A DNA stretch of 64,000 bases from Leptolyngbya sp. NIES-3755. Lineage in GTDB: Bacteria > Cyanobacteriota > Cyanobacteriia > Leptolyngbyales > Leptolyngbyaceae. A program made the translations under genes and the position numbers. Below, piece after piece: positions 1 through 64,000 of the stretch. Within the stretch, counting starts at the first letter, position 1, and each line of letters begins with the position of its first letter. Where the stretch lies: the NCBI GenBank assembly GCA_001548435.1, contig AP017308.1, forward strand, positions 5,837,030 to 5,901,029, given 5' to 3'. Under the pieces are notes generated by a model. That model made no database searches, was not told the origin of the DNA, and saw only the letters and a list, made by a program, of their open reading frames with translations.

Positions 1-92
1 CACCGCGATCAATTGGAGTGACTTGGGGTGGGAGTACGATCAATCAATTGAGTGGGGCGGGAGCGATCGCACATCATCCTTTTGAGATTCGA

Positions 93-488
93 CTAAGCGA
101 CACTTGAGTGCGATCGCAAATTCGTGTAGTTTGCCACCTTATCCAGCAATTCATCAAAATCGATCGGCTTCCGAATCAAATCATTCGCGCCCACTTCTCG
201 ATACGGCTTTTGGAAAAACTCATCATGCGCGGTCAACAATACGATCGGAACTGACCCAAACCGCTCATTCTGCCGAACTTGGCGCGTCACCTCATAGCCA
301 TTCAGTCCCGGCATCATAATATCGAGCAGCAGCAGGTCTGGCTTTACCTCTTCAAGTTTATCTAACGCAGCCTTCCCACTCTGAGCAGTTTCGACAATAT
401 AGCCCTCAGATTCCAGAACCGTCTGGAGCAGAATGAGATTATCTGCGATGTCATCTACAACAAGAACTCGATGATTATTCAACAGCAT
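93..488 (-). CDS. Single-domain response regulator (CheY-like receiver)
   Basis: The whole protein (131 aa from the ATG at 488) is one receiver domain with no output domain. The acidic pair is Asp12-Asp13, the phospho-acceptor is Asp56 in LLLLDIMMPG, the switch Thr is 86 and the conserved Lys is 107 in IRKPID. A slightly longer reading from a TTG at 494 is possible but adds only two residues. Such stand-alone receivers act as phospho-relay or protein-contact modules for hybrid sensor kinases; the partner kinase is not in view upstream. The gene stands alone at the window edge. Family assignment is firm, pathway unknown. Confidence 0.9.
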   Translation of the reverse strand: MLLNNHRVLVVDDIADNLILLQTVLESEGYIVETAQSGKAALDKLEEVKPDLLLLDIMMPGLNGYEVTRQVRQNERFGSVPIVLLTAHDEFFQKPYREVGANDLIRKPIDFDELLDKVANYTNLRSHSSVA

Positions 489-849
489 GATCAAAGGGTG
501 GTGAAAACGGCTTTTTTACAGACACGGTTAGAGGTGCTTAGCTTATCAGGATACTGCTCCGTACAGGCGCGACCGCTCTAACCCTAGACAGATTGTTATG
601 AATTTATTTCTAGTTATTACGCCATGAATCGATCGAGGTTTCCTCCGTATTTTGCCCAGGAAAGATCGGAATTTCCTAAAAGCATCGCTCCGGAATCGTC
701 GATCGAATCTTTAGACTGCGCTAATTTACGGAAACTTCCATGAAGAAACCATGAAGATAACCGGACACTGACTCCAGATTGTTTGATTTTTCCTGAAATC
801 TCCGAAGAAATGCGTACAGGCTAAAGTCCCTCCATCGGCTGAATTCTTC
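489..849. other. Intergenic region with a short direct repeat
   Basis: About 360 bp separate the divergent receiver and M23 peptidase genes. I see no further gene. The nonamer CCATGAAGA occurs twice 11 bp apart (738-746 and 749-757), giving two tiny overlapping reading frames (MKKP-stop and MKITGH-stop) just before the M23 gene. It is unclear whether they matter; promoters for both flanking genes must lie here. Confidence 0.5.
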
Positions 850-2547
850 ATGTTAGAACTCATCCCTACGCTGTTTGCCCAACAACAAGTAAAGCAAGCA
901 GTAGTCCCGGTACAACCGATCGAGCAATCTGCAACCCCAATTCAATCTCCAGCTCCGGTTGTAACTCCAGCTTCTGCGATCGCCGTTCCGGAATCCACGT
1001 CTGTTTCTATTCCTGCAACCCCAACTCCTGTTCCCGTCGCAATCCCTAGCCCTCAAGCCATAACCCCCATTAGCTCGACTCTTTCGCTCCCCCAAGTTCC
1101 TCAGAAAGCTTCTCTACCCGCAAAACCTGTAGAACTCGTAAATTCACGATCAGTAGAACCGCAGAATAAACCTGTTGTAGCAGATTCAAATCGCAAGCCT
1201 ATTGCAACCGATTCCAAATCTCAGACAGCACCGCTAGCGGCTACCGTTCAGCGGACAGAACGATCGACGGCAAAATCTCAACCTGCTACGGTCACTGTTC
1301 AATCTACAGAAGAAACAACTCCAAAATCTCAGCCTGTTACAGCAAGCCAGCGCATAGAACGATCGACGGCAACCTCTCAACCTGTTACGGCAAATCAACG
1401 CACAGAGCGATCGACTCCACTCCCAACGCCTGCTGTAACGCGCACTCCCGTTGCCACTGAAACGCCATCAGTCCCCAAAGCCGAAACAGGCATCGAAATT
1501 CCAGTTCCAAAACCCACGATTCAAGCAACTCCTCAAACTCCCACTCAGGAACAGAAGCAACGATTAGAACAGCGTCTAGCCGATATCGTGGCGAAAGACC
1601 GAGAAGCCAAACAAATTCAGCAACGCGATACCTTAGTCGCTCGTGCTTATAGTTTTGCCACTCAGCGACGATTCGCCCAAGCGAGAAAACTATTGCAAGA
1701 CCCCACCATTCCAGCCGATGTGCGGGATCAAATCTTGAGCAATATCAATTCGCTAGAATCTGCCAGTCGCACGATCGGCGTGACTCCAATCAAGGAACCC
1801 GTGACGAAACCCGTTCGCCCCGCTGTCACCGCGAAAAAGCCCTCAACATCCGTAAAACCTGTCGCAAGAGCACCCCAAACAACTCGACAGCAAGCGATTA
1901 CGATTCAAGTTCCAAGAGCAATTCAATCTCTGCCAATTCAACGTCGATCGCCGATTGCCACTTCAACCGCTCCGAGCGCGTCTGATGCTGGAGGCGAATA
2001 CATTGATCAGCTTGTCAAACCGCCGAGCAATCTACAAGCGTTCAACCGCAACCTACCGCAAACCAACGCAAAGGGTCAGATCGTTTATCCCTTGCCTGAA
2101 CCCGTTCCCGTCACCTCTGGGTTTGGTTGGCGGCGGCATCCGGTCACGGGCGCTCGACGATTCCATGCAGGCGTTGATTTAGGGGCTGCACAGGGAACGC
2201 CTGTGATTGCCTCACGGGGCGGGAAAGTCACCGTTGCCGATCGAATGGGGGGATATGGATTAGCGATCGTCACTCAGCAACCGAACGGAAAGCAAGACAC
2301 CCTTTACGCTCACTTATCCCAAATTTACGTGCGTCCGGGCGAGACGATTCAGCCAGGAACCATCATTGGGCGCGTGGGCAGCACCGGACTTTCAACCGGA
2401 CCGCACTTGCACTATGAAGCGCGACAAATGACCAATTCTGGATGGACTGCTGTGAATCCAGGAGCGCAACTCGAAGCGGCTCGATCGCGGCTTGTTCAAG
2501 CTCGACAACAAGAAGAGCGATCGACGCGGTCCAGTCAAGGCGGTTAG
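850..2547 (+). CDS. M23 (LytM) family peptidoglycan endopeptidase with long Pro/Thr-rich stalk
   Basis: The C-terminal domain (about residues 410-530 of 565) is an M23 zinc metallopeptidase, which cuts peptide cross-links of peptidoglycan or acts as an amidase activator. Zinc ligands are visible: His439 and Asp443 in FHAGVDLG, and His521 with catalytic His519 in HLHYE. Residues 15-240 are a low-complexity stalk rich in Pro, Thr, Ser and Gln with repeated RTERST/RIERST units, followed by a helical charged stretch (230-300). The annotated start lacks a full signal peptide: MLELIPTLFAQQ looks like only the end of one. The frame stays open upstream to 787 but has no ordinary start codon. The enzyme should act in the periplasm, so the true N terminus is uncertain. 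Confidence 0.88.
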   Translation: MLELIPTLFAQQQVKQAVVPVQPIEQSATPIQSPAPVVTPASAIAVPESTSVSIPATPTPVPVAIPSPQAITPISSTLSLPQVPQKASLPAKPVELVNSRSVEPQNKPVVADSNRKPIATDSKSQTAPLAATVQRTERSTAKSQPATVTVQSTEETTPKSQPVTASQRIERSTATSQPVTANQRTERSTPLPTPAVTRTPVATETPSVPKAETGIEIPVPKPTIQATPQTPTQEQKQRLEQRLADIVAKDREAKQIQQRDTLVARAYSFATQRRFAQARKLLQDPTIPADVRDQILSNINSLESASRTIGVTPIKEPVTKPVRPAVTAKKPSTSVKPVARAPQTTRQQAITIQVPRAIQSLPIQRRSPIATSTAPSASDAGGEYIDQLVKPPSNLQAFNRNLPQTNAKGQIVYPLPEPVPVTSGFGWRRHPVTGARRFHAGVDLGAAQGTPVIASRGGKVTVADRMGGYGLAIVTQQPNGKQDTLYAHLSQIYVRPGETIQPGTIIGRVGSTGLSTGPHLHYEARQMTNSGWTAVNPGAQLEAARSRLVQARQQEERSTRSSQGG

Positions 2548-2639
2548 AGTTGCATCTGTGGAAAGTGCGATCCACATTATGTCAATAGCAGGATCAAAAT
2601 CTTAACTCCATAGGGGTAGGGAAATTCTCAGTGCAGTTC

Positions 2640-2673
2640 CTAAGATGAAATCAGCTTACGAAATTCATCTTAG
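2640..2673. promoter_or_regulatory. Perfect 10-bp inverted repeat ahead of the hlip gene
   Basis: CTAAGATGAA at 2640-2649 and TTCATCTTAG at 2664-2673 are exact reverse complements with a 14-bp spacer, ending 26 bp before the Hlip start codon. It could be an operator or a stem-loop in the 5' leader of the mRNA. A GGAG ribosome site follows at about 2688-2691. No clear HLR1 (RpaB) element was recognised here. Confidence 0.6.
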
Positions 2674-2699
2674 AGCTACTACTTCTCTGGAGTCACACC

Positions 2700-2906
2700 A
2701 TGCAAACTCGAAACAGCACTGATTTACCTCCCGTCGCAACTGAGTACAACGGCAAAGACCGCAACGCTTTCCTATTTGGTTGGAATCCTCAAGCAGAACT
2801 TTGGAATGGTCGTCTGGCGATGATTGGTTTCCTAGCATACTTGCTGTGGGATTTGGCTGGATTTAGCGTCTTGCGCGACGTGCTGCACTTGATTAGCTAT
2901 CGATAA
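2700..2906 (+). CDS. High-light-inducible protein (Hlip/SCP, one-helix CAB-like)
   Basis: A 68-aa protein with one membrane helix carrying the chlorophyll-binding signature AELWNGRLAMIGF: Glu33, Asn36 and Arg38 are the expected ligand and salt-bridge residues. Hlips sit in the thylakoid membrane, bind chlorophyll and carotenoid as dimers and quench or protect photosystem II assembly intermediates under strong light. The N-terminal 30 residues are soluble. The gene is monocistronic: it has a leader inverted repeat, a good GGAG site, and a terminator right after the stop. Confidence 0.95.
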   Translation: MQTRNSTDLPPVATEYNGKDRNAFLFGWNPQAELWNGRLAMIGFLAYLLWDLAGFSVLRDVLHLISYR

Positions 2907-2924
2907 TCTAATTTGACACTCTAA

Positions 2925-2957
2925 AGGCTCCTGATATTTGTTGTATCAGGGGCTTTT
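2925..2957 (+). terminator. Rho-independent terminator after hlip
   Basis: The stem pairs AGGCTCCTGATA (2925-2936) with TATCAGGGGCTT (2944-2955), with one G-T wobble, and is followed directly by a T run. It lies 19 bp after the hlip stop codon. Confidence 0.9.
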
Positions 2958-3121
2958 TGCTGTCATCACTCTGGAGATAGAGATACAGGAATTCAAACAT
3001 AGAGTTGCAATTAACTTTCATCTACAAGAATTCATAGAACTTGTTCCATTTTGAGGATAAAAAAGAGACTCAGCACGTACAATATTAGTGAATTGTTGGC
3101 TTAACAAGTCTGAGAACGCAA

Positions 3122-3445
3122 ATGGTGAACAGAAAATCCAATGCGGCAGTCAAGGTAAAAACAACGATGCTGGATCAAGCGGCATCATTGTTAGATGATC
3201 TGCCTGAAAAACCAGAAGCAACGGTTTCACTTCGACAAGCGATCGAACTTCTACAAGATGATCTCAGAGGTTCGCTGGATAAAGGGTACGGTTACGAAGA
3301 GCTTGCAGGGGTCCTGGCAGAACAAGGAATAGAGATAAGTCCGTCAACGTTAAAACGCTATTTAGCACTGAGCCAAAAAGATTCGGGTCGCCCTCGACGA
3401 AGACGCACCCGGCGGAGTAAATCCGAATTAGAGAATGAAGAGTAA
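3122..3445 (+). CDS. Small basic DNA-binding-like protein of unknown function
   Basis: A 107-aa protein I cannot name with certainty. The central part has the pattern of a small helix-turn-helix: a helix that ends GYGYEELAGVLAEQGI followed by the recognition-like segment SPSTLKRYL. The tail is strongly basic (GRPRRRRTRRSKSE). The same layout (a regulator-like segment ending in xISxSTLKxYL) is known from TraM/MobS-like accessory proteins of conjugative and mobilizable plasmids, so it may be a plasmid-derived DNA-binding protein. It stands alone, followed by a repeat-rich region. Confidence 0.6.
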   Translation: MVNRKSNAAVKVKTTMLDQAASLLDDLPEKPEATVSLRQAIELLQDDLRGSLDKGYGYEELAGVLAEQGIEISPSTLKRYLALSQKDSGRPRRRRTRRSKSELENEE

Positions 3446-3455
3446 ATACGGAATG

Positions 3456-3576
3456 CTCAGCGGTTAGAAACCGCAGCCATACAAACGAGGTGCGACTTCG
3501 CGCACTAACAGCTAAATAGAATTAGGGAGTCCGCTACGGCGGACTTTGTTTGTATAGGCGCGAATTCTATTCGCCA
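3456..3576. repeat. Cluster of short stem-loops (intergenic repeat)
   Basis: Four stem-loops are packed into 120 bp after the stop of the basic protein gene: GCGGTT/AACCGC (3460-3474), GTGCG/CGCAC (3490-3504 region), AGTCCGC/GCGGACT with a TACG loop (3528-3545) followed by TTTGTTTG-like sequence, and GGCG/CGCC around a GAATTC core (3557-3575). The third could terminate the upstream gene. The style is that of dispersed cyanobacterial intergenic repeats. Confidence 0.6.
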
Positions 3577-3581
3577 CGGTA

Positions 3582-3690
3582 ATACCAAATCAATTTGTGA
3601 ATGCCACAGATCCTTCGCCCCCTAAATCCCCCAGAATGGGGGATTTAGGGGGCTTCCAAGATCTGTAGCACTCAAAAATCAATTTGGTAT
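3582..3690. repeat. 109-bp palindromic MITE-like element
   Basis: The outer arms ATACCAAATCAATTT... (3582-3612) and its imperfect reverse complement (3660-3690) flank a perfect 15-bp inverted repeat, CCCCCTAAATCCCCC (3618-3632) and GGGGGATTTAGGGGG (3638-3652). The whole can fold into one long hairpin and codes for nothing. The inner C-rich unit recurs inside the element at 16035-16355. The outer ends have TA on both sides, as expected for Tc1/IS630-type insertion, but the exact boundary is ambiguous. Confidence 0.75.
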
Positions 3691-3779
3691 AAGAGGGTGT
3701 TTTAGAAGGATACGCGGGATTCGGTACAGGTCAGAACCCCTGTTTCGCCCCTGTAGTTGAAAAATCTTGCATTGATCTA

Positions 3780-3830
3780 AGAAGAGGCGCGAAGACGAAG
3801 TGTAATGAAGCTTCTGATCGCGTCTCTTCT
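3780..3830 (-). terminator. Possible terminator hairpin downstream of ilvE
   Basis: AGAAGAGGCGCGA (3780-3792) pairs with TCGCGTCTCTTCT (3818-3830) over 13 positions with one mismatch or wobble. It lies 16 bp past the ilvE stop on the minus strand. There is no strong T run, so it may instead stabilise the transcript end. Confidence 0.5.
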
Positions 3831-3846
3831 ATTCTTGGGAACCGAT

Positions 3847-4761
3847 TTATCGAATGTCGATCGTATTCACCCAGTCACGATACCGTTCATCCCGGTTTTC
3901 GGTAACTTTCGTCAACACCTCACGTAACCGCTCCGTAATGGGCCGATTTGTACCAAATTCAAACGTCTCGATCTTTTTCACAGGCGTAATCTTCGCAGCC
4001 GTTCCACTCAAGAACACTTCATCTGCGATAAACAATTCCGTTTTATCTACGGGTCGCTCTACTATTTTGATTCCCAGGTCACGAGCGATCGCCAAAATAC
4101 TATCCCGTGTGATTCCTTCCAAAATGTCCTGATCATATCCCGGTGTAATCAGTTCCCCATTCCTCACCAGAAAAATATTCATTCCCGATGCTTCACTCAC
4201 CTTTCCTTGTGAATTGAGCAAAATCGCCTCATCAAACCCACACGCAACTGCCTCTGTCTTCGCCAAAGAGGACGTAATATACGCGCCGCTAATCTTGCCT
4301 CTGAGCGGTAAACTGCGGTCTTCCTGACGATACCAAGAACTAATCCGACAACTTACGCCATCCGGTGACAGATAATCGCCCAATTCCAAACCGTACACAA
4401 AGAAATCTTTCTCGATATTGTGTAACCGAGGCGCAATTCCCAAATCAGACGTATACACAAACGGACGAATATAGAACGATCGCTCTGGCTGATTCTTTTG
4501 CACAAACTCAGTAATGATGTTCTGAATCTTATTCGCAGGCAAATCGTAACCCAGAAATCTTGCACTATTGCTCAATCGTTGGCAATGTCGATCGAGCCGA
4601 AATAACAGCACTTGATTGGGATTTTCCGGATTCGGAATGCCGCGCAAACCGCCGAATGCGCCCGTTCCGTAATGTAATGCGTGAGTTGCGATCGACACAT
4701 TTGCCTCAGCAAACGGGACAAACTGATTCTTAAAGTAGGCAGTGGGAAGGAAAGTGTGCAT
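3847..4761 (-). CDS. ilvE: Branched-chain amino acid aminotransferase (class IV PLP)
   Basis: This 304-aa fold-type IV aminotransferase performs the last step of valine, leucine and isoleucine synthesis, moving an amino group from glutamate to the 2-oxo acid. The PLP Lys is 156 in LRGKISGAY, and Glu190 in GKVSEASGMN is the conserved PLP N1 partner. Length is typical. The N-terminal MHTFLPTAYF is usual for cyanobacterial IlvE. It is monocistronic and divergent from the kinase gene at 4967, so both promoters share the 205 bp between them. Confidence 0.95.
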   Translation of the reverse strand: MHTFLPTAYFKNQFVPFAEANVSIATHALHYGTGAFGGLRGIPNPENPNQVLLFRLDRHCQRLSNSARFLGYDLPANKIQNIITEFVQKNQPERSFYIRPFVYTSDLGIAPRLHNIEKDFFVYGLELGDYLSPDGVSCRISSWYRQEDRSLPLRGKISGAYITSSLAKTEAVACGFDEAILLNSQGKVSEASGMNIFLVRNGELITPGYDQDILEGITRDSILAIARDLGIKIVERPVDKTELFIADEVFLSGTAAKITPVKKIETFEFGTNRPITERLREVLTKVTENRDERYRDWVNTIDIR

Positions 4762-4966
4762 GGGGGTAAAACTTCAGAACTGAGCGTGATCCATTTTGCA
4801 GACGAAAACGCGATCGATAGATTACCTAGATTACCGCAGAAATTTCAGTTCTAGGGCGGATTCCATCTCTATCCCAAATTGTCTCGGATAGGATATAAGT
4901 AAATACTTGGAACCCTGCTTCCAAATTGCCCTTCTAGTAGTTCGTCAGTGCGCGATCGCCCCTGTT

Positions 4967-6832
4967 ATGCAGCCACCCATCCCAGCCTCAACGATTTTAC
5001 AGAGCCGCTACCGGATTCTCAGCGTTTTGGGACAAGGCGGATTCGGGCGAACTTACCTCGCAGAAGATCAGGGACGATTTAACGAATTGTGCGCGATCAA
5101 AGAACTCACGCCGCCCCAAGATAATCCTTATGCGCTAGAAAAATCTAAAGAATTATTTCAACGAGAAGCTCAAACGCTTTATCAAATTCAACATCCTCAG
5201 ATTCCTCAGTTCCGCGCCACCTTCGAGCAGGATCAGCGGTTCTTTATTGTTCAAGATTATGTCGAAGGAAAAACTTATCGATCGCTGTTAGATGAGCGAA
5301 AATCTCGCGGCTATGTGTTCTCAGAAAGTGAAATCAATCAACTGGTGAAGCAAGTTTTACCCGTATTGGCGTACATTCACGGCAAAGGAATCATTCACCG
5401 CGACATCGCACCCGATAACATCATGCTGCGCGATCGAGATAAGCTGCCAGTGCTGATCGATTTCGGAGTCGTCAAAGAACTGGCAACTCGGATTCAGGCA
5501 CAAGAAACGGTGAAGCAGCATACAACGGTTGGCAAGCTGGGATATGCCCCGACCGAACAGATGCAGACCGGAAGAGCTTATCCAAATAGCGATTTATATG
5601 CGTTGGCGGTCACAGCGGTAGTACTGCTCACTGGACGAGAACCGCAAGATTTGTTTGATGAAAATACAATGACTTGGCGTTGGCAACGATACGTCACCTT
5701 AGAGCCAACCTTTGCACAAGTCTTGAATCGGATGTTGAGCTATCGAGTCGGCGATCGCTTCCAATCCGCCACTGAAGTGATGCAGGTTCTTCAAACGCCT
5801 GCCACGATCGCGCCCCTTCCCGCAACGCCACCGCCAACCAATGCTCAACCGCCTCAGACGAATGTTTCTAGAGCAGATACAGTTGCGATCGGACATCAGA
5901 ATCCTTCAACGGTCGCTCGAACGAATGTTCAACGTCCCAATGATCCTTCAGTTCCCTCTCGGAGTTCGCTGTGGGATGATCCTTGGGCTGTTTTCGCGAT
6001 CGGTACGGGTTTAGTTCTACTGACAGGGTTAGGCGCTTGGACGATTACTCGTGCCTTGATGAATGCGAATCAACCGATCGCGTCTCCGACTCCCAGTCCA
6101 ACCATTACTGCCTCTCCCAAACCAACTACAACTCCCACCACTCGCCCCTCTCCGAGTCCTTCGCCGACTCCTACCCCCGTTGTATTCAGTCAGCAATTAG
6201 ATCTATCCAGTGGATCAGTGACTCGGAGTGGAACATTACGATCGAATGAAACTCTAGAGTTGATTGTTCCAGCAAATCAAGGACAACGCTTGAATACCAG
6301 TCTGGGCGGTGAAGGCGTTCTCTTGAGTGTGTTAGCGCCAAATCGTGATCCTGTTGATAATGCTGCAAATCGCGTTACCAATTGGTCGGGAGAACTTCCT
6401 TTCAATGGCAACTACACGATTCAACTCAGAACCGTTAAAGGCATTCCCAAGAGCGATTTCAAGCTAAATGTCGCGCTCCAAACTCCACCTTCGCCTTCTC
6501 CTACTCCTTCACCTTCGCCCTCTCCAACGAATCCAACGGTGAGCGAACAAGTCATCGGCATTCCTCAAGGTCAAACGGGTGTCCAGGTCAGTGGAACTGT
6601 CAATCCATCGATTATTCGTCGCTACATTATCAATGTTCGACCCGGTCAAACCTTATCTTTGGATCTCTCTCAAGGGGCAAGATTTACCTTAAGATATCCA
6701 GATGGTAGACCGGTCGAAGATGCAGCCAGCTTACAGAATTGGCAAGGGATTGTTCCGACGGGTGGCGGTTATCAGATTGATGTGACCAGCGATCGAGAAA
6801 CCAGTTTTACACTAGGTGTTGATGCGAAATGA
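4967..6832 (+). CDS. Membrane-anchored Ser/Thr protein kinase with two C-terminal beta-rich repeats
   Basis: An Hanks-type kinase of 621 aa from the ATG at 4967, chosen because the kinase fold begins about 14 residues later; an in-frame ATG-less extension to 4907 exists. Visible elements are Gly-loop GQGGFG (22-27), catalytic Lys45, HRD 144-146 with the variant HRDIAPDN, and DFG 165-167. One membrane helix (about 340-362) follows, then a Thr/Pro linker and two related beta-rich segments (about 400-500 and 520-621), each ending in a pattern NWxGxxPxxGxYxIxxx typical of pre-peptidase C-terminal-like modules. The kinase is thus cytosolic and the repeats extracytoplasmic, probably sensing. The stop overlaps bioD by 4 bp (ATGA). 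Confidence 0.9.
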   Translation: MQPPIPASTILQSRYRILSVLGQGGFGRTYLAEDQGRFNELCAIKELTPPQDNPYALEKSKELFQREAQTLYQIQHPQIPQFRATFEQDQRFFIVQDYVEGKTYRSLLDERKSRGYVFSESEINQLVKQVLPVLAYIHGKGIIHRDIAPDNIMLRDRDKLPVLIDFGVVKELATRIQAQETVKQHTTVGKLGYAPTEQMQTGRAYPNSDLYALAVTAVVLLTGREPQDLFDENTMTWRWQRYVTLEPTFAQVLNRMLSYRVGDRFQSATEVMQVLQTPATIAPLPATPPPTNAQPPQTNVSRADTVAIGHQNPSTVARTNVQRPNDPSVPSRSSLWDDPWAVFAIGTGLVLLTGLGAWTITRALMNANQPIASPTPSPTITASPKPTTTPTTRPSPSPSPTPTPVVFSQQLDLSSGSVTRSGTLRSNETLELIVPANQGQRLNTSLGGEGVLLSVLAPNRDPVDNAANRVTNWSGELPFNGNYTIQLRTVKGIPKSDFKLNVALQTPPSPSPTPSPSPSPTNPTVSEQVIGIPQGQTGVQVSGTVNPSIIRRYIINVRPGQTLSLDLSQGARFTLRYPDGRPVEDAASLQNWQGIVPTGGGYQIDVTSDRETSFTLGVDAK

Positions 6833-7521
6833 TCGACAATGCACTTTTAATTACCGGAACCGATACTGATGCAGGTAAGACAGTATTGACGACTGCATTG
6901 ATCGCGTATTGGCAAAAGTATTGTCATGCCCGTTCTCTCGGTGTGATGAAACCGTTGCAGACTGGAATGGGCGATCGAGAACTGTATCGTCAAATCTTCG
7001 ATCTCGATCAAACGCCAGAGGAGTTAAATCCACTACATTTTGAAGCGCCATTGGCTCCTCCGATCGCGGCTGATCTTGAAGGTAAGCGCGTTCAGATGGA
7101 ACCTGTTTGGAAGGCATTTGAAGCGTTGCGAAGTAAACGAGATTTTGTCATCGTTGAAGCGCTGGGTGGGCTGGGTTCGCCTGTGACTCATGAAACGACC
7201 GTGGCGGATTGGGCGTGGGATTGGCATTTACCAGCGGTGTTAGTTGTGCCTGTAAAGTTGGGTGCGATCGGGCAAGCGGTGGCGAATGTGGCACTGGCGC
7301 GACAATCGAAAGTTCATCTGCGTGGAATTGTGCTGAACTGTATTCGATCGAGTACCGATGAAGAAATCGAGAACTGGGCATCGGTTCGCTTGATTGAGAG
7401 AATCACTGGAGTTCCGGTACTTGGATTGATTCCCTACCTCAGCAATCCAACTGATGTCGAAAAACTGGCTCAAGTTGCTGCAAATTTGGAGTTAGAGAAG
7501 ATGATTCCTACTATGCTTTAG
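6829..7521 (+). CDS. bioD: Dethiobiotin synthetase
   Basis: BioD (230 aa) closes the ureido ring of dethiobiotin from 7,8-diaminopelargonate, CO2 and ATP, the penultimate step of biotin synthesis. The P-loop is GTDTDAGKT at residues 10-18, and the conserved Lys in VMKPLQTG and the EALGG segment follow. Its start overlaps the kinase stop, so translation is coupled, an unusual pairing with a protein kinase. The 3' end overlaps the convergent toxin gene by 4 bp. Confidence 0.95.
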   Translation: MIDNALLITGTDTDAGKTVLTTALIAYWQKYCHARSLGVMKPLQTGMGDRELYRQIFDLDQTPEELNPLHFEAPLAPPIAADLEGKRVQMEPVWKAFEALRSKRDFVIVEALGGLGSPVTHETTVADWAWDWHLPAVLVVPVKLGAIGQAVANVALARQSKVHLRGIVLNCIRSSTDEEIENWASVRLIERITGVPVLGLIPYLSNPTDVEKLAQVAANLELEKMIPTML

Positions 7522-7883
7522 AGTCCAACACCTAAACTGATTTGGATTGCTCGATCGACTTGTTGCATTGTTGCTGCACTTAGTTTGCCTAATCGTCTAC
7601 TGAGTCTTTGTTTGTCGATCGAGCGAATTTGATTGAGCAGAGCAACCGAATCTCTCTGCAACCCTCCCTCTGGCGATTGAATCAGCACTTCTGTAGGGTA
7701 AAGAGTTGAATCAAAGTGAGAGGTGATCGCTGCAACGATCGTGATCGGACTATAACGATTTGCAGTGTCATTTTGCAAAACCAAGGCAGGACGAGTCTTT
7801 TTGATTTCTGAGCCTAAGCTTGGATCGAAGTTGACCAAGTAGATTTCGCCTCGTTGTGGATAAATTATGTCTTGTTCTGCCAT
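7518..7883 (-). CDS. MazF/PemK-family toxin (mRNA interferase)
   Basis: A 121-aa protein with the PemK/MazF beta-barrel: the start RGEIYLVNFDP carries the catalytic Arg and the KKTRPALVLQND segment is the family hallmark. Members cut mRNA at short sequences. It lies downstream of and overlaps by 19 bp the antitoxin gene, the usual order for these systems. The 3' end meets convergent bioD. Confidence 0.9.
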   Translation of the reverse strand: MAEQDIIYPQRGEIYLVNFDPSLGSEIKKTRPALVLQNDTANRYSPITIVAAITSHFDSTLYPTEVLIQSPEGGLQRDSVALLNQIRSIDKQRLSRRLGKLSAATMQQVDRAIQISLGVGL

Positions 7884-8107
7884 GCTTCTTCTTCAAGGTC
7901 AAACCACTCTTCTGCAAGCTTCAAATCTCGTTCTGCCCGTCGAATGGCTCCTTCTTGCAGTTGTGTTCTAAGATTTGCTTTCATCTTCTCATGAATGTAG
8001 TGCTGTACAGCTTCACGAATGAATTCGCTTGGATCGCCCTGCTGATTCAATTGATTAATCAAATCGAGTGTTTCCTGAGAAAGCGTGATATTAAGTTGCT
8101 TGTTCAT
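7865..8107 (-). CDS. Ribbon-helix-helix antitoxin partner of the MazF-type toxin
   Basis: An 80-aa protein whose first strand and two helices (NKQLNITLSQETLDLINQL... SEFIREAVQHYI) fit the ribbon-helix-helix DNA-binding fold. The acidic, tryptophan-bearing C terminus (EEWFDLEEEAWQ) is a typical unfolded toxin-binding tail. It should repress its own promoter and neutralise the toxin encoded directly downstream. Confidence 0.87.
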   Translation of the reverse strand: MNKQLNITLSQETLDLINQLNQQGDPSEFIREAVQHYIHEKMKANLRTQLQEGAIRRAERDLKLAEEWFDLEEEAWQNKT

Positions 8108-8155
8108 CTGAATTTCCGCGAATCAAGTACCACAATTGTAGCGGTCTTTAGCAGA

Positions 8156-9124
8156 TTAACTGATTCGAGTAACTGTGTGACTTTGCCCAATCTCAAGGAC
8201 TAAATCCGCAGTTTCTAAAATGGGCGGGACAAACAATTCTGGGTGCAGTGCTTTCCAGAAGTATTCGACAAACTGATCAATCTCTGCATCGCTCATTCCT
8301 GATTTACCTTGAGCAATCATTCGATGTTCTGCATCTTTGCGCCATTGTTTGCTCAATTGATAGTTTGGAACATAGAGAACGATCAATCGATCGAGCAATT
8401 TCCACAATGGCTGATAGTTCCGTAACTGTTCATTCATATCTTGTGCAAATTGTCGATCGTGCTGAGTAATAATCGGCGCAAGGTCAAACTGAGAAACGAT
8501 TGGACGTGCTCCGACAAACCAGCCCTCAAATAGAACAATGTCAGCTTGATCGATCGCTTCAGGAATTGTTCGATCGCCTTCTCCATTGTGCAAAGACTTA
8601 TCAAATCGAGGTAATGCGATCGGAAAGTTTCCCTGTCGAAATTGTGTCAGAACTTCAATTCCTAACTGTACATCGTGTGTTCCAGGGGGACCTCGACGAA
8701 TCAAACGTGGATCACGATTTCTCAACGCAATCCGATCGACATATGACAGATACAGATCATCGATCGACCAGCTAATTGCACGATATCCAAGCTGCTTCAG
8801 AATGATGATTAATACTTGCGTTAAAGTCGTTTTTCCCGTTCCCTGACCACCCAAAAAGCCTTGAATTAAACAAAGATCAATCGATTTTCTCCAATCTGCA
8901 ATCTGCATGGCTAACGGAAGCCAGAGATTCCAAATCGTTTCAATTCGAGGAGAGAAACTGAGTTCAGCACAACACTTTGCGATCGCATCATCACTTTCGT
9001 GGAACAATGCTAAACGGGCTTGAATCCGATCGTGAACATTGCTGGCATCAATTCCAAAGGTCGGATTTTGAAGTGCAAGCAATTCTAACTGAGATTGATT
9101 GTTCGATCGAATCAGTTCTTCCAT
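8156..9124 (-). CDS. D-glycerate 3-kinase (plant/cyanobacterial GLYK type)
   Basis: A 322-aa P-loop kinase: GGQGTGKT at 92-99, then SIDDLYLSY and the RRGPPGTHD segment, which are characteristic of the GLYK family that closes the photorespiratory C2 cycle by turning D-glycerate into 3-phosphoglycerate. Length and motif order match the family. It follows the aldo/keto reductase gene on the same strand with a 48-bp gap containing an 8-bp inverted repeat, so co-transcription is possible but not certain. Confidence 0.9.
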   Translation of the reverse strand: MEELIRSNNQSQLELLALQNPTFGIDASNVHDRIQARLALFHESDDAIAKCCAELSFSPRIETIWNLWLPLAMQIADWRKSIDLCLIQGFLGGQGTGKTTLTQVLIIILKQLGYRAISWSIDDLYLSYVDRIALRNRDPRLIRRGPPGTHDVQLGIEVLTQFRQGNFPIALPRFDKSLHNGEGDRTIPEAIDQADIVLFEGWFVGARPIVSQFDLAPIITQHDRQFAQDMNEQLRNYQPLWKLLDRLIVLYVPNYQLSKQWRKDAEHRMIAQGKSGMSDAEIDQFVEYFWKALHPELFVPPILETADLVLEIGQSHTVTRIS

Positions 9125-9136
9125 AGATGTATTTTA

Positions 9137-9165
9137 CGTGCCTTAGTTGAATTTACCAAGGCACG
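9137..9165. other. Perfect 8-bp inverted repeat between two minus-strand genes
   Basis: CGTGCCTT (9137-9144) and AAGGCACG (9158-9165) pair exactly around a 13-nt loop. It lies between the stop of the aldo/keto reductase and the start of the glycerate kinase. Without a T run it is more likely an operator or a processing hairpin than a strong terminator. Confidence 0.5.
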
Positions 9166-9172
9166 ACAAGAT

Positions 9173-10078
9173 TTAGACATTCGCGATCGCATCTTCAACG
9201 ATCGCAATCTCCATCGGCTCTAATCGAACCTGTGCTGCCTTCACCGAATCCGCAATGCTCTCTGGTTTACTTGCACCCGGAATCGGCACAATACAGGGCG
9301 ATTTCGACAGCATCCACGCCAGAATCAAGCTGTAGATTGATAGTTCTTTTTCAGCCGCTAAATCTGAAATTCCACTAAATTGTTTCAATTGGCTAACACG
9401 ACCAGAACCACCCAAAGGACTCCAAGGCAAAAAGGTGATGCCCTCTGATTCGCAGTATTCGAGTACACCATCATACTCAGGATTGCGATGCCAAGGATTG
9501 TACTGGTTCTGCACCGAAACAATCTCAACCACATCACGTGCCCGTTTGAGTTGATCCAGACTGAAGTTAGAGACCCCAACATAGCGAACTAAGCCTTGGT
9601 TCTGAGCTTCTTTCGCAGGGGTCAGCGCATCTTCGATCGAGTAATTCGGATCAGGCGAGTGATACTGCCAAAGGTCGATCGGTTTATCTCCCCCTAATGC
9701 TTCAAAACTTTCGCGAATGGTTTGGCGCAGATGATCGGGATTGCCATTCTGTGTCCAAGCTCCATTCGGACGCATTAATCCACCTTTCGTTGCGATCATA
9801 ACTTGGCTTTTATCACCAGAATATTGTTGAATCGCTTTATAAATCAATTTTTCATTATGGTGCTTATCTGATTCATCGCGGCAGTAAGCATCGGCAGTAT
9901 CAATCAAAGTGACACCGAGTTCTAATGCTTTATGAATAGTTGCGATCGATTGATCCTCCGATGGACGATCGCGGAGCGACATTGGCATTCCACCTAGCCC
10001 GATCGGAAAGACCATCTCGCGTGTAATTCCAAGTTCTCTTAAATGGGACACTGACATTACTTTGTCCTGAGTTTCCAT
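9173..10078 (-). CDS. Aldo/keto reductase
   Basis: A 301-aa NAD(P)H-dependent oxidoreductase of the AKR fold. The catalytic tetrad is readable as Asp60, Tyr65 (DTADAY), Lys98 (IATKGG) and His140 (WQYHSPD). The C-terminal PIPGASKPESI is the cofactor-phosphate loop. Substrate is unknown; it resembles the broad aldehyde/ketone reductases of cyanobacteria. A GAGGT ribosome site lies before the ATG. A second, unrelated-subfamily AKR is at 38790. Confidence 0.9.
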   Translation of the reverse strand: METQDKVMSVSHLRELGITREMVFPIGLGGMPMSLRDRPSEDQSIATIHKALELGVTLIDTADAYCRDESDKHHNEKLIYKAIQQYSGDKSQVMIATKGGLMRPNGAWTQNGNPDHLRQTIRESFEALGGDKPIDLWQYHSPDPNYSIEDALTPAKEAQNQGLVRYVGVSNFSLDQLKRARDVVEIVSVQNQYNPWHRNPEYDGVLEYCESEGITFLPWSPLGGSGRVSQLKQFSGISDLAAEKELSIYSLILAWMLSKSPCIVPIPGASKPESIADSVKAAQVRLEPMEIAIVEDAIANV

Positions 10079-10173
10079 AGCAACACCTCTAAACTGATTC
10101 TCAGTAAAACGATATTTGCTACGTTCCTACGTCCTACTCAAGAAAGAGTTAAGAAAGTGTCAATGTTTACGTT

Positions 10174-10518
10174 CTAAAGTAGCAGTTCAAATTCGTTTTT
10201 TAAGGCGTGAATATTTGCAACCCGACTGACGAGTAGGCTGTCTTTGCCCGCATCCTGAAGGCGATCTTTCCAATGATGAACAAGGTCGGAATTCTTCATC
10301 CAAAAGCTCACCACGGTTCCGACTACTTCATCGAGATGCCACTGGTGTTGAGGGCTAACCGTTTCGACTGAATGAATCAGCGCATCTAGCGTACATTCAA
10401 AAGTTGAGACGTATTCGACTCCGCTGTATGGATTTTTCTCAAGAATGTTTTGTTGTTGATTGAAGAAAGACAAGATTGGAGAGACTCCAACAATATCAAA
10501 GGTATACATTAATACCAT
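10174..10518 (-). CDS. Conserved-looking hypothetical protein
   Basis: A 114-aa soluble protein with no motif I recognise. It has two Trp-rich stretches (QHQWHLDEVVG, HHWKDRLQDAG) and a mostly helical second half. A GAGGAG ribosome site just upstream fits either the ATG at 10518 or the ATG at 10509. The upstream neighbour is the divergent sugar kinase gene. Codon use and the ribosome site argue that it is real. Confidence 0.65.
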   Translation of the reverse strand: MVLMYTFDIVGVSPILSFFNQQQNILEKNPYSGVEYVSTFECTLDALIHSVETVSPQHQWHLDEVVGTVVSFWMKNSDLVHHWKDRLQDAGKDSLLVSRVANIHALKNEFELLL

Positions 10519-10606
10519 TTCTCCTCGAAGCTGGATTATTTTTGAACGTTATTCTAAAAAGAATGAATTCGATTTGAGAAGATTTGTTGAATAATCTTAA
10601 TAACTC

Positions 10607-11827
10607 ATGACTCTATTTTTAGGTATTGATTTTGGTACTTCGGGTGCACGAGCGATCGTCATCAATCCTCGGAGCGATCTTGTTGCTCAAGCAGCGATTG
10701 AAATGTCTCAGCATTGGGATCAGATGCTATGGAAATTACTCGAAGCTTTGTCGATCGAAGTGCGATCGCAGTTAACCAGAATCGCAATTAATGGGACTTC
10801 TTCAACGGTTTTATTGTGCGATCGCTCTGGTGTTCCAATCATTGAACCCTTAATGTACAACGATTCACGAGGCGCAACTGTATTAGACCAAATTAGATCG
10901 ATCGCGCCAGAACAACATACCGTCATGAGTTCAACCTCAAGTCTTGCAAAGCTACTTTGGTGGCAATCTAACTGTCCGAACTTTGATCAAGCCCAATACT
11001 TTCTCCATCAAGCCGATTGGTTAGCCTTTCAACTGCACGGACAGCTTGGAATCAGTGACTATCACAATAGTTTAAAGCTCGGTTATGACGTGGAACGATT
11101 AGAGTATCCTGACTGGCTGCCACTTCGAGAATTATTACCGATCGTTGTAGAACCGGGAAGCTCGATCGCACGAATTCAAAACTCGATCGCTCAACGATTC
11201 CACATTCCATCTACTTGTGAAATTTGTGCTGGGACAACTGATAGCATTGCTGCTTTTATTGCAAGTCAAGCCAATGATAGCGGAGAAGCTGTCACGTCAC
11301 TTGGGTCAACATTAGTCCTAAAGCTATTAAGTGATGTCCGCGTCGATCGAGCAGATTTTGGAATCTATAGTCATCGCTTCGGAAATCGTTGGCTTGTGGG
11401 CGGTGCATCGAATACAGGGGGTGCAGTGTTAAAGCACTTCTTTACCTCGAATGAACTACGAGAATTGAGCGATCGTATTTCATCGAATGAAAGTCCACTC
11501 GATTACTATCCATTGTTGCAATCCGGCGATCGCTTTCCAATCAATGATCCAACGCTTGCACCTCGATTAGAACCAAGACCAAGCGATCGAGTTGAATTTC
11601 TCCACGGTTTACTAGAAAGCATGGCAAGAATTGAAGCTCAAGGCTATCGTCTGCTCGAATCCTTTGGAGCAACACCATTGAAGCAAGTTTTAACCGCAGG
11701 AGGAGGAGCCAAGAATAAGGCTTGGACGACTATACGACAACGACATCTAAAAGTCCCTGTTCGTTCTGCTGTTCAAACTGAAGCGGCTTATGGAACTGCT
11801 TTACTAGCAAGGAGAGGATTACTCTAA
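10607..11827 (+). CDS. FGGY-family sugar kinase (D-ribulose/xylulose kinase-like)
   Basis: A 406-aa kinase of the FGGY superfamily, short for the family as in cyanobacterial members. The N-terminal phosphate motif is GIDFGTSGARA (Asp8, Thr11), the catalytic base is Asp212 in CAGTTDSIAAF, and the adenosine motif is LTAGGGAKNKAW near the C terminus. The cyanobacterial and plant clade has been described as D-ribulose kinase, with ribulose or xylulose as substrate; I cannot decide between them from sequence. A coiled-coil gene follows. Confidence 0.85.
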   Translation: MTLFLGIDFGTSGARAIVINPRSDLVAQAAIEMSQHWDQMLWKLLEALSIEVRSQLTRIAINGTSSTVLLCDRSGVPIIEPLMYNDSRGATVLDQIRSIAPEQHTVMSSTSSLAKLLWWQSNCPNFDQAQYFLHQADWLAFQLHGQLGISDYHNSLKLGYDVERLEYPDWLPLRELLPIVVEPGSSIARIQNSIAQRFHIPSTCEICAGTTDSIAAFIASQANDSGEAVTSLGSTLVLKLLSDVRVDRADFGIYSHRFGNRWLVGGASNTGGAVLKHFFTSNELRELSDRISSNESPLDYYPLLQSGDRFPINDPTLAPRLEPRPSDRVEFLHGLLESMARIEAQGYRLLESFGATPLKQVLTAGGGAKNKAWTTIRQRHLKVPVRSAVQTEAAYGTALLARRGLL

Positions 11828-11874
11828 ATTTCAGCAACAACAGATAAAATGAATTTATAGAGAGAGTAATTGCG

Positions 11875-12183
11875 ATGACACCGGAAGAAATTCAAAGAAC
11901 GATCGAGCAAATGTTAGCTGTGCAGCGAGAGTTACAGGAAACTCAATTGCGACAACAAAACCAGATTGAGAACCAGATCATGCCCACGATTGGTCAACTT
12001 CTGGAGACGCAGCGGGAACTACAGAATAGTCAAATCCAACAGCGTGATGAAATCGATCGCATGATTCGATTGGTCGATCGATTAATTAGATATTCGATCA
12101 CAAATGAGTCAGATCATCTCTCTTTAGAAGAACGCATGACCGCACTAGAACGACGGGTAAGACGATTAGAACCAGAGAACTAA
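11875..12183 (+). CDS. Small coiled-coil protein
   Basis: 102 aa, nearly all predicted helix with heptad-like Gln/Leu/Glu content. Two similar units are visible (VQRELQETQLRQQNQIENQ and TQRELQNSQIQQRDEID), then LEERMTALERRVRRLEPEN. It is likely a parallel or trimeric coiled coil; function unknown. GAGAG lies upstream of the ATG. Confidence 0.65.
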   Translation: MTPEEIQRTIEQMLAVQRELQETQLRQQNQIENQIMPTIGQLLETQRELQNSQIQQRDEIDRMIRLVDRLIRYSITNESDHLSLEERMTALERRVRRLEPEN

Positions 12184-12189
12184 TTCCCT

Positions 12190-12807
12190 TTAATCTACAT
12201 AACCCAATCCCCAGATCATTGCATTAGAAATGATCCAAGTGACAATGAATACAACCAACCCAAAGCCAGCATAGAGCCTGATTTCTGAGAAGTGCAGCCA
12301 GCCGAAGAAAAACGTTAACAGTCCTGCCGCGATCGCAATTCCCGTCATCGACCACTGCAATCGATCCTCTCCTACACCGTGTAAGAAGAAATTCCGCTGC
12401 GGATATTGTTCTCTCAAGGTCGCGATTTGGTCTGGACTCAATCCTAAAGTGTTATCGCTTGAAATCACAGGCATCCATCCGCCAATAATCATTCTGTGGA
12501 AATCTCCCCCACAGCTTGCAGTCCGACCCGCGTAGGACAATCTACACTGCTTCACTTCAGACTGTACAGAAGTCATCACCAGTTCTAAGGGTCGATCGAA
12601 GAATGAGATTCGGCAGAAATCACGAGACTGCATTTGTGTACAGGTGAAGGCTTGTCCTGGAATGAACAGCGATCCAATCTGTAATCCTGCCACTCTTCCG
12701 CCCACAGGCATTGGAGCATGGAAGATGAGCTGAATCATGAAGACGTTAACGAGAACGACGAAAAGAGCGATCGTACTGTGCAAGAGAAAGCGAATCGATC
12801 GACGCAT
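12190..12807 (-). CDS. Membrane protein of unknown function
   Basis: 205 aa with an N-terminal membrane helix (about 8-28), a loop of about 110 residues with several Cys (QAFTCTQMQSRDFC, CRLSYAGRTASCGG) that probably form disulfides outside the membrane, and two C-terminal helices (about 150-200). No family was recognised. It is convergent with the coiled-coil gene and leads away from the ExoD gene. Confidence 0.65.
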   Translation of the reverse strand: MRRSIRFLLHSTIALFVVLVNVFMIQLIFHAPMPVGGRVAGLQIGSLFIPGQAFTCTQMQSRDFCRISFFDRPLELVMTSVQSEVKQCRLSYAGRTASCGGDFHRMIIGGWMPVISSDNTLGLSPDQIATLREQYPQRNFFLHGVGEDRLQWSMTGIAIAAGLLTFFFGWLHFSEIRLYAGFGLVVFIVTWIISNAMIWGLGYVD

Positions 12808-12889
12808 AGACCTAGTCCGCGAAAAGTAATCTTTTGGATTAACGTTCCCGCTCTAAAGTTCCACCCTTCATCAAATTTTCAAATTGAAA

Positions 12890-13801
12890 CTATACCAGCA
12901 GCAACAATAGTGCAGGCGTGATACCTGTAACCAGTGCACTGATCGCAATTATCATCCCATCTTTTTCAATCAAGCCGAGACAGATGAAAACAATCACGAT
13001 CGCAGGCAGCATATTTCCAAATGGAATCGGCAACGCAATGATAATACTCAGGAGCAACACCATCAACCCGATTCCCCGTTCCGCTTCGGGTGTGGTCAAG
13101 AACGACCAGCGCGGCTCAACAAAGTGCTCTAACTTTTCAAGAAACGGAATCGCCGCAGCAATAATCCGCTCACAATGTTCGCGTTTGAATGGATGATCGA
13201 GGACTTGCTCTGGCAGCCAGGGTTGTTGGAATCCAAGCACCATCTGACCAGAGACAAGGATCAAAGGCATCGCAACCAAAGCAGAAATGCCAGCGAGTGG
13301 AAGCGGTAAAGCTTCAGGTAGTGCACAAATGATTAGCGTTGGACCAAATGCTCGATCGCCCAGTTCATTCAATAGGTCGCGCAATCGAATCTCATCGCTG
13401 GGATGCTGCTCTAGAAATCGCTGTAATAGTTGAGAAATTCGCTCTAGAGGCTGTTCTGAAGGTTGAACGATCGCAGATCCTGAATTCATCTCGATCGCTG
13501 AAAACAGACGAGACTCGATCGTAGAAGTTGGCAACGAGGGCGCATAAGTAACGACGATCGAGCCAATACGATCGTTAATCCGAACGTCCTGGACAAAATC
13601 AAGCTGTTTTAGAACAGACTGAAGCTGATGAGCATAGTCTTTATCTGAGCGAAGACGAGGAATACGGAAGCGATACCGTCCTGCGGTTTGATGCACAATT
13701 TGATAGTGAATTTGTTCGATCGTGCTGCCTAAATCGCGCTGGAGAGGAATGGCACGAACTGGGGAACCGTTTGCTTGTAGATTGATATCGGCGGCAGTCA
13801 T
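12890..13801 (-). CDS. ExoD-family membrane protein with N-terminal HMA-like domain
   Basis: Start taken at the ATG at 13801, which has AGGGAGA seven bases upstream; a TTG start at 13825 would add eight residues. The N-terminal third (about residues 32-110) reads as a ferredoxin-like HMA-type domain without the metal-binding CxxC: HQTAGRYRFRIPRL, then a helix, then DVRINDRIGSIVVTYAP. The rest (about 119-303) is the ExoD family of exopolysaccharide-related membrane proteins with several hydrophobic helices and the ALPEALPLPLAG motif. The divergent gene at 14112 carries a matching HMA-like domain. Role unknown; probably envelope. Confidence 0.82.
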   Translation of the reverse strand: MTAADINLQANGSPVRAIPLQRDLGSTIEQIHYQIVHQTAGRYRFRIPRLRSDKDYAHQLQSVLKQLDFVQDVRINDRIGSIVVTYAPSLPTSTIESRLFSAIEMNSGSAIVQPSEQPLERISQLLQRFLEQHPSDEIRLRDLLNELGDRAFGPTLIICALPEALPLPLAGISALVAMPLILVSGQMVLGFQQPWLPEQVLDHPFKREHCERIIAAAIPFLEKLEHFVEPRWSFLTTPEAERGIGLMVLLLSIIIALPIPFGNMLPAIVIVFICLGLIEKDGMIIAISALVTGITPALLLLLV

Positions 13802-14111
13802 GACTTCTCCCTGTTTAAAGAACAAGTTTGCAATTTAATGAACTTCTCACCCACGATTTGGAGTCTGAGCGCATGTTCTAAAGGGAGCTGTTCATCGCCT
13901 GATTCACTTGAGTCTATCTTTATTCAGATCCGACTGAAACCGAACAGTCTCAAGATAGATCTCAACTTAAAAAGATCTCTCTTCATGGGCATAGGCAGAT
14001 TAAATTTTTCTGATAAGCTCGACAACATTAATTTGATTGTTACTTCGGCAAGATTTAGTTTGAAGCGATTGAAGTTTGGTTTCCTGAACCCTCTATCTAA
14101 AGGAGAACTGT

Positions 14112-15995
14112 ATGATTTCGACGCTGCTCCCTCAACCCCGAACTCGCCTCAAACGAATTAAAGCCTTTCAAAATGCCTATCTTATTTTTAATCCGGTAGC
14201 GGGTGGGGCGAACGTCGATCGAGAACTTAAAACGATTGAATCTTTGCTCAAACCGCATCTCAATCTCACAGTTTGGCTCACAACTCCAGAGCGAGACGCG
14301 GCAGATTTAGCAAAACAAGCTGTTGCGGAGGGTGCAGATTTAATCATTGCAGCGGGGGGAGACGGGACAGTATCAGCGGCTGCCAGTGCAGTAATTCATA
14401 CAGAAGTCACTTTAGCAGTGATTCCACGTGGAACAGCGAACGCATTTGTGAATGGGCTAGGTTTACCAAATACGTTAGAAGAAGCGTGTATTGCCATTCT
14501 CCAAGGAGCAACGCGCACGATCGGAACGGTCAAATGTAACGATCAATTGATGCTGTTATTAGCTGGAATTGGGTTTGAAGCAGAAACCGTACAAGCTGCT
14601 GATCGAGATCTAAAGAACCAATTCGGAATGCTGGCTTATATTCTTGCTGGATTGAAACAACTGCAACGCCCACAGCAATTTGAAGCTCGGCTAGAGACAG
14701 AACAACAAACGATCACTGTTCCAGCGATCGCACTAACGGTCGCGAGTATTGCTCCGCCGACTTCGATCTTGGCACAGGGCAGTGGAGAACTTCGCCCGGA
14801 TGATGAACTGTTCGACATTACGATCGTGTCACCGACTTCTGCCCTTGAGGTTTTGACTTCAGCGATCGACTTATTTACAAATGGTCTAGTTCAGAGTCCC
14901 AGCGAAAACGAGCATATTGGCTATCTAAGAGCGAGTAAAGTCACAGTCACAACTAATCCGCCCCAGCAAATTGCTCTGGATGGTGAGGTGTTCGGCACGA
15001 CTCCTGCCACCTTTGAAATGATGCCGCAAAGTCTGACGGTTGTAATGGACTATCGCAAGTTTATGGCAGAGCAGCAAAAACTTGTGGATTTGCCTGGCGT
15101 TGAGATTGTGAGCAAGCAGGAGCATCCTGATCTCGTTTTGCACCATTTTATCCCTGTGAATCTGCTCGATGTGCTAGGTGAGCAATTGCTCGAAGTCAGT
15201 CAAGCAACTGTAACTTTATGGCACAAAGTAACAACTGCGATCGCTCACACAAGTCATGCACTAATAGAGTTTATTGCTCAAACGTTTTATCGACTGCTAT
15301 GGGGTGTCGATCGTGTTCTCGAAGCAATGTTCAATTCCGTAGAAAAATTGCTTACCGGACAGTCTACTAACCGCTCCAGCCCCTCTACTACTTACGGAAT
15401 TCGCATCGCTCATAAAACGAGTGGACGAATTCGAGTCAAAGTTTCTCGATTGTCGAAGAATCCTGCGGTGTGCGATCGAATTCATCTGAACCTTCATCAA
15501 CTCGTGGGAGTTCAATCGGTCACGATCAATCCGGTCGCGGACTCGATCGTAATTTACTTCGATCCAAAGTTACCGCTTGCTGACATAGAGCAGGACATTC
15601 TCACAGCGATCGCGGATTCGAGTGATTTAACGATCGTAGAGCCTATAACCAAAGAGCCTCAAGCCTCGAATCCAGTGGCTCAAATCATTGATCAAGCCTC
15701 TCAGCAAATCAAGCACCTGAGCGATCAGGCAATGAATCAGATCAATCAAGTTCTAGAAAAGCCGGTTCCTCTGGCAGCGGATTCTGCGGCAGGAGTAGCA
15801 GGAGCCGCAGCGGGATTCGCGATCGGCGAGGTCGTCGGGGGATCGATCGGGGCATTTTTTGGTCCGGGCGGCGTGATTGCAGGAGCAGAAGCAGGAGCGT
15901 GGCTCGGTCAAGTGGTGGGCGGACAAGGAACGAGACAGATTTCCCATCAATTGCTTAAGCCTGATGAATCGGAGCCGGGTGAAGAACCAGCTTAG
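14112..15995 (+). CDS. Diacylglycerol/sphingosine kinase-like protein with HMA-like domain and glycine zipper
   Basis: 627 aa in three parts. Residues 20-312 are a YegS/LCB5-type lipid kinase (GGDGT at 82-86, RGTANAF at 106-112), expected to phosphorylate diacylglycerol or a related lipid. Residues 428-510 are an HMA-like domain without CxxC (HKTSGRIRVKVSRL ... VTINPVADSIVIYFDP), matching the one in the divergent ExoD protein. Residues 556-605 are a glycine-zipper, very Gly/Ala-rich and fit to enter a membrane. An amphipathic linker lies at 345-415. AGGAGAA gives a strong ribosome site. The fusion is unusual; lipid kinase assignment is firm, the rest inferred. Confidence 0.85.
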   Translation: MISTLLPQPRTRLKRIKAFQNAYLIFNPVAGGANVDRELKTIESLLKPHLNLTVWLTTPERDAADLAKQAVAEGADLIIAAGGDGTVSAAASAVIHTEVTLAVIPRGTANAFVNGLGLPNTLEEACIAILQGATRTIGTVKCNDQLMLLLAGIGFEAETVQAADRDLKNQFGMLAYILAGLKQLQRPQQFEARLETEQQTITVPAIALTVASIAPPTSILAQGSGELRPDDELFDITIVSPTSALEVLTSAIDLFTNGLVQSPSENEHIGYLRASKVTVTTNPPQQIALDGEVFGTTPATFEMMPQSLTVVMDYRKFMAEQQKLVDLPGVEIVSKQEHPDLVLHHFIPVNLLDVLGEQLLEVSQATVTLWHKVTTAIAHTSHALIEFIAQTFYRLLWGVDRVLEAMFNSVEKLLTGQSTNRSSPSTTYGIRIAHKTSGRIRVKVSRLSKNPAVCDRIHLNLHQLVGVQSVTINPVADSIVIYFDPKLPLADIEQDILTAIADSSDLTIVEPITKEPQASNPVAQIIDQASQQIKHLSDQAMNQINQVLEKPVPLAADSAAGVAGAAAGFAIGEVVGGSIGAFFGPGGVIAGAEAGAWLGQVVGGQGTRQISHQLLKPDESEPGEEPA

Positions 15996-16034
15996 GCAGA
16001 AGGCTTCTCGGTCATTGAGCACAGTCTTTGATAA

Positions 16035-16355
16035 GAGGATGTTTGAAAAGCATCAGAAAATCTTCTCGCTTCGTTCTCGATCGCCCTGGAATGGAATTCT
16101 ACCCTGTACACACAAGTCCTGGATCAGCTTCGTTTCAATCGGCTTCAGCCCCCTAAATCCCCCATTCTGGGGGACTTTGAGCCAGAAGAAGTTCTCTAAT
16201 TCCAGTGGTGCTTCAGATTCAAAGTCCCCCAATTTTGGGGGATTTAGGGGGCGAAGGATCTAGGCAACGACACGATTAACCGACTCGTGTATCCAGGCTA
16301 GAATTCCATTCCAAGGCGGATGAGTGCAATGAACGATTACTTCTCAAACATCCTC
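16035..16355. mobile_element. 321-bp MITE with 16-bp terminal repeats and TAA target duplication
   Basis: Ends GAGGATGTTTGAAAAG (16035-16050) and CTTCTCAAACATCCTC (16340-16355) are inverted copies with 15 of 16 matches. TAA flanks both sides (16032-16034, 16356-16358). TNA duplications and GAG termini fit the IS5 superfamily (IS1031-like), though no transposase is present. Subterminal arms CTGGAATGGAATTCTA and TAGAATTCCATTCCAAGG also pair, and two C-rich units (16149-16163, 16219-16231) pair with G-rich partners (16168-16180, 16237-16251). The element is noncoding. Its right end creates the stop codon of the neighbouring lipoprotein gene. Confidence 0.8.
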
Positions 16356-18181
16356 TAAGGTTTCACAGCCGTTTGACAAGTGGTTGAATCAGTCTGAACA
16401 GGCGGCATCAAAGCCACAACATGCGGAACCGGACGCGGCGTGTAGCTCATCATCGATTCGCCTTTGTACACCAGAGATGCACTCGCACCAGAATCGAGCA
16501 TCACCGCTTCTTTCAATCCTGCTTTGGATAGCGCTTCCCCTAGTGCGACTGAGTTCACATAGTCACCCGATACCCCGACTAAAGGACGATCGGCTTGATC
16601 AATTCCCCAAAACGCTCGATCGCGTTCTGCATCAAATCCAAACAATCCTCGAAATGTCTCTGCGGATTGGGGTTGCCCCTCTTTCACAAGCCATGCTCCT
16701 GCAACAAAAGCATCCTTGGCATCGCTCATTTCTGAAAGAATTCCTTCGCGAGTATTGTGTTTGAGCGGATCGAATGGAACGAACTTAATTGTGCGATCGC
16801 TAATTAATACCAAAGGTCGCCCTTCGAGTTTTGCCAATGTTCCTTGAGGAGCCGCTGCAAACGTTCCCGAATAACCACTCATTACGGGACCAATCATCTT
16901 GTTCGAGTCGAGCATTTCCAGCGAAAAGAAGCCCCCATCGACGGCTGCGATCGCAGGCGTACCTTCCATGATTTCGCCCACTTGGTATCGAGTTTTGGCA
17001 TGAATCGTCGTCGGCTTTCCGCCTGCTGCCATAATCAACGGCACTTTCCCGATCGTGGTTTTGATCAATTCCACAGGCGCACTAAAGTTCTTACCGTCTT
17101 GCATAAATGCGATCGGAGGTCCACCACTGGCAACTTCTAGCACCTTCTCAATTTGAGATTGTCCAATCCGCGAAATGTTGAACAGATTCTCAGATTCTGC
17201 GGCAAATAGATTCGCTTCATCGCTCATTGTCCAAGCGGCTTGATAGCCTGCTGCGATCGCGGCTTGTTGAACTCGTTCATCATTTTTGCCTTCAGGATAG
17301 ACAAAATACTTGATCGGAATGCCGAGATTGGTTTCTAGCGATCGCTTAGATTCGGTCATCTCGAACGCTAACTTGGCATCGTCTTTGATCTCGCGCAGAT
17401 CGGCGGGATGGTTCACGCTATGAGAAGCGATCGTCACTAACGGATCAGCCGCCATTTCTTTCACTTGTGCCCAATTCATCCCCGGACGACCTCTCGGTTT
17501 ATCAATCTTGGCAGGATAAATCGAGAATGCCGCTGGATAGCGATACTTTTTCATCAACGGATAGACATATTTGTAATGTCCTAAGTAACCATCATCGAAT
17601 GTGAGTACGATCGGTTTCGGAGGCAGTGGAATTCCGGTTTTGAGATGTTCAACCAACTGATCCAAACTGATCGGAGTCAGTCCGTTTTTTTGAATCAGTT
17701 GAAAATGAGCCTCTAATTCTTCAGGCGTGACATCAAAAAAAACTTCTTTCTGAGCAATGATGTCGTGATACATCATGATTGGAACTTTCGCCAATCGAGC
17801 ACGGGGATTGATTTCGGGAGAGGGCACTTCAGCAAATTCCGTTTTCCAAGCCTCCGCGAACCGTTTCGATTCAGCATTAAACGTCACAGGCTTGAAATCA
17901 GTTGGAACCGAAGTCGAAGCTTGATACCCGATTTGAGTGCCTTGGGAGCACACAGGCGCGATCGCAACATTCAAGCTCGATTGCAGCGTCGGAGGCTTCT
18001 CAGCGACATTCAACAGGGGCGGCGTAAGCGTCGTCATCTGAGTCGTATCCAGTCCAGAGCAAGCCGCGATCGAGACCGTTGCGGCGAAAGACAATAAACC
18101 CAGCGTCAAACGTTTCCACTTCGATCGAGGAGCAACCCGCTTAGAGAAGCTCAGGAGACGATTCCAAGGCGACAATTTCAT
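16355..18181 (-). CDS. Lipoprotein: NodB polysaccharide deacetylase fused to phosphodiester glycosidase (NAGPA-like)
   Basis: 608 aa. A basic start, hydrophobic helix and lipobox VSIAAC (Cys41) mark a lipoprotein. Residues 130-320 are a carbohydrate esterase 4 (NodB) domain with LTFDDGY (Asp196, Asp197) and metal ligands His254 and His258 in ASHSVNHP. Residues about 375-600 match the DUF2233/NAGPA phosphodiester glycosidase fold (AAVDGGFF, VMLDSGASASLV). The protein should trim N-acetyl groups and sugar phosphodiesters on a surface or wall polymer. The stop TAG straddles the right end of the MITE, so the last residues may be lost. Confidence 0.88.
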   Translation of the reverse strand: MKLSPWNRLLSFSKRVAPRSKWKRLTLGLLSFAATVSIAACSGLDTTQMTTLTPPLLNVAEKPPTLQSSLNVAIAPVCSQGTQIGYQASTSVPTDFKPVTFNAESKRFAEAWKTEFAEVPSPEINPRARLAKVPIMMYHDIIAQKEVFFDVTPEELEAHFQLIQKNGLTPISLDQLVEHLKTGIPLPPKPIVLTFDDGYLGHYKYVYPLMKKYRYPAAFSIYPAKIDKPRGRPGMNWAQVKEMAADPLVTIASHSVNHPADLREIKDDAKLAFEMTESKRSLETNLGIPIKYFVYPEGKNDERVQQAAIAAGYQAAWTMSDEANLFAAESENLFNISRIGQSQIEKVLEVASGGPPIAFMQDGKNFSAPVELIKTTIGKVPLIMAAGGKPTTIHAKTRYQVGEIMEGTPAIAAVDGGFFSLEMLDSNKMIGPVMSGYSGTFAAAPQGTLAKLEGRPLVLISDRTIKFVPFDPLKHNTREGILSEMSDAKDAFVAGAWLVKEGQPQSAETFRGLFGFDAERDRAFWGIDQADRPLVGVSGDYVNSVALGEALSKAGLKEAVMLDSGASASLVYKGESMMSYTPRPVPHVVALMPPVQTDSTTCQTAVKP

Positions 18182-18308
18182 GGTGAGGTGGGGTTAGGGT
18201 CACTTGCTAAATATGTACTCGATCCGACTGGCATCCCTAAGTCATGCAAATTACACAATTAGAGGGAGGCTTGTCAATCTTTTCCACGCTAGGTCTAACC
18301 CCATCCGG

Positions 18309-18980
18309 TCAAATTGAAGTTCCGTTTAATCGCTCCAGTGCGATCCGTGCCGCTTCTGCCACGTTGGAATTACTGTCTTTTTCCAAGTAGCGCAAGGCTG
18401 AAATACTTTTTTCGCTGGGAAGATTGCCTAAAGCTTCTGCCAATCGTTGTCGAACTAACCAGTCTTCCGATTGAGCAAACCGTAGAATCGCCTCGACGCT
18501 ATCGATCGCTTTGATTTCTCCCAATGCTGCGATCGCGGCTTGCTGAACGACAATTTCTTCACTGTTCAAAGCTTGCAACAGGACTTCTTTGGCTCTCGGA
18601 TCTTTCAAATTTCCTAACGAGACAGCCGCACTAAAGCGCACTAGCCAATCTGTATCTTCATAAAATGCGCGAACTAGCGGCTCAAATGCTCTCAAATCTT
18701 CGAGATAGCCTAATGCACCTGCGGCATCGGCTCGAATCCCATAATCTTTCTCAGTTTCGAGAATGTTGAGCAAAATCGGAAAACATTCGTCGGTTTGCTT
18801 GATCCCCAGCGCGAACACCGCCATCGATCGGATCTGCAAACTTTCGTCGTTTAGCACCTTTTTGATTAGTGGCACAGCATCTTCAGCCGGAACCTCCCGC
18901 AAATTCGCTAAGGCAATCATGCGATCGCGGCTACTCTCGCTTTCTAGTTGTTGGGCAATTTGATCGATGCTGAGACTCAT
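18309..18980 (-). CDS. HEAT-repeat protein (PBS-lyase-like repeats)
   Basis: About 223 aa from the ATG at 18980 (a GTG lies three codons earlier). It is made almost wholly of 30-31-residue HEAT units of the type (D/N)xxxxVRxxAAxALGxLxDxRAxxxL; about six can be counted. Cyanobacterial proteins of this repeat class include bilin lyase subunits CpcE/F and NblB, but the length and absence of phycobilisome genes nearby leave the role open. It is a protein-binding scaffold. Confidence 0.82.
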   Translation of the reverse strand: MSLSIDQIAQQLESESSRDRMIALANLREVPAEDAVPLIKKVLNDESLQIRSMAVFALGIKQTDECFPILLNILETEKDYGIRADAAGALGYLEDLRAFEPLVRAFYEDTDWLVRFSAAVSLGNLKDPRAKEVLLQALNSEEIVVQQAAIAALGEIKAIDSVEAILRFAQSEDWLVRQRLAEALGNLPSEKSISALRYLEKDSNSNVAEAARIALERLNGTSI

Positions 18981-19082
18981 AATTTTCACAAATCTTAAAG
19001 TGCTGATTTTATTGTGGCAGAATTGCGCTGATCTGTTTGGGTGGAATCAACTCAATTCCAAACGGATATCCACATTCGTGCA

Positions 19083-19112
19083 AACAAAAACGACGGAAGA
19101 TGACTCCCGCCG
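19083..19112 (-). terminator. Rho-independent terminator for the 19132 gene
   Basis: Read on the minus strand, CGGCGGGAG pairs with CTTCCGTCG (with G-U wobbles) over a four-base loop and is followed by TTTTTGTTTG. It lies about 20 bp beyond the stop of the small acidic protein gene. Confidence 0.75.
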
Positions 19113-19131
19113 CTGGTGAAAAACAATTTTA

Positions 19132-19446
19132 CTAACTCGGTAAATCTACCCGATTGCCATCGTTATCTTCGTAGTACATCGGAGGCTCAACAGCAAAGTT
19201 ATTAATCTGACCTGATTCGGTGATCACATATCCGTCTGTTGTCTTCAAATCGGTATCTGATTCTGCTTCGACTGCGGCTTCTAGGTTGTGAATGTTTTCT
19301 TCAACGTTGACACCAGAAGGAATGCGTTCATCCGGAGCATTCACATCAGTTGGCTGTGCGGTTTGGACTGCCCAATGATCGTTCCCTGCTGCACCTCTTC
19401 CGGGTTGTGCTGATTCTGGAGATGAGAGATCTGGATTGTTTGACAT
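19132..19446 (-). CDS. Small acidic hypothetical protein
   Basis: 104 aa, acidic and probably unstructured in the first third (many Ser, Pro, Asn, Gly). The sequence DGYVITESGQINNFAVEPPMYYEDNDG near the C terminus gives a compact Tyr/Asp-rich end. No family recognised. It is monocistronic with its own terminator, which supports it being a real gene. Confidence 0.65.
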   Translation of the reverse strand: MSNNPDLSSPESAQPGRGAAGNDHWAVQTAQPTDVNAPDERIPSGVNVEENIHNLEAAVEAESDTDLKTTDGYVITESGQINNFAVEPPMYYEDNDGNRVDLPS

Positions 19447-19682
19447 AGTGTTTACTTTGAACTTTTACTGCATGGTTTTGACAATACTGCGATCGAGCTT
19501 TTCAAGCATTCCCTCGATCGAGAGACCTTGCTAATCCTAAAGACAGAATCGTTTAATTTGTGAATTCAGTAATTTAAAACTCGTGGGGGTATTTAGACCA
19601 CCAATTTAGTCAGAAATATCCTGCAATTCTAAAAATCAAAGTTGTGTTCTGTATAGTAAATGCAGCGAGTTTAATCTGAAAT

Positions 19683-20288
19683 ATGGCTGACCAAAAGCGT
19701 TCCTCTAACGGATGTCTTCCCTTTCTGTTGGGCGTAGGAGTCATGGCGATTACAGGGGGCAGCATCTACCTTTTCACTCAGCGACAAGCCACCGCTCCCA
19801 CGACTTCCCCGATTGCAAATGCTCCAACCACAGTCGCTCCAGCCTCTCCACAATCTCCTACTCAATCCCCCACCAGTCCACCTCCAACCGACACGCTCCC
19901 GCCTGCCCCTACGGTGAATCTCCAGGTAAATCATCCGAATGGTTCCACCGCTCGTTTAACGCAGCTAACATTCGGAGAAGACAACATCGCTGCCTCGATC
20001 GCGGTGACAAACGGTTACAAAGAAGCAATCAAACTGAATGGCTCTGAAGATTTTGTGATTACCGATAATTTTGGCAATCAATATAATCTAGCGACTCCAC
20101 CAGAAAACGCAGAAATTAACATTGCTCCTGGAACAACTTTGAAGGGGCAATTTGTGTTCAAAGGTCGTCTTGCACCCAACACCACTTCGATCACCGTGAC
20201 CACCAACAGCAAGTTTGGAACAGATGCCACATTTAGCACAACTCCAAAAATCGTATTTAACGTTCCGCTGCCAGGAGGCGCAAAATGA
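19683..20288 (+). CDS. Membrane-anchored protein with Pro/Thr linker and beta-rich periplasmic domain
   Basis: 201 aa: a short cytosolic start, one membrane helix (about 13-32), a Pro/Thr/Ser linker (35-80), and a beta-rich domain of about 110 residues (VNLQVNHPNGSTARLTQLTF onward) that looks like an immunoglobulin-type or DUF4352-like fold. The stop overlaps the next gene (OmpA-like lipoprotein) by 4 bp, so the two are co-translated and likely act together at the outer membrane-wall interface. Confidence 0.7.
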   Translation: MADQKRSSNGCLPFLLGVGVMAITGGSIYLFTQRQATAPTTSPIANAPTTVAPASPQSPTQSPTSPPPTDTLPPAPTVNLQVNHPNGSTARLTQLTFGEDNIAASIAVTNGYKEAIKLNGSEDFVITDNFGNQYNLATPPENAEINIAPGTTLKGQFVFKGRLAPNTTSITVTTNSKFGTDATFSTTPKIVFNVPLPGGAK

Positions 20289-20890
20289 AGTGGCTTGCAC
20301 TCGCGATCGCTGTGAGTCTCGCGGCTTGTCGCCCGATCGAATCTCCGCCCACGACGACTTTGAGCCAGCCTTCAACGCCTGCCGTCACACGCTTAGAGCC
20401 TCCCACTACGATCGAGCCAACTCGCCTCGAATCTAGTTCAAGCGCACCCACCAGCACCACGACGATTACCGTTCAGCAAGCAATTACCGATTTGCAAGCC
20501 CAACGGACTTCTGAAGGATTGCAGGTAAATTTGCCAGAAAATATTCTGTTCGATTTTGATAAGGCTGACATTCGACCGAACGCCAAACCAACCTTACAGA
20601 AGCTCAGCGTCTTGCTGAAAACTTATCAAAATTCACCGACTGAGATTCGGGGATACACAGATAGTAAAGGCAGCGACGAGTACAATCAGGATCTTTCTGA
20701 ACGTCGCGCCAAAGCGGTTGAATCTTATCTAGTTCAGAACTTTCAGGTAAACGGCGATCGCTTAACTCCAAAAGGATTGGGCAAGACTCAACCGATCGCG
20801 CCGAACACAAAACCGGATGGCTCAGACGATCCAGAAGGTCGCCAGAAGAATCGCCGCGTCGAAGTGATCATCCGCAATATTGCGCCTTAA
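20285..20890 (+). CDS. OmpA-family peptidoglycan-binding lipoprotein
   Basis: 201 aa with lipobox SLAAC (Cys15), a Thr/Pro linker, and an OmpA-C domain (about 85-200): ILFDFDKADIRPNA opens the domain and GYTDSKGSDEYN with LSERRAKAV are the peptidoglycan-binding signatures. It tethers the outer membrane to the wall. Translationally coupled to the preceding gene; its stop overlaps by 4 bp the end of the convergent AAA gene. Confidence 0.9.
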   Translation: MKWLALAIAVSLAACRPIESPPTTTLSQPSTPAVTRLEPPTTIEPTRLESSSSAPTSTTTITVQQAITDLQAQRTSEGLQVNLPENILFDFDKADIRPNAKPTLQKLSVLLKTYQNSPTEIRGYTDSKGSDEYNQDLSERRAKAVESYLVQNFQVNGDRLTPKGLGKTQPIAPNTKPDGSDDPEGRQKNRRVEVIIRNIAP

Positions 20891-22656
20891 CGTCGTTGGC
20901 TGAGTAGGGCTTGATATGCGATCGAAAAATCTTCCCCGGTAATCTGCAAATTCTCAGGTTCCATCATTCCCTGAGCACGATACCGTCGAATGGCTTGTAA
21001 TGCTGCTTGATTGCTCAAAAGTGCTAAATCTGCACCATTCCAGCCTTCGGTTGATTGTGCGATCGCGTCGAGATCAACATCAGCTAAAGGTCGATCGACA
21101 TTGTGAACTTGCAGAATTGCGAATCGACTCGATTGATCTGGAAGCGAAACTTCAATCTGCAAATCTAATCGTCCTGCTCGAAGCAAGGCTGGATCAAGTT
21201 CATCTGGGCGATTCGTTGCACCAATGAGTAGAACCGTTCCACAGTCTTGGAGTCCATCTAATTCGGTGAGCAATTGACCCACGACGCGATCGCTCACTCC
21301 CGAATCGCCATTAAACTTTCCACGGGCAGGCGCTAAGGTATCAATCTCATCAATAAACACTACACAGGGCGAAGCTTGACGGGCTTTGTTAAACAGATCT
21401 CGCACTTCTTGTTCTGCGGCTCCGACCCAACGGCTCATTAACTCTGCACCATTCACTGCAATAAAGTTCGCTCTAGCTTGAGATGCGACCGCTTTCGCTA
21501 ATAATGTTTTCCCCGTTCCAGGCAATCCCCAAAGTAAAATTCCACGAGGTGCTTTTGCTCCAGTTTGCTGAAACAATTCGGGATAGAGCATTGCTCCTTC
21601 GACTGCTTCTTGCAAAGTTCGTTTAATGTCTTCCAAACCTCCAATCTGTTCCCAAGCAATGTTTGGAGATTCAACCTCGACCGATCGTAGAACTGAGGGT
21701 TTGATTTCTTTCAAAGCTTGGAGAAAATCGGATTGTTCGATCGACAATTGATCCGGCACTGCTTCCAACGAAGGAACCTGCCGTCTAAGTGCAATGTAAG
21801 CTGCTTTTTGGCAAACTGCTTTGAGGTCGGCTCCCACCATTCCCACAGTTTGATCTGCAACTACTTCAAGATCAACTGAACTAAGCGGCATCGATCGTGT
21901 CAGGATTTTAAGAATCTCCAATCGTCCATTGCGATCGGGAACGCGGAACTGAATTTCTCGATCGAATCTTCCGGGTCGTCGTAATGCTGGATCGATCTGG
22001 TCGGGGCGATTTGTCGCTGCCAGAACAATCACACCTTTAGTTTGAGCAAATCCATCCATCAAGGTGAGCAACTGAGCCACAACCCTCTTTTCGACTTCGC
22101 CTTCGACTTTGGCGCGATCGGGAGCAAGACTATCAATTTCGTCGATAAAAATAATGCAAGGAGTGGAAGCCGCTGCTTTCTCAAAAATACTCCGCAAACG
22201 GGCTTCGGCTTCTCCGTAATACTTGCCCATCACTTCGGGAGCCGCGATCGCAATATAGTTCACGCCCAACTCTTCGGAGAGCGATCGAGCCGTCAAAGTT
22301 TTCCCCGTCCCTGGTGAACCTGCTAGTAAAACTCCTCGAATCGGCTCCAGTCCCAATTTTGCCAATACTTCTGGACGTTTGAGCGGCAGTTCAACTAATT
22401 CGCGCAATTCTTGTAAAACTTCTCGCAACCCGCCAACATTTTGCAGCGAAACTGGATTTGCTGGCGGCGGAGTGACAACCACTTCTGGAGCAGGAGATTG
22501 AGCAGGACGATTCACACTGGTATTGCGTGGAATGCTACTAAATGCTGCACCTCGATTAATCTGCACGTTCGCTTTTAGTTCACCTTTCTCTGCTTTTTCC
22601 TCCAGCAATTTTGCCAGTTCCAGCAGTTGTTCAAATCCTTTAAATAGCTCACTCAT
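20887..22656 (-). CDS. Cdc48/p97-like AAA ATPase with two ATPase rings
   Basis: 589 aa with two complete AAA modules: GSPGTGKT (114-121) with IIFIDE (168-173), and GLPGTGKT (377-384) with VVFIDE (432-437). Both have the second region of homology (ATNRPDQIDPALRRPGR, ATNRPDELDPALLRAGR). The usual Cdc48 N domain is missing; instead a 30-residue amphipathic helix (FEQLLELAKLLEEKAEKGE) and Pro-rich linker lie ahead. Such enzymes thread proteins through the ring to extract them from complexes or membranes. It is divergent from a double ArsA/Get3-type ATPase 60 bp away, suggesting a shared promoter region and a joint role. Confidence 0.9.
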   Translation of the reverse strand: MSELFKGFEQLLELAKLLEEKAEKGELKANVQINRGAAFSSIPRNTSVNRPAQSPAPEVVVTPPPANPVSLQNVGGLREVLQELRELVELPLKRPEVLAKLGLEPIRGVLLAGSPGTGKTLTARSLSEELGVNYIAIAAPEVMGKYYGEAEARLRSIFEKAAASTPCIIFIDEIDSLAPDRAKVEGEVEKRVVAQLLTLMDGFAQTKGVIVLAATNRPDQIDPALRRPGRFDREIQFRVPDRNGRLEILKILTRSMPLSSVDLEVVADQTVGMVGADLKAVCQKAAYIALRRQVPSLEAVPDQLSIEQSDFLQALKEIKPSVLRSVEVESPNIAWEQIGGLEDIKRTLQEAVEGAMLYPELFQQTGAKAPRGILLWGLPGTGKTLLAKAVASQARANFIAVNGAELMSRWVGAAEQEVRDLFNKARQASPCVVFIDEIDTLAPARGKFNGDSGVSDRVVGQLLTELDGLQDCGTVLLIGATNRPDELDPALLRAGRLDLQIEVSLPDQSSRFAILQVHNVDRPLADVDLDAIAQSTEGWNGADLALLSNQAALQAIRRYRAQGMMEPENLQITGEDFSIAYQALLSQRR

Positions 22657-22716
22657 GATGTTACCGAGTTTCGGGGAAGACTATTAGGGATTGTGCCCAA
22701 CTCGCTCTGTTGAATT

Positions 22717-24534
22717 ATGAAGACTCTGAATTCGTTTGATTTTCTGCGTTTGGCAATGTTTAGCGGTAAAGGTGGCGTGGGTAAATCTACGCTGTCAAGT
22801 GGCTTTGCTCGCAGATGGGCGAAACAGTTTCCGAATGAGCGAATCTTGCTGCTCTCGACTGATCCAGCCCATTCACTCGGCGATGTGCTGCAAATGGATG
22901 TGGATAACACAGCGAGATCTGTTGATGATTTGCCGAATTTGAGTGTTAGAGCGTTAGCTGCTGAATTGCTGCTCAAAGACTTCAAATTGAACTATGGCGA
23001 GATTTTAGAACGATTAGTCGAACGGGGAAGCTTTGTTGAAAAAGGGGATTTATCTTCGGTCTGGGATTTGGGCTGGTCGGGACTTGACGAACTGATGGGA
23101 ATTCTCGAAATTCATCGATTGTTAAAAGAGAAGATTGTCGATCGCATTGTGGTCGATATGGCTCCAAGCGGTCACACTCTAGCATTGTTCAATCTGATGG
23201 ATTTTCTGCAAGAGTTCCTATCTGCATTGGAGCTATTTCAGCAAAAACACCGCACCCTGAGCGAGACATTTACAGGACGCTACACCCCTGATGAAGTCGA
23301 TCGCTTTCTTGAAACAATGCAGCAAGATTTAATTGATGGACGATCGCTATTACAAGATCGATCGCGGTCTGCTTGTTTTATTGTTGCGATCGCAGAATGG
23401 CTAAGTCTACGAGAATCCCAACGCTTTCTCAAATCTCTGGAAACACTAGAGATTCCATTCGGTGGATTATTTCTAAATCAGATTCATACCCAGAGCGAAC
23501 CATTGATTGAAAAGTTTAAGAATACGTTTGAGCCTGGATCGTTGATCACGATTCCACAGCAGAATCAGGAACCGATTGGAGGAAACGCGATCGATCATCT
23601 CATTGCACAAATCGGGAGTTCAAGTTCTATCTCAATTTCTCCCTCTGTTCAGTCTTCAATCAAGCTTCCAGACTTTATCTCAGAAGGTCGCAAACTGTTA
23701 TTAATTGGTGGAAAAGGTGGCGTTGGAAAAACAACGGTTGCAGCCGCGATCGCGCTCGATCTTGCAAAACAATATCCTGATAAAAAAATTCGTGTAATCT
23801 CGATTGATCCTGCTCATTCGCTTGGTGACGCGTTCGGAACTGAACTGGGGCATGAACCGACTAATCTTTCTCCGAACTTAAGCGCTCAAGAAATTGATGC
23901 TCGATCGATGCTCGATGATTTTCGCGAAGCTTACCTTTGGGAATTAGCTGACATGATGAGCGGTGAAACTGGAGATGATTCGCTACAAATTGCTTACACT
24001 CCCGAAGCCTGGCGAAAAATCATGTCTCAAGCACTTCCTGGCATCGAAGAAATGCTTTCACTCATTGAAGTGATGGAACTGCTCGACTCACAGGCACAAG
24101 ATTTGATTATTCTCGACACGGCTCCAACTGGACATCTATTACGGTTTCTAGAAATGCCTTCGGTGCTCTCAGACTGGTTGGCTTGGATTTTCAAACTCTG
24201 GCTCAAATATCAAAACGTGATTGGTCATACCGAATTCATGAGCCGATTAAGAACATTGCGTCAACGAATTGTTCAAACTCATAAAAAACTTCAGAATTCC
24301 GAACACACAGAGTTTATTGGTGTGGTGCAGAACCGATCGACAATCCTCGCTGAAACCGAGCGTCTGATCCAAGCTCTAGAACAATTGCAAGTTCATCAGC
24401 GCTACATCGTTCACAATCGCGCCGAACACTCGATCGAGCAATTCGCTGGAAAAGCGATCGTCACCCTTCCAAACGTTTCCGCTGAACTTCCTCCTTTCGC
24501 CCAGTTAGAGAAAGTTGCGGAACTAATCCGATAG
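22717..24534 (+). CDS. Tandem ArsA/Get3-like ATPase
   Basis: 605 aa made of two fused anion-pump-type ATPases. The first half has [10 protein letters not shown] (16-25), [10 protein letters not shown] and MAPSGHTL; the second has [10 protein letters not shown] (331-340), [10 protein letters not shown] and [14 protein letters not shown]. Both deviant Walker A signatures and both switch motifs are kept, so both sites may work. Classical ArsA is arsenite-driven and pairs with ArsB; no ars genes are nearby and no Cys triad was seen. A Get3-like role in handling membrane proteins is as likely. Divergent from the Cdc48-like gene. Confidence 0.88.
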
Positions 24535-24568
24535 AATAAATTTACTTCGATCGACGTGCGGAAATCTC

Positions 24569-25159
24569 ATGACTCAGACTCGATCTCAAACCCAGCGGCT
24601 AACTTTTGAGGAGTATCTGTCTTATGACGATGGAACAGATACACGATACGAACTTGTGGACGGGGAACTAATCGAGATGCCGCCAGAAAGTGATGAAAAC
24701 AACGATATTGCCAAGCGAATTTTGTTTGAACTTCTCAAGCATTTTTCAATCAGTCTAATTGCTTATAAGGATACTGAAATCGAGGTATCTGGGAGATTTG
24801 CAAGATGCCGACTGCCTGACTTGATTTTGCATACGGAAGACTCTAAAGCAGCCTTAAATCAAACAAGACGCGCAACGATTACTCACGAAATGCCCCCTCC
24901 CGCGATCGTCATTGAAGTCGTTTCTCCAGGCACAACAAATCGAGACAGAGATTACCGCCACAAACGCACCGAATACGCCGCTCGTTGTATTCCTGAATAT
25001 TGGATTATCGATTCAGAAATGCAGCAAATCACGATTTGTACTTGGGACAATGGACAGTACGAAGATCAGATTCGTCGCGGCGAAGAACACTTGCAATCTA
25101 AAATCGCGCCGGGTTTTGCGCTCACGGTAAATCAAATCTTCAACCCCACACCAATTTGA
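24569..25159 (+). CDS. Uma2 family (DUF820) putative endonuclease
   Basis: 196 aa of the restriction-endonuclease-like Uma2 family that is hugely expanded in cyanobacteria. The opening [22 protein letters not shown] is the family start, the core keeps RLPDLILH and [10 protein letters not shown], and the late Lys in RHKRTEYAA completes a PD-(D/E)xK-like site. Activity in the family is largely undocumented. It follows the ATPase gene by 34 bp on the same strand. Confidence 0.88.
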
Positions 25160-25216
25160 ACCTAGAGCGCGTATCCTAAAGAAAGTGTGAAGTTTTCTAA
25201 ACTCCTAACCTAATCT

Positions 25217-26086
25217 ATGAAATGTATCATCGATCGCCGCGCTCAGTTTTCGGCAAGTCATCGGTACTACTTGCCAGAATTGAGCGAAGCGGAGAACATC
25301 GAGCGATTTGGAGCCTGTACTCGATCGCCCGGACATGGACATAACTATGTAGTGTATGTCTCGATGTTGGGCGACTTAGACGAATACGGCATGGTCCTCA
25401 ATCTGTCCGATGTCAAGCACGTGATCAAGCGTGAAGTGACCAGCCAGCTTGATTTTTCCTTTCTAAATGATGCCTGGGCAGAATTCCAGCAAACCCTTCC
25501 CACCACCGAAAATATTGCTCGATCGATTTGGAATCGACTGGCATCGCACTTACCGATCGTCAAAATTCGACTGTACGAACATCCTGAACTCTGGGCAGAT
25601 TATCTAGGAAACAATATGGAAGCCTACCTCACCATTAGTACTCACTTCAGTGCCGCTCATCGTCTCGCTCGTCCGGATCTAAGCTTTGAGAAGAATTGCG
25701 AAATTTACGGTAAATGCGCTCGTCCAAACGGTCACGGTCATAACTATCACCTCGAAGTCACAATCAAAGGTGAAATCGATCCGAGAACAGGAATGATTGC
25801 AGATTTAGTCGCGTTCCAAAAAGCGGTCGATGATTACGTCGTGGAACCCTTTGATCATACGTTCTTGAACAAAGATATTCCTTATTTTGAGAAGGTTGTG
25901 CCTACAGCGGAAAATATTGCTGTTCACATTCGCGATTTGCTGGAAGATCCGATTCGGCAAATTGGGGCGCAATTGTACAAAGTGAAATTGATTGAGAGTC
26001 CAAACAATTCTTGTGAGGTGTATGGAGCGGCGGCGACCGATGCGATTCCGCTGTTGATGCGTGAACCTGCATTTGCACAAATTTGA
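25217..26086 (+). CDS. Tandem 6-carboxytetrahydropterin synthase (PTPS/QueD-like, two domains)
   Basis: 289 aa holding two PTPS domains of about 130 residues. Domain 1 keeps His15 (FSASH), Cys34 (FGACTRSPGHGHNY), His40 and His42. Domain 2 keeps FSAAHRL, YGKCARPNGHGHNY and the late EVYG. Zinc ligands and the catalytic Cys are therefore present in both halves. QueD-type enzymes make 6-carboxytetrahydropterin for queuosine; other PTPS enzymes feed pterin cofactors, and cyanobacteria also make pterin glycosides, so the product is not settled. Most family members are single-domain. Confidence 0.85.
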   Translation: MKCIIDRRAQFSASHRYYLPELSEAENIERFGACTRSPGHGHNYVVYVSMLGDLDEYGMVLNLSDVKHVIKREVTSQLDFSFLNDAWAEFQQTLPTTENIARSIWNRLASHLPIVKIRLYEHPELWADYLGNNMEAYLTISTHFSAAHRLARPDLSFEKNCEIYGKCARPNGHGHNYHLEVTIKGEIDPRTGMIADLVAFQKAVDDYVVEPFDHTFLNKDIPYFEKVVPTAENIAVHIRDLLEDPIRQIGAQLYKVKLIESPNNSCEVYGAAATDAIPLLMREPAFAQI

Positions 26087-26114
26087 TCAGTTTTGATCAA
26101 TCCATTCTGCATGA

Positions 26115-26143
26115 TGCCGTGGCAAATAGACTTCGCCATGGCA
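26115..26143. terminator. Possible bidirectional terminator between queD-like and argC
   Basis: TGCCGTGGC (26115-26123) pairs with GCCATGGCA (26135-26143) with one G-T wobble around an 11-nt loop, in the 87-bp gap between two convergent genes. There is no clear T run. Confidence 0.45.
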
Positions 26144-26173
26144 CAGTGCATTATTTCTGATTCTGAATACCGG

Positions 26174-27232
26174 TTAAGGATAAAAGCTAAATTTCGGCAA
26201 TCCCAAAGTTTCATCCCAGCCCATCATAATGTTGAGACATTGAATGGCTTGTCCAGCTTGCCCCTTCATCAGATTGTCGATCGCTGACATGACAATCACT
26301 CGTCCCGTTCGCGCATCGACTTCAATCCCGATGTAGCAAAGATTGGTCCCACACGCCCATTTCGTTTGTGGATAGGTTCCACTCGGCAGCAACTTCACCC
26401 AGGGCGACGATCGATAAAATGCACCGTAAATGGTCAGCAAATCATCGCGAACCAATCCCGGATCACGTAACGTTGCGTAAACCGTTGCTAAAATCCCGCG
26501 CACCATCGGTATCAAATGTGGCGTGAATTGAATCAAGATTTCATGCCCTGCTAAATCGCTGCAAACCTGCTCTATCTCTGGAGTGTGGCGGTGTCTTGCC
26601 ACCCCATAAGCCCCCAGAGAATTATCGGCTTCTGCTAAAAGAAAGTTTGTTTTTGGTACACGTCCGCCTCCAGATGTTCCGGATTTTGCATCGATGATCG
26701 CGGTTTCTGGAACTATGAGTCCTTGTTTTAACAATGGAGACAATGCCAACAAACTTGCAGTCGGGTAGCATCCCGGACATCCTACTAATTGAGCTTGAGC
26801 GATTCGATCGCGATACAGTTCCGGCAAACCATAAACTGCCGTTTCTGCGATCGCTTGATCCTGTCGATCGCCGCCATACCACTGTTGATACACATTCAAA
26901 TCCGAGAAGCGATAATCGGCTGACAAATCCAGCACCTTACATCCCTTCTCAATTAAGACTGGAGCCATTTTCATCGCTAACCCATTCGGCAGCGACAAAA
27001 AGACGACTTCACAACGTTCAGCAATTTTATCGAGATCAATTGGTTCGATTTGCTGTTGTACCGCATGAAACAGATGTGGATACTGAGTAGAAAATTCCTG
27101 TCCAGCCGTGCTCTCTCCACCCAAGTAAGCCAACTTCAGGCGGGGATGCTCAAGCAGCAGGCGAACGAGCTGAACGCCCCCATAGCCTGATGCCCCAACT
27201 ATTCCAACGGAGACCCGTTCTGAATCACCCAT
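26174..27232 (-). CDS. argC: N-acetyl-gamma-glutamyl-phosphate reductase
   Basis: ArgC (352 aa from the ATG at 27232, which has GGAAGG upstream; the frame is open to 27289) reduces N-acetylglutamyl phosphate in arginine synthesis. The NADP loop is [12 protein letters not shown] near the start and the catalytic Cys is in [11 protein letters not shown]. Length matches the family. It stands alone, as arg genes usually do in cyanobacteria. Confidence 0.95.
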
Positions 27233-27495
27233 ACCCGACCTTCCGTGAATCACCTTAATGTTTGCTGCATTGTAATGCCGATCGCGCAATTCTCAAAGTA
27301 CATCGAGAGAATTGTTCCTTCTACTCTAAGCGTTCCAGCGTATCGGAACTGCCTGTCTCGATACCAGTTGTGGCTCAAACTCAGGGTGGGGACTCACAGC
27401 AGATTAAAAAAACTTAAACCCTTCTTAACCCATGAAATCCAGAAGCCGTCGAACCGTATCCGCTGATGCTTGCGCCCTGTCTAGCATTCCACGTA

Positions 27496-27560
27496 AAAAG
27501 AATTACAATCAAAGGTAAGTTCCGTAGTCAAAAGAATTACAATCTAAAGACAAGTCCGCT
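27496..27560. repeat. Two-copy 34-bp direct repeat ahead of ribBA
   Basis: AAAAGAATTACAATC occurs at 27496-27510 and 27530-27544, followed in both cases by a similar A/G-rich tail ending AAGTCCG or AAGTTCCG. The repeat ends about 25 bp before the GTG start of ribBA, where it could serve as paired regulator sites. It does not resemble an FMN riboswitch. Confidence 0.6.
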
Positions 27561-27577
27561 TCAAGAAACTTTACGGT

Positions 27578-29284
27578 GTGGTCGCCTTGAACTTCTCTGT
27601 TAAATCGTCTCAACCAACCTATACCCAACCGTTCACCTTTGACTCGATCGAGGATGCGTTAGCTGATCTCCAAGCTGGGAAAGCGATCGTCGTTGTCGAT
27701 GATGAGAACCGAGAGAACGAGGGGGATGTCATCTGCGCCGCGCAGTATGCCACCGCTGACATGATCAATTTCATGGCAGTTTACGCAAGAGGTCTGATCT
27801 GTCTCGCCATGACTGGGGAGCGATTAGATGAGTTAGATATTCCGCTGATGGTGCGTGAAAACACGGACACGAATCAGACGGCGTTCACAGTTAGTATTGA
27901 TGCCTCGCCTCGAATCGGTGTTACTACGGGGATCTCCGCAGACGATCGAGCGAAAACGATCCAAGTGGTACTCGATCCTGAGACTCGTCCAACTGATTTG
28001 CGTCGTCCGGGTCATATTTTCCCGCTTCGAGCGCGAGAAGGTGGAGTGCTGAAACGAGCAGGACATACTGAAGCTGCGGTCGATTTGGCGCAGTTAGCGG
28101 GATTGTATCCAGCGGGTGTGATTTGCGAGATTCAAAATGCGGATGGTTCAATGGCGCGATTGCCAGAATTGATTCAGTACTCGAAAGAGCACGAGTTGAA
28201 GATTATTAGCATTGCGGATCTCATTAGCTATCGATTGCGGCATGAACGGTTCGTGCATCGGGAAACGGTTGCTGATTTGCCCTCTCAATTTGGGCACTTT
28301 AAAATTTACGGCTATCGGAACCTCCTAGATAATACGGAGCACGTTGCGATCGTCAAAGGCGATCCCGCAGAGTTCTCGAATCAGCCTGTGATGGTGCGGG
28401 TTCACTCCGAGTGTTTGACCGGCGATTCGCTGGGTTCACTTCGTTGTGATTGTCGAGTCCAGCTTGAAGCGGCTCTGAAAATGATTGAGCATAATGGCTC
28501 TGGAGTCGTGGTCTATCTGCGCCAGGAAGGACGTGGGATCGGACTGGTGAACAAGCTCAAAGCGTATTCGCTGCAAGATCTCGGACTGGATACGGTCGAA
28601 GCGAATGAACGATTGGGCTTCCCAGCAGATTTGCGCGATTATGGGGTCGGCGCTCAGATTTTGAATGATTTGGGTGTGAAAGAGATTCGATTGATTACGA
28701 ATAATCCTCGTAAGATCGCAGGTCTGAAAGGCTATGGATTGGAGATGGTCGATCGCGTTCCACTCTTGACCGAAGCCACGACCTACAACTTGAATTACTT
28801 AACGACCAAAGCAGAGAAACTGGGTCACTTGTTTCTTCGCACCTATTTGACCACGATCGCGCTGCATCTACGGGATAATCTCAACTCGGTGACGGAGCGT
28901 TATGCTCTGTTAGAAAAATTGCGGCATGTGGCGAAGTCTCACGATCTGATGCTTCAAGAAGAAAATCGACCGATGGCGTTAGCGTTGTTCGATCGCTCTT
29001 CATTGATCATTCATTTAGGATTCGAGCAAGAAATCGTCGATGATGCTGAATGGTACAAGTCACCGGAGCATCCGTTTAATCGATCGATCGCGAAAATTCT
29101 CGATGATATTGCGTTGGGCTTGTCATTAGAGAAACTGGAGTTCTTAGTTTCACCGGGAACTGACCCGCTCGTGGGACTGCAAGTTCAACTCGATCGACAA
29201 ACGTTCCCGCTGGGTCATCCACTCCCGTCTAAAGTCTGTGAAGCGCTTTCGACGCAAACGATTTACAGTTTTGTAAAACTCTAG
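27578..29284 (+). CDS. ribBA: Bifunctional riboflavin enzyme: DHBP synthase / GTP cyclohydrolase II
   Basis: 568 aa starting at GTG. Residues about 18-225 are 3,4-dihydroxy-2-butanone 4-phosphate synthase ([10 protein letters not shown], THxE-like [10 protein letters not shown]). Residues about 230-420 are GTP cyclohydrolase II with zinc Cys in [17 protein letters not shown] and GTP site RQEGRGIGL. An extra tail of about 150 residues, common in cyanobacterial RibBA, follows. Both enzymes supply the two precursors of riboflavin. It is convergent with nblS, 12 bp away. Confidence 0.95.
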
Positions 29285-29296
29285 ACCTTTGTTTTT

Positions 29297-31252
29297 TTAG
29301 GGTGCATTTACCGCTTCAAGTTCAGCCGGTTCAATCGTTAATTCTACGATCTCTGGCGTTTCTTGAAAAACCACGAGATCAAACCAGAATGTCGTTCCGC
29401 ACCCGACTTCGCTCACTAACCGGACTCGACTGCGATGCCGCTCGATAATGTTTTTCACGATCGAGAGTCCGAGTCCAGTGCCTTCGAGCGTATGCACCCG
29501 ATTTTCAACTCGGAAGAATCGATCGAAGATAGCTTCTTGATCAACTCCATCGATTCCAATTCCTGTGTCACACACTTCGACGCGAACAAACTGTTGAGAT
29601 TGAGCTTCATGCGTAGGGAGTGAATAAGCTCGAATGGCGACTTTTCCACCCGCTTCGGTGAATTTCAACGCATTGCCAACTAGATTCGCGAACACCTGAA
29701 GCAGAAGGTCGTAATGTCCAAATACGGGTGGTAAGTTTGGCTCGACATCTTGAATCAGTTCGATCCCTTTATCTTTTGCATTCAGTTGATAAGTTCTGAG
29801 CGTTTGTTCGATCGGTTGAATTAAGTCGATCGCTTCAAATTGATAAATCTTGCAGGACTCTAATCGAGAGAGATCGAGCACATCATTGACTAAGCGAGTT
29901 AATCGATCGGTTTCTCGATTTGCAGTCTCTAGGAATTCATGCTTCTGAGTGTCGGTCAATTCTTCGCCGTATTCATAAAGCGTTTCAATAAATGATTTGA
30001 TATTGAACAGTGGCGTTCTCAGTTCATGAGATACATTGCTGATGAACTGGCTCTTCGCTTCATTCAGTTCAACTTCGCGAGTAATGTCTTGAACGGTAAC
30101 AGCAATCCCTTTTACATTGTCGCGAACGGGATCAACCACAGCATTCAGTAAGACTCGCAGCGTTCGATTATTCGGCTCGATCGCGGTAATCCGAAATTCT
30201 GCTTCTTCTCGCAACTCGCCTTGCGCCATCTGAAACAGCGGTCGAGTCAGTTCAATCTGAACCGCGATCGGGAAAGCATGGAGCGCGTTTTCGCCTTCGA
30301 TCGCTTTACTATCCCAACCAAAAATCTTTCGAGCCGTTGGATTCGCTAACACGATCTGCATATTGGCATCGAGTAGCACTGCACCATCCGCGATCGTAGA
30401 AATCAGCGTTTCTAATTTTGCTTTCTCTGCGGTCAGTTCTTCAATGTTCTGCTCTTCATAGCGTTCTAATCGTTCTGCCATGTCATTGAAGCTGGCGATC
30501 AGTTCACTCAGTTCAACTCCTGCGCCGACTGGCAAATCAACGCGCTGTTTGAAGTTCCCCTTAGCAATATTGCGAACGCCGATGACCAATTCACGAATCG
30601 GTTTGGTGATTTGTAGCGCATTAAAGACGGCTCCAAGGATGACCATCACCCAGATCGAGACGAAAACAGCGATCGTCACATCTCGCGTTAAGTGTGAAGA
30701 AGTAACGACCGTTGGATTCGGATTTGTTCCGATCGCTAAAACACCCAAATATTTCCCTTCATAAACCAGTGGCACGAAGACATCTGTGACCTCGCCATCC
30801 GGAGTAATATGCTGGCGAACCATGGGTCGATCGGTACGATCGGTAAAATCTTCGGGCAGTTGAATCTTGCGCTGGATCGTTAACGAATTCTGAACTTCGG
30901 AATCAGAAAATGGAATTCCAAAAAAGATACTGCCTTCCGCGTCCGCATAAAGCATGTAGCGAATACTAGAAGTACTGCCATAAAACCGATGCGAAAATCG
31001 AGCGAGTTCGGTTCGATTCTCTTCATTCACCAAGGGCGAAACGTTCGCTGCTAACAGTAACCCCAAATCGCTACCAAATCGCGTATCGTTCATTCGGGCA
31101 TCCATCTGGATCGTATTCACCGCCCAAAAGGTTAAACCGCTCATGACGATCGAGACCACTAACGTAGCTGCCGCCATGAGTTTTGTCTGGAGGCTAAAAC
31201 CAGACCACCAGCGACGCAGAACATCCGGGATTTGAGCAACGTAGGATGACAC
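29297..31252 (-). CDS. nblS: Sensor histidine kinase NblS (Hik33/DspA)
   Basis: 651 aa with the NblS order of domains: helix (25-45), extracytoplasmic sensor (46-188), helix (190-213), HAMP (215-265), PAS (277-390), DHp with His409 in NVSHELRTP, and a HATPase domain with the N, G1 and G2 boxes (VGNALKFTEAGG, DTGIGID, GTGLGLSIV). NblS controls RpaB and so high-light genes, hlip genes and, in some species, nblA. Both an hlip and an nblA-like gene occur in this window. It lies 84 bp downstream of purD on the same strand, a gene order known from other cyanobacteria. Confidence 0.93.
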   Translation of the reverse strand: MSSYVAQIPDVLRRWWSGFSLQTKLMAAATLVVSIVMSGLTFWAVNTIQMDARMNDTRFGSDLGLLLAANVSPLVNEENRTELARFSHRFYGSTSSIRYMLYADAEGSIFFGIPFSDSEVQNSLTIQRKIQLPEDFTDRTDRPMVRQHITPDGEVTDVFVPLVYEGKYLGVLAIGTNPNPTVVTSSHLTRDVTIAVFVSIWVMVILGAVFNALQITKPIRELVIGVRNIAKGNFKQRVDLPVGAGVELSELIASFNDMAERLERYEEQNIEELTAEKAKLETLISTIADGAVLLDANMQIVLANPTARKIFGWDSKAIEGENALHAFPIAVQIELTRPLFQMAQGELREEAEFRITAIEPNNRTLRVLLNAVVDPVRDNVKGIAVTVQDITREVELNEAKSQFISNVSHELRTPLFNIKSFIETLYEYGEELTDTQKHEFLETANRETDRLTRLVNDVLDLSRLESCKIYQFEAIDLIQPIEQTLRTYQLNAKDKGIELIQDVEPNLPPVFGHYDLLLQVFANLVGNALKFTEAGGKVAIRAYSLPTHEAQSQQFVRVEVCDTGIGIDGVDQEAIFDRFFRVENRVHTLEGTGLGLSIVKNIIERHRSRVRLVSEVGCGTTFWFDLVVFQETPEIVELTIEPAELEAVNAP

Positions 31253-31336
31253 AGCAATAAAGATGAAGGTTAAAGAACAAAGAACAAAACTTAAACGTTT
31301 GTTTGTGTTTCCAATTTTTTCTTCATCTTACTGCGT

Positions 31337-32614
31337 TTACTTGCTCTTTACGCGGTGTCCGATATCGCGGCGATAGTACATGCCCTCGAATTGAATCCGA
31401 TCGACTGCCCGATAAGCTGCATGGATCGATTGATCAAACGTTTCCCCGATCGCGCTCACGCCAAAAACTCGTCCGCCTTCTGTGACTAATTGATAGTTCT
31501 TCAGTTGAGTTCCTGCATGAAACACAGCGGCTCCCGTTTCTTCTGCGGCTTCAATTCCAGTGACAGGCAAGCCTTTGGCATAACTTCCGGGATAACCACC
31601 TGATGCAATCACCACACAAGTTGCTGCGCCCGATTTCCATTCAATTTCAGGAAACTCCGCTAATTTCTGTTGAGTACAGGCGTATAGCAGCTTTTCTAAG
31701 GGCGTTTCAAGCAGTGGCAAAATCGCTTGAGTTTCTGGATCACCAAAGCGGCAATTGAATTCAATCACTTTCGGATCGCCTTCGGGCGTGATCATCAGTC
31801 CAGCATAAAGAACACCACGATAATCGATTTGTCGATCGCGCAATGTCTTGATCGCTGGCTCTAAAACTTCTTGCTGAATCCGATTCATCAGTTCTGGAGT
31901 CGCAATCGGGGCTGGCGCATACGCACCCATTCCACCGGTATTTTCTCCGGTGTCTCCTTCTCCAATCCGCTTATGGTCTTGAGCCGGTAACAGCGGACGA
32001 ATCGTTAAGCCATCTGTGACCGCAAGAATTGAAACTTCCTGTCCTGTAAGACATTCCTCAATGACGACTTGGCTTCCGGCTTCTCCAAACTGACCAGAAA
32101 AACACGCCTCGATCGCGCTTTCCGCTTGTTCAACCGATTCCGCCACAGTTACGCCTTTTCCAGCCGCTAAACCATCCGCTTTAATCACGATCGGTGCACC
32201 TTGAGCGCGAACGTACTCTTTTGCAGAATTCGCATCCGTGAACACCTCTGATTGTGCAGTCGGAATGCCTGCTTCACGCATCAACTCTTTCGCCCAAGCC
32301 TTACTCGATTCGATTTGTGCACCCGCTTGAGTCGGACCAAACACCGTTAAATCCTGCTGTCTCAAATAATCGGTAATGCCCAGAGAGAGCGGCAATTCAG
32401 GACCGACCACGACCATTCTAATATTATTCACCAAGGCATATCGCGCCATCCCCTCGAAATCATCGATCGACAACGCCAGATTTCGACAATTTTTCAGCGT
32501 TGCGGTTCCCCCATTTCCTGGAACACAAACGACCTGCTGCACTTGCGGGGACTGCAAGAACTTCCAAGCTAGGGCATGTTCACGCCCACCATTGCCAACG
32601 ACCAAAACTCTCAC
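31337..32614 (-). CDS. purD: Phosphoribosylamine-glycine ligase
   Basis: The start is the GTG at 32614, where MRVLVVGNGGREHAL begins and AGGGGAAC provides the ribosome site; the reading frame runs to 32740 but the extra 42 residues do not look like PurD. The 425-aa product is typical GARS, second step of de novo purine synthesis: 5-phosphoribosylamine plus glycine and ATP. ATP-grasp motifs are present (IKADGLAAGKGV, GENTGGMGAY, EFNCRFGDPE). Confidence 0.95.
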   Translation of the reverse strand: MRVLVVGNGGREHALAWKFLQSPQVQQVVCVPGNGGTATLKNCRNLALSIDDFEGMARYALVNNIRMVVVGPELPLSLGITDYLRQQDLTVFGPTQAGAQIESSKAWAKELMREAGIPTAQSEVFTDANSAKEYVRAQGAPIVIKADGLAAGKGVTVAESVEQAESAIEACFSGQFGEAGSQVVIEECLTGQEVSILAVTDGLTIRPLLPAQDHKRIGEGDTGENTGGMGAYAPAPIATPELMNRIQQEVLEPAIKTLRDRQIDYRGVLYAGLMITPEGDPKVIEFNCRFGDPETQAILPLLETPLEKLLYACTQQKLAEFPEIEWKSGAATCVVIASGGYPGSYAKGLPVTGIEAAEETGAAVFHAGTQLKNYQLVTEGGRVFGVSAIGETFDQSIHAAYRAVDRIQFEGMYYRRDIGHRVKSK

Positions 32615-32842
32615 AGTTCCCCTCACTCGTGAATGAATCTCATGACTAGCGCGATCGATCATGAATGTCACCGCTAGTCCAGTACAAATCTTAAGCCCAT
32701 CTGAAAAGTTTTTGATGCACAAAAAATCATGAATTTTCATTTTCTGGCTCTCAATCCGTTAAATTTGGAACGAATTTCCTGATCGGTACGGAAACTTTTC
32801 GGTAGCCTGGAATTCTGGTAGAACAAGACTTAGGATGCGACG

Positions 32843-34069
32843 ATGATCAAACGATGCCACTGGAGCGCGATCGTACTTGCCGGATTTTGCTCATTTTCTC
32901 TTTCTGTTCACGCGGCTGAACCGACTCCATCTCAACCCCCCGATCGCTTTTCAAATCCTCTTGAACTCAAAACCCCCGATCCGCTACTTCCCGGTGGCTT
33001 GAATCGCCCTTTATCCGAAGCGGAAAAGCAAACGCTTCGGACGGCGCTTGATCAATTAGACAAAGAGGCAACTGCGAAATTGCAATCAGGCGACACGATC
33101 GGCGCATTCAATCTTTGGAATCGTGAACTCCGCCTCAGACGTGCACTCGGATTGCTCGAAGAAGTCCAAGCTTTGGGACGAGTTGGAAATATCGCCTGGG
33201 TACAAAATCAGCCCATTCAAGTTCGATTTATTACTAATCGGCTGTCCGCAATTCAGACTCAAGTGCAGCAGCCATTAAACAACAATCAGGTCACATTGCC
33301 AGAACGATCGCAGATTCTCCCGGCGTTGGGGATCGCGTTTCAGCAAGTTCGATCGCCGGGTCTGGCTCTGAATGTGTATCAGCAAATGTTAGCGGAAGCT
33401 CGATCGCGCAAAGATGCCGTTGCAGAAGTGAACTTGCTCAATACGATCGGGCAATTGCATCTCAGTTGGTTTGACTATCCGAATGCGATCGCGACTTACA
33501 CGGAGCTTCTGAATCTAGCAAAGTCCCGCAACGATGCTGCAAATGTCGAATTGAACTTAATCCAGCTTGCTTATGTTCACGAACAAGCGAAACAACCCGC
33601 GCAAGCTGTTCCTTACCAACAACAACTCATCGAACTCTATCAACGCAATCCGCAGCAAGCTCGATCGATTGCCCCCTTAAAGATTCGACAAGCGGACAAT
33701 CTCGCCGCCGCCAATCAGTTAGAAACTGCCGAGAAAGCCTATCAAGAAGCGTTCCAACTTGCTCAGCCGTTAGGTCAACTTGCGTATGCGAGTGATGCCT
33801 TACGGAAATTGGGAGCGTTATATCGATCGAATAATCGACTCGATGCTGCTTTGCAGGTTTACGAATACCTAGCAAATGTTCAACAGCAAGCGTATGACTC
33901 GTTTGGCGTAATGGATGCGTTTGACCAGATTGGACAAATTCAACTTCAGCGTAAAGCGTTTCCAGAAGCGGCAAATGCGTTTCGTCAAGGATTAGAAGTC
34001 GCGAAGCAAGTTAATCATCGGGTGGATTACTTTACTGAACAGATTCAGAAAATTCAGGCATCTCGATAG
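32843..34069 (+). CDS. Secreted TPR-repeat protein
   Basis: 408 aa with a signal peptide (about 1-25, cleavage near VHAAEP), a Pro-rich entry, then at least five tetratricopeptide-like helical pairs (for example NAIATYTELLNLAKSRND, AEKAYQEAFQLAQPLGQ, AANAFRQGLEVAKQVN). A periplasmic scaffold; partner unknown. The next gene begins 33 bp later and may be co-transcribed. Confidence 0.8.
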   Translation: MIKRCHWSAIVLAGFCSFSLSVHAAEPTPSQPPDRFSNPLELKTPDPLLPGGLNRPLSEAEKQTLRTALDQLDKEATAKLQSGDTIGAFNLWNRELRLRRALGLLEEVQALGRVGNIAWVQNQPIQVRFITNRLSAIQTQVQQPLNNNQVTLPERSQILPALGIAFQQVRSPGLALNVYQQMLAEARSRKDAVAEVNLLNTIGQLHLSWFDYPNAIATYTELLNLAKSRNDAANVELNLIQLAYVHEQAKQPAQAVPYQQQLIELYQRNPQQARSIAPLKIRQADNLAAANQLETAEKAYQEAFQLAQPLGQLAYASDALRKLGALYRSNNRLDAALQVYEYLANVQQQAYDSFGVMDAFDQIGQIQLQRKAFPEAANAFRQGLEVAKQVNHRVDYFTEQIQKIQASR

Positions 34070-34102
34070 AATGAAGTGGTGTTTGAAGGGATTGAACTCA
34101 CT

Positions 34103-34573
34103 ATGAATAAACCGCTCGATGCTGAACAATCGATCGATGTCGCCACACGCATCAAAAGTAAAGCAAAATCAAGTTTCGATAATGCTGCAAAAGCGGTCTC
34201 CACCGTGGACGGAGCGGTTTATGTTCAGGGCTTTATCGTCTTCGTGGGTTCACCCTACAAACCCGTAGAACACGGTTGGCTAGAGTTAGACGATCGTATT
34301 CTCGATCCTACGCTGCCTCACTTAAATCGCAAGCCAGAACAATTGCATTACTATCCCGCGCAAAGATTAACCGCAAAGCAATTGAAAAAAGCGATCGACG
34401 AAGCCAAAGAAGACTATCCCGAAGATGATCCGTTACCCATCTACGGTTCCACGCCCTATGAATACTATGGCGATGTGATGTTAGGCGGTAAAGAATATCT
34501 CGCAGCTTACGAAGAGGCGAACGCGAAATGTGTAGAATTGAATCCGCCAAAACAACGTAATCAACAAAACTAA
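34103..34573 (+). CDS. Conserved-looking hypothetical protein
   Basis: About 156 aa from the ATG at 34103 (a GTG at 34076 is also possible). A soluble alpha/beta protein: SVYVQGFIV-like strands, a Tyr-rich central part and an acidic patch (EAKEDYPEDDP). I do not recognise the family. It lies between the TPR gene and crcB, with 1 bp to crcB, suggesting one transcript. Confidence 0.62.
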   Translation: MNKPLDAEQSIDVATRIKSKAKSSFDNAAKAVSTVDGAVYVQGFIVFVGSPYKPVEHGWLELDDRILDPTLPHLNRKPEQLHYYPAQRLTAKQLKKAIDEAKEDYPEDDPLPIYGSTPYEYYGDVMLGGKEYLAAYEEANAKCVELNPPKQRNQQN

Positions 34574-34574
34574 G

Positions 34575-34982
34575 GTGAATTTATTCGCAACGTTAAATCC
34601 CGAACTGCGAGGCGCGATCGCAATCAGTCTGGGCGCAATTCCGGGTGCATTGAGCCGCTACTATCTCACCCTGTTATTTGCTCGATGGTTCGGGGTTCAG
34701 TTTCCCTATGGGACATGCTTCATCAATATTACCGGGGCGATGATCATGGGATTCTTCGTCACCTATTTTTTGTCGCGTGGCATTGGTGCGCCCGAACTAC
34801 GATTGTTCTTCGCTGTCGGATTCTTAGGTTCCTACACGACATTTTCGACCTATGCACTCGAAACTTCAGTGCTGCTGAAATCTGGAAATCAGAGTTTGGC
34901 GTTGCTTTATTGGTTAGGAAGTGCCGCGATCGGGTATTTGGGATTAGAACTCGGCAGCTTCCTGGCTCGCAAACTAATTTAA
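34575..34982 (+). CDS. crcB: Fluoride channel CrcB/FluC
   Basis: 135 aa starting at GTG. Four membrane helices with the family marks GALSRYYLT, FPYGTCFINITGAMIMGF (pore Asn) and GSYTTFSTYALE (Phe-box). FluC dimers export fluoride. No fluoride riboswitch was seen; the gene is coupled to its upstream neighbour instead. Its last 9 bp overlap the convergent ferritin-like gene. Confidence 0.93.
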   Translation: MNLFATLNPELRGAIAISLGAIPGALSRYYLTLLFARWFGVQFPYGTCFINITGAMIMGFFVTYFLSRGIGAPELRLFFAVGFLGSYTTFSTYALETSVLLKSGNQSLALLYWLGSAAIGYLGLELGSFLARKLI

Positions 34983-35420
34983 GCCGGGATGAAAATCTCG
35001 CAGCATTTTCTTTAGTTCCATGCCGTGCAGTTCTTCCTGTCCAATCATGCCGCGTGTAAATTCCTCTAGATAAATGCTGGCATCTTCGACGACTTCTAAC
35101 AATTGTTTGTACAAATTCAACGCTGCGGTTTCGTGGTTCAAACTCTCTAGCAGAATGTCGTAGATCGAATGTTTATCGGTTTCTTCGATCGGGGCAATTC
35201 TCAAGCTCGGATGTCCTTCGAGTCCCGTGAGAATTTCCCCGACTTGTTGAGCATGGAGCAGAGATTCACTCGCTTGAGCTTTCAGGAACTGTACGATCGG
35301 AATTCGGTTGGGTCCCGTCACCATTAAGGAATAATGCGTATATCGCACCACACCCGCCAACTCTGCCTCCATAATCGTGTTCAGCAGATAAGTTGTCTTT
35401 TCTAGATTGAGTTCTCGCAT
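34974..35420 (-). CDS. Ferritin-like/bacterioferritin-type protein
   Basis: 148 aa, all helical. Possible di-iron ligands are Glu18 (MEAELAGVVRY), Glu53 and His56 (SESLLHAQQ), Glu in NHETAALNLY, and Glu127/His130 in QEELHGMEL. It could store or handle iron. Whether it binds heme is not clear. Convergent with crcB. Confidence 0.82.
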   Translation of the reverse strand: MRELNLEKTTYLLNTIMEAELAGVVRYTHYSLMVTGPNRIPIVQFLKAQASESLLHAQQVGEILTGLEGHPSLRIAPIEETDKHSIYDILLESLNHETAALNLYKQLLEVVEDASIYLEEFTRGMIGQEELHGMELKKMLRDFHPGLN

Positions 35421-35788
35421 GATGGGTTCACAAATGCCAAAAGACTAGATTCTCATAAACTGCGATCGAGTGAACGCTCATTTCTCTTGAAAAATCAGAG
35501 CTAGCGCAATTGTTGTAGAATAGCGTTTTTCTCAAGAATTGGTAAAGATTCTCATTAAAACGTTAACTCTAGGAAAGCGCGATCGCAGATCTGGGTTGAA
35601 TCAGAGCCGATAGAACATCTGTCTAATTACGTAAATTTTTTAGATGAATTTGCGGGAATTTAATGTGCTTAGCGGCGAAATCCGAGAAATTTTACCAAAG
35701 CTTCACTAAGAACAGTCAGAAATTATACGTAGATACAGTCAGTTTGCCTGAAAATAGGGGTAGCACACCGCACTTGGAGTCCATGCCC

Positions 35789-36865
35789 ATGCTTCTTAGT
35801 CAGCAGCTTGCCAATCAGTACTACATCTACGTGGATTCAAATAAGCCCCCAGAGCCTTGGGACATCTATAATCCCAGACCTCAGAATCGGGGTTTCGTGA
35901 CTTATTTTGGACGAGTATTGCAAGCTGTAGAGGAAAATCTTGGCAAGCAAGGACTGATCTTCTATGTCACACTGAGCGACATGCAGAAGCTACCGTCTTA
36001 TGGTGACAATGTGGTTGTATTAATCATCGGTGATGAACACTATCGAATTCCCCGATACATTCATCAAGTTGGAGCCATCTTTAAGTCGTATGGCACGTCT
36101 CAGGAAATGCGGTGGAAAGCATTAATGACGAAACCCAACTACCGCACCTTCATTACATTAGTGCAGTATTTCAGCAACTTATCGCTGCGGCTCCCCTTGA
36201 TCGTTCATTATGAGTTGCAAAAGTTGAGAGCGGCGCTAAGCAAAAAAGTTAGAATTGCGCCAATCTACGACATTCCAGGCGGGTATCATAACTCTGAAGA
36301 TCTGCCGATTAAACCGATCGACGATCGCGCTTATGATGTCTTCTTCGATGGCAGTGTTCAGAACAATCTGTATTCCAAATGGTCGCCTAAGAACTTTTTA
36401 AAGACTCCAAAAATCGTCGCTCGATCGCTGATGTTGCATCACCTCGATCGCTTCAAACAAAAATACTCTGAATTTCACATCCAGTTAGCGATTCGTCCTG
36501 CATTTGGAATGGTGAGTGAGGACGACGCAGGCAGCTATAGTAAGCACTTGATGAATACGAAAGTCTGTCTTGTGCCAAGAGGAACTACGCTTGAATCTTT
36601 CCGCATCTGTGAAGCTCTGCGCTACGGTTGTATTGTAATTGTTGAAGAATTACCCGATCGAGATTTTTACCGCAATGCTCCCGTCATCCGGATCAACGAT
36701 TGGAGTCATCTGGAGCCTGTACTTGCCGCACTGCTACGAGATCAAGAGCGGATGCGTGAAATTCATCAGCAAACTCTGGAATGGTGGGATGTGAAGCTTG
36801 CAGAACCCGTCGTTGGCAAACAAATTGCTGAGAAGCTGAACCAATTGCCTCACGTTCACGCCTAG
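35789..36865 (+). CDS. Exostosin-like glycosyltransferase (GT47 type)
   Basis: About 358 aa from the ATG at 35789, which has GGAG nine bases upstream; the frame is open to 35663 but the added residues look noncoding. The C-terminal half is exostosin-like: YDVFFDGSV, then CLVPRGTTLESFRICEALRYGCIVIV, the nucleotide-sugar-binding block with the conserved acidic and Arg residues. It should add a sugar to a surface polysaccharide. It is monocistronic. Confidence 0.8.
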   Translation: MLLSQQLANQYYIYVDSNKPPEPWDIYNPRPQNRGFVTYFGRVLQAVEENLGKQGLIFYVTLSDMQKLPSYGDNVVVLIIGDEHYRIPRYIHQVGAIFKSYGTSQEMRWKALMTKPNYRTFITLVQYFSNLSLRLPLIVHYELQKLRAALSKKVRIAPIYDIPGGYHNSEDLPIKPIDDRAYDVFFDGSVQNNLYSKWSPKNFLKTPKIVARSLMLHHLDRFKQKYSEFHIQLAIRPAFGMVSEDDAGSYSKHLMNTKVCLVPRGTTLESFRICEALRYGCIVIVEELPDRDFYRNAPVIRINDWSHLEPVLAALLRDQERMREIHQQTLEWWDVKLAEPVVGKQIAEKLNQLPHVHA

Positions 36866-36970
36866 CCGCGCACTTTAAAGACAAATAGAGCGCCATCGAT
36901 TATCAATCGTCTATGTTGGCAATTGCCCAAGTTAAAATAAAAAGACAATGATTGAAATGAGGTTATATCG

Positions 36971-37246
36971 ATGACGGCTCGACAACCCCGTTACCTCAAG
37001 GAAGAGTTTGCCCGACGCGGTGATGAAATTTATGAAACTCAGGTGCGCTCCCAAGTTGAAGAGGGCAACAACGGCAAAATTGTGGCGATCGACATCGAAA
37101 CCGGAGCCTTTGAGGTAGCAGACGAAATCTTGACTGCAACTGATCGCTTATTTGAGCGCATTCCAGATGCCCAACCTTGGATCGTTTGGATTGGGTATCG
37201 CGCTGTTCATCGCTTTGGCGCACGGAGTTTGAAAAAGTCTGTATGA
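36971..37246 (+). CDS. Small protein upstream of a retropepsin-like gene
   Basis: 91 aa. It contains a compact beta segment GKIVAIDIETGAFEVADEI and the end QPWIVWIGYRAVHRFG. In cyanobacteria such proteins sit directly ahead of clan AA aspartic protease genes, as here, with ATGA overlap. The pair behaves like a two-gene accessory module; whether it is toxin-antitoxin-like is unknown. Confidence 0.75.
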   Translation: MTARQPRYLKEEFARRGDEIYETQVRSQVEEGNNGKIVAIDIETGAFEVADEILTATDRLFERIPDAQPWIVWIGYRAVHRFGARSLKKSV

Positions 37247-37613
37247 TGCACGGTGTTGTAAGTTCAAGCTGTGAGGCAACCATTTCGCTGGTCGTTAGCA
37301 ACACAAATCGTCAAACCCAATTGATTGATACCGTTATTGATACAGGTTATACAGGGTTCCTAAGTCTACCGCGTGAAATTATTGTTGCTCTGAACTTGCC
37401 TTGGACGGTATCGATCGTGGAACATTGGGTGATGGTAGCGAAGTCACTTTTGAAGTGTATGCCGCAACTATCATCTGGGACGGGCAATATCGAAACATCC
37501 CTGTCAATGAAGCGGAGACTGATCCGCTAGTTGGGATGAGTTTACTGTATGGCTACGACTTGTGTATTCGGGCAGTGGAAGGTGGTAACGTCACCATCAA
37601 GCCTGTTGAGTAA
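37243..37613 (+). pseudogene. Clan AA (retropepsin-like) aspartic protease, frameshifted
   Basis: The first part reads TQLIDTVIDTGYTGFLSLP, the Asp-Thr-Gly active-site motif of retropepsin-like proteases. The expected second half (RGTLGDGSEVTFEVYAAT, then LVGMSLLYGYDLCI) continues in another frame after about 37400-37425. A single base gain or loss would explain it. Start overlaps the previous stop (ATGA). It may be a real pseudogene or a sequence error. Confidence 0.8.
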
Positions 37614-37850
37614 TTGAAAGTCTCTCTCGTTGCATCATTTCACACTCATCCCAATACTGGAGGCGATTATCTTCAAGAGCCAAGTGAAACCGATAAGCGT
37701 GCTGTGAGAGATGATCCTGATTTGAAGGAAGATTCTTACGTGGGCGAGTTTGTCCTCTCTCAGGCAAAAATCTACTGGATTGAACCGAATGGACAAGTCA
37801 GTGAGGTCGGAGATACATCGTTGATTTTGGGTTTACAGAGTGGCGATTAA
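37614..37850 (+). pseudogene. Fragment of a DUF4329/JAB-like toxin-tip domain
   Basis: 78 codons from a TTG directly after the protease stop. VASFHTHPNTGGDY followed by EPSETDKRAVRDD and SYVGEF... IYWIEPNGQVSEV resembles the C-terminal DUF4329/JAB-like domain found at the end of polymorphic toxins, whose HxHP is a metal or catalytic motif. The N-terminal carrier is absent, so it is most likely a displaced toxin tip, not a complete gene. Confidence 0.6.
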
Positions 37851-37852
37851 TT

Positions 37853-38122
37853 ATGAGTGTAGCGTTGAGTCCAGATGTGCTTCAAGATGATGTTGCTGTC
37901 ACGATCGCTCGTGTGATTGCGTCTGCCAATAAACGCGCCCGCGAATTGAATGTTGATGTCATGCAAAGTATCATTAGTCTAACTCAGCACCCTCAGGATG
38001 GTCGCTGGGTATGGCGAGTGAACTATGGAGCGAAAGAGTATATTGGGCGGCGAGGTGGAGATTTAATGGTTGAGGTTAATCCAGAAGATGCAAGTATTCA
38101 GAGAGTACTTTGGGGTCAATAG
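37853..38122 (+). CDS. Small protein downstream of the toxin tip, possible immunity protein
   Basis: 89 aa, alpha then beta (ARVIASANKRARELNVD; GRWVWRVNYGAKEYIGRRGGDLMVEV). It begins 2 bp after the toxin-tip fragment, exactly where immunity genes lie. No family recognised; the immunity role is inferred from position only. A hairpin with attC-like ends follows 8 bp after the stop. Confidence 0.62.
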   Translation: MSVALSPDVLQDDVAVTIARVIASANKRARELNVDVMQSIISLTQHPQDGRWVWRVNYGAKEYIGRRGGDLMVEVNPEDASIQRVLWGQ

Positions 38123-38130
38123 GTGAGCGC

Positions 38131-38215
38131 GGTCTAACAATCCCAATGCAGCACGAGCAGAGTCTTCGCGCTTCGTTTCGGGCTTTCTCGTCGTCACTGA
38201 TTGGGGACGTTAGCC
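38131..38215. repeat. Imperfect palindrome with attC-like ends
   Basis: CTAAC (38134-38138) and GTTAG (38209-38213) close an 80-bp imperfect hairpin with inner paired blocks (AATCCCAAT against ATTGGGGA, ACGAGCAGAG against CTTTCTCGT). It starts immediately after the small putative immunity gene and its right arm replaces the natural C terminus of the truncated MFS gene. GTCTAAC fits the attC RYYYAAC half; GTTAGCC has one mismatch to GTTRRRY. No integrase in the window. Confidence 0.45.
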
Positions 38216-38790
38216 CACGTGGTCAGTTGAATCGTTAGCCAGGAAAAGCGGTGTAGGTAAACGGTAGAAAACCGACTCAGTGCGATCGCTCCAGCAAAGA
38301 GGCTCAAAAATAGAATCGATTGATCTTCTGGCAATCTAAAAACTTCGCTGTTAAACGTTGGCAACCAAGATTTAAACCCAAGCTCTAACATTCCATATAG
38401 TGCAGCACTTCCCATCGCAACCCAAACGAAGGGAGAGTGAAACAGCATTCCCATCTGTGCAAAACTTGGTTTCTCAGTAGTCGAAATTGCTTCTCGATCA
38501 TTCAGCGTTGTTCTAATTAGCAACACAACCGCGATCGACATCAATCCTGCAATCATCCAGAAAGCACTTCGCCAAGTCCCGCGCTGTATCATCCAGGAAA
38601 ACAATAATGGATCCGCCAGCGATCCGATCACATAAGCACCTTCAACTCGATTCATTAAGGTTACATGAGTGTTTGGTGTTCGAGCAATCAGTCCAATCGT
38701 AGAATACACAGACAGTCTGCTCACAGCATGACTAAATCCTCCGATCGCGAACAGCAGCAAAATCGCCTCAGATATTTGAAACGCTTGCAT
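38194..38790 (-). pseudogene. Truncated MFS transporter
   Basis: About 199 codons, half the length of a major facilitator transporter. The fragment has five to six hydrophobic helices including the RVEGAYVIGSLADPLLFSW region; both the N-terminal two to three helices and the C-terminal half are missing. The last residues (LTTWANVPNQ) are encoded by the hairpin arm. Its ATG overlaps the stop of the upstream aldo/keto reductase. Confidence 0.75.
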
Positions 38791-39827
38791 CAAGGAGCAG
38801 GATTTGGATACTGAGTGTAAACTTCTTCGATGTCTTTCAAAATCTCTTGAGTTAGTTCTATATCCACGCTGTCAATATTTTCCCGCAGTTGCTCTAATTT
38901 GGTTGCACCAATGATCGTGCTGCTAACAAACCAACGGCTTCGCACAAATGCCAATGCTAATGCGGTTGGACTGAGATTGTGCTGTCGGGCAACTTCCGCA
39001 TAAGCCGCTACTGCTTCATTCACTCTGGGTTTAAGATAGCGTTGACCAAATCGCTCAAACAACGTAATTCGAGTAGTACCCGGATCACTCGTCAAGTATT
39101 TCCCCGATAGAAAGCCAAACGCTAGAGGACTATAAGCTAATAAGCCAACATTCTCACGATAAGAAGCTTCTGCCAGTGCAGAATCAAACACACGATTGAG
39201 CAGATTGTAAGCATTCTGAATCGAAACGACCTTTGGTAATCCGAGTTGTTTCGCTAGATAGCTAAAGGTCGTTACCCCCCAAGGCGTTTCATTGCTCAGT
39301 CCTAAGTAGCGAATTTTTCCCGCTTTGATCACATCAGCAAACACTTCGAGTTGTTCAGCGATCGACACTGTTTCCCGTTCTTGTTTCGGATCAAATACGG
39401 TTTGTCCAAAGGTCGGGACATAGCGATCTGCCCAATGAATCTGATACAGATCAATATAATCAGTTTGCAGGCGCTTGAGGCTATCATCGACGGCTTGTTT
39501 AATGTTATCGCGATCGACTTTATTCACGCCATTCCGCACCCACTTAAAGCCCCGTCCCGCTCCGATGATTTTAGTCGCAACAATGATCCGATCGCGCTGC
39601 TGATGTTTGAGCCATTCCCCGATGTAAGTTTCAGTCACGCCATAAGTTTCAGCACGCGGTGGGACGGGGTACATTTCTGCGGCATCAATGAAATTTATCC
39701 CTTGAGCGATCGCGTAATCGAGTTGTTGATGAGCTTGTTCGATCGTGTTTTGCTGTCCAAAGGTCATTGTACCGAGACAAATTTCAGACACTTTGAGTGT
39801 GCTTTCGCCGAGAGGGTTGTATTGCAT
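38790..39827 (-). CDS. Aldo/keto reductase, Tas-like
   Basis: 345 aa, of the longer AKR subgroup that includes E. coli Tas. Hallmarks are LGTMTFG, DAAEMYPVPPRAETYG (catalytic Asp and Tyr), VATKI (Lys), DLYQIHWADRYVPTFG (His) and SSTIIGATKLEQL (cofactor). All catalytic positions are kept, so the gene looks intact although its downstream partner is broken. Confidence 0.92.
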   Translation of the reverse strand: MQYNPLGESTLKVSEICLGTMTFGQQNTIEQAHQQLDYAIAQGINFIDAAEMYPVPPRAETYGVTETYIGEWLKHQQRDRIIVATKIIGAGRGFKWVRNGVNKVDRDNIKQAVDDSLKRLQTDYIDLYQIHWADRYVPTFGQTVFDPKQERETVSIAEQLEVFADVIKAGKIRYLGLSNETPWGVTTFSYLAKQLGLPKVVSIQNAYNLLNRVFDSALAEASYRENVGLLAYSPLAFGFLSGKYLTSDPGTTRITLFERFGQRYLKPRVNEAVAAYAEVARQHNLSPTALALAFVRSRWFVSSTIIGATKLEQLRENIDSVDIELTQEILKDIEEVYTQYPNPAP

Positions 39828-39907
39828 AAGTGGGATTCAAACCTGAAGAGACAATCCATTAAACTTTATCGACGTTACCGGAATCAGAGAAATCGAATCC
39901 GCAAAAA

Positions 39908-40048
39908 TTAACGTTTTGCAATGCCATTCATACAGCAAATTTAGCCAGTTTAACTCGAACTCAAGTGGGTAGACCGGAATCCGGTTGGTACTCATTCCAG
40001 CCTTTGTACGATCGCATTGTTCGAGAAGAACCTGACTTATTAGAGTGA
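39908..40048 (+). pseudogene. 3' remnant of an unidentified coding sequence
   Basis: A 46-codon open stretch ending LARTQ... with the plausible protein end VGRPESGWYSFQPLYDRIV and stop at 40046-40048. It has no start and no upstream continuation, and lies just before the ssu locus on the same strand. I read it as the tail of a deleted gene, perhaps part of the former sulfonate operon; the identity is unknown. Confidence 0.4.
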
Positions 40049-40127
40049 ACGATGCGATCGAGCAAATCTTACAAAAACTTGGAAAACTCCGATTTCTCAT
40101 TTGTTGAACTACGCTGGAGGCTATTCA

Positions 40128-40754
40128 ATGACCGATTCACGACACGGAATTCATCTCAAACTGGAAGGATTAAGGAAATCTTTCCACACTCAGGAGGTGC
40201 TACGAGGAATTGACCTCGAAGTTTTGCCAGGGCAGTTTGTCGCGATCGTCGGTCGAAGCGGTTGTGGCAAAAGTACAATTCTTCGCTTGGTTTCCGCCCT
40301 CGATTCTCCGACGGATGGCAGTATTCTGCTCGATGGTCAACGATCGCGCAAGCTCAATCCTGATGTTCGCATTATGTTCCAGGATTCGCGTCTGCTCCCT
40401 TGGCAGCGAGTGATCGACAATGTAGAAGTTGGATTGATTGCTCTCAAAGATCAAGCATCCGCACTGCATAAACAAAAAGCAAGAGAAGGACTGGCATCGG
40501 TTGGACTTGCCGATCGAGTAATCTTGATCGAAGACGGTCAAGTTGGGTTAGATGTCCCGATCAATTTACCGCATCCTCGGCAACGGGGCAATCCAACGTT
40601 CGCCAAAACAGTAGAAGACTTAGTGCAGCGGCTGTTAGGTAAAACGAAGCAGGGATACGATCGAGAAAAAGAGTTGGCAGCAGTAGCTTCTGAAGATGGG
40701 CTAGAGGAAACTCGCACACGGCTCGATGATTTGCTGAAGCAGGAACAATCCTGA
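40128..40754 (+). pseudogene. ssuB: SsuB-like ABC ATPase with internal in-frame deletion
   Basis: The sequence starts like the ATPase of aliphatic sulfonate uptake: Walker A GRSGCGKST, Q-loop MFQDSRLLPW, then GLADR. It jumps at once to VILIEDGQVGLDVPI, which belongs after the H-loop. The ABC signature LSGGQ, Walker B and switch His (about 80 residues) are missing without loss of frame. ATP hydrolysis is therefore not possible. The C-terminal tail is normal. Start taken at ATG 40128. Confidence 0.82.
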
Positions 40755-40887
40755 TTGTTCTCAAAATTTGTCCGTTTCTCTGAGTCAAGTGATGAGGTGA
40801 GCCTCTTACCTCATTTTTCTTCGATTAGCAGAGAGCGGTAGTTCGTTGATTCAATTCACCCTTTTAGCATAAGGAGAACCTATCCCG

Positions 40888-42003
40888 GTGAAAGGTTTAA
40901 TAGAAAAATTTGCAGTATGGAAACGACTGCGATTCACACGTCGCGCAGCTTTGTTCCTCGTTGGTTACTTCCTGATTCTTTCAACCACCTTAGAAAGCTG
41001 CAATTCAAATCCAACGACTCAGCAACTTGCCGCTTCACCGAGTGCTGCCGTTAGCACGAACACCCCTGGAAGCGCTCCTAGTGGTGATGTGAAAGAAGTC
41101 CGCGTTGTTCGCTCTAAACAACTAACGTCGGTCGCAGTTCTGGAAAAGCAGGGCACATTAGATAAAGCATTAGAACCATTAGGATTCAAGGTCAAATGGT
41201 CTGAGTTTACTGCTGGACCTCAGCAACTTGAGGCACTTAAAGTTGGTGCATTAGATATCGTCTCTACCGCAGAATCTCCTCCAATTTTTGCTCAAGCTTC
41301 TGGAACGCCATTGGTTTATTTAGCAACCACACCGCACAATGGAAAGCCTGTTGCATTGTTAGTTCCGAAAGATTCACCTGCACAACCGATCGCTGATCTT
41401 AAAGGTAAGAAGATTGCGTTTCAAAAAGCTTCGATCGGTCACTATCTACTCGTAAAAGCTCTGGAGAAGGCAGGATTAAAGCTCGATGATGTCGAATCGG
41501 TATTCCTGCCGCCGCCCGATGCCAATGTTGCTTTTACTCAAGGCAGAGTCGATGGCTGGTTTATTTGGGACCCGTTCATCACTAGAACCGAGAAAGCGGG
41601 GACTGGACGAGTGTTGCTCGACGGTGAAAACCTGCGGGATACCACAAGCTTCTATTCGACCAATCGGGACTTCTACAAAGCCCATCCTGATGTGATTAAG
41701 GTATTCTTTGAAGAATTGCAAAAAGCAGAGATTTGGACACGAGATCATCGCAAAGAAGTTTCGCAATTGTTGGCTCCAGTGACTCAACTTTCCCCAGACA
41801 TTCTGGAAACCATGCACGGAAAGTACGAGTATGGACTGCGCCCAATCACTGAGCAGATCATTACGAAACAGCAAGAGGTTGCAGACTTGTGGTACAACCT
41901 GAAGCTTGTGCCGAAAAAAGTAGATGTTCGCGAAGGATTCCTAACCGCTGAGGAGTATGCAAAGATTACTCCAAAAGAAGTTCTGACTGCCAAAGTATCC
42001 TAG
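40888..42003 (+). CDS. ssuA: Aliphatic sulfonate/nitrate-type ABC substrate-binding lipoprotein
   Basis: 371 aa, GTG start with a strong AAGGAGAA site. A hydrophobic N-terminal helix ends in a lipobox-like STTLESC. The rest is the SsuA/TauA fold (KQLTSVAVLEKQGTLDKAL, DIVSTAESPPIFAQASGTP, PDANVAFTQGRVDGWFIWDPF). It is the only full-length gene of its transporter: ssuB lacks catalytic motifs and ssuC is a stub, so it may now be non-functional or borrowed by another transporter. Confidence 0.88.
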   Translation: MKGLIEKFAVWKRLRFTRRAALFLVGYFLILSTTLESCNSNPTTQQLAASPSAAVSTNTPGSAPSGDVKEVRVVRSKQLTSVAVLEKQGTLDKALEPLGFKVKWSEFTAGPQQLEALKVGALDIVSTAESPPIFAQASGTPLVYLATTPHNGKPVALLVPKDSPAQPIADLKGKKIAFQKASIGHYLLVKALEKAGLKLDDVESVFLPPPDANVAFTQGRVDGWFIWDPFITRTEKAGTGRVLLDGENLRDTTSFYSTNRDFYKAHPDVIKVFFEELQKAEIWTRDHRKEVSQLLAPVTQLSPDILETMHGKYEYGLRPITEQIITKQQEVADLWYNLKLVPKKVDVREGFLTAEEYAKITPKEVLTAKVS

Positions 42004-42106
42004 TGTTCTCGATGTCGGAGCGCGGTAGCTTTGCTCCATGCAGTGTTCGCACAGTACCCCGATTCTTTGCAAGCGACTTGTTTTAACATCCTCATCGGAG
42101 TGTCCT

Positions 42107-42337
42107 ATGGCTCAACAATCATTAAGGCTAGACTCTTTCAAGCCGATACTCAACGATTCCCGCGTTCGTGCATTACTGCCGTGGGCGTTTCCAGTGTTGC
42201 TCATTATCCTTTGGCAAATCCTTTCAGCAACTGGAGTCATTCCAGCGAGAGTGTTGCCTTCACCGCTCAGCGTATTAACCATCTCAACCAGGGCATCTAA
42301 AAACCGTTCTATTTTCCCACAAAATACACAGGTCTAG
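42107..42337 (+). pseudogene. ssuC: SsuC-like permease stub
   Basis: About 54 codons match the N terminus of an ABC permease (one helix ALLPWAFPVLLIILWQILSA, then LPSPLSVL), after which the frame runs into unrelated residues and stops. Over 200 residues of the permease are missing. The next 600 bp are a histidine kinase remnant, so a deletion has joined the two genes. Confidence 0.8.
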
Positions 42338-42950
42338 AACAGGACCCGGATTTGGCACGATCGCAGCAAGACTATGCAGATCTGCAAGCAGAACGCGATC
42401 GCATTGCCGCAACCGTGAGGGCAAATGAAGCATTAAAACGTAGTCTGAATCAGCTTGCAGGAGATCGTCAACTCGATGCCTTGCTCGGTTACGTTGTTCG
42501 AGAAGCATTACAACTGCTACAGGGGGCTTGCGCTCAAGTGTTTTTGTTTGATGCAGTTTCTAATACGATGACTTCTTCGATTGGAGTCGATCGCGAAGGA
42601 AATGTCCTTGCCGCTCCAGGTTTAACTCAAGGAACACCGATGGAACAGCCCTTCCCAGCAAACATTACAAAGGCATGGGAGCGAGTGATAAACCATCGAG
42701 GATCACTCTATTTTGATATCGAACAGGAAAATTTGGCAAGGTAAGGACTGACCGAAGCGCGACGATCCGTTTGGCTACTTTATGACAATGCGGTAACGGC
42801 TGACAATTTGCCGAATTCGCTTAATCATGTCGTTGAGCAAATGACCTGCAATGCGCCTGCTCATATCACTTTGAACGTTGAAGGAACACCTTACAGTCTA
42901 GAAACAGCGATCGTCACCTCAAGCACTGTTCCGCATCATCGTGATCAGTA
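42331..42950 (+). pseudogene. Collapsed histidine kinase (GAF plus DHp remnant)
   Basis: The first piece (42331-42744) reads LARSQQDYADLQAERDR and a GAF domain (QLDALLGYVVREALQLLQGA). A second piece (42745-42950) reads GLTEARRSVWLLYDN... LNHVVEQM, the region just after the phospho-His of NarL-type kinases. The His, the PAS entry and the ATPase domain are missing. It cannot be a working kinase. Confidence 0.75.
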
Positions 42951-42961
42951 GGAACGTAGTT

Positions 42962-43879
42962 TTAAGTTTCTTGACTGATGCGATAAGCTTTAGGTGATAA
43001 TCCTGTGCATTGACGGAAACATTTCCCAAGATGGCTATGGCTGCTAAAACCACAGAGCATTGCAATTTCCATAATCGGAAGTTGGCTTCGTTTAAGGAGA
43101 TGTTTCGCTCGTTCAACTCGTTGCTCAATCACGTACTGATGCGGTGAAACTCCGATCGCTTGCTTAAACAGACGGCTAAAGTGAAAATGACTCATCCGAG
43201 TTAGTTCAGCAAGCTCAAAAATCTTAATCTCTTGAGCTAAATGCTCATTCACATAATCTGCAATTTGCAGGAGTTGGCGATCGCTTAATCCTCCCTCACA
43301 CAATTCAGTTTGCGGTTCTGTGGCGGAGAAGTGTCTGAGTAACTGAATCATCAGCGCATTTGCAAGAGAATCGACATATCGCTGTCCTGCTAAACCCTCG
43401 TTTTTCAGTTCATCAAGTAGCATCAAGCTAATCTGCTCAACTTGAAGGTGACGCACTCGAAACTTTGGCAGTAACTCAAGGCGATCGACATTCAGATCCG
43501 TTTCCACTTGAGCGAGTTCCTTAAAACAATCAGGATTGATCTGAATCCGAACATAATGATCTGCTCGCTGCCACTGCCAGAAGAAAGGATGACCCGCCGG
43601 AACAATGCAAATATCACCTTTAGTACAGGGACTATGGTGCTGACGTTCCCCTACGACCTGAAGAAGATGAGAAGGAGCAGAATTAAGCGACACACAAACG
43701 GTATGGGTTGTTAAGCTTTCATATTCCTCTTGACCCGGAAAGGCTTGAATTTCCTCAACTAAGATGTTTTCCCACTCTTGAACTTTTCTGGAGTGAATGC
43801 TAGAAGCACGTTCTGGAGAAGAATTAGTAACTTTCGAGGATGGAATCACCGAAGTCAACGAGTTCTGTGTACCATTCAT
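42962..43879 (-). CDS. AraC-family transcriptional regulator
   Basis: About 305 aa from the ATG at 43879 (the frame runs to 43924). An N-terminal cupin-like sensor (CIVPAGHPFFWQWQ) is followed by a double helix-turn-helix (about last 100 residues): AELTRMSHFHFSRLFKQAIG and ERAKHLLKRSQLPIMEIAMLCGFSSHSHLGKCFRQ. It is divergent from a MATE exporter, which it probably controls. It closes the degenerate zone. Confidence 0.88.
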   Translation of the reverse strand: MNGTQNSLTSVIPSSKVTNSSPERASSIHSRKVQEWENILVEEIQAFPGQEEYESLTTHTVCVSLNSAPSHLLQVVGERQHHSPCTKGDICIVPAGHPFFWQWQRADHYVRIQINPDCFKELAQVETDLNVDRLELLPKFRVRHLQVEQISLMLLDELKNEGLAGQRYVDSLANALMIQLLRHFSATEPQTELCEGGLSDRQLLQIADYVNEHLAQEIKIFELAELTRMSHFHFSRLFKQAIGVSPHQYVIEQRVERAKHLLKRSQLPIMEIAMLCGFSSHSHLGKCFRQCTGLSPKAYRISQET

Positions 43880-44030
43880 TGCGCTACTCCATCTGAGAGA
43901 AGGGGGTTTCAGCTTATTTGGCAAATTGCCGCACGATTCTGATAGTCAAGCAGAATCAGAGTAGCGGCAGATGCTTAAATTTTCATAGATTCTAGATCGT
44001 TCACTCGCCCAAAGACAAGGAAGCAGTGCA

Positions 44031-45443
44031 ATGGTCATGGAGAAATCAGCTCGATCGAGCGTTGGTACGGAAGTCCGGGAGTTTGCCAAACTTGCAGTCC
44101 CGCTTGCGGGCGCTCAAGTTGCCCAAGCCGCTGTTGGGTTTGTTGATACGCTGATGATGGGACATCTAGGCGCAGAAAGTCTCGCGGCTGGTGGATTAGC
44201 AGCTTCTGTGTTTCAGCTTGTCCTCAATACCACCAGTGGGATTGTCATGGCTGTGAGTCCATTAGTGGCTGAGGCGTATGGCGCAGGAAGAAAAACACAA
44301 GTCGAACAAATTGCTCGACAGGGATTGTGGCTCTCTATCCTGATCGGTATTCCAATGATGGCGGTGATTAGTCATCTAAATTCGGTCATGCTCCATTTAG
44401 GGCAGGCTGAACGAACGGTCATGATGGCGGATGGTTATCTCGACTATATTCTGTGGGGCTTCTTCCCCGCGATCGGGTTTGCGATGCTGCGCGGCTATGT
44501 CTCTGCACTCTCACAAGCTCGACCCGTGATGATGATTGTGGTGCTTGGAACGATCGTGAACATCATCGGGAACTACGTTCTGGGTTATGGAAAATATGGG
44601 TTTCCGCGTATGGAGTTGGCAGGGTTAGGACTCGCTAGTGGACTAAGCTTCTGGGTGATGTTTGTCGCTTTGTTCCTTTACACCTGCAAAAATCGAACTT
44701 TGGCAGAGTATCCATTTTGGCGCGAGTTTCATCGACTCAGACCACAAATTCTCTGGCAGCTTGTTGTCGTTGGCATCTCGATCGCTGTTACGATCGCAGT
44801 CGAGTATGGATTATTCACAGCGGTCACGTTCTTTATGGGTGCATTAGGGACTGAAACGCTGGCGGCTCATCAAACGGTCTATCAAACTATTTTCCTGCTG
44901 TTTATGGTGCCGCTGGGAATGTCTTATGCGGCGACGGTGCGGGTGGGACAATGGCTAGGACAGCACGATCGCACTGGAACCAGACGGGCTGGATATGTCA
45001 GTGTCGCGGCTGTTGCTGGATTTATGGCGCTGACAGCGATCGGCTTGCTGCTATTCCGCCAGCAGATTATTGGGATTTACTTAGACCTGAATGATCCAGA
45101 AGCAATCCGTGTGATCAGCCTTGCGATTCCGATGCTCATGATTGGCGCACTGGCTCAATTTTTGGATGGGATTCAACGAGTGGCGATGGGTGCCTTGTAT
45201 GGGCTACAAGATGCCCGCGCTCCGATGATTTTGAGCATTGTTAGCTTCTGGGGAATTGGGTTAACCAGTGGCTATGTTCTAGGATTCCAGATGGGATTCG
45301 GCGGGATTGGATTGTGGGTTGGACAATCGATCGGTGTAGCAGTTGCAGGTATCATTTTCCTCTGGCGGTTTCATCATCAGACTTCACCGAAAAAGTTTGC
45401 TCAATTAAAGCCAAGCACCACACCCTCCCATCATCACCATTAG
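44031..45443 (+). CDS. MATE-family multidrug/toxin efflux transporter
   Basis: 470 aa with twelve hydrophobic segments in two homologous halves (AKLAVPLAGAQVAQAAVGFVDT and LAHxT-type segments near AAHQTVYQTIFLLF). Members export cationic drugs or metabolites using Na+ or H+. The His-rich end (PSHHHH) is notable. Divergent from an AraC regulator; followed by an antiporter after a hairpin. Confidence 0.92.
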   Translation: MVMEKSARSSVGTEVREFAKLAVPLAGAQVAQAAVGFVDTLMMGHLGAESLAAGGLAASVFQLVLNTTSGIVMAVSPLVAEAYGAGRKTQVEQIARQGLWLSILIGIPMMAVISHLNSVMLHLGQAERTVMMADGYLDYILWGFFPAIGFAMLRGYVSALSQARPVMMIVVLGTIVNIIGNYVLGYGKYGFPRMELAGLGLASGLSFWVMFVALFLYTCKNRTLAEYPFWREFHRLRPQILWQLVVVGISIAVTIAVEYGLFTAVTFFMGALGTETLAAHQTVYQTIFLLFMVPLGMSYAATVRVGQWLGQHDRTGTRRAGYVSVAAVAGFMALTAIGLLLFRQQIIGIYLDLNDPEAIRVISLAIPMLMIGALAQFLDGIQRVAMGALYGLQDARAPMILSIVSFWGIGLTSGYVLGFQMGFGGIGLWVGQSIGVAVAGIIFLWRFHHQTSPKKFAQLKPSTTPSHHHH

Positions 45444-45455
45444 CTGATATGTCGT

Positions 45456-45488
45456 GGGGTTCTTAATTTCAGTATTCAAGAGAACCCC
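45456..45488 (+). terminator. Hairpin between MATE and antiporter genes
   Basis: GGGGTTCT (45456-45463) pairs exactly with AGAACCCC (45481-45488), 17-nt loop, followed by GATTTTG. It follows the MATE stop by 12 bp. It may terminate or attenuate before the antiporter. Confidence 0.5.
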
Positions 45489-45517
45489 GATTTTGAACTG
45501 TGAATGGAGTCGTAAAC

Positions 45518-46888
45518 ATGATTCATACCTTGATGTCTTTTTCTAGTTCGCCACTGGTTGCTACTGCAATGGAAGAAGGGCATTCGTTAGTCAGTGTGGC
45601 GGTACTATTCAGTTTGATCAGCATCTATTTGATTGCCAAGCTGGGTGGAGAAGTTTGCATTCGGATGAAGCTTCCGCCTGTTCTGGGTGAATTAATTGGT
45701 GGCGTGATTGTTGGAGTCTCTGTACTGCATTTGTTAGTGTTTCCAAATAGTGAAAGCATGAGTGCAAGTTCACCGATGCTCAATTTATTGGCAGCGATCG
45801 CGAATCTCAGTCCAGATGCGCTGACCTCTGTGTTTCAGATTCAGAGCGAAGTTATTGCAAATTTGGCTGAACTCGGCGTAATTATTCTGCTGTTTGAAAT
45901 CGGGTTGGAGTCGGATCTGAAGGAGTTAATGCAGGTAGGTTCGCAGGCAACTCTCGTCGCGATCGTGGGTGTGATTGTTCCCTTCATGCTTGGAACCGTC
46001 GGGTTGATCACTCTCTTTGGAATCTCAACGATTCCTGCTGTTTTTGCGGGTGCTGCTCTGACCGCGACGAGTATTGGCATCACAGCGAAAGTTTTGTCAG
46101 AACTGGGACAACTTCAGTCTAAAGAAGGGCAAATCATTGTGGGTGCAGCAGTCATCGACGATATTTTAGGCATCATTGTGCTTGCAGTCGTCACGGGTCT
46201 TGCAAAAACCGGAGAAGTTGAACTGGTAAATGTCATTTATCTGATTGTGAGTGCGGCTGTTTTTCTCATCGGTGCAATCTGCTTAGGACGCTTCCTCAGT
46301 CCCTTCTTTATCTCGATCGTCAGCCGAATGCAAACACGCGGACAACTGCTAATTTCTGCATTGATCATTGCTTTTATGCTGGCAAATATTGCCTCCCTGA
46401 TTCAGCTAGAAGCGATTTTAGGCGCATTTGCGGCTGGTTTAATTCTGGCAGAAACTGATAAAGGTGAGGAATTATTGCTTCAGGTGAAACCCGTTGCAGA
46501 TGTGCTGGTTCCCATTTTCTTTGTTGTCATTGGGGCACGAACCGATCTGAGTATTCTTAATCCGTTTGTACCGGAAAATCGAGAGGGATTGACGATCGCT
46601 TCGTTTTTGCTGATTGTGGCAATTCTAGGAAAAGTGATGACAGGATTCAGTGTATGGGGTCAGCCCGAAATCAATCGATGGGCGATTGGGGTTGGTATGA
46701 TTCCGCGTGGTGAAGTTGGGCTAGTCTTCGCGGCTTTTGGTTCAGCCAGTGGAATCTTGCCTCAATCACTGAACGCCGCAATCATCGTGATGGTGATTTG
46801 TACAACATTTTTGGCTCCCCCATTGTTAAGAGCTGTCGCCCAGTCGAAACCAGTATCTCAATCCGTAGAGCAACTTAAATCTGATTGA
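45518..46888 (+). CDS. Cation:proton antiporter (CPA2 family)
   Basis: 456 aa from the ATG at 45518 (GGAG eight bases before; a GTG at 45500 is also in frame). Eleven to twelve helices with VIDDILGIIVLAVVTG, where the Asp-Asp pair is the ion-binding site, and LPPVLGELIGGVIVG at the start. No RCK/TrkA regulatory domain follows. It exchanges Na+ or K+ for H+. Confidence 0.9.
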   Translation: MIHTLMSFSSSPLVATAMEEGHSLVSVAVLFSLISIYLIAKLGGEVCIRMKLPPVLGELIGGVIVGVSVLHLLVFPNSESMSASSPMLNLLAAIANLSPDALTSVFQIQSEVIANLAELGVIILLFEIGLESDLKELMQVGSQATLVAIVGVIVPFMLGTVGLITLFGISTIPAVFAGAALTATSIGITAKVLSELGQLQSKEGQIIVGAAVIDDILGIIVLAVVTGLAKTGEVELVNVIYLIVSAAVFLIGAICLGRFLSPFFISIVSRMQTRGQLLISALIIAFMLANIASLIQLEAILGAFAAGLILAETDKGEELLLQVKPVADVLVPIFFVVIGARTDLSILNPFVPENREGLTIASFLLIVAILGKVMTGFSVWGQPEINRWAIGVGMIPRGEVGLVFAAFGSASGILPQSLNAAIIVMVICTTFLAPPLLRAVAQSKPVSQSVEQLKSD

Positions 46889-46904
46889 GCAACATAAACA
46901 GAAA

Positions 46905-46930
46905 CGATTTACCTGTTTGTAGGTAAATCG
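46905..46930. terminator. Perfect 10-bp hairpin between antiporter and TolC genes
   Basis: CGATTTACCT (46905-46914) and AGGTAAATCG (46921-46930) pair exactly with a six-base loop. On the minus strand it is followed by TTTCTGTTT, so it ends the exporter operon after the TolC gene, and may serve the convergent antiporter gene too. Confidence 0.75.
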
Positions 46931-46951
46931 CATCTCCATTCATTGAGTCAG

Positions 46952-48370
46952 TCACTGTGGCGTTTGAAGGAGCTTACTCTCGTCAACCGCAGTCTTCCAC
47001 GTATCCAGTGTAACTCCCAGTGCTTGCTCTAACCGTGAGATCGTGTCTAACAGTTCAATCCGAGCGTTGACTTCATCATTCTGAGCAGAGACAACTCCGT
47101 TTTGTAATGAGATGACTTCAAAGATATCTGTGCCTCGCCCTAATCGAAATCGCTCATTCGCGTTTGCCAATCGTTGTTCTGCGAGTTCTCTCGCTTGACG
47201 GGCAGAAGTAATACGATCGCGTGCCGCACTGACATCGCGCAATCGACTTTCTACCTCAATCTTGATCGATTCTCTGAGCTTCGTCAGATTGTTCTGCTGC
47301 TTTAATACGTCTACTCTGCTTTGTTGAAAGGCAGTTTCTAGCGCTGGATCGTTTAACACTCGACTGAGTACGATCGCGCCTGCTGCTTGGGAACTATCAC
47401 CCATGTTCATGCTGCCCTCAAGATTGAGACTCCATCGGCGGTTGTCCGCAGCAATTCTCTGATTGAGTTCGGTCGATTGACTGTCAAGAAGTGCCTGTAA
47501 GTAGTCAGGACGTTGAGCATAAGCAAGATTCAGCAATGTTTCAGGTGATTGAGATAGCATTGAATTGGCAAGCGGTGAATCGGATTTGAATTCGTCGATC
47601 GCGCTTTGAGGAACGACGATATCCAATGGCTCATTCAAATTCAGCAATTGAAGGAGATCGGACTGCGCTTGTTTCACCGTATTTTGAGCATTCACTAACT
47701 GCGTTTGTGTAACAGCAATATTCGCTTCGATATCTACTAATGCCGATCGCGGTCGTCTGCCTGCTTCCACCAAAACTTTAGTAAATTCGGCTTGTTGCTG
47801 TTGGCTCTCGAAGGATAGACGCTGAATTCTCAGTTGTTCTTGCGATCGCGCTAAGTTGCGATAAGCCGTACTCGCCTGAGTAATTTGGCTTGTCAATGTT
47901 TGGCGTAAGGCAAGCTGATTGCGGCTCTCAGTTAATCTAGCTTGCTGAACGGGAATTTGATTAACTGAGCCAAATCCTCTCAGTAGCGGCTGTGTGAGGG
48001 TAACACCGAGTCGATTGGATTCAAACGGGGAAGCCGTAACGGTCAAGGTCGTACCAATTGGCGTTCGCATTGTTCCGACAACTTGAGCGAGTTGATCCAT
48101 AGTGGAAGGATTTAAGAGGTTACTGCCTGACAGCGATCGCTGAGTGCGAATTTCTAATTTCGGTTCGATTCGGGGAGTGAAGGCGCTTTCTGCTTCTCGT
48201 AGCTGTTGGCGTTGCACAATGCGATCGAGCGTTGAATTCTTCAAGTCAAGATTGTTCTGTAATAGCAGTGTAACGATATCGGGCAAAGTAAGATTGACCG
48301 TTCTAGACGACTGAGCAACAGCCGGAACACACCATAGAAAGATTACTAGAATCGTCATTTTAGCAAACAT
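46952..48370 (-). CDS. TolC-family outer membrane efflux protein
   Basis: 472 aa with a signal peptide (about 1-19), then the two OEP repeats of long helices (LALRQTLTSQITQASTAYRNL; RARELAEQRL-like ending FRLGRGTDIFEV). It is the outer channel for the MacA/MacB-type parts directly upstream. Last gene of a minus-strand operon, 3 bp after the permease gene. Confidence 0.92.
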   Translation of the reverse strand: MFAKMTILVIFLWCVPAVAQSSRTVNLTLPDIVTLLLQNNLDLKNSTLDRIVQRQQLREAESAFTPRIEPKLEIRTQRSLSGSNLLNPSTMDQLAQVVGTMRTPIGTTLTVTASPFESNRLGVTLTQPLLRGFGSVNQIPVQQARLTESRNQLALRQTLTSQITQASTAYRNLARSQEQLRIQRLSFESQQQQAEFTKVLVEAGRRPRSALVDIEANIAVTQTQLVNAQNTVKQAQSDLLQLLNLNEPLDIVVPQSAIDEFKSDSPLANSMLSQSPETLLNLAYAQRPDYLQALLDSQSTELNQRIAADNRRWSLNLEGSMNMGDSSQAAGAIVLSRVLNDPALETAFQQSRVDVLKQQNNLTKLRESIKIEVESRLRDVSAARDRITSARQARELAEQRLANANERFRLGRGTDIFEVISLQNGVVSAQNDEVNARIELLDTISRLEQALGVTLDTWKTAVDESKLLQTPQ

Positions 48371-48373
48371 CAG

Positions 48374-49570
48374 CTATTCACTCCGCAAGGCTTTGATGAT
48401 GTCAATTTTTGAAGTTCGTAATGCTGGCAGAAAGCTAGAACCGACTCCAACCACAACGGCAGATCCCATTGCGAGTCCAGCATCTTGAATCGAGAATTGA
48501 TAGGGAACTTTGATGACGGTTGTGGTTGCAACTTGCGTGAGGCTGTGAGAAACTGCGATCGCGCTCACTCCTCCAATGACACTCAGCAAGACCGCTTCCA
48601 TGACAAATTGCAGCATAATCTCAGACTGTGTAGCTCCAATGGCGCGACGAATCCCGATTTCTTTGGTTCTTTCGATCACAGCCGCGATCGTGATATTAGC
48701 AATTCCGACACCACTAATCGTTAGAGCAATTAAACCGATCACGAGCAGCGATCGAGCCGTAATCGCTTGGGTTTCCTTTTCCTTCAACAAATCAGTTGCA
48801 TTGTCGTTAAGAAAAACGCTCATTTGCGGATAGCGTTGCATCAGAAATTGTTCAAGACGCTGGCGCAGTTCAGGGATCTGTTCGAGCGTATGAGGACTAA
48901 TCTGCAAAGCTGTAAAACGTGAATCTCCTTGTGTCACCGCAGCAAAATTATCATTCAGCCAAAGCGTTCCCTGGGTTTGCGTTCCAGTCGTATCAGATTT
49001 TGTTTGAGTCACACCAATCACCGTTAATCGAGTTCCACCTGCGTAGATCGATTGTCGTAAAGGGCTTTTTCCTTGAAATAAAGCAGTTGCGAGTTTTTCA
49101 TCAATGATCACAACGGGGCGGTATTGTTCAAAATCGGCTCGATCGAAGAATCGTCCCTGAAGCATTCTGCGTCCAGTGGTATCGAGATAGTTCAGAGAGA
49201 CACTGCGAACATCCAAAGATTGAACCTCTTTGTCTTCAAACTGAACGCCTTGAATTCCGCCCACTGTGCCCATAATGCTAATTGATCGGATGATCGGAAT
49301 CGCTTGCTTGATCTCTCGCACGTCTGCTTCTTCAAACTTCGGCGGCGGGAGCGAACCATCGGTCGGATAGACCGCAGGCATAATAAAAGGCTTTTCGCGT
49401 TCAGATAGTTTCTGTTCGATTTGAGCATTCGTAATCGATTGAACATTCAGAGTTGCACTGACCGCAGCGACACCCATAAAAACCCCGATCGTGGTGAGTC
49501 CAGAACGAGCCACATCATTGAGAATCGATCGCCAAGTCATCTTGAGCAGTTGATCAATTGAAAGTGCCAT
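48374..49570 (-). CDS. MacB-type ABC transporter permease without ATPase domain
   Basis: 398 aa: N-terminal helix (about 20-40), a large periplasmic MacB-PCD domain, and three C-terminal helices (FtsX-like core: TKEIGIRRAIGATQSEIMLQFVMEA). MacB normally has a fused ATPase; it is absent here. The only fitting ATPase in view is at 56538, transcribed separately. It sits 3 bp from both neighbours. Confidence 0.88.
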   Translation of the reverse strand: MALSIDQLLKMTWRSILNDVARSGLTTIGVFMGVAAVSATLNVQSITNAQIEQKLSEREKPFIMPAVYPTDGSLPPPKFEEADVREIKQAIPIIRSISIMGTVGGIQGVQFEDKEVQSLDVRSVSLNYLDTTGRRMLQGRFFDRADFEQYRPVVIIDEKLATALFQGKSPLRQSIYAGGTRLTVIGVTQTKSDTTGTQTQGTLWLNDNFAAVTQGDSRFTALQISPHTLEQIPELRQRLEQFLMQRYPQMSVFLNDNATDLLKEKETQAITARSLLVIGLIALTISGVGIANITIAAVIERTKEIGIRRAIGATQSEIMLQFVMEAVLLSVIGGVSAIAVSHSLTQVATTTVIKVPYQFSIQDAGLAMGSAVVVGVGSSFLPALRTSKIDIIKALRSE

Positions 49571-49573
49571 AGC

Positions 49574-50977
49574 TTAAGGAGATGGAACGGGTTGAGGATT
49601 AGTATTGAGCAAATTTCCAGCCTGAATCTGAGCATTTGGCTGTGGAATGACCACTTCATCGCCCGATTTCAGTCCTTGAGTCACTTCGATGCCTTGTAAG
49701 CCTTGCAAGCCAATCTGAATCGGTTGTTTCTTAGCTCGGTTTTGATCTTTAACCCAGACAAAGGGAGGCTCTTCGGTGCGTTGAACAGCTTCGGGTGGAA
49801 CAAAGACGACATTTTGACGCTGTTCGGTAATGATCTCAACGCTGACAGAACTCCCCGGAATGAGAGTATTGCTTGGCTTGTCGAGAACAATTTTGGCTTC
49901 GACTTTAGCTTGCTGTCCGGGTTGGATACCTGCTGCATCACCAAACTGCGCTCCCGGTACAGTGGCTTGCGGAGAGAGGCTAATGACTTTTCCAGTAAAT
50001 TGCTGCATCTGAGGTCCCATTAGGCTCACTCGTGCGGGTTGATTGACTTGCACTTTTGCAGCATTTAGCGTGGTCAGTTGAATGCGGATTGTTTCTTGAT
50101 TCGGATCACCGATCGCTAAAATCGGGCTTTCAGTTCTAATTCCATCCCCGTTGCGAACATTAACTCTGAGAACTACACCGTTAATGGGAGCCGTAACTAA
50201 TCGATCGCTCAATTGCCGCTGTAGTCCTTCTAATCTCTCTCGTCCTTTTTGAATATCAATTTCAGCTTTGTCTAGAGTAATTTGAGCATCATCGAGTGCA
50301 GATTGAGCCGCTGCAACTCTATTTTGATGTTCGCGCTGTGCTTTGAATGCGGCAATTTCCGTATCTCTCAGCGTTGATTTTGTCGTATCGAGCGTCGTTT
50401 TATCGGTTTGTAGCTCGGTTGCTGAGATAAATCCTTTCTGCAATAGTGCCTGAGATTCTTTGAATCGAGTTTCAGCCGCTCTGACTTGAGCTTGTACCTC
50501 TACAACTTTTTCCCGACTTCGAGCGAGATCCGGATCATCTTTAGCCTCTTGTAGTTTTTGGGCAGCATCGGTCACCTTAGCACGAGTGCGAGACAGATCA
50601 AGTTCTGCTTTGGCGTTTTCCCCCAGTTGTTCTTTGAACTGTTCCTGAGCTTGTCGATTTCTCAGAACAACCAATGCTTGCCCTTTGCGGACTCGTTGCC
50701 CTTCTCTGACATTTACCTGCTCAACGGTGACTTCACTTGGCGCTCTGAGAACTTGCTGTCCACCGAGTTCGATCGTCCCGGTTTCCGTCACGCTATTTTC
50801 AACATTTCCTTGCATCGCAGGAACGAGGGACACTGCAACCACGCTACTTTGGATTTGATTCAATTGCGTGTGGGTATACCAGCCACTTCCTCCTACAATC
50901 AGACCGACTACAAGAAGAAGCAACTTGCTTTTGTGCGATCGACGTTTTGACTCATTCTGATCAAGAGAGAGATTCAT
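49574..50977 (-). CDS. MacA/HlyD-type membrane fusion protein
   Basis: 467 aa: one membrane helix (20-37), lipoyl halves, a long coiled-coil hairpin (about 130-270), and beta-barrel/membrane-proximal domains at the end (GSSVSVEI, GDEVVIPQPN). It links the MacB-like permease to TolC in the periplasm. The gene is followed by the permease 3 bp later. Confidence 0.9.
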   Translation of the reverse strand: MNLSLDQNESKRRSHKSKLLLLVVGLIVGGSGWYTHTQLNQIQSSVVAVSLVPAMQGNVENSVTETGTIELGGQQVLRAPSEVTVEQVNVREGQRVRKGQALVVLRNRQAQEQFKEQLGENAKAELDLSRTRAKVTDAAQKLQEAKDDPDLARSREKVVEVQAQVRAAETRFKESQALLQKGFISATELQTDKTTLDTTKSTLRDTEIAAFKAQREHQNRVAAAQSALDDAQITLDKAEIDIQKGRERLEGLQRQLSDRLVTAPINGVVLRVNVRNGDGIRTESPILAIGDPNQETIRIQLTTLNAAKVQVNQPARVSLMGPQMQQFTGKVISLSPQATVPGAQFGDAAGIQPGQQAKVEAKIVLDKPSNTLIPGSSVSVEIITEQRQNVVFVPPEAVQRTEEPPFVWVKDQNRAKKQPIQIGLQGLQGIEVTQGLKSGDEVVIPQPNAQIQAGNLLNTNPQPVPSP

Positions 50978-51035
50978 AGTAGTGATTGGGTAATCGGTAG
51001 CGGCGCGAGAATAATTAGTGAATCTAGCAAGAGCT

Positions 51036-51995
51036 TTACACCAATTGAGGCTTGCTTGTCTGTGCGCCCAATAGCTGTAAGAACACCGTTTCGAGATCCA
51101 TCTTCAGGAGATCGTTGGTAAGGAGCGGGAGATCGCGATCTGATGCAAAATGTGTAAGAGCAAGCTGCACTTGGGGCACTGCATTTTCTTCCGCTTGTAC
51201 AGCGTAAACCACGATATTTTCATACTGTTCGGTCAGAGTACAATCAATCACACCTGGAATCTTCTTCAGTGCAGTCATTACTTCATTGTCTGCATTCGCA
51301 AAAGTTACTCGCAGCGTTCCACGATTAAAGCTGCTCAACAGTTCACGAGTGGGAGCAGTTGTGATTAAGGTTCCTCGATCGAGAATTGCAACATAATCAC
51401 TCAATCGCTGCACATCTTCGAGAATGTGTGTCGAGTAAAAAACCGTAGTTTCTCCCCGCAAATCCCGCATCAGATCTAGTACTTCTGCGCGTCCAATCGG
51501 ATCCATTGCGGATACTGGCTCATCCAGAATCACCACCGCAGGTTTACCAATCAATGCTTGAGCAATTCCCAATCGTTGCCGCATTCCGCCCGAATAGGTT
51601 CGACAAGCTCGATTTCCAGCATGAGCGATTCCGACTCGTTCCAGCAAACTATCAATCCGTTGCTTTGAAACTCCATCTCTAAAATGATAGCTGGCAGCAT
51701 ATTCTAAAACTTCTCGTCCGGTCATCCAGCCATAGAATTTCGGCTCTTGAGCAATGTAACCCAGATAGCGACGATGTAAGCCTGCCGATGTCACCGGAAC
51801 CTCATTCACACTTGCATTACCACTGGTCGCTTGACTCAACCCTGCGAGAATCCGAATCGTCGTACTTTTTCCAGCTCCGTTCGGTCCCAAGAATCCGAAA
51901 ATTGAGCCATGTGGAACATCCAGCGTGAGATTGTTTAGAACCGTTAGCTTCCCGTATTGCTTCGTCAGATTGCGAATCGAAATAGCAGTGTTCAT
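51036..51995 (-). CDS. ABC-2 type transporter ATPase
   Basis: 319 aa: Walker A GPNGAGKST (37-45), signature YSGGMRQRLGIAQ, Walker B VVILDEPVSAMDP, H-loop STHILEDVQ. The C-terminal 90 residues form the usual accessory domain of drug-type exporters. Works with the permease encoded directly upstream. Confidence 0.93.
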   Translation of the reverse strand: MNTAISIRNLTKQYGKLTVLNNLTLDVPHGSIFGFLGPNGAGKSTTIRILAGLSQATSGNASVNEVPVTSAGLHRRYLGYIAQEPKFYGWMTGREVLEYAASYHFRDGVSKQRIDSLLERVGIAHAGNRACRTYSGGMRQRLGIAQALIGKPAVVILDEPVSAMDPIGRAEVLDLMRDLRGETTVFYSTHILEDVQRLSDYVAILDRGTLITTAPTRELLSSFNRGTLRVTFANADNEVMTALKKIPGVIDCTLTEQYENIVVYAVQAEENAVPQVQLALTHFASDRDLPLLTNDLLKMDLETVFLQLLGAQTSKPQLV

Positions 51996-52010
51996 GATTT
52001 TGCCCTGAAA

Positions 52011-52847
52011 TTAAGAAAACTCTTTGCGATCGAACATCCAGTAAGTTACACCCAGCATTGCAGCCATGTAAACGAGATAGAGAACAAGCTTAGTCCCGTC
52101 GATCGCGTTCTCCGGTGATACGAAACCATCAATCACATTCGTCGGGTAGTAGGTCGCAATCAAGCGAATCCAGCTTTCATTCGCCTGACTAAGCTGAATA
52201 CCAAAGTTACCTGCCAGCATTTGAGCGCTCGAAATTCCCGTTCCAATGATTGCAAACACGATCGCCACGGCTCCGATTGCTGCTTGATCTTTGAGAAACA
52301 TTCCAGCAAAGAGGCAAAAGAGAACCCAGAATGCGATCGGAAGTAATGCTAATAAGTTTCTCAGCAAAATAGTTGGAATCGAAAATGCTCCGCCACCAAT
52401 CCCAATCAGAAAAACAATCAGCGTAATGATGTTTGCGAAGATGACTGCAATCAGCCAGATTACCAAGGTGTGAGCGAACCACTTTCCTAACAGAAAAGAG
52501 AGTCTAGAGAGGGGTTTAGTCAAGTTCCAAGCAAGGGTTCCAGACGCTTGCTCATTGGGAATCAGACCGATCGAGAGTAAGACCGAAACTGCACCAATCC
52601 AAAAAGGATTCGCTGCTGAACTGGTTGCGACCAGCGTGAGATGATCCCCTCCGGGCGGCAATACATTGGTTCCTGCTGCTTCTGCCAATTTGATCAGTAG
52701 AATTCCAGCGAGGCTCAGAATAAACGGGATGAGAAGTAGGATGGCGATCGCAACTTGCTTTTGCTGTTTCCATTCTTGGATCTCTTTGCGGAAGAACGGC
52801 ACAAAGCCAAGCAGTAACGTTGCAGGTTGAAGAGAGTTAGAAGTCAT
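52011..52847 (-). CDS. ABC-2 type transporter permease
   Basis: About 278 aa from the ATG at 52847 (open to 52880). Six helices; the ABC-2 family pattern with a soluble N-terminal segment RKEIQEWKQQK. It forms the membrane part with the ATPase gene 16 bp downstream. Substrate unknown; the operon setting suggests an envelope-active compound or lipid. Confidence 0.88.
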   Translation of the reverse strand: MTSNSLQPATLLLGFVPFFRKEIQEWKQQKQVAIAILLLIPFILSLAGILLIKLAEAAGTNVLPPGGDHLTLVATSSAANPFWIGAVSVLLSIGLIPNEQASGTLAWNLTKPLSRLSFLLGKWFAHTLVIWLIAVIFANIITLIVFLIGIGGGAFSIPTILLRNLLALLPIAFWVLFCLFAGMFLKDQAAIGAVAIVFAIIGTGISSAQMLAGNFGIQLSQANESWIRLIATYYPTNVIDGFVSPENAIDGTKLVLYLVYMAAMLGVTYWMFDRKEFS

Positions 52848-52904
52848 TGGTAATTCCTTGATGAGTTCGAGCGATCGCATAATTTTCTCGATCGCTCTTC
52901 ATTT

Positions 52905-53204
52905 CTACTTTGCTGCTTGCACAATGCCAGTTACCACCCGACGGCAGCCCTCACCCGCAGAAGTATTGTCCTTGGTGTAAGTTCGTGCAGCTTGCACATC
53001 CACTTTTGCCGTCAGAGCAGAACCCAGTTTTTCAGCTTGCTCAGGCGTGAGAACCTTCGCTGCAACAGCCGCATCTGCCGCCTCGCAAGCTCCAGCAAGT
53101 TTCCCGCCATCTGCTCCGAATGGTTGTCCCCGAAAGTAACCAAACCCGCCTCCAATCATTAAGCCGACTAATGCTGGAATGAAAATTGCTGCGATCGTTT
53201 TCAT
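52905..53204 (-). CDS. Small glycine-rich envelope protein, LTPEQ family (copy 1)
   Basis: 99 aa: hydrophobic helix (about 4-25), then a soluble part with two Cys (GACEAADAAV ... GEGCRRVVTG) and the motif LTPEQAEKLG. It is a paralogue of the protein encoded just upstream (LITPDQAEKIG, two matching Cys). The motif recalls the LTxxQ signature of CpxP/Spy chaperones, but length and fold differ. Probably periplasmic with a disulfide. Confidence 0.72.
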   Translation of the reverse strand: MKTIAAIFIPALVGLMIGGGFGYFRGQPFGADGGKLAGACEAADAAVAAKVLTPEQAEKLGSALTAKVDVQAARTYTKDNTSAGEGCRRVVTGIVQAAK

Positions 53205-53234
53205 CAGATGTACCTCGTAGATTCTAAGAGTTAA

Positions 53235-53543
53235 CTAACCTTGAGTTGCGCCTTTACGGAACTGTTTACACGCTGCTCCCGCATTCGGTGGTTCAATGCG
53301 AAGTACTGATTTAACATTGTCTCCTTGCTGCGTTTTCTGTGCTTCTTTGACGAACGCGACTCCAATTTTTTCAGCTTGGTCAGGCGTGATGAGTCCCTGG
53401 TTTGCAGCCGTGTCCACAGTGGTACACAATCCATTGATCGTCCCAGTGACCGCACCAGAAACAAATCCGCCCCCAAATCCCAACCCAAAACCGATTCCTG
53501 TTCCGATCGTTCCGAATACAAACATCAAAATGATGCGTCCCAT
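53235..53543 (-). CDS. Small glycine-rich envelope protein, LTPEQ family (copy 2)
   Basis: 102 aa: N-terminal Gly-rich helix (IGTGIGFGLGFGGGFVSGAV) and soluble tail with LCTTVDTAANQGLITPDQAEKIG and GAACKQFRKG. The Cys spacing and the LITPDQ block match copy 1, from which it is separated by 30 bp; a tandem duplication is likely. Confidence 0.72.
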   Translation of the reverse strand: MGRIILMFVFGTIGTGIGFGLGFGGGFVSGAVTGTINGLCTTVDTAANQGLITPDQAEKIGVAFVKEAQKTQQGDNVKSVLRIEPPNAGAACKQFRKGATQG

Positions 53544-53561
53544 TGTTTTGTTCTCCTTAAA

Positions 53562-53909
53562 TTAGCGATCGCGGTTAAAACTCCGCTGCCAAACTTCTTG
53601 TTGTTCCGGTGTCAAAATTTGAGTCATTGTAATGAAATGCTCCAGAATTGCATCTCCAAGAAGCTCCTTCCCGACCATGTCCAAGATCATCTTTGGCAGA
53701 ATTGCCATCACCAGGAATCTCAGAATAAATGCGATCGGGTCGGCTCGAAACTCTGGCTCAATTCTGGCTCTAAGTCGCTCATTGGCTTGCTGATATTGGG
53801 CTTCTTGCTCAGCACTCAATGGCACTCCTGCATCCTCATACATCTGTCGAATCTCGTCCCAGCTTTGGACATCCATTGTCCAATCTGTTTGAGAATCATC
53901 CGATTGCAT
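53562..53909 (-). CDS. Small protein with LSAEQ/LTPEQ motifs
   Basis: 115 aa, mainly helical, first gene of the exporter operon. It holds two LTxxQ-like motifs (PLSAEQEAQYQQANERLR and ILTPEQQEVWQRSF) around a hydrophobic stretch (IAFILRFLVMAILPKMILDMV). No signal peptide is seen, so it may be a membrane-associated or cytosolic protein. Directly downstream of operator array A. Confidence 0.7.
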   Translation of the reverse strand: MQSDDSQTDWTMDVQSWDEIRQMYEDAGVPLSAEQEAQYQQANERLRARIEPEFRADPIAFILRFLVMAILPKMILDMVGKELLGDAILEHFITMTQILTPEQQEVWQRSFNRDR

Positions 53910-53977
53910 TGCTGCTCTCCTGAATGTCTAAGCGATTTCAATGATGGTCTAACTTTAGCTGCGATCGTAGAAAACTA

Positions 53978-54050
53978 CATGAGTCGCGAGTCCTGAATTT
54001 GACCTGGGACTTTAGACCTACGATCGAGCTTCCTTTGGGACTCTAGTCCT
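53978..54050 (-). promoter_or_regulatory. Operator array A (three GGACTNNAGTCC-type sites)
   Basis: Palindromes GGACTTTAGACC (54007-54018) and GGACTCTAGTCC (54038-54049) stand 31 bp apart, with a degenerate half site ending GAGTCCT (53988-53994) 18 bp ahead. It lies just upstream of the minus-strand operon beginning at 53909. The same layout recurs at B and C. Binding protein not known; the LuxR-type regulator at 59187 is a candidate. Confidence 0.75.
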
Positions 54051-54066
54051 ATCTGCTCAATCTGCT

Positions 54067-54231
54067 CTAGATGATGTCTCTCTGCTGACTGCGTAGCTTT
54101 TGAACAATCTCAGTCAAATTCACCCGAAAGACTGGTTCTCCAGGAGTTTGACTCAGAGCCAGTCTAAATACTCCAATTCCAGCAACGACGATCGCGCTAC
54201 ACCATAGCCCGATCAGAATATTGCGTCTCAT
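54067..54231 (-). CDS. Short membrane-anchored protein
   Basis: 54 aa from the ATG at 54231: MRRNILIGLWCSAIVVAG is one membrane helix, followed by a short soluble tail (VFRVNLTEIVQKLRSQQRD). It starts 1 bp after the stop of the glycine-zipper protein gene, so the two are coupled. No family recognised; reality rests on position and plausible topology. Confidence 0.6.
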   Translation of the reverse strand: MRRNILIGLWCSAIVVAGIGVFRLALSQTPGEPVFRVNLTEIVQKLRSQQRDII

Positions 54232-54232
54232 C

Positions 54233-54865
54233 CTACCGCAGTGCCAAATCAGAGCGAAGTTCAAGCGTCAAATCTTCATTCGGTCGAATCGAAATCACTT
54301 CAGTTTGACGATTGTTCAGTGCAAAACTGGTTGCTCCTCCAAGTGCTGCTCCACCGATCACTTCTAGGGCATCAATTTTACGATCGCCCGTAATCCCTGC
54401 GATGATTGCCGCTGCTGCTGCTCCAATCCCTGCATTCGTTAGCACTTTCCCAACTCTGGGACTTCTGCGAACCGTTTCGCGACGAGTCACAATCCCAGAA
54501 CGAGCATTGATCTCAATCCGCTGTCCATCTCGAAATACTAAAGTTTGAGCCACAAATCGACTTCCGTCCCCGGCAGGTCGTAGTTCTCCCTCGATTCGAG
54601 TGCCTGCGGGGATGACTAAACGATTGTTGCGAATAACGCTATCGCGGACGGTCAGGGTTAGCGATCGCTTTTCCGAAGGTGCAATCACAATCTTATCGTT
54701 GTCATGCTGGACAGGGATGCGTGTTCCTCTGGGGATCGTCGCTTCTTGGAAACTGACGATCGAACTACTCCGATTGTTGGGAGATCGAGCGATCGCGACA
54801 TTTGGAACGATTGTGCTGGTGAGTAAGATAGCACTTGTGATTACGATGCCTAACTTGCGGTTCAC
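54233..54865 (-). CDS. Secreted glycine-zipper surface protein
   Basis: 210 aa from the GTG at 54865, preceded by GAGGAT; the frame is open further up to 54997 but that segment contains operator B. Signal peptide (about 1-27, cleavage near VAIARS), a beta-rich middle (TIPRGTRIPVQ, IPAGTRIEGELRP), a glycine zipper (AGIGAAAAAIIAGITGD and IGGAALGGATSF) and a last beta segment. It could be outer-membrane- or wall-associated. Under operator array B. Confidence 0.75.
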   Translation of the reverse strand: MNRKLGIVITSAILLTSTIVPNVAIARSPNNRSSSIVSFQEATIPRGTRIPVQHDNDKIVIAPSEKRSLTLTVRDSVIRNNRLVIPAGTRIEGELRPAGDGSRFVAQTLVFRDGQRIEINARSGIVTRRETVRRSPRVGKVLTNAGIGAAAAAIIAGITGDRKIDALEVIGGAALGGATSFALNNRQTEVISIRPNEDLTLELRSDLALR

Positions 54866-54923
54866 GGTAGTATCCTCTTGGCTTGTTGGATATCTACACT
54901 GTAAGTAGTTAAAACGAGTGAAG

Positions 54924-54998
54924 CATGAGGCTGAAGTCCTGATTTTTACATAGGTCTGGAGTCCTAGAGGTATTTTAAGATAGGACTCTAGTCCCATC
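54924..54998 (-). promoter_or_regulatory. Operator array B (GGACTNNAGTCC-type sites)
   Basis: GGTCTGGAGTCC (54953-54964) and GGACTCTAGTCC (54983-54994) are 30 bp apart; a degenerate site AGGCTGAAGTCC (54928-54939) is 25 bp upstream of the first. The array has the same CATGAGG-led left part and spacing as array C. It precedes the glycine-zipper gene, 59 bp from its GTG. Confidence 0.78.
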
Positions 54999-55228
54999 CA
55001 TTATTCTGAGATCGTGGCAGTAAGGTCAATGCAGAGCTTCTCTAAAAAGCTAACGGGCACAATCACCGGACACAAATAGCATTTACAACTCACTGATCGC
55101 TTGACTTTGCTCCAATGAATTGGGATTGTTGGGCGGTTCGCACGTTAAAAACTTTTTAGCTCTAGGTGTTACGAAACGATGGTTTATTACGACATACCAG
55201 TAGAAGCCTATCCCCAAGGAGTCTATGG

Positions 55229-55828
55229 ATGAATTTTCTCTCACTTTACCAGCCCAGTCCGAGGCGGACAGACTCTGCTATGCAGTCGGATGAGACTTTA
55301 CCTCAAATCGCACAACGCGACTCAGCCGCATTTGCTGAACTTTACCGCCGAAACCTCAGAGCAGTCTACCGTTACCATTTCTCAAGAGTGAGTAATATCG
55401 ATGATGCTCAAGATTTGACGGCTCAAACGTTTTTGGCAGCCCAAGAAGCAATCTCAAGCTTTCAAGGGCGAGGAAAGTTCTTAACCTGGTTGATGGGCAT
55501 TGCCTCTCGTAAGGCTGCTGATTACTTCCGTCGTAAACGGATTACTTTACCGTTAGAAGCAGCAAGGCAGGTCGAAGATCACTCAATTGCACCCGAAGCA
55601 TTTGCCAATCAGCAATTGTCTTTAGAGCAGGTTGCTCAAGCATTGCGTCATCTCACTGCTGATCGAGCCGAAGCGATCGCTCTGCAAATCTTTAGTGGGT
55701 TGAGCGTTGCTGAAGTCGGGCAGATCATGGGGAAAAGCGAGGCGGCTGTCAAAATGCTCGTTTGTCGCGCCCTGAAGGATCTCCGTAAACATCTAGAAAC
55801 AACTTGTGAGTCACCCGATGAATTCTAA
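55229..55828 (+). CDS. ECF-type RNA polymerase sigma factor
   Basis: 199 aa from the ATG at 55229, AAGGAG seven bases before. Sigma-2 spans about 30-95 (FAELYRRNLRAVYRYHFSR, DLTAQTFLAAQEA) and sigma-4 about 135-190 (LSVAEVGQIMGKSEAAVKML). No sigma-1 or sigma-3, as in ECF factors. The stop overlaps the anti-sigma start by 11 bp. It should turn on a regulon in response to envelope signals. Confidence 0.92.
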   Translation: MNFLSLYQPSPRRTDSAMQSDETLPQIAQRDSAAFAELYRRNLRAVYRYHFSRVSNIDDAQDLTAQTFLAAQEAISSFQGRGKFLTWLMGIASRKAADYFRRKRITLPLEAARQVEDHSIAPEAFANQQLSLEQVAQALRHLTADRAEAIALQIFSGLSVAEVGQIMGKSEAAVKMLVCRALKDLRKHLETTCESPDEF

Positions 55829-56444
55829 ACCCAATCAATCTCGTTCATTTTCTCAAGCAGATGCCGATCTGTTATCTCGTTTGAGCGATCTCGCAAAAAC
55901 CATTGAGCCGGAGTCAATCTTCCAGGCTGAACTTGAAACTAAACTGCTACAAGCTCATCGTGCCAATTCACCCACGAATCGATCCAAAGGAGCCAATCGA
56001 ATGACCGTTAAATTTCGTGGGTTCGATCGTCGCACTTCACTCGTTGCTGGGTCATGTGTTGCACTCTCAATTGCTTTGATGATTCCCGCCTTCAGGTCAA
56101 GGCAAGTTACGGAATGGCTCAGCGCAATGCTCAACTCGACCGTGGCATCAAAAGTAAATGCACAGACCATTGCTAGCGCACAGGCAGCAGGACAAATCAT
56201 CTTTCGAGCAGATGCGACTGAGTATAATGAGAAGACTCAAAAGGTTCGGGGAATTGGCAACGCCTCTTTCGTGTATCCAGAAGCGCAAATTCAGGCAAAG
56301 GCTGAGGAGCTTCAGTTTGTCTCTACATCAGACAAAATTTCTCTCCTCGGTAACGTTCAAATTTCTCAGAAGGGAGAAACTTTACGAGGCAAACAAGCCA
56401 TTTGTTCACTTGAGCAGAAGCAGTGTACCGTGACACAAAAGTAA
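55818..56444 (+). CDS. Anti-sigma factor with LptA/OstA-like periplasmic domain
   Basis: 208 aa from the ATG at 55818. Residues 1-70 are a cytosolic helical part (FSQADADLLSRLSDLAKTIEPE) fit for binding sigma; one helix spans about 74-91. The periplasmic part (about 126-204) has the repeated pattern of LptA/OstA beta-jellyroll proteins (IIFRADATEYN, VRGIGNASFVY, ISLLGNVQISQKGETLRG). LptA carries LPS across the periplasm, so the domain may read LPS transport. The fusion of an anti-sigma with this domain is unusual; the link is inferred from sequence pattern alone. Confidence 0.72.
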   Translation: MNSKPNQSRSFSQADADLLSRLSDLAKTIEPESIFQAELETKLLQAHRANSPTNRSKGANRMTVKFRGFDRRTSLVAGSCVALSIALMIPAFRSRQVTEWLSAMLNSTVASKVNAQTIASAQAAGQIIFRADATEYNEKTQKVRGIGNASFVYPEAQIQAKAEELQFVSTSDKISLLGNVQISQKGETLRGKQAICSLEQKQCTVTQK

Positions 56445-56460
56445 GCTTCTTCGAGATTAT

Positions 56461-56500
56461 AAAATCTCTCAGGTAATGCTTAATGTTCCTGAGAGATTTT
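56461..56500. terminator. Strong bidirectional terminator after the anti-sigma gene
   Basis: AAAATCTCTCAGG (56461-56473) and CCTGAGAGATTTT (56488-56500) pair over 13 bp around a 14-nt loop, with A and T tracts on both flanks. It lies between the convergent anti-sigma and ATPase genes and can end both. Confidence 0.88.
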
Positions 56501-56537
56501 CTATTTTCAACTACGAGAGTTCTGCCTTGGAGTCCAC

Positions 56538-57230
56538 TCAATTCGTATCAATCGGGATCAACACTCGACCATCTTTGAACCAAATGACGCGCTGAGTCGA
56601 TCGAGCAACTTCTGGCTCATGCGTCACCATGATTACCGTCATTCCACTCGCATTCAATTCTGTGAAAATGTTCAAAATCTCCTGGGTGGTCGTGGAATCA
56701 AGCGCCCCAGTCAGTTCATCTGCAAGCAGTAGGACTGGACGATTAACGATCGCTCTTGCAATTGCCACCCGTTGCTGCTGTCCGCCTGATAGTTGCGTCG
56801 GTCTATTCTGTAATCGCTGCTCTAACCCGACTTTGATTAAGGCTTCCGTTGCTCGATCGCGTCTCTCCGGCAAAGGAACATTGGCATAAATCAGCGGTAG
56901 CATCACATTCTCCAGCGCTGTTAATTGCGGGAGTAAATGGAACTGCTGAAACACAAAGCCTAACTTCTGATTACGAATGTGAGCTAAAGCGCGATCTCTC
57001 AGTTGAGCAACGTCCTCTCCATTTAGAAAGTAGCGTCCGGTTGTCGGTCGATCGAGACAACCAATCATGTTCATCATCGTCGATTTACCAGAACCAGATG
57101 CACCCATAATTGAGCAGTATTCGCCCTGCTCAATGGTCAAATCAATTCCTGCTAAGGCATGAACAGTCGTATCTCCGATTCCGTAGATTTTAGACACTGC
57201 TTCTAGATGAATAATCGTAGACTGTGACAT
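56538..57230 (-). CDS. MacB/LolD-type ABC ATPase
   Basis: 230 aa: Walker A GASGSGKST, Q-loop FVFQQFHLLPQ, signature LSGGQQQRVAIARA, Walker B LLADELTGALD, H-loop VTHEPEV. The subtype is that of LolD and MacB ATPases, which serve permeases with a single FtsX-like core. The ATPase-less MacB permease at 48374 lacks a partner, so the two may pair across 7 kb. Its own start is at 57230, facing the tautomerase gene. Confidence 0.92.
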   Translation of the reverse strand: MSQSTIIHLEAVSKIYGIGDTTVHALAGIDLTIEQGEYCSIMGASGSGKSTMMNMIGCLDRPTTGRYFLNGEDVAQLRDRALAHIRNQKLGFVFQQFHLLPQLTALENVMLPLIYANVPLPERRDRATEALIKVGLEQRLQNRPTQLSGGQQQRVAIARAIVNRPVLLLADELTGALDSTTTQEILNIFTELNASGMTVIMVTHEPEVARSTQRVIWFKDGRVLIPIDTN

Positions 57231-57276
57231 AATTTAGCTCTTCGGATCTAGATAAACACCAACATAGGAAAACATA

Positions 57277-57480
57277 ATGCCGTACATCAATATTCAGATT
57301 ACACAAGGAGCAACGAGAGCGCAGAAAGCTCAACTGGTTCAGGAAGTAACTGCTTCACTCGTCCGCATTCTGGGCAAGAAACCAGAGCACACCCACATTG
57401 TTATCCAGGAGATTGCTGAGGAAAACTGGGGCTTCTCTGGTCTCTTAACCGATGATTGGAAAGAACAACAGCAACAGTAG
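57277..57480 (+). CDS. 4-oxalocrotonate tautomerase family enzyme
   Basis: 67 aa with the catalytic N-terminal proline right after the initiator Met (MPYINIQIT) and the family helix TRAQKAQLVQEVTASLVRIL. Forms hexamers; substrate unknown. Divergent from the ATPase gene. Confidence 0.88.
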   Translation: MPYINIQITQGATRAQKAQLVQEVTASLVRILGKKPEHTHIVIQEIAEENWGFSGLLTDDWKEQQQQ

Positions 57481-57623
57481 GGGCAGTGATTGAATCTATC
57501 GATCGTCACAACCCACCAAGCCCACATTCACAACAAGTAGAAACACCGAAATTCGTGCTCTCACTGTTATTTATCCTTCTACATTAGAACAACTCAAATC
57601 TACGATCGAGTAAGCACAATTCA

Positions 57624-57697
57624 CATGAGGCGGAAGTCCTATTTTGCTCATAGGTCTACAGTCCTAGACGCGATCGCAATCTAGGACTAGAGTCCCA
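57624..57697 (+). promoter_or_regulatory. Operator array C (GGACTNNAGTCC-type sites) upstream of the two-component genes
   Basis: GGTCTACAGTCC (57653-57664) and GGACTAGAGTCC (57684-57695) are 31 bp apart, with a degenerate site AGGCGGAAGTCC (57628-57639) 25 bp ahead. It begins CATGAGGC as array B does. It ends 56 bp before the histidine kinase ATG, so the two-component system may regulate itself. The minus-strand ATPase gene could also be reached across the tautomerase gene. Confidence 0.78.
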
Positions 57698-57753
57698 AGC
57701 GCAAATGATTGGGAATGTGATAGAAGAGGGTCAAGTTCTCCACTTCGACTCCA

Positions 57754-59190
57754 ATGTTCAAACGTCTTGTTGTGATCAAATCTTGGCTGCATTTACAACC
57801 GCATCCGTTTCGGCTGTTGTTGTATTTAGAGTGGATTTTACTCGGACTCTCGACATTCAAAATCTTTGGCTTTCCAGCCTGGTTCCAACCTTCACTTTGG
57901 GACGGGAAAACTCACAGTTGGGGTAGACCTGCATTTTGGAATGGCTCAGAACACTTTGCACAAATCAGCGTCAAGCCTACCGATGCCGTCACGATTTTGA
58001 GTCTTTTACTCGCGTTTGGACTGATGGGATTTGGACTCCCGACTACAAAGATTGGCAAGTGGATTTATACGTCTGTTGCTTTAGGGATTCTAGGCGCGAT
58101 CGCAACCGTTCAAGGCTGGGGACTCGATTCTCTTTCGCCCTTATTTCTGATTGTTCTACTCCGCAGTTGCCTGATGTTTCAGAAGCGCGATCGCTGGATC
58201 ATGGCAGGCTTAATGTGGTGCATCTATCCGATTACCTTATTTCCGTTCCTGCTCGTTTGGGTGCTGCTGCATCCTGCCATTCGTTCTAAAGCAGAATTTG
58301 CATCCTCGGATTGGCTCACATTTCTACCCAATGGTGGCGCTCGGCTGAATGCTGAATTTAGTCCAGAACAAATGAACAAGTTCTTTGCCTTTGTTCAAGA
58401 TTTCATTCTGTTCTTATTAGCAGATAGTTTACTTTCTTTCGGATTGATTCTCGTGTTTGTGCTGCTGATTGTTAGCTCTGTTGTGAATGAGCGCAATGGG
58501 CGACGTAAACTCGCACAGGCACACGAGCAGCTTTATCAGTATTCGATTCAGATCGAAGACCAAGCAACCTTGCAAGAACGCACTCGCATTGCTCGCGATA
58601 TTCATGACTCTCTAGGGCATCTACTGACCACTCAGAATGTGCTGCTGCAAAATGCCTCTCTTTCCCTAGAGTCTGATCCAAACGAAGCAAAGACCTTTCT
58701 TGATCAAAGCCGCCAAATCTCATCCGATGCCCTGAGAGAGCTACGGCAATCGATCAAACTGCTGCGCTCTGACCCGATGGAAGGTCGATCGCTCAGTGAC
58801 GCGATCGCATCTCTCGCTCAAGACTTTCACCGCGCCACAGGTCTACGTCCAACTGTCCGTATCGACACCCCAATCACGTTACCGACTCGAATTCAAATCG
58901 CAACCTACCGCATCATCGAAGAAGCTCTAACCAACATCCAGAAATATAGCAATGCTACTCAAGTCACCGTTCAACTTAAACTAGAATCGACTCAAAAAAC
59001 GTGTCATCTTTTACTACAAATCGAGGATAATGGGCAGGGGTTCCAAATTGAACAGAATGCGACTGGATTTGGACTACGCGGAATGCAAGAGCGGGCTGAA
59101 AGCTTGAGCGGAACTTTCGCGATCGTCACTTCTCCCGGAGCAGGTTGCAAAGTGTGTGCATCGTTTCCACTCCCTCAAGTCATTTTATGA
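57754..59190 (+). CDS. NarL/LiaS-type sensor histidine kinase
   Basis: 478 aa: about five hydrophobic helices in the first 250 residues with one short extracytoplasmic loop, a coiled coil, DHp with phospho-His284 in RIARDIHDSLGH, and a HATPase domain (IIEEALTNIQKYSNA, IEDNGQGF, GFGLRGMQERAE). No PAS, HAMP or GAF. This class pairs with LuxR-type regulators and often senses the membrane. The stop overlaps the regulator start by 4 bp. Confidence 0.92.
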   Translation: MFKRLVVIKSWLHLQPHPFRLLLYLEWILLGLSTFKIFGFPAWFQPSLWDGKTHSWGRPAFWNGSEHFAQISVKPTDAVTILSLLLAFGLMGFGLPTTKIGKWIYTSVALGILGAIATVQGWGLDSLSPLFLIVLLRSCLMFQKRDRWIMAGLMWCIYPITLFPFLLVWVLLHPAIRSKAEFASSDWLTFLPNGGARLNAEFSPEQMNKFFAFVQDFILFLLADSLLSFGLILVFVLLIVSSVVNERNGRRKLAQAHEQLYQYSIQIEDQATLQERTRIARDIHDSLGHLLTTQNVLLQNASLSLESDPNEAKTFLDQSRQISSDALRELRQSIKLLRSDPMEGRSLSDAIASLAQDFHRATGLRPTVRIDTPITLPTRIQIATYRIIEEALTNIQKYSNATQVTVQLKLESTQKTCHLLLQIEDNGQGFQIEQNATGFGLRGMQERAESLSGTFAIVTSPGAGCKVCASFPLPQVIL

Positions 59191-59831
59191 TTCGCTTACT
59201 ACTCGTTGAAGATCAGATCATTCTTCGCCAAGGACTCAAACGTTTGCTAGAGGCGCAACCCGATCTGCAAGTCGTGGGCGAAGCAGAGAATGGACAGTCT
59301 GCGGTAGAACAAGCAGCACAGCTTCAACCTGATCTAATTTTGATGGATGTGCGGATGCCCGTGATGGATGGAGTGACGGCAACTCAAATCATCTGCGATC
59401 GACATCCCCAAATCAAAATCGTCATCTTCACGACCTTCGATGATGATGCGTATGTCGCGCAAGCCATTCAACAGGGTGCGATCGGTTATTTGCTAAAAGA
59501 TACACCTGCGGAAGATTTAGCTCATGCGCTCCGAGCCGCATACAAAGGCTACACCCAGCTTGCACCGGGATTGATGAAAAAAGTCGTCTCCTACTCGCCT
59601 CCCAGTCAGCCTCTATCACAGTCGGATAGCTTGGCAACTCTGACTCCACGAGAACGAGAAGTACTAAGCTTGATTGCAACTGGGGCGAACAATCGCGAGA
59701 TTGCTGAGATTCTGTGTATCACTGAAAAGACAGTAAAGAATCATGTTACCAGTATTTTGAGTCGCTTGAATTTGCGCGATCGGACTCAAGCCGCTGTGTT
59801 TGCTCATTCTGCCGCTCTACCCGAATCTTGA
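59187..59831 (+). CDS. LuxR/NarL-family response regulator
   Basis: 214 aa starting at ATG 59187 (the open frame to 59145 adds 14 residues within the kinase gene). Receiver with Asp54 in ILMDVRMP; LuxR helix-turn-helix in the last 65 residues (LTPREREVLSLIATGANNREIAEIL, KTVKNHVTSIL). LiaR- and DesR-like regulators bind dyad sites in dimers, which would fit arrays A-C. Translationally coupled to the kinase. Confidence 0.93.
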   Translation: MIRLLLVEDQIILRQGLKRLLEAQPDLQVVGEAENGQSAVEQAAQLQPDLILMDVRMPVMDGVTATQIICDRHPQIKIVIFTTFDDDAYVAQAIQQGAIGYLLKDTPAEDLAHALRAAYKGYTQLAPGLMKKVVSYSPPSQPLSQSDSLATLTPREREVLSLIATGANNREIAEILCITEKTVKNHVTSILSRLNLRDRTQAAVFAHSAALPES

Positions 59832-59871
59832 GAAAGTAATTTAGCCGTTCGATTGATACTTTGCAGCAATG

Positions 59872-60591
59872 ACGATCGCTTGATAAATGCTCGGCGGATA
59901 CTCCGCTAAACGATTGCTCAGACTGCCCTAGCCAGATTGCAAGATGGCGCGATGCCCGTGAGCGCGATCGCGTTCAAAACCAGATTTGCGGTTTCCTCTG
60001 GGTTGCGACTTCTCATACTGCCAAACCCGACCTACACAGCGACCCTCTTTGTAGAAAATCTACTAAGGCTGCGGGTGGAATCCAACCAGGCGCTTCATCC
60101 AAAAACCAATATCCAGTGACATGAGTATTATGCCAATCAGAGGGTTGAGCAATAATGGATAGACTGAAACCATAGAGAACCGGATAACGCTGCAAATAAG
60201 CTGAATTGTAAAGTCCCCAAAATGGAGCAGCGGGCAAACCTAGCACCTGCTGTCGCGCTAATCGATCGCCTGTCCGAGAACCCTGCCACATGATCTGTCG
60301 GAATAGATGGTGGGACAACCAATTTACAAATCCGCCAAGTTTGGAAATGGACTGAGGAAAAAGAACAGCAGGAAAGCGGGTCGTCGGGGTGAACGGAAAG
60401 ATATACGCCTGAATCAATGGCAGTTTCAACTTTTCGGCAAGGGCGAGACTGATGAGGAGTCCTCCTACACCGACCAGCAGCAGATCTATCCCCTGACAAG
60501 CGGCTAATCCACCCTCTGCCCACTCGATCGCGGCACGCTGGGAAGCTTTCGAGGTATGGGCATTGATGGCAAGAAAATTTCGGCGCTGCAT
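59872..60591 (-). pseudogene. UGT-type (GT1) glycosyltransferase, broken by nonsense and frameshift mutations
   Basis: Residues read from 60591 down look like the middle of a sterol/zeaxanthin-type UDP-glucosyltransferase (CQGIDLLLVGVGGLLISLALAE, VTGYWFLDEAPGWIP). The next family block VYVGFGSMRSR is in another frame, with Tyr replaced by a TAG stop. Farther on, SGWGSL has TAG for Trp. At least two nonsense changes and two frame changes are visible. The 5' part (first third) is missing at the IS1 side. Confidence 0.75.
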
Positions 60592-60599
60592 AATAGAGA

Positions 60600-61085
60600 G
60601 ATGAATTAAGGTAATTCTCAATGCAGTGCCCCGAATGCCAATCGACTCACATCCGCAAGAATGGAAAACGCAAAGGCAAGCAAAATCACATCTGTGTCAA
60701 CTGCGGACGACAGTTTATCGACAGCTACGATCCGCCGAAAGGTTACTCGGAGGAAGTCAAACGCGAATGCCTGCTGATGTACACCAACGGCATGGGATTT
60801 CGGGCAATTGAAAGAGTCAAAGGCGTACATCACACCACATTAATCTACTGGGTCAAGCAAGTGAGTGAGCAATTGCCAAAAGCTTATGCTCCAGATCAAA
60901 TCCCAGAGGTTGGCGAACTCGAAACGGTTGTCGGCTCGAAAAAAACAAAGTCTGGATCTCGACGGCAGTAGACGATTTCAAAGCCGGGATTTTAGGTTGG
61001 GGGGTCGGTAACCATCGTGCTGTCACCTTTGAACCGCTATCGAAGACAGTTGAACAGTGGCAATGCTATTTCTACGTCAAATTAG
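60600..61085 (+). mobile_element. IS1-family element, 3' truncated
   Basis: Holds an InsA-like zinc-finger gene and part of InsB in the -1 frame. The reading ends in CYFYVK at about 61083, well short of the 230 residues of InsAB, and no terminal inverted repeats were seen, so the borders given are approximate. It interrupts or abuts the dead glycosyltransferase and is therefore probably the source of its truncation. Confidence 0.75.
60621..61083 (+). CDS. IS1-family transposase InsA-InsB' with programmed -1 frameshift
   Basis: Frame 0 (60621-60971, 116 aa) starts with two CxxC pairs (CPECQ, CVNCG) and a helix-turn-helix (GYSEEVKRECLLMYTNGMGFRAI). At 60939-60946 a run of seven A and a C gives an AAAAAAC slippery site; a -1 shift reads on as KKNKVWISTAVDDFKAGILGWGVG, typical InsB. 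The remaining two-thirds of the catalytic domain is deleted, so the fusion is inactive. Confidence 0.8.
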
Positions 61086-61176
61086 TAGTGGAAGTTAGAA
61101 GCAAGCCCATCACTCTGACTCACTGGAAAAGTAGGGAATAGAGTCAAATTCTACTTTAAGTTCCGAAATTGCTCAG

Positions 61177-61281
61177 TTATATTCCATCGTACCTTTTCGG
61201 GTCTTTTTTCTGTTTCTTCGTATCTTGAGAGTTTGCTTTCGGCTTTTTAGCTTCTCTATTGCCTTTTTTCTCTTTCGTCAT
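61177..61281 (-). CDS. 34-aa Lys-rich small protein
   Basis: ATG at 61281 with GGAGAAAAGGG just before it, stop TAA at 61177. The product MTKEKKGNREAKKPK... is rich in Lys, Glu, Gln and Asp with no hydrophobic core and ends KKDPKRYDGI. The opening (xKGNREAKKPK) is a pattern I recognise from widespread short bacterial proteins of unknown role. It is below the usual length cut-off and would be missed by common gene callers. Confidence 0.65.
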   Translation of the reverse strand: MTKEKKGNREAKKPKANSQDTKKQKKDPKRYDGI

Positions 61282-61323
61282 TCCCTTTTCTCCAATTGAA
61301 AGTTCTTGTATCTTAGTAGCTAA

Positions 61324-61555
61324 CTAAGTACCCAAGTCATTAGCAAATCCCAAAAAATCGTTATAAGTGCTGTCCAATGGCAGCTTTGCTTCTTTTAAGG
61401 TTGTTCCACTCAGGTTAGTTCCTTTCAAATAACTCAGCTCCAATTAGCTTTGCCCCAACCAGCTTTGCCTCTGTCAAGCAGGCGTGAACGAGTTTGACAT
61501 GACTAAAATCTCGTTGCCCTGTTGCATAGAGTTCTACAATTTCTTGAGCATTCAT
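61324..61555 (-). pseudogene. Pentapeptide-repeat protein, frameshifted
   Basis: From the ATG at 61555 the start MNAQEIVELYATGQRDFSHV is typical of cyanobacterial pentapeptide-repeat proteins; AKLVGAKLIGAEL units follow. The frame then ends in TAA, while the units KGTNLSGTTLKEAKL continue in a shifted frame to a TAG at 61324. One small deletion explains this. Confidence 0.72.
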
Positions 61556-61571
61556 ATTTCCCCTCCTTGGC

Positions 61572-61769
61572 TTAACGATTAGTGAGATTTGGCTCCAATT
61601 CCCATTCCTGCCTTAGAAGCATTAAATACATCGTTTTCTGGGCTAGAATGAGCCGATGCTGCACAATCAGAAATTCTTGAGCTTGCTCACGGGACATCCG
61701 GCGAGCTTGATCGGTGAACTCTATGAGGCTGAATTCTTGCTCTAGCGTAAGTTCGATCGATGGATTCAT
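61572..61769 (-). CDS. nblA: NblA-like phycobilisome degradation adaptor
   Basis: 65 aa of the NblA/Ycf18 type: two helices, opening MNPSIELTLEQEFSLIEF and RMSREQAQEFLIVQHRLIL, the pattern seen in NblA. These small dimers bind phycobiliprotein and ClpC and start phycobilisome breakdown under starvation. The C-terminal LLRQEWELEPN is longer than in common NblA. AGAGAT lies before the ATG. Neighbours are also light- or nutrient-linked. Confidence 0.85.
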   Translation of the reverse strand: MNPSIELTLEQEFSLIEFTDQARRMSREQAQEFLIVQHRLILAQKTMYLMLLRQEWELEPNLTNR

Positions 61770-61957
61770 ACTGATCTCTAATAACCCTGGTTAAGATAAA
61801 AACTGCGAGCCAACTGACTAGGCAACGTGAAGTCGTAGTTCTAAAGTGATTGAATGAATAGAAAACTCTCACCCGATTACGTGGAGACAAGGGCGAGAGT
61901 TGAAAGTGATTCAGCTACTGTGACTGAATCTCTGGATGTTTACTCCTCAACATTTAC

Positions 61958-62359
61958 TTACGCAGGCATAAGTACCGTATCGATAATGTGAATGACACCA
62001 TTGTCTGCCGCCACATCGGGGGATGTTACCTGAGATTCATTGATCTTAACTCCGTTCGAGGCATCGATTTTTACATCTGAACCTTGAACTGTTTTCGCTG
62101 ACTTCAGCTTAGTCACATCAGCCGCCATGACTTTACCAGACACGACATGATAGGTGAGAATTTTCTTGAGTTGCGGAATGTCTTTTAGCAATCCATCTAC
62201 AGTGCCTTCTGGCAATTTGGCAAACGCCTCATCTGTGGGTGCAAACACTGTGAATGGACCTGCACCTTTGAGAGTTTCGACCAGACCCGCAGCTTTGAGA
62301 GCAGCAGCTAGAGTATTGAAAGAACCAGCTTTGACAGCAGTATCAACGATATCAGCCAT
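61958..62359 (-). CDS. Fasciclin-domain protein
   Basis: 133 aa from the ATG at 62359, which has AAGGTGA five bases before; one FAS1 domain ([62 protein letters not shown]). No signal peptide is apparent. Cyanobacterial FAS1 proteins are thought to act in adhesion or surface binding. Confidence 0.92.
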
Positions 62360-62528
62360 GAATTTCACCTTTTACTTGTTACTTGCTAACGCTGATTACG
62401 CCAACAATTCAAGTATGGCAGCCTGATGTTTGAGTTTGTGTTTGAATTGTTGCTTGAGCCATCTTCTACGACTTATGACTTAGTGCGTAATGAATAAGTC
62501 TCTTTAACGATAGAGCTGATCGATCGAT

Positions 62529-62825
62529 TCAATCAAATAATCCTTCTACTGTTTGACGAAATGCAATCAGAGCATGAGTTGATTGATATTGCTTCAGATC
62601 TTCTAGTAATTGGTCAGAAATTTCTGAGGTGACGATCGTTTTGAGTTCAATGTTGGTGTTGTACCCTGCGATGTCTCCCATTCTTTTCCCATGACTTCCC
62701 CCACCTTGTGCTGGAATGATCGTATAGCCAGACACTCCTAATTTTGAGAGCAGGCGGATGAGTCTCTCCTGCAAAACAGCCTCACCGATGATTGTGACCA
62801 GAACACCTTGAGCTAAAGTAGCCAT
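62529..62825 (-). CDS. PII-like signalling protein
   Basis: 98 aa from the ATG at 62825. A ferredoxin-like fold with the PII-style order: strand VLVTIIGEAVLQERLIRLLSK, GVSGYTIIPAQGGGSHGK and IELKTIVTSEISDQLLEDLKQY. It resembles SbtB-like and other CPII proteins more than true GlnB: the T loop is short and the canonical GlnB motifs are not seen. It may sense adenylates or carbon status. It follows the receiver-like gene. Confidence 0.75.
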   Translation of the reverse strand: MATLAQGVLVTIIGEAVLQERLIRLLSKLGVSGYTIIPAQGGGSHGKRMGDIAGYNTNIELKTIVTSEISDQLLEDLKQYQSTHALIAFRQTVEGLFD

Positions 62826-62845
62826 ATCATTTCTTCTCCAATGTT

Positions 62846-63286
62846 TTAATTGAGCCAGCCGACTTCGGGAACTCTTGACCGTTGTGTGAGGTTCCAAACC
62901 TTATCCACAAAACTATTTAGATTCACGGGCTTGAGTAAATAGGCTTCAGTATTGAATTTGGACTGTTGGGTAAATTCTGCGATCGAACAAGTTGAAGTAA
63001 TCAAGATCGGGATGATGCTGCCATGTTTAAGCGCAAGATATTTAGCTCGACGAATGAGTGGATACACCCCTTCGCCCAGAAATCTCATTTCACAGATCAA
63101 AACTCCAGGCATCAATCTGTTGAGTGAAGCTAATCCATCCTTGACCGAACTCGTTGTCGTTACTCGCGCCCCACAGCTTTCAAGCACAAAAGCATACAAA
63201 TCTCTGTTGTCTCGATCGTTCTCTACAATCAGAATCTGGACATTTTTGAGAATTTCAGGGTTTAGAAGTTTGTTCGAGTTCAACAT
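62846..63286 (-). CDS. Receiver-like protein with Glu in place of the phospho-Asp
   Basis: 146 aa with the CheY fold: ILIVENDRDNRDLY at the acidic start, LICEMRF at the phospho site and LLKPVN with Lys119. The acceptor is Glu66 instead of Asp, and the acidic pair is Glu22-Asn23. It cannot be phosphorylated in the normal way and may be locked in an active-like state. It lies just upstream of the PII-like gene. Confidence 0.85.
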   Translation of the reverse strand: MLNSNKLLNPEILKNVQILIVENDRDNRDLYAFVLESCGARVTTTSSVKDGLASLNRLMPGVLICEMRFLGEGVYPLIRRAKYLALKHGSIIPILITSTCSIAEFTQQSKFNTEAYLLKPVNLNSFVDKVWNLTQRSRVPEVGWLN

Positions 63287-63419
63287 AATAAAAGTCTCGC
63301 AGAAAACACAACATCGCTTTTCAGATCTAAATGAGTGATGCTTGACTTTTCAGTTGAATTGATGAATTACGAAACAAGTCGTTACCTGAGCCTCTACAAA
63401 GGACAGATGAAGCACCAAC

Positions 63420-63905
63420 TCACAGTAGTCCAGCAATCAAGTAGTCAAAATAAGCACCGACTTCCCTTGCTTCTTCTGATGACATGAGTGAAGTCGTCAT
63501 TGCTTTCATAGCACGAACGCTCTCAGCAACGCCCTCAAGCGGTGTACCGAGGGAATTGTACATCTGGCGTACTCCAATCAATCCAATGCCCTCAAGCGGG
63601 GTCGCTTCTCCAGCCGCAACGCTATAAGTGACTAAGCGCAGGTAGTAATCCATATCTCGCAGGCAGGTTGCGGTCATTTCCTCACCATAAGCGTTACCGC
63701 CAGGAGAGACTAAATTGGGACGACGCTGAAACAATTGACTCGCGGCTTGTTTAACAATGCGATCGCGGCTTTCAGTTAAAGTTTTGACCAATCGTAATCG
63801 TCGATCGCTGCTCATCATAAAGCCTTTGATCTGCTCCATTTCTCCCGGCGTAAGATAGCGGCACTCTGCATCTGCATTCACGATTAATTTCTGAATCACA
63901 CTCAT
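63420..63905 (-). CDS. Allophycocyanin alpha-like subunit (ApcA paralogue)
   Basis: 161 aa phycobiliprotein with bilin-binding Cys81 in [12 protein letters not shown] and [10 protein letters not shown] ahead of it. It is closer to the alpha subunit of allophycocyanin than to ApcD or ApcB. Divergent spots against ordinary ApcA include [14 protein letters not shown], Cys15 and the end FDYLIAGLL. There is no apcB, apcC or apcE beside it, so it may be an alternative subunit for a special core. Confidence 0.88.
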
Positions 63906-64000
63906 GATTGAATTCCTTTTCTTTTACCCCCACCTTGACACAGTGATGTTTGATTTCATGTCTGTGTTGTTTGATTTCGATGCAATTCATTCCCCTTGCC

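Follow-up and report, generated by a model that had tools for sequence, protein, structure and literature searches.

LptA-type domains normally carry lipopolysaccharide (LPS) toward the outer membrane. The housekeeping LptA is a soluble periplasmic protein with a signal peptide, and its gene lies beside lptB; in LptC a jellyroll comes after a single membrane helix at the N-terminus. In regulation, the closest described systems are two pairs built around membrane-anchored anti-sigma factors. RsbN of the Streptomyces BldN-RsbN system is a class III anti-sigma factor (ASDIII) (PMC7406223, PMC8103513), in which a single-pass anchor and a short helical cytosolic segment serve a BldN-like ECF sigma factor. 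In the RpoE-RseA-RseB and AlgU-MucA-MucB systems the anti-sigma factor also resides in the membrane and its periplasmic side may read LPS: RseB and MucB, which have a lipid-binding domain similar to that of LolA and LolB, the carriers of lipoproteins, bind LPS and control the cleavage of RseA and MucA (PMC7400510, PMC3944529). How free LPS would reach RseB in E. coli has yet to be settled (PMC8103513). Within the literature searched, we found no description of an anti-sigma factor with an OstA/LptA domain.

The locus studied here lies on the forward strand of a 64,000-nucleotide stretch of DNA from Leptolyngbya sp. NIES-3755, hereafter referred to as the window. It consists of a gene for a BldN-type ECF sigma factor with 199 amino acids (55229–55828) and a gene for a membrane-anchored anti-sigma factor of 208 amino acids with an LptA-like periplasmic domain (55818–56444), the latter as judged by its open reading frame, Pfam and a structural model. 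The two reading frames share 11 nucleotides if the anti-sigma factor starts at the ATG at position 55818; a GTG at 55806, upstream of this ATG, is an alternative start. The sigma factor contains regions 2 and 4 (Pfam Sigma70_r2, E = 7e-15, and r4_2, E = 5e-11) without region 3, as is typical of ECF sigma factors. Its top NCBIfam model was the BldN family TIGR02952 (E = 6e-32, under the equivalog cut-off of that model), the top match of its profile in the PDB was 6dxo, an ECF sigma factor (E = 5.5e-25), and BldN was the closest among the solved structures. The partner thus shares with the class III (RsbN-type) anti-sigma factors both a gene adjoining that of a BldN-type ECF sigma factor and, by prediction, anchoring in the membrane via one helix. 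No conserved neighbours besides the pair were seen in the window and the related loci, and neither the list of open reading frames nor Pfam revealed a separate RseB partner gene adjoining the pair in the window. Elsewhere in the window, on the reverse strand (52905–53543), two adjacent, similar-looking small proteins of 99 and 102 amino acids are encoded; both begin with a hydrophobic stretch rich in glycine, contain the motif TPEQAEK/TPDQAEK and have no confident family.

The cytosolic segment of the anti-sigma factor (residues 12–49, 55851–55964) carries the motif IEP..xF..xLE..LLQA and, in a profile-profile comparison, matched the N-terminus of sister anti-sigma factors having another sensor (probability 97.1, E = 6e-11). 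AlphaFold2 modelled two cytosolic helices with low confidence (13–29 and 33–49), whereas RsbN has three. No sequence match to RsbN or to any known anti-sigma factor was among those listed for this segment, for which the model is of low confidence. The segment is followed by a single hydrophobic helix at residues 74–92 (56037–56093), which is the hydropathy maximum of the protein (mean Kyte-Doolittle 2.04) and is conserved in the relatives; the model places it at 71–91 with low pLDDT. The membrane-proximal periplasmic segment (residues 93–123, 56094–56186) contains an AQT that is invariant in the alignments, and the model adds further low-confidence helices at 95–105 and 113–122. From the alignments, this stretch probably represents the junction with a captured LptA domain.

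The remainder of the protein (residues 124–208, 56187–56441) is an LptA-like jellyroll, which we propose to be the sensor. It scored 22.6 bits against PF03968 (LptA/LptD_N, cut-off 20.4), and the LptA model TIGR03002 matched with E = 1e-6, under its own cut-off. The LptC family model TIGR04409, with a cut-off of 38 bits, gave no more than 15.2, and PF06835 gave no match. A profile made from 28 cyanobacterial LptA sequences of the LptB-linked type yielded 70.8 bits for the window domain and 55–71 bits for all 10 relatives, whereas the best of 10,000 shuffles reached only 11.7 bits, indicating that the likeness to LptA is not due to chance. The two OstA-like motifs pointed out by the first-pass annotation are indeed present, GNASFVY at residues 147–153 and LLGNVQISQKGETLRG at residues 176–191. 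AlphaFold2, run on ten aligned relatives, produced an all-strand domain of seven strands with pLDDT 78–90 over residues 131–208. All 20 Foldseek matches with E ≤0.001 were Lpt proteins, including LptA, LptH, LptC and LptD, with LptH and LptA on top. VIA-align gave Z values of 13.7 for LptD, 12.3 for LptA and 10.8 for LptC over 83–98 residues, and 5.9 for the first unrelated row. The predicted periplasmic fold is LptA-like, the outcome on which the first-pass annotation had made its claim depend. The architecture that it proposed, an ECF sigma factor with an anti-sigma factor made of cytosolic helices, one membrane helix and an LptA-like domain, is supported by the family models, the fold search and conservation; its idea that such a domain could detect free LPS or a blocked transport bridge stays a hypothesis.

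Although homologous to the housekeeping LptA in domain and fold, the window protein differs from it in being membrane-anchored and fused to a cytosolic segment, in having its gene paired with a sigma factor gene instead of that of LptB, in an extra pair of cysteines, and in lacking the last strand of LptA (QVESIY.. in cyanobacterial LptA), before which the protein stops in 10 of 10 relatives. It shares with LptC the N-terminal membrane helix preceding a jellyroll and differs from it by the cytosolic segment as well as by the score under the cut-off of the LptC model. Compared with BldN-RsbN, the partner differs in carrying the jellyroll, and compared with RseB and MucB, which are separate LolA/LolB-like proteins, in the fusion of an LPS-carrier domain to the anti-sigma factor itself; common to the latter systems and the window pair is a carrier-like fold as sensor, a proposed one in the window pair. 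Both architecture and pairing are well supported, and the protein is best read as a membrane-anchored anti-sigma factor akin to RsbN of the BldN system, its periplasmic sensor being an LptA domain that was captured.

In three genomes (G336, G020 and G121), the partner encoded after a related sigma factor has a membrane helix, a cytosolic segment homologous to that of the window protein and a C-terminus resembling DUF4367, which is above the cut-off in two of the three. These sister anti-sigma factors (L053, L054 and L058) have the sigma partner and the promoter in common with the window protein, but their periplasmic domain is another one and they are extended at the N-terminus. In a further genome (G189, L055 2069–2380) the partner is a 103-residue protein with the anti-sigma segment and without membrane helix or sensor. 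The homologous N-terminus combined with different C-termini among the sisters indicates that the C-terminus is an exchangeable input module, the sensor having been swapped.

Upstream of the sigma gene we found, by upstream alignment and pattern search, a conserved ECF-type promoter (55167–55196, forward strand) consisting of a –35 element TGTTAC (55167–55172), a 17-bp spacer and a –10 element CGACATA (55190–55196). TGTTA[CT]-N17-CGA precedes all 12 related sigma genes compared, none of the 12 had it with a spacer of another length in the range 10–25, and the block stands out as conserved within an upstream alignment that has otherwise diverged. A common TGTTAC-N17-CGA promoter implies autoregulation by this sigma subgroup, and the sigma gene of the window is probably autoregulated, as judged from these sequences. 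With regard to the regulon, a search of six genomes with the exact pattern at spacings of 16–18 recovered mainly the sigma factor's own promoter, with extras at chance level. In two genomes (G000 and G258) the own promoter was the sole exact match, no further copy stood out near lpt genes or elsewhere, and weaker matches were not in excess of those to a reversed control pattern. In both of these genomes, which belong to one genus (L090 and L071, near 1501–1530), a promoter-like site with three and two mismatches, respectively, lies downstream of the same gene, about 400–500 bp before a gene for a zinc-type (metal) ABC binding protein. A search of plasmids gave no match.

A scan of 84,980 species identified nine loci, all cyanobacterial, using two short peptide patterns that more distant fusions elsewhere could escape; a genome search added others. 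Counting each locus once, eight pairs are intact (the window, L031, L033, L034, L035, L036, L037 and L006); they fall in several cyanobacterial families, and the two genes overlap or abut in all eight. Three loci have decayed. In one (L032, 5101–6000, from FACHB-502, identical with L004) the sigma gene has been lost except for its final codons, which persist immediately before an intact anti-sigma gene, and transposase-like sequence lies upstream; the other two (L038 and L039) are truncated remnants without sigma factor. Apart from these three, the full-length relatives retain both membrane helix and sigma partner, as the first-pass annotation required of its proposal. Conservation of the pair in cyanobacteria, which it suggested checking, is seen in the eight intact loci, but the pair is rare and patchy. 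It occurs in 6 of the 291 genomes sampled from the class (about 2%) and in 3 of the 42 from the family, most LPS-making cyanobacteria among the genomes sampled are without it, and this is not a general cyanobacterial system. The pair is under purifying selection, with dN/dS between the window and L033 of about 0.12 for the sigma factor and 0.17 for the sensor.

Next to LptB, the genome also encodes its own housekeeping LptA, with which the captured domain shares 36% identity; an LptC is present too, and LptD has a weak candidate. We built a tree of 41 domains, in which the proteins with the sensor formed one clade (100/99) and LptB-type LptA another (97/94); long branches make the exact position uncertain. 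Since the sensor proteins lie in one clade apart from LptB-linked LptA, a single capture suffices, and the tree is consistent with a single capture of the LptA domain. Solitary secreted LptA-like proteins were considered as donor and rejected, as they do not group with the sensor clade in the tree.

We estimate a probability of about 0.5 that the pair is an autoregulated two-gene envelope-stress switch, its signal most likely being the state of LPS export. Inhibition of the sigma factor, the ligand, proteolysis and the regulon are what we infer, in the following manner. By analogy with RsbN (PMC7406223, PMC8103513), and from homology and pairing, the short cytosolic helical segment would bind the sigma factor and keep it at the inner membrane. 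The partner would span the membrane once and end in the periplasm with the captured, shortened jellyroll, which, by analogy with RseB and MucB (PMC3944529, PMC7400510), probably senses off-pathway LPS or the state of the Lpt bridge. Engagement of the jellyroll by such LPS or by a free edge of the bridge would alter the stability of the inhibitor, probably via regulated proteolysis; the genome has four M50 site-2 protease candidates. The freed sigma factor would then transcribe its own operon plus further targets. That an anti-sigma factor which captured one of the carrier domains of the Lpt bridge would by itself read off-pathway LPS or a broken bridge and turn it into transcription, without a separate RseB-like sensor, is a tentative view, to which we assign slightly less than even odds.

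A shortened domain without the last LptA strand may not be able to hold lipid. Such a seven-strand domain would be a dead-end unit with one docking edge and, being anchored by one N-terminal membrane helix like LptC, could use its free N-terminal edge to pair with LptC, LptA or LptD, so that loss of the partner and not lipid triggers release. We regard this as possible though distinctly less probable; it is compatible with lipid binding, and the two are not exclusive. A redox sensor, in which the disulfide state of Cys196 and Cys203 sets anti-sigma activity, seems unlikely. All 10 of the 10 relatives have both cysteines (C-x6-C, 56403–56426), with which the jellyroll ends; they flank the turn between the final two modelled strands, and LptB-linked LptA has Tyr/Phe in their place. 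However, secreted LptA-like proteins that are not anti-sigma factors (L007, L010 and L098) carry the same pair, and a structural disulfide therefore fits better; from the sequence, the pair may serve structure, as a disulfide, or redox sensing. One of these secreted proteins (L010, 1213–1884, reverse strand) also contains the RodZ C-terminal domain PF13464, and no sigma gene was seen alongside it. A general reporter of envelope damage, with some other amphiphile as ligand (for instance a glycolipid, a carotenoid or a compound acting on the envelope), appears quite unlikely: the domain has diverged well from LptA, and sugar-headed detergents can substitute for LPS on MucB (PMC7400510), but no evidence indicates any particular alternative ligand. 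Finally, the segment has no Pfam anti-sigma match and we infer the inhibition, yet a merely co-transcribed protein, with the sigma factor controlled otherwise, is very improbable given the gene order kept in eight loci and the homology to the product adjoining every intact close sister sigma factor examined.

How cells sense failing LPS export is an unsettled question. A sensor made of the transport domain itself would be compact, so that two genes would suffice to test the ligand, the contact with the bridge and the output. The exchange of an LptA-like for a DUF4367-like end, or the reverse, on homologous anti-sigma segments behind the same promoter illustrates how new inputs get attached to an existing sigma switch. 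If the preferred reading is true, the cell may gauge the construction of its outer membrane with the very carrier of its cargo.
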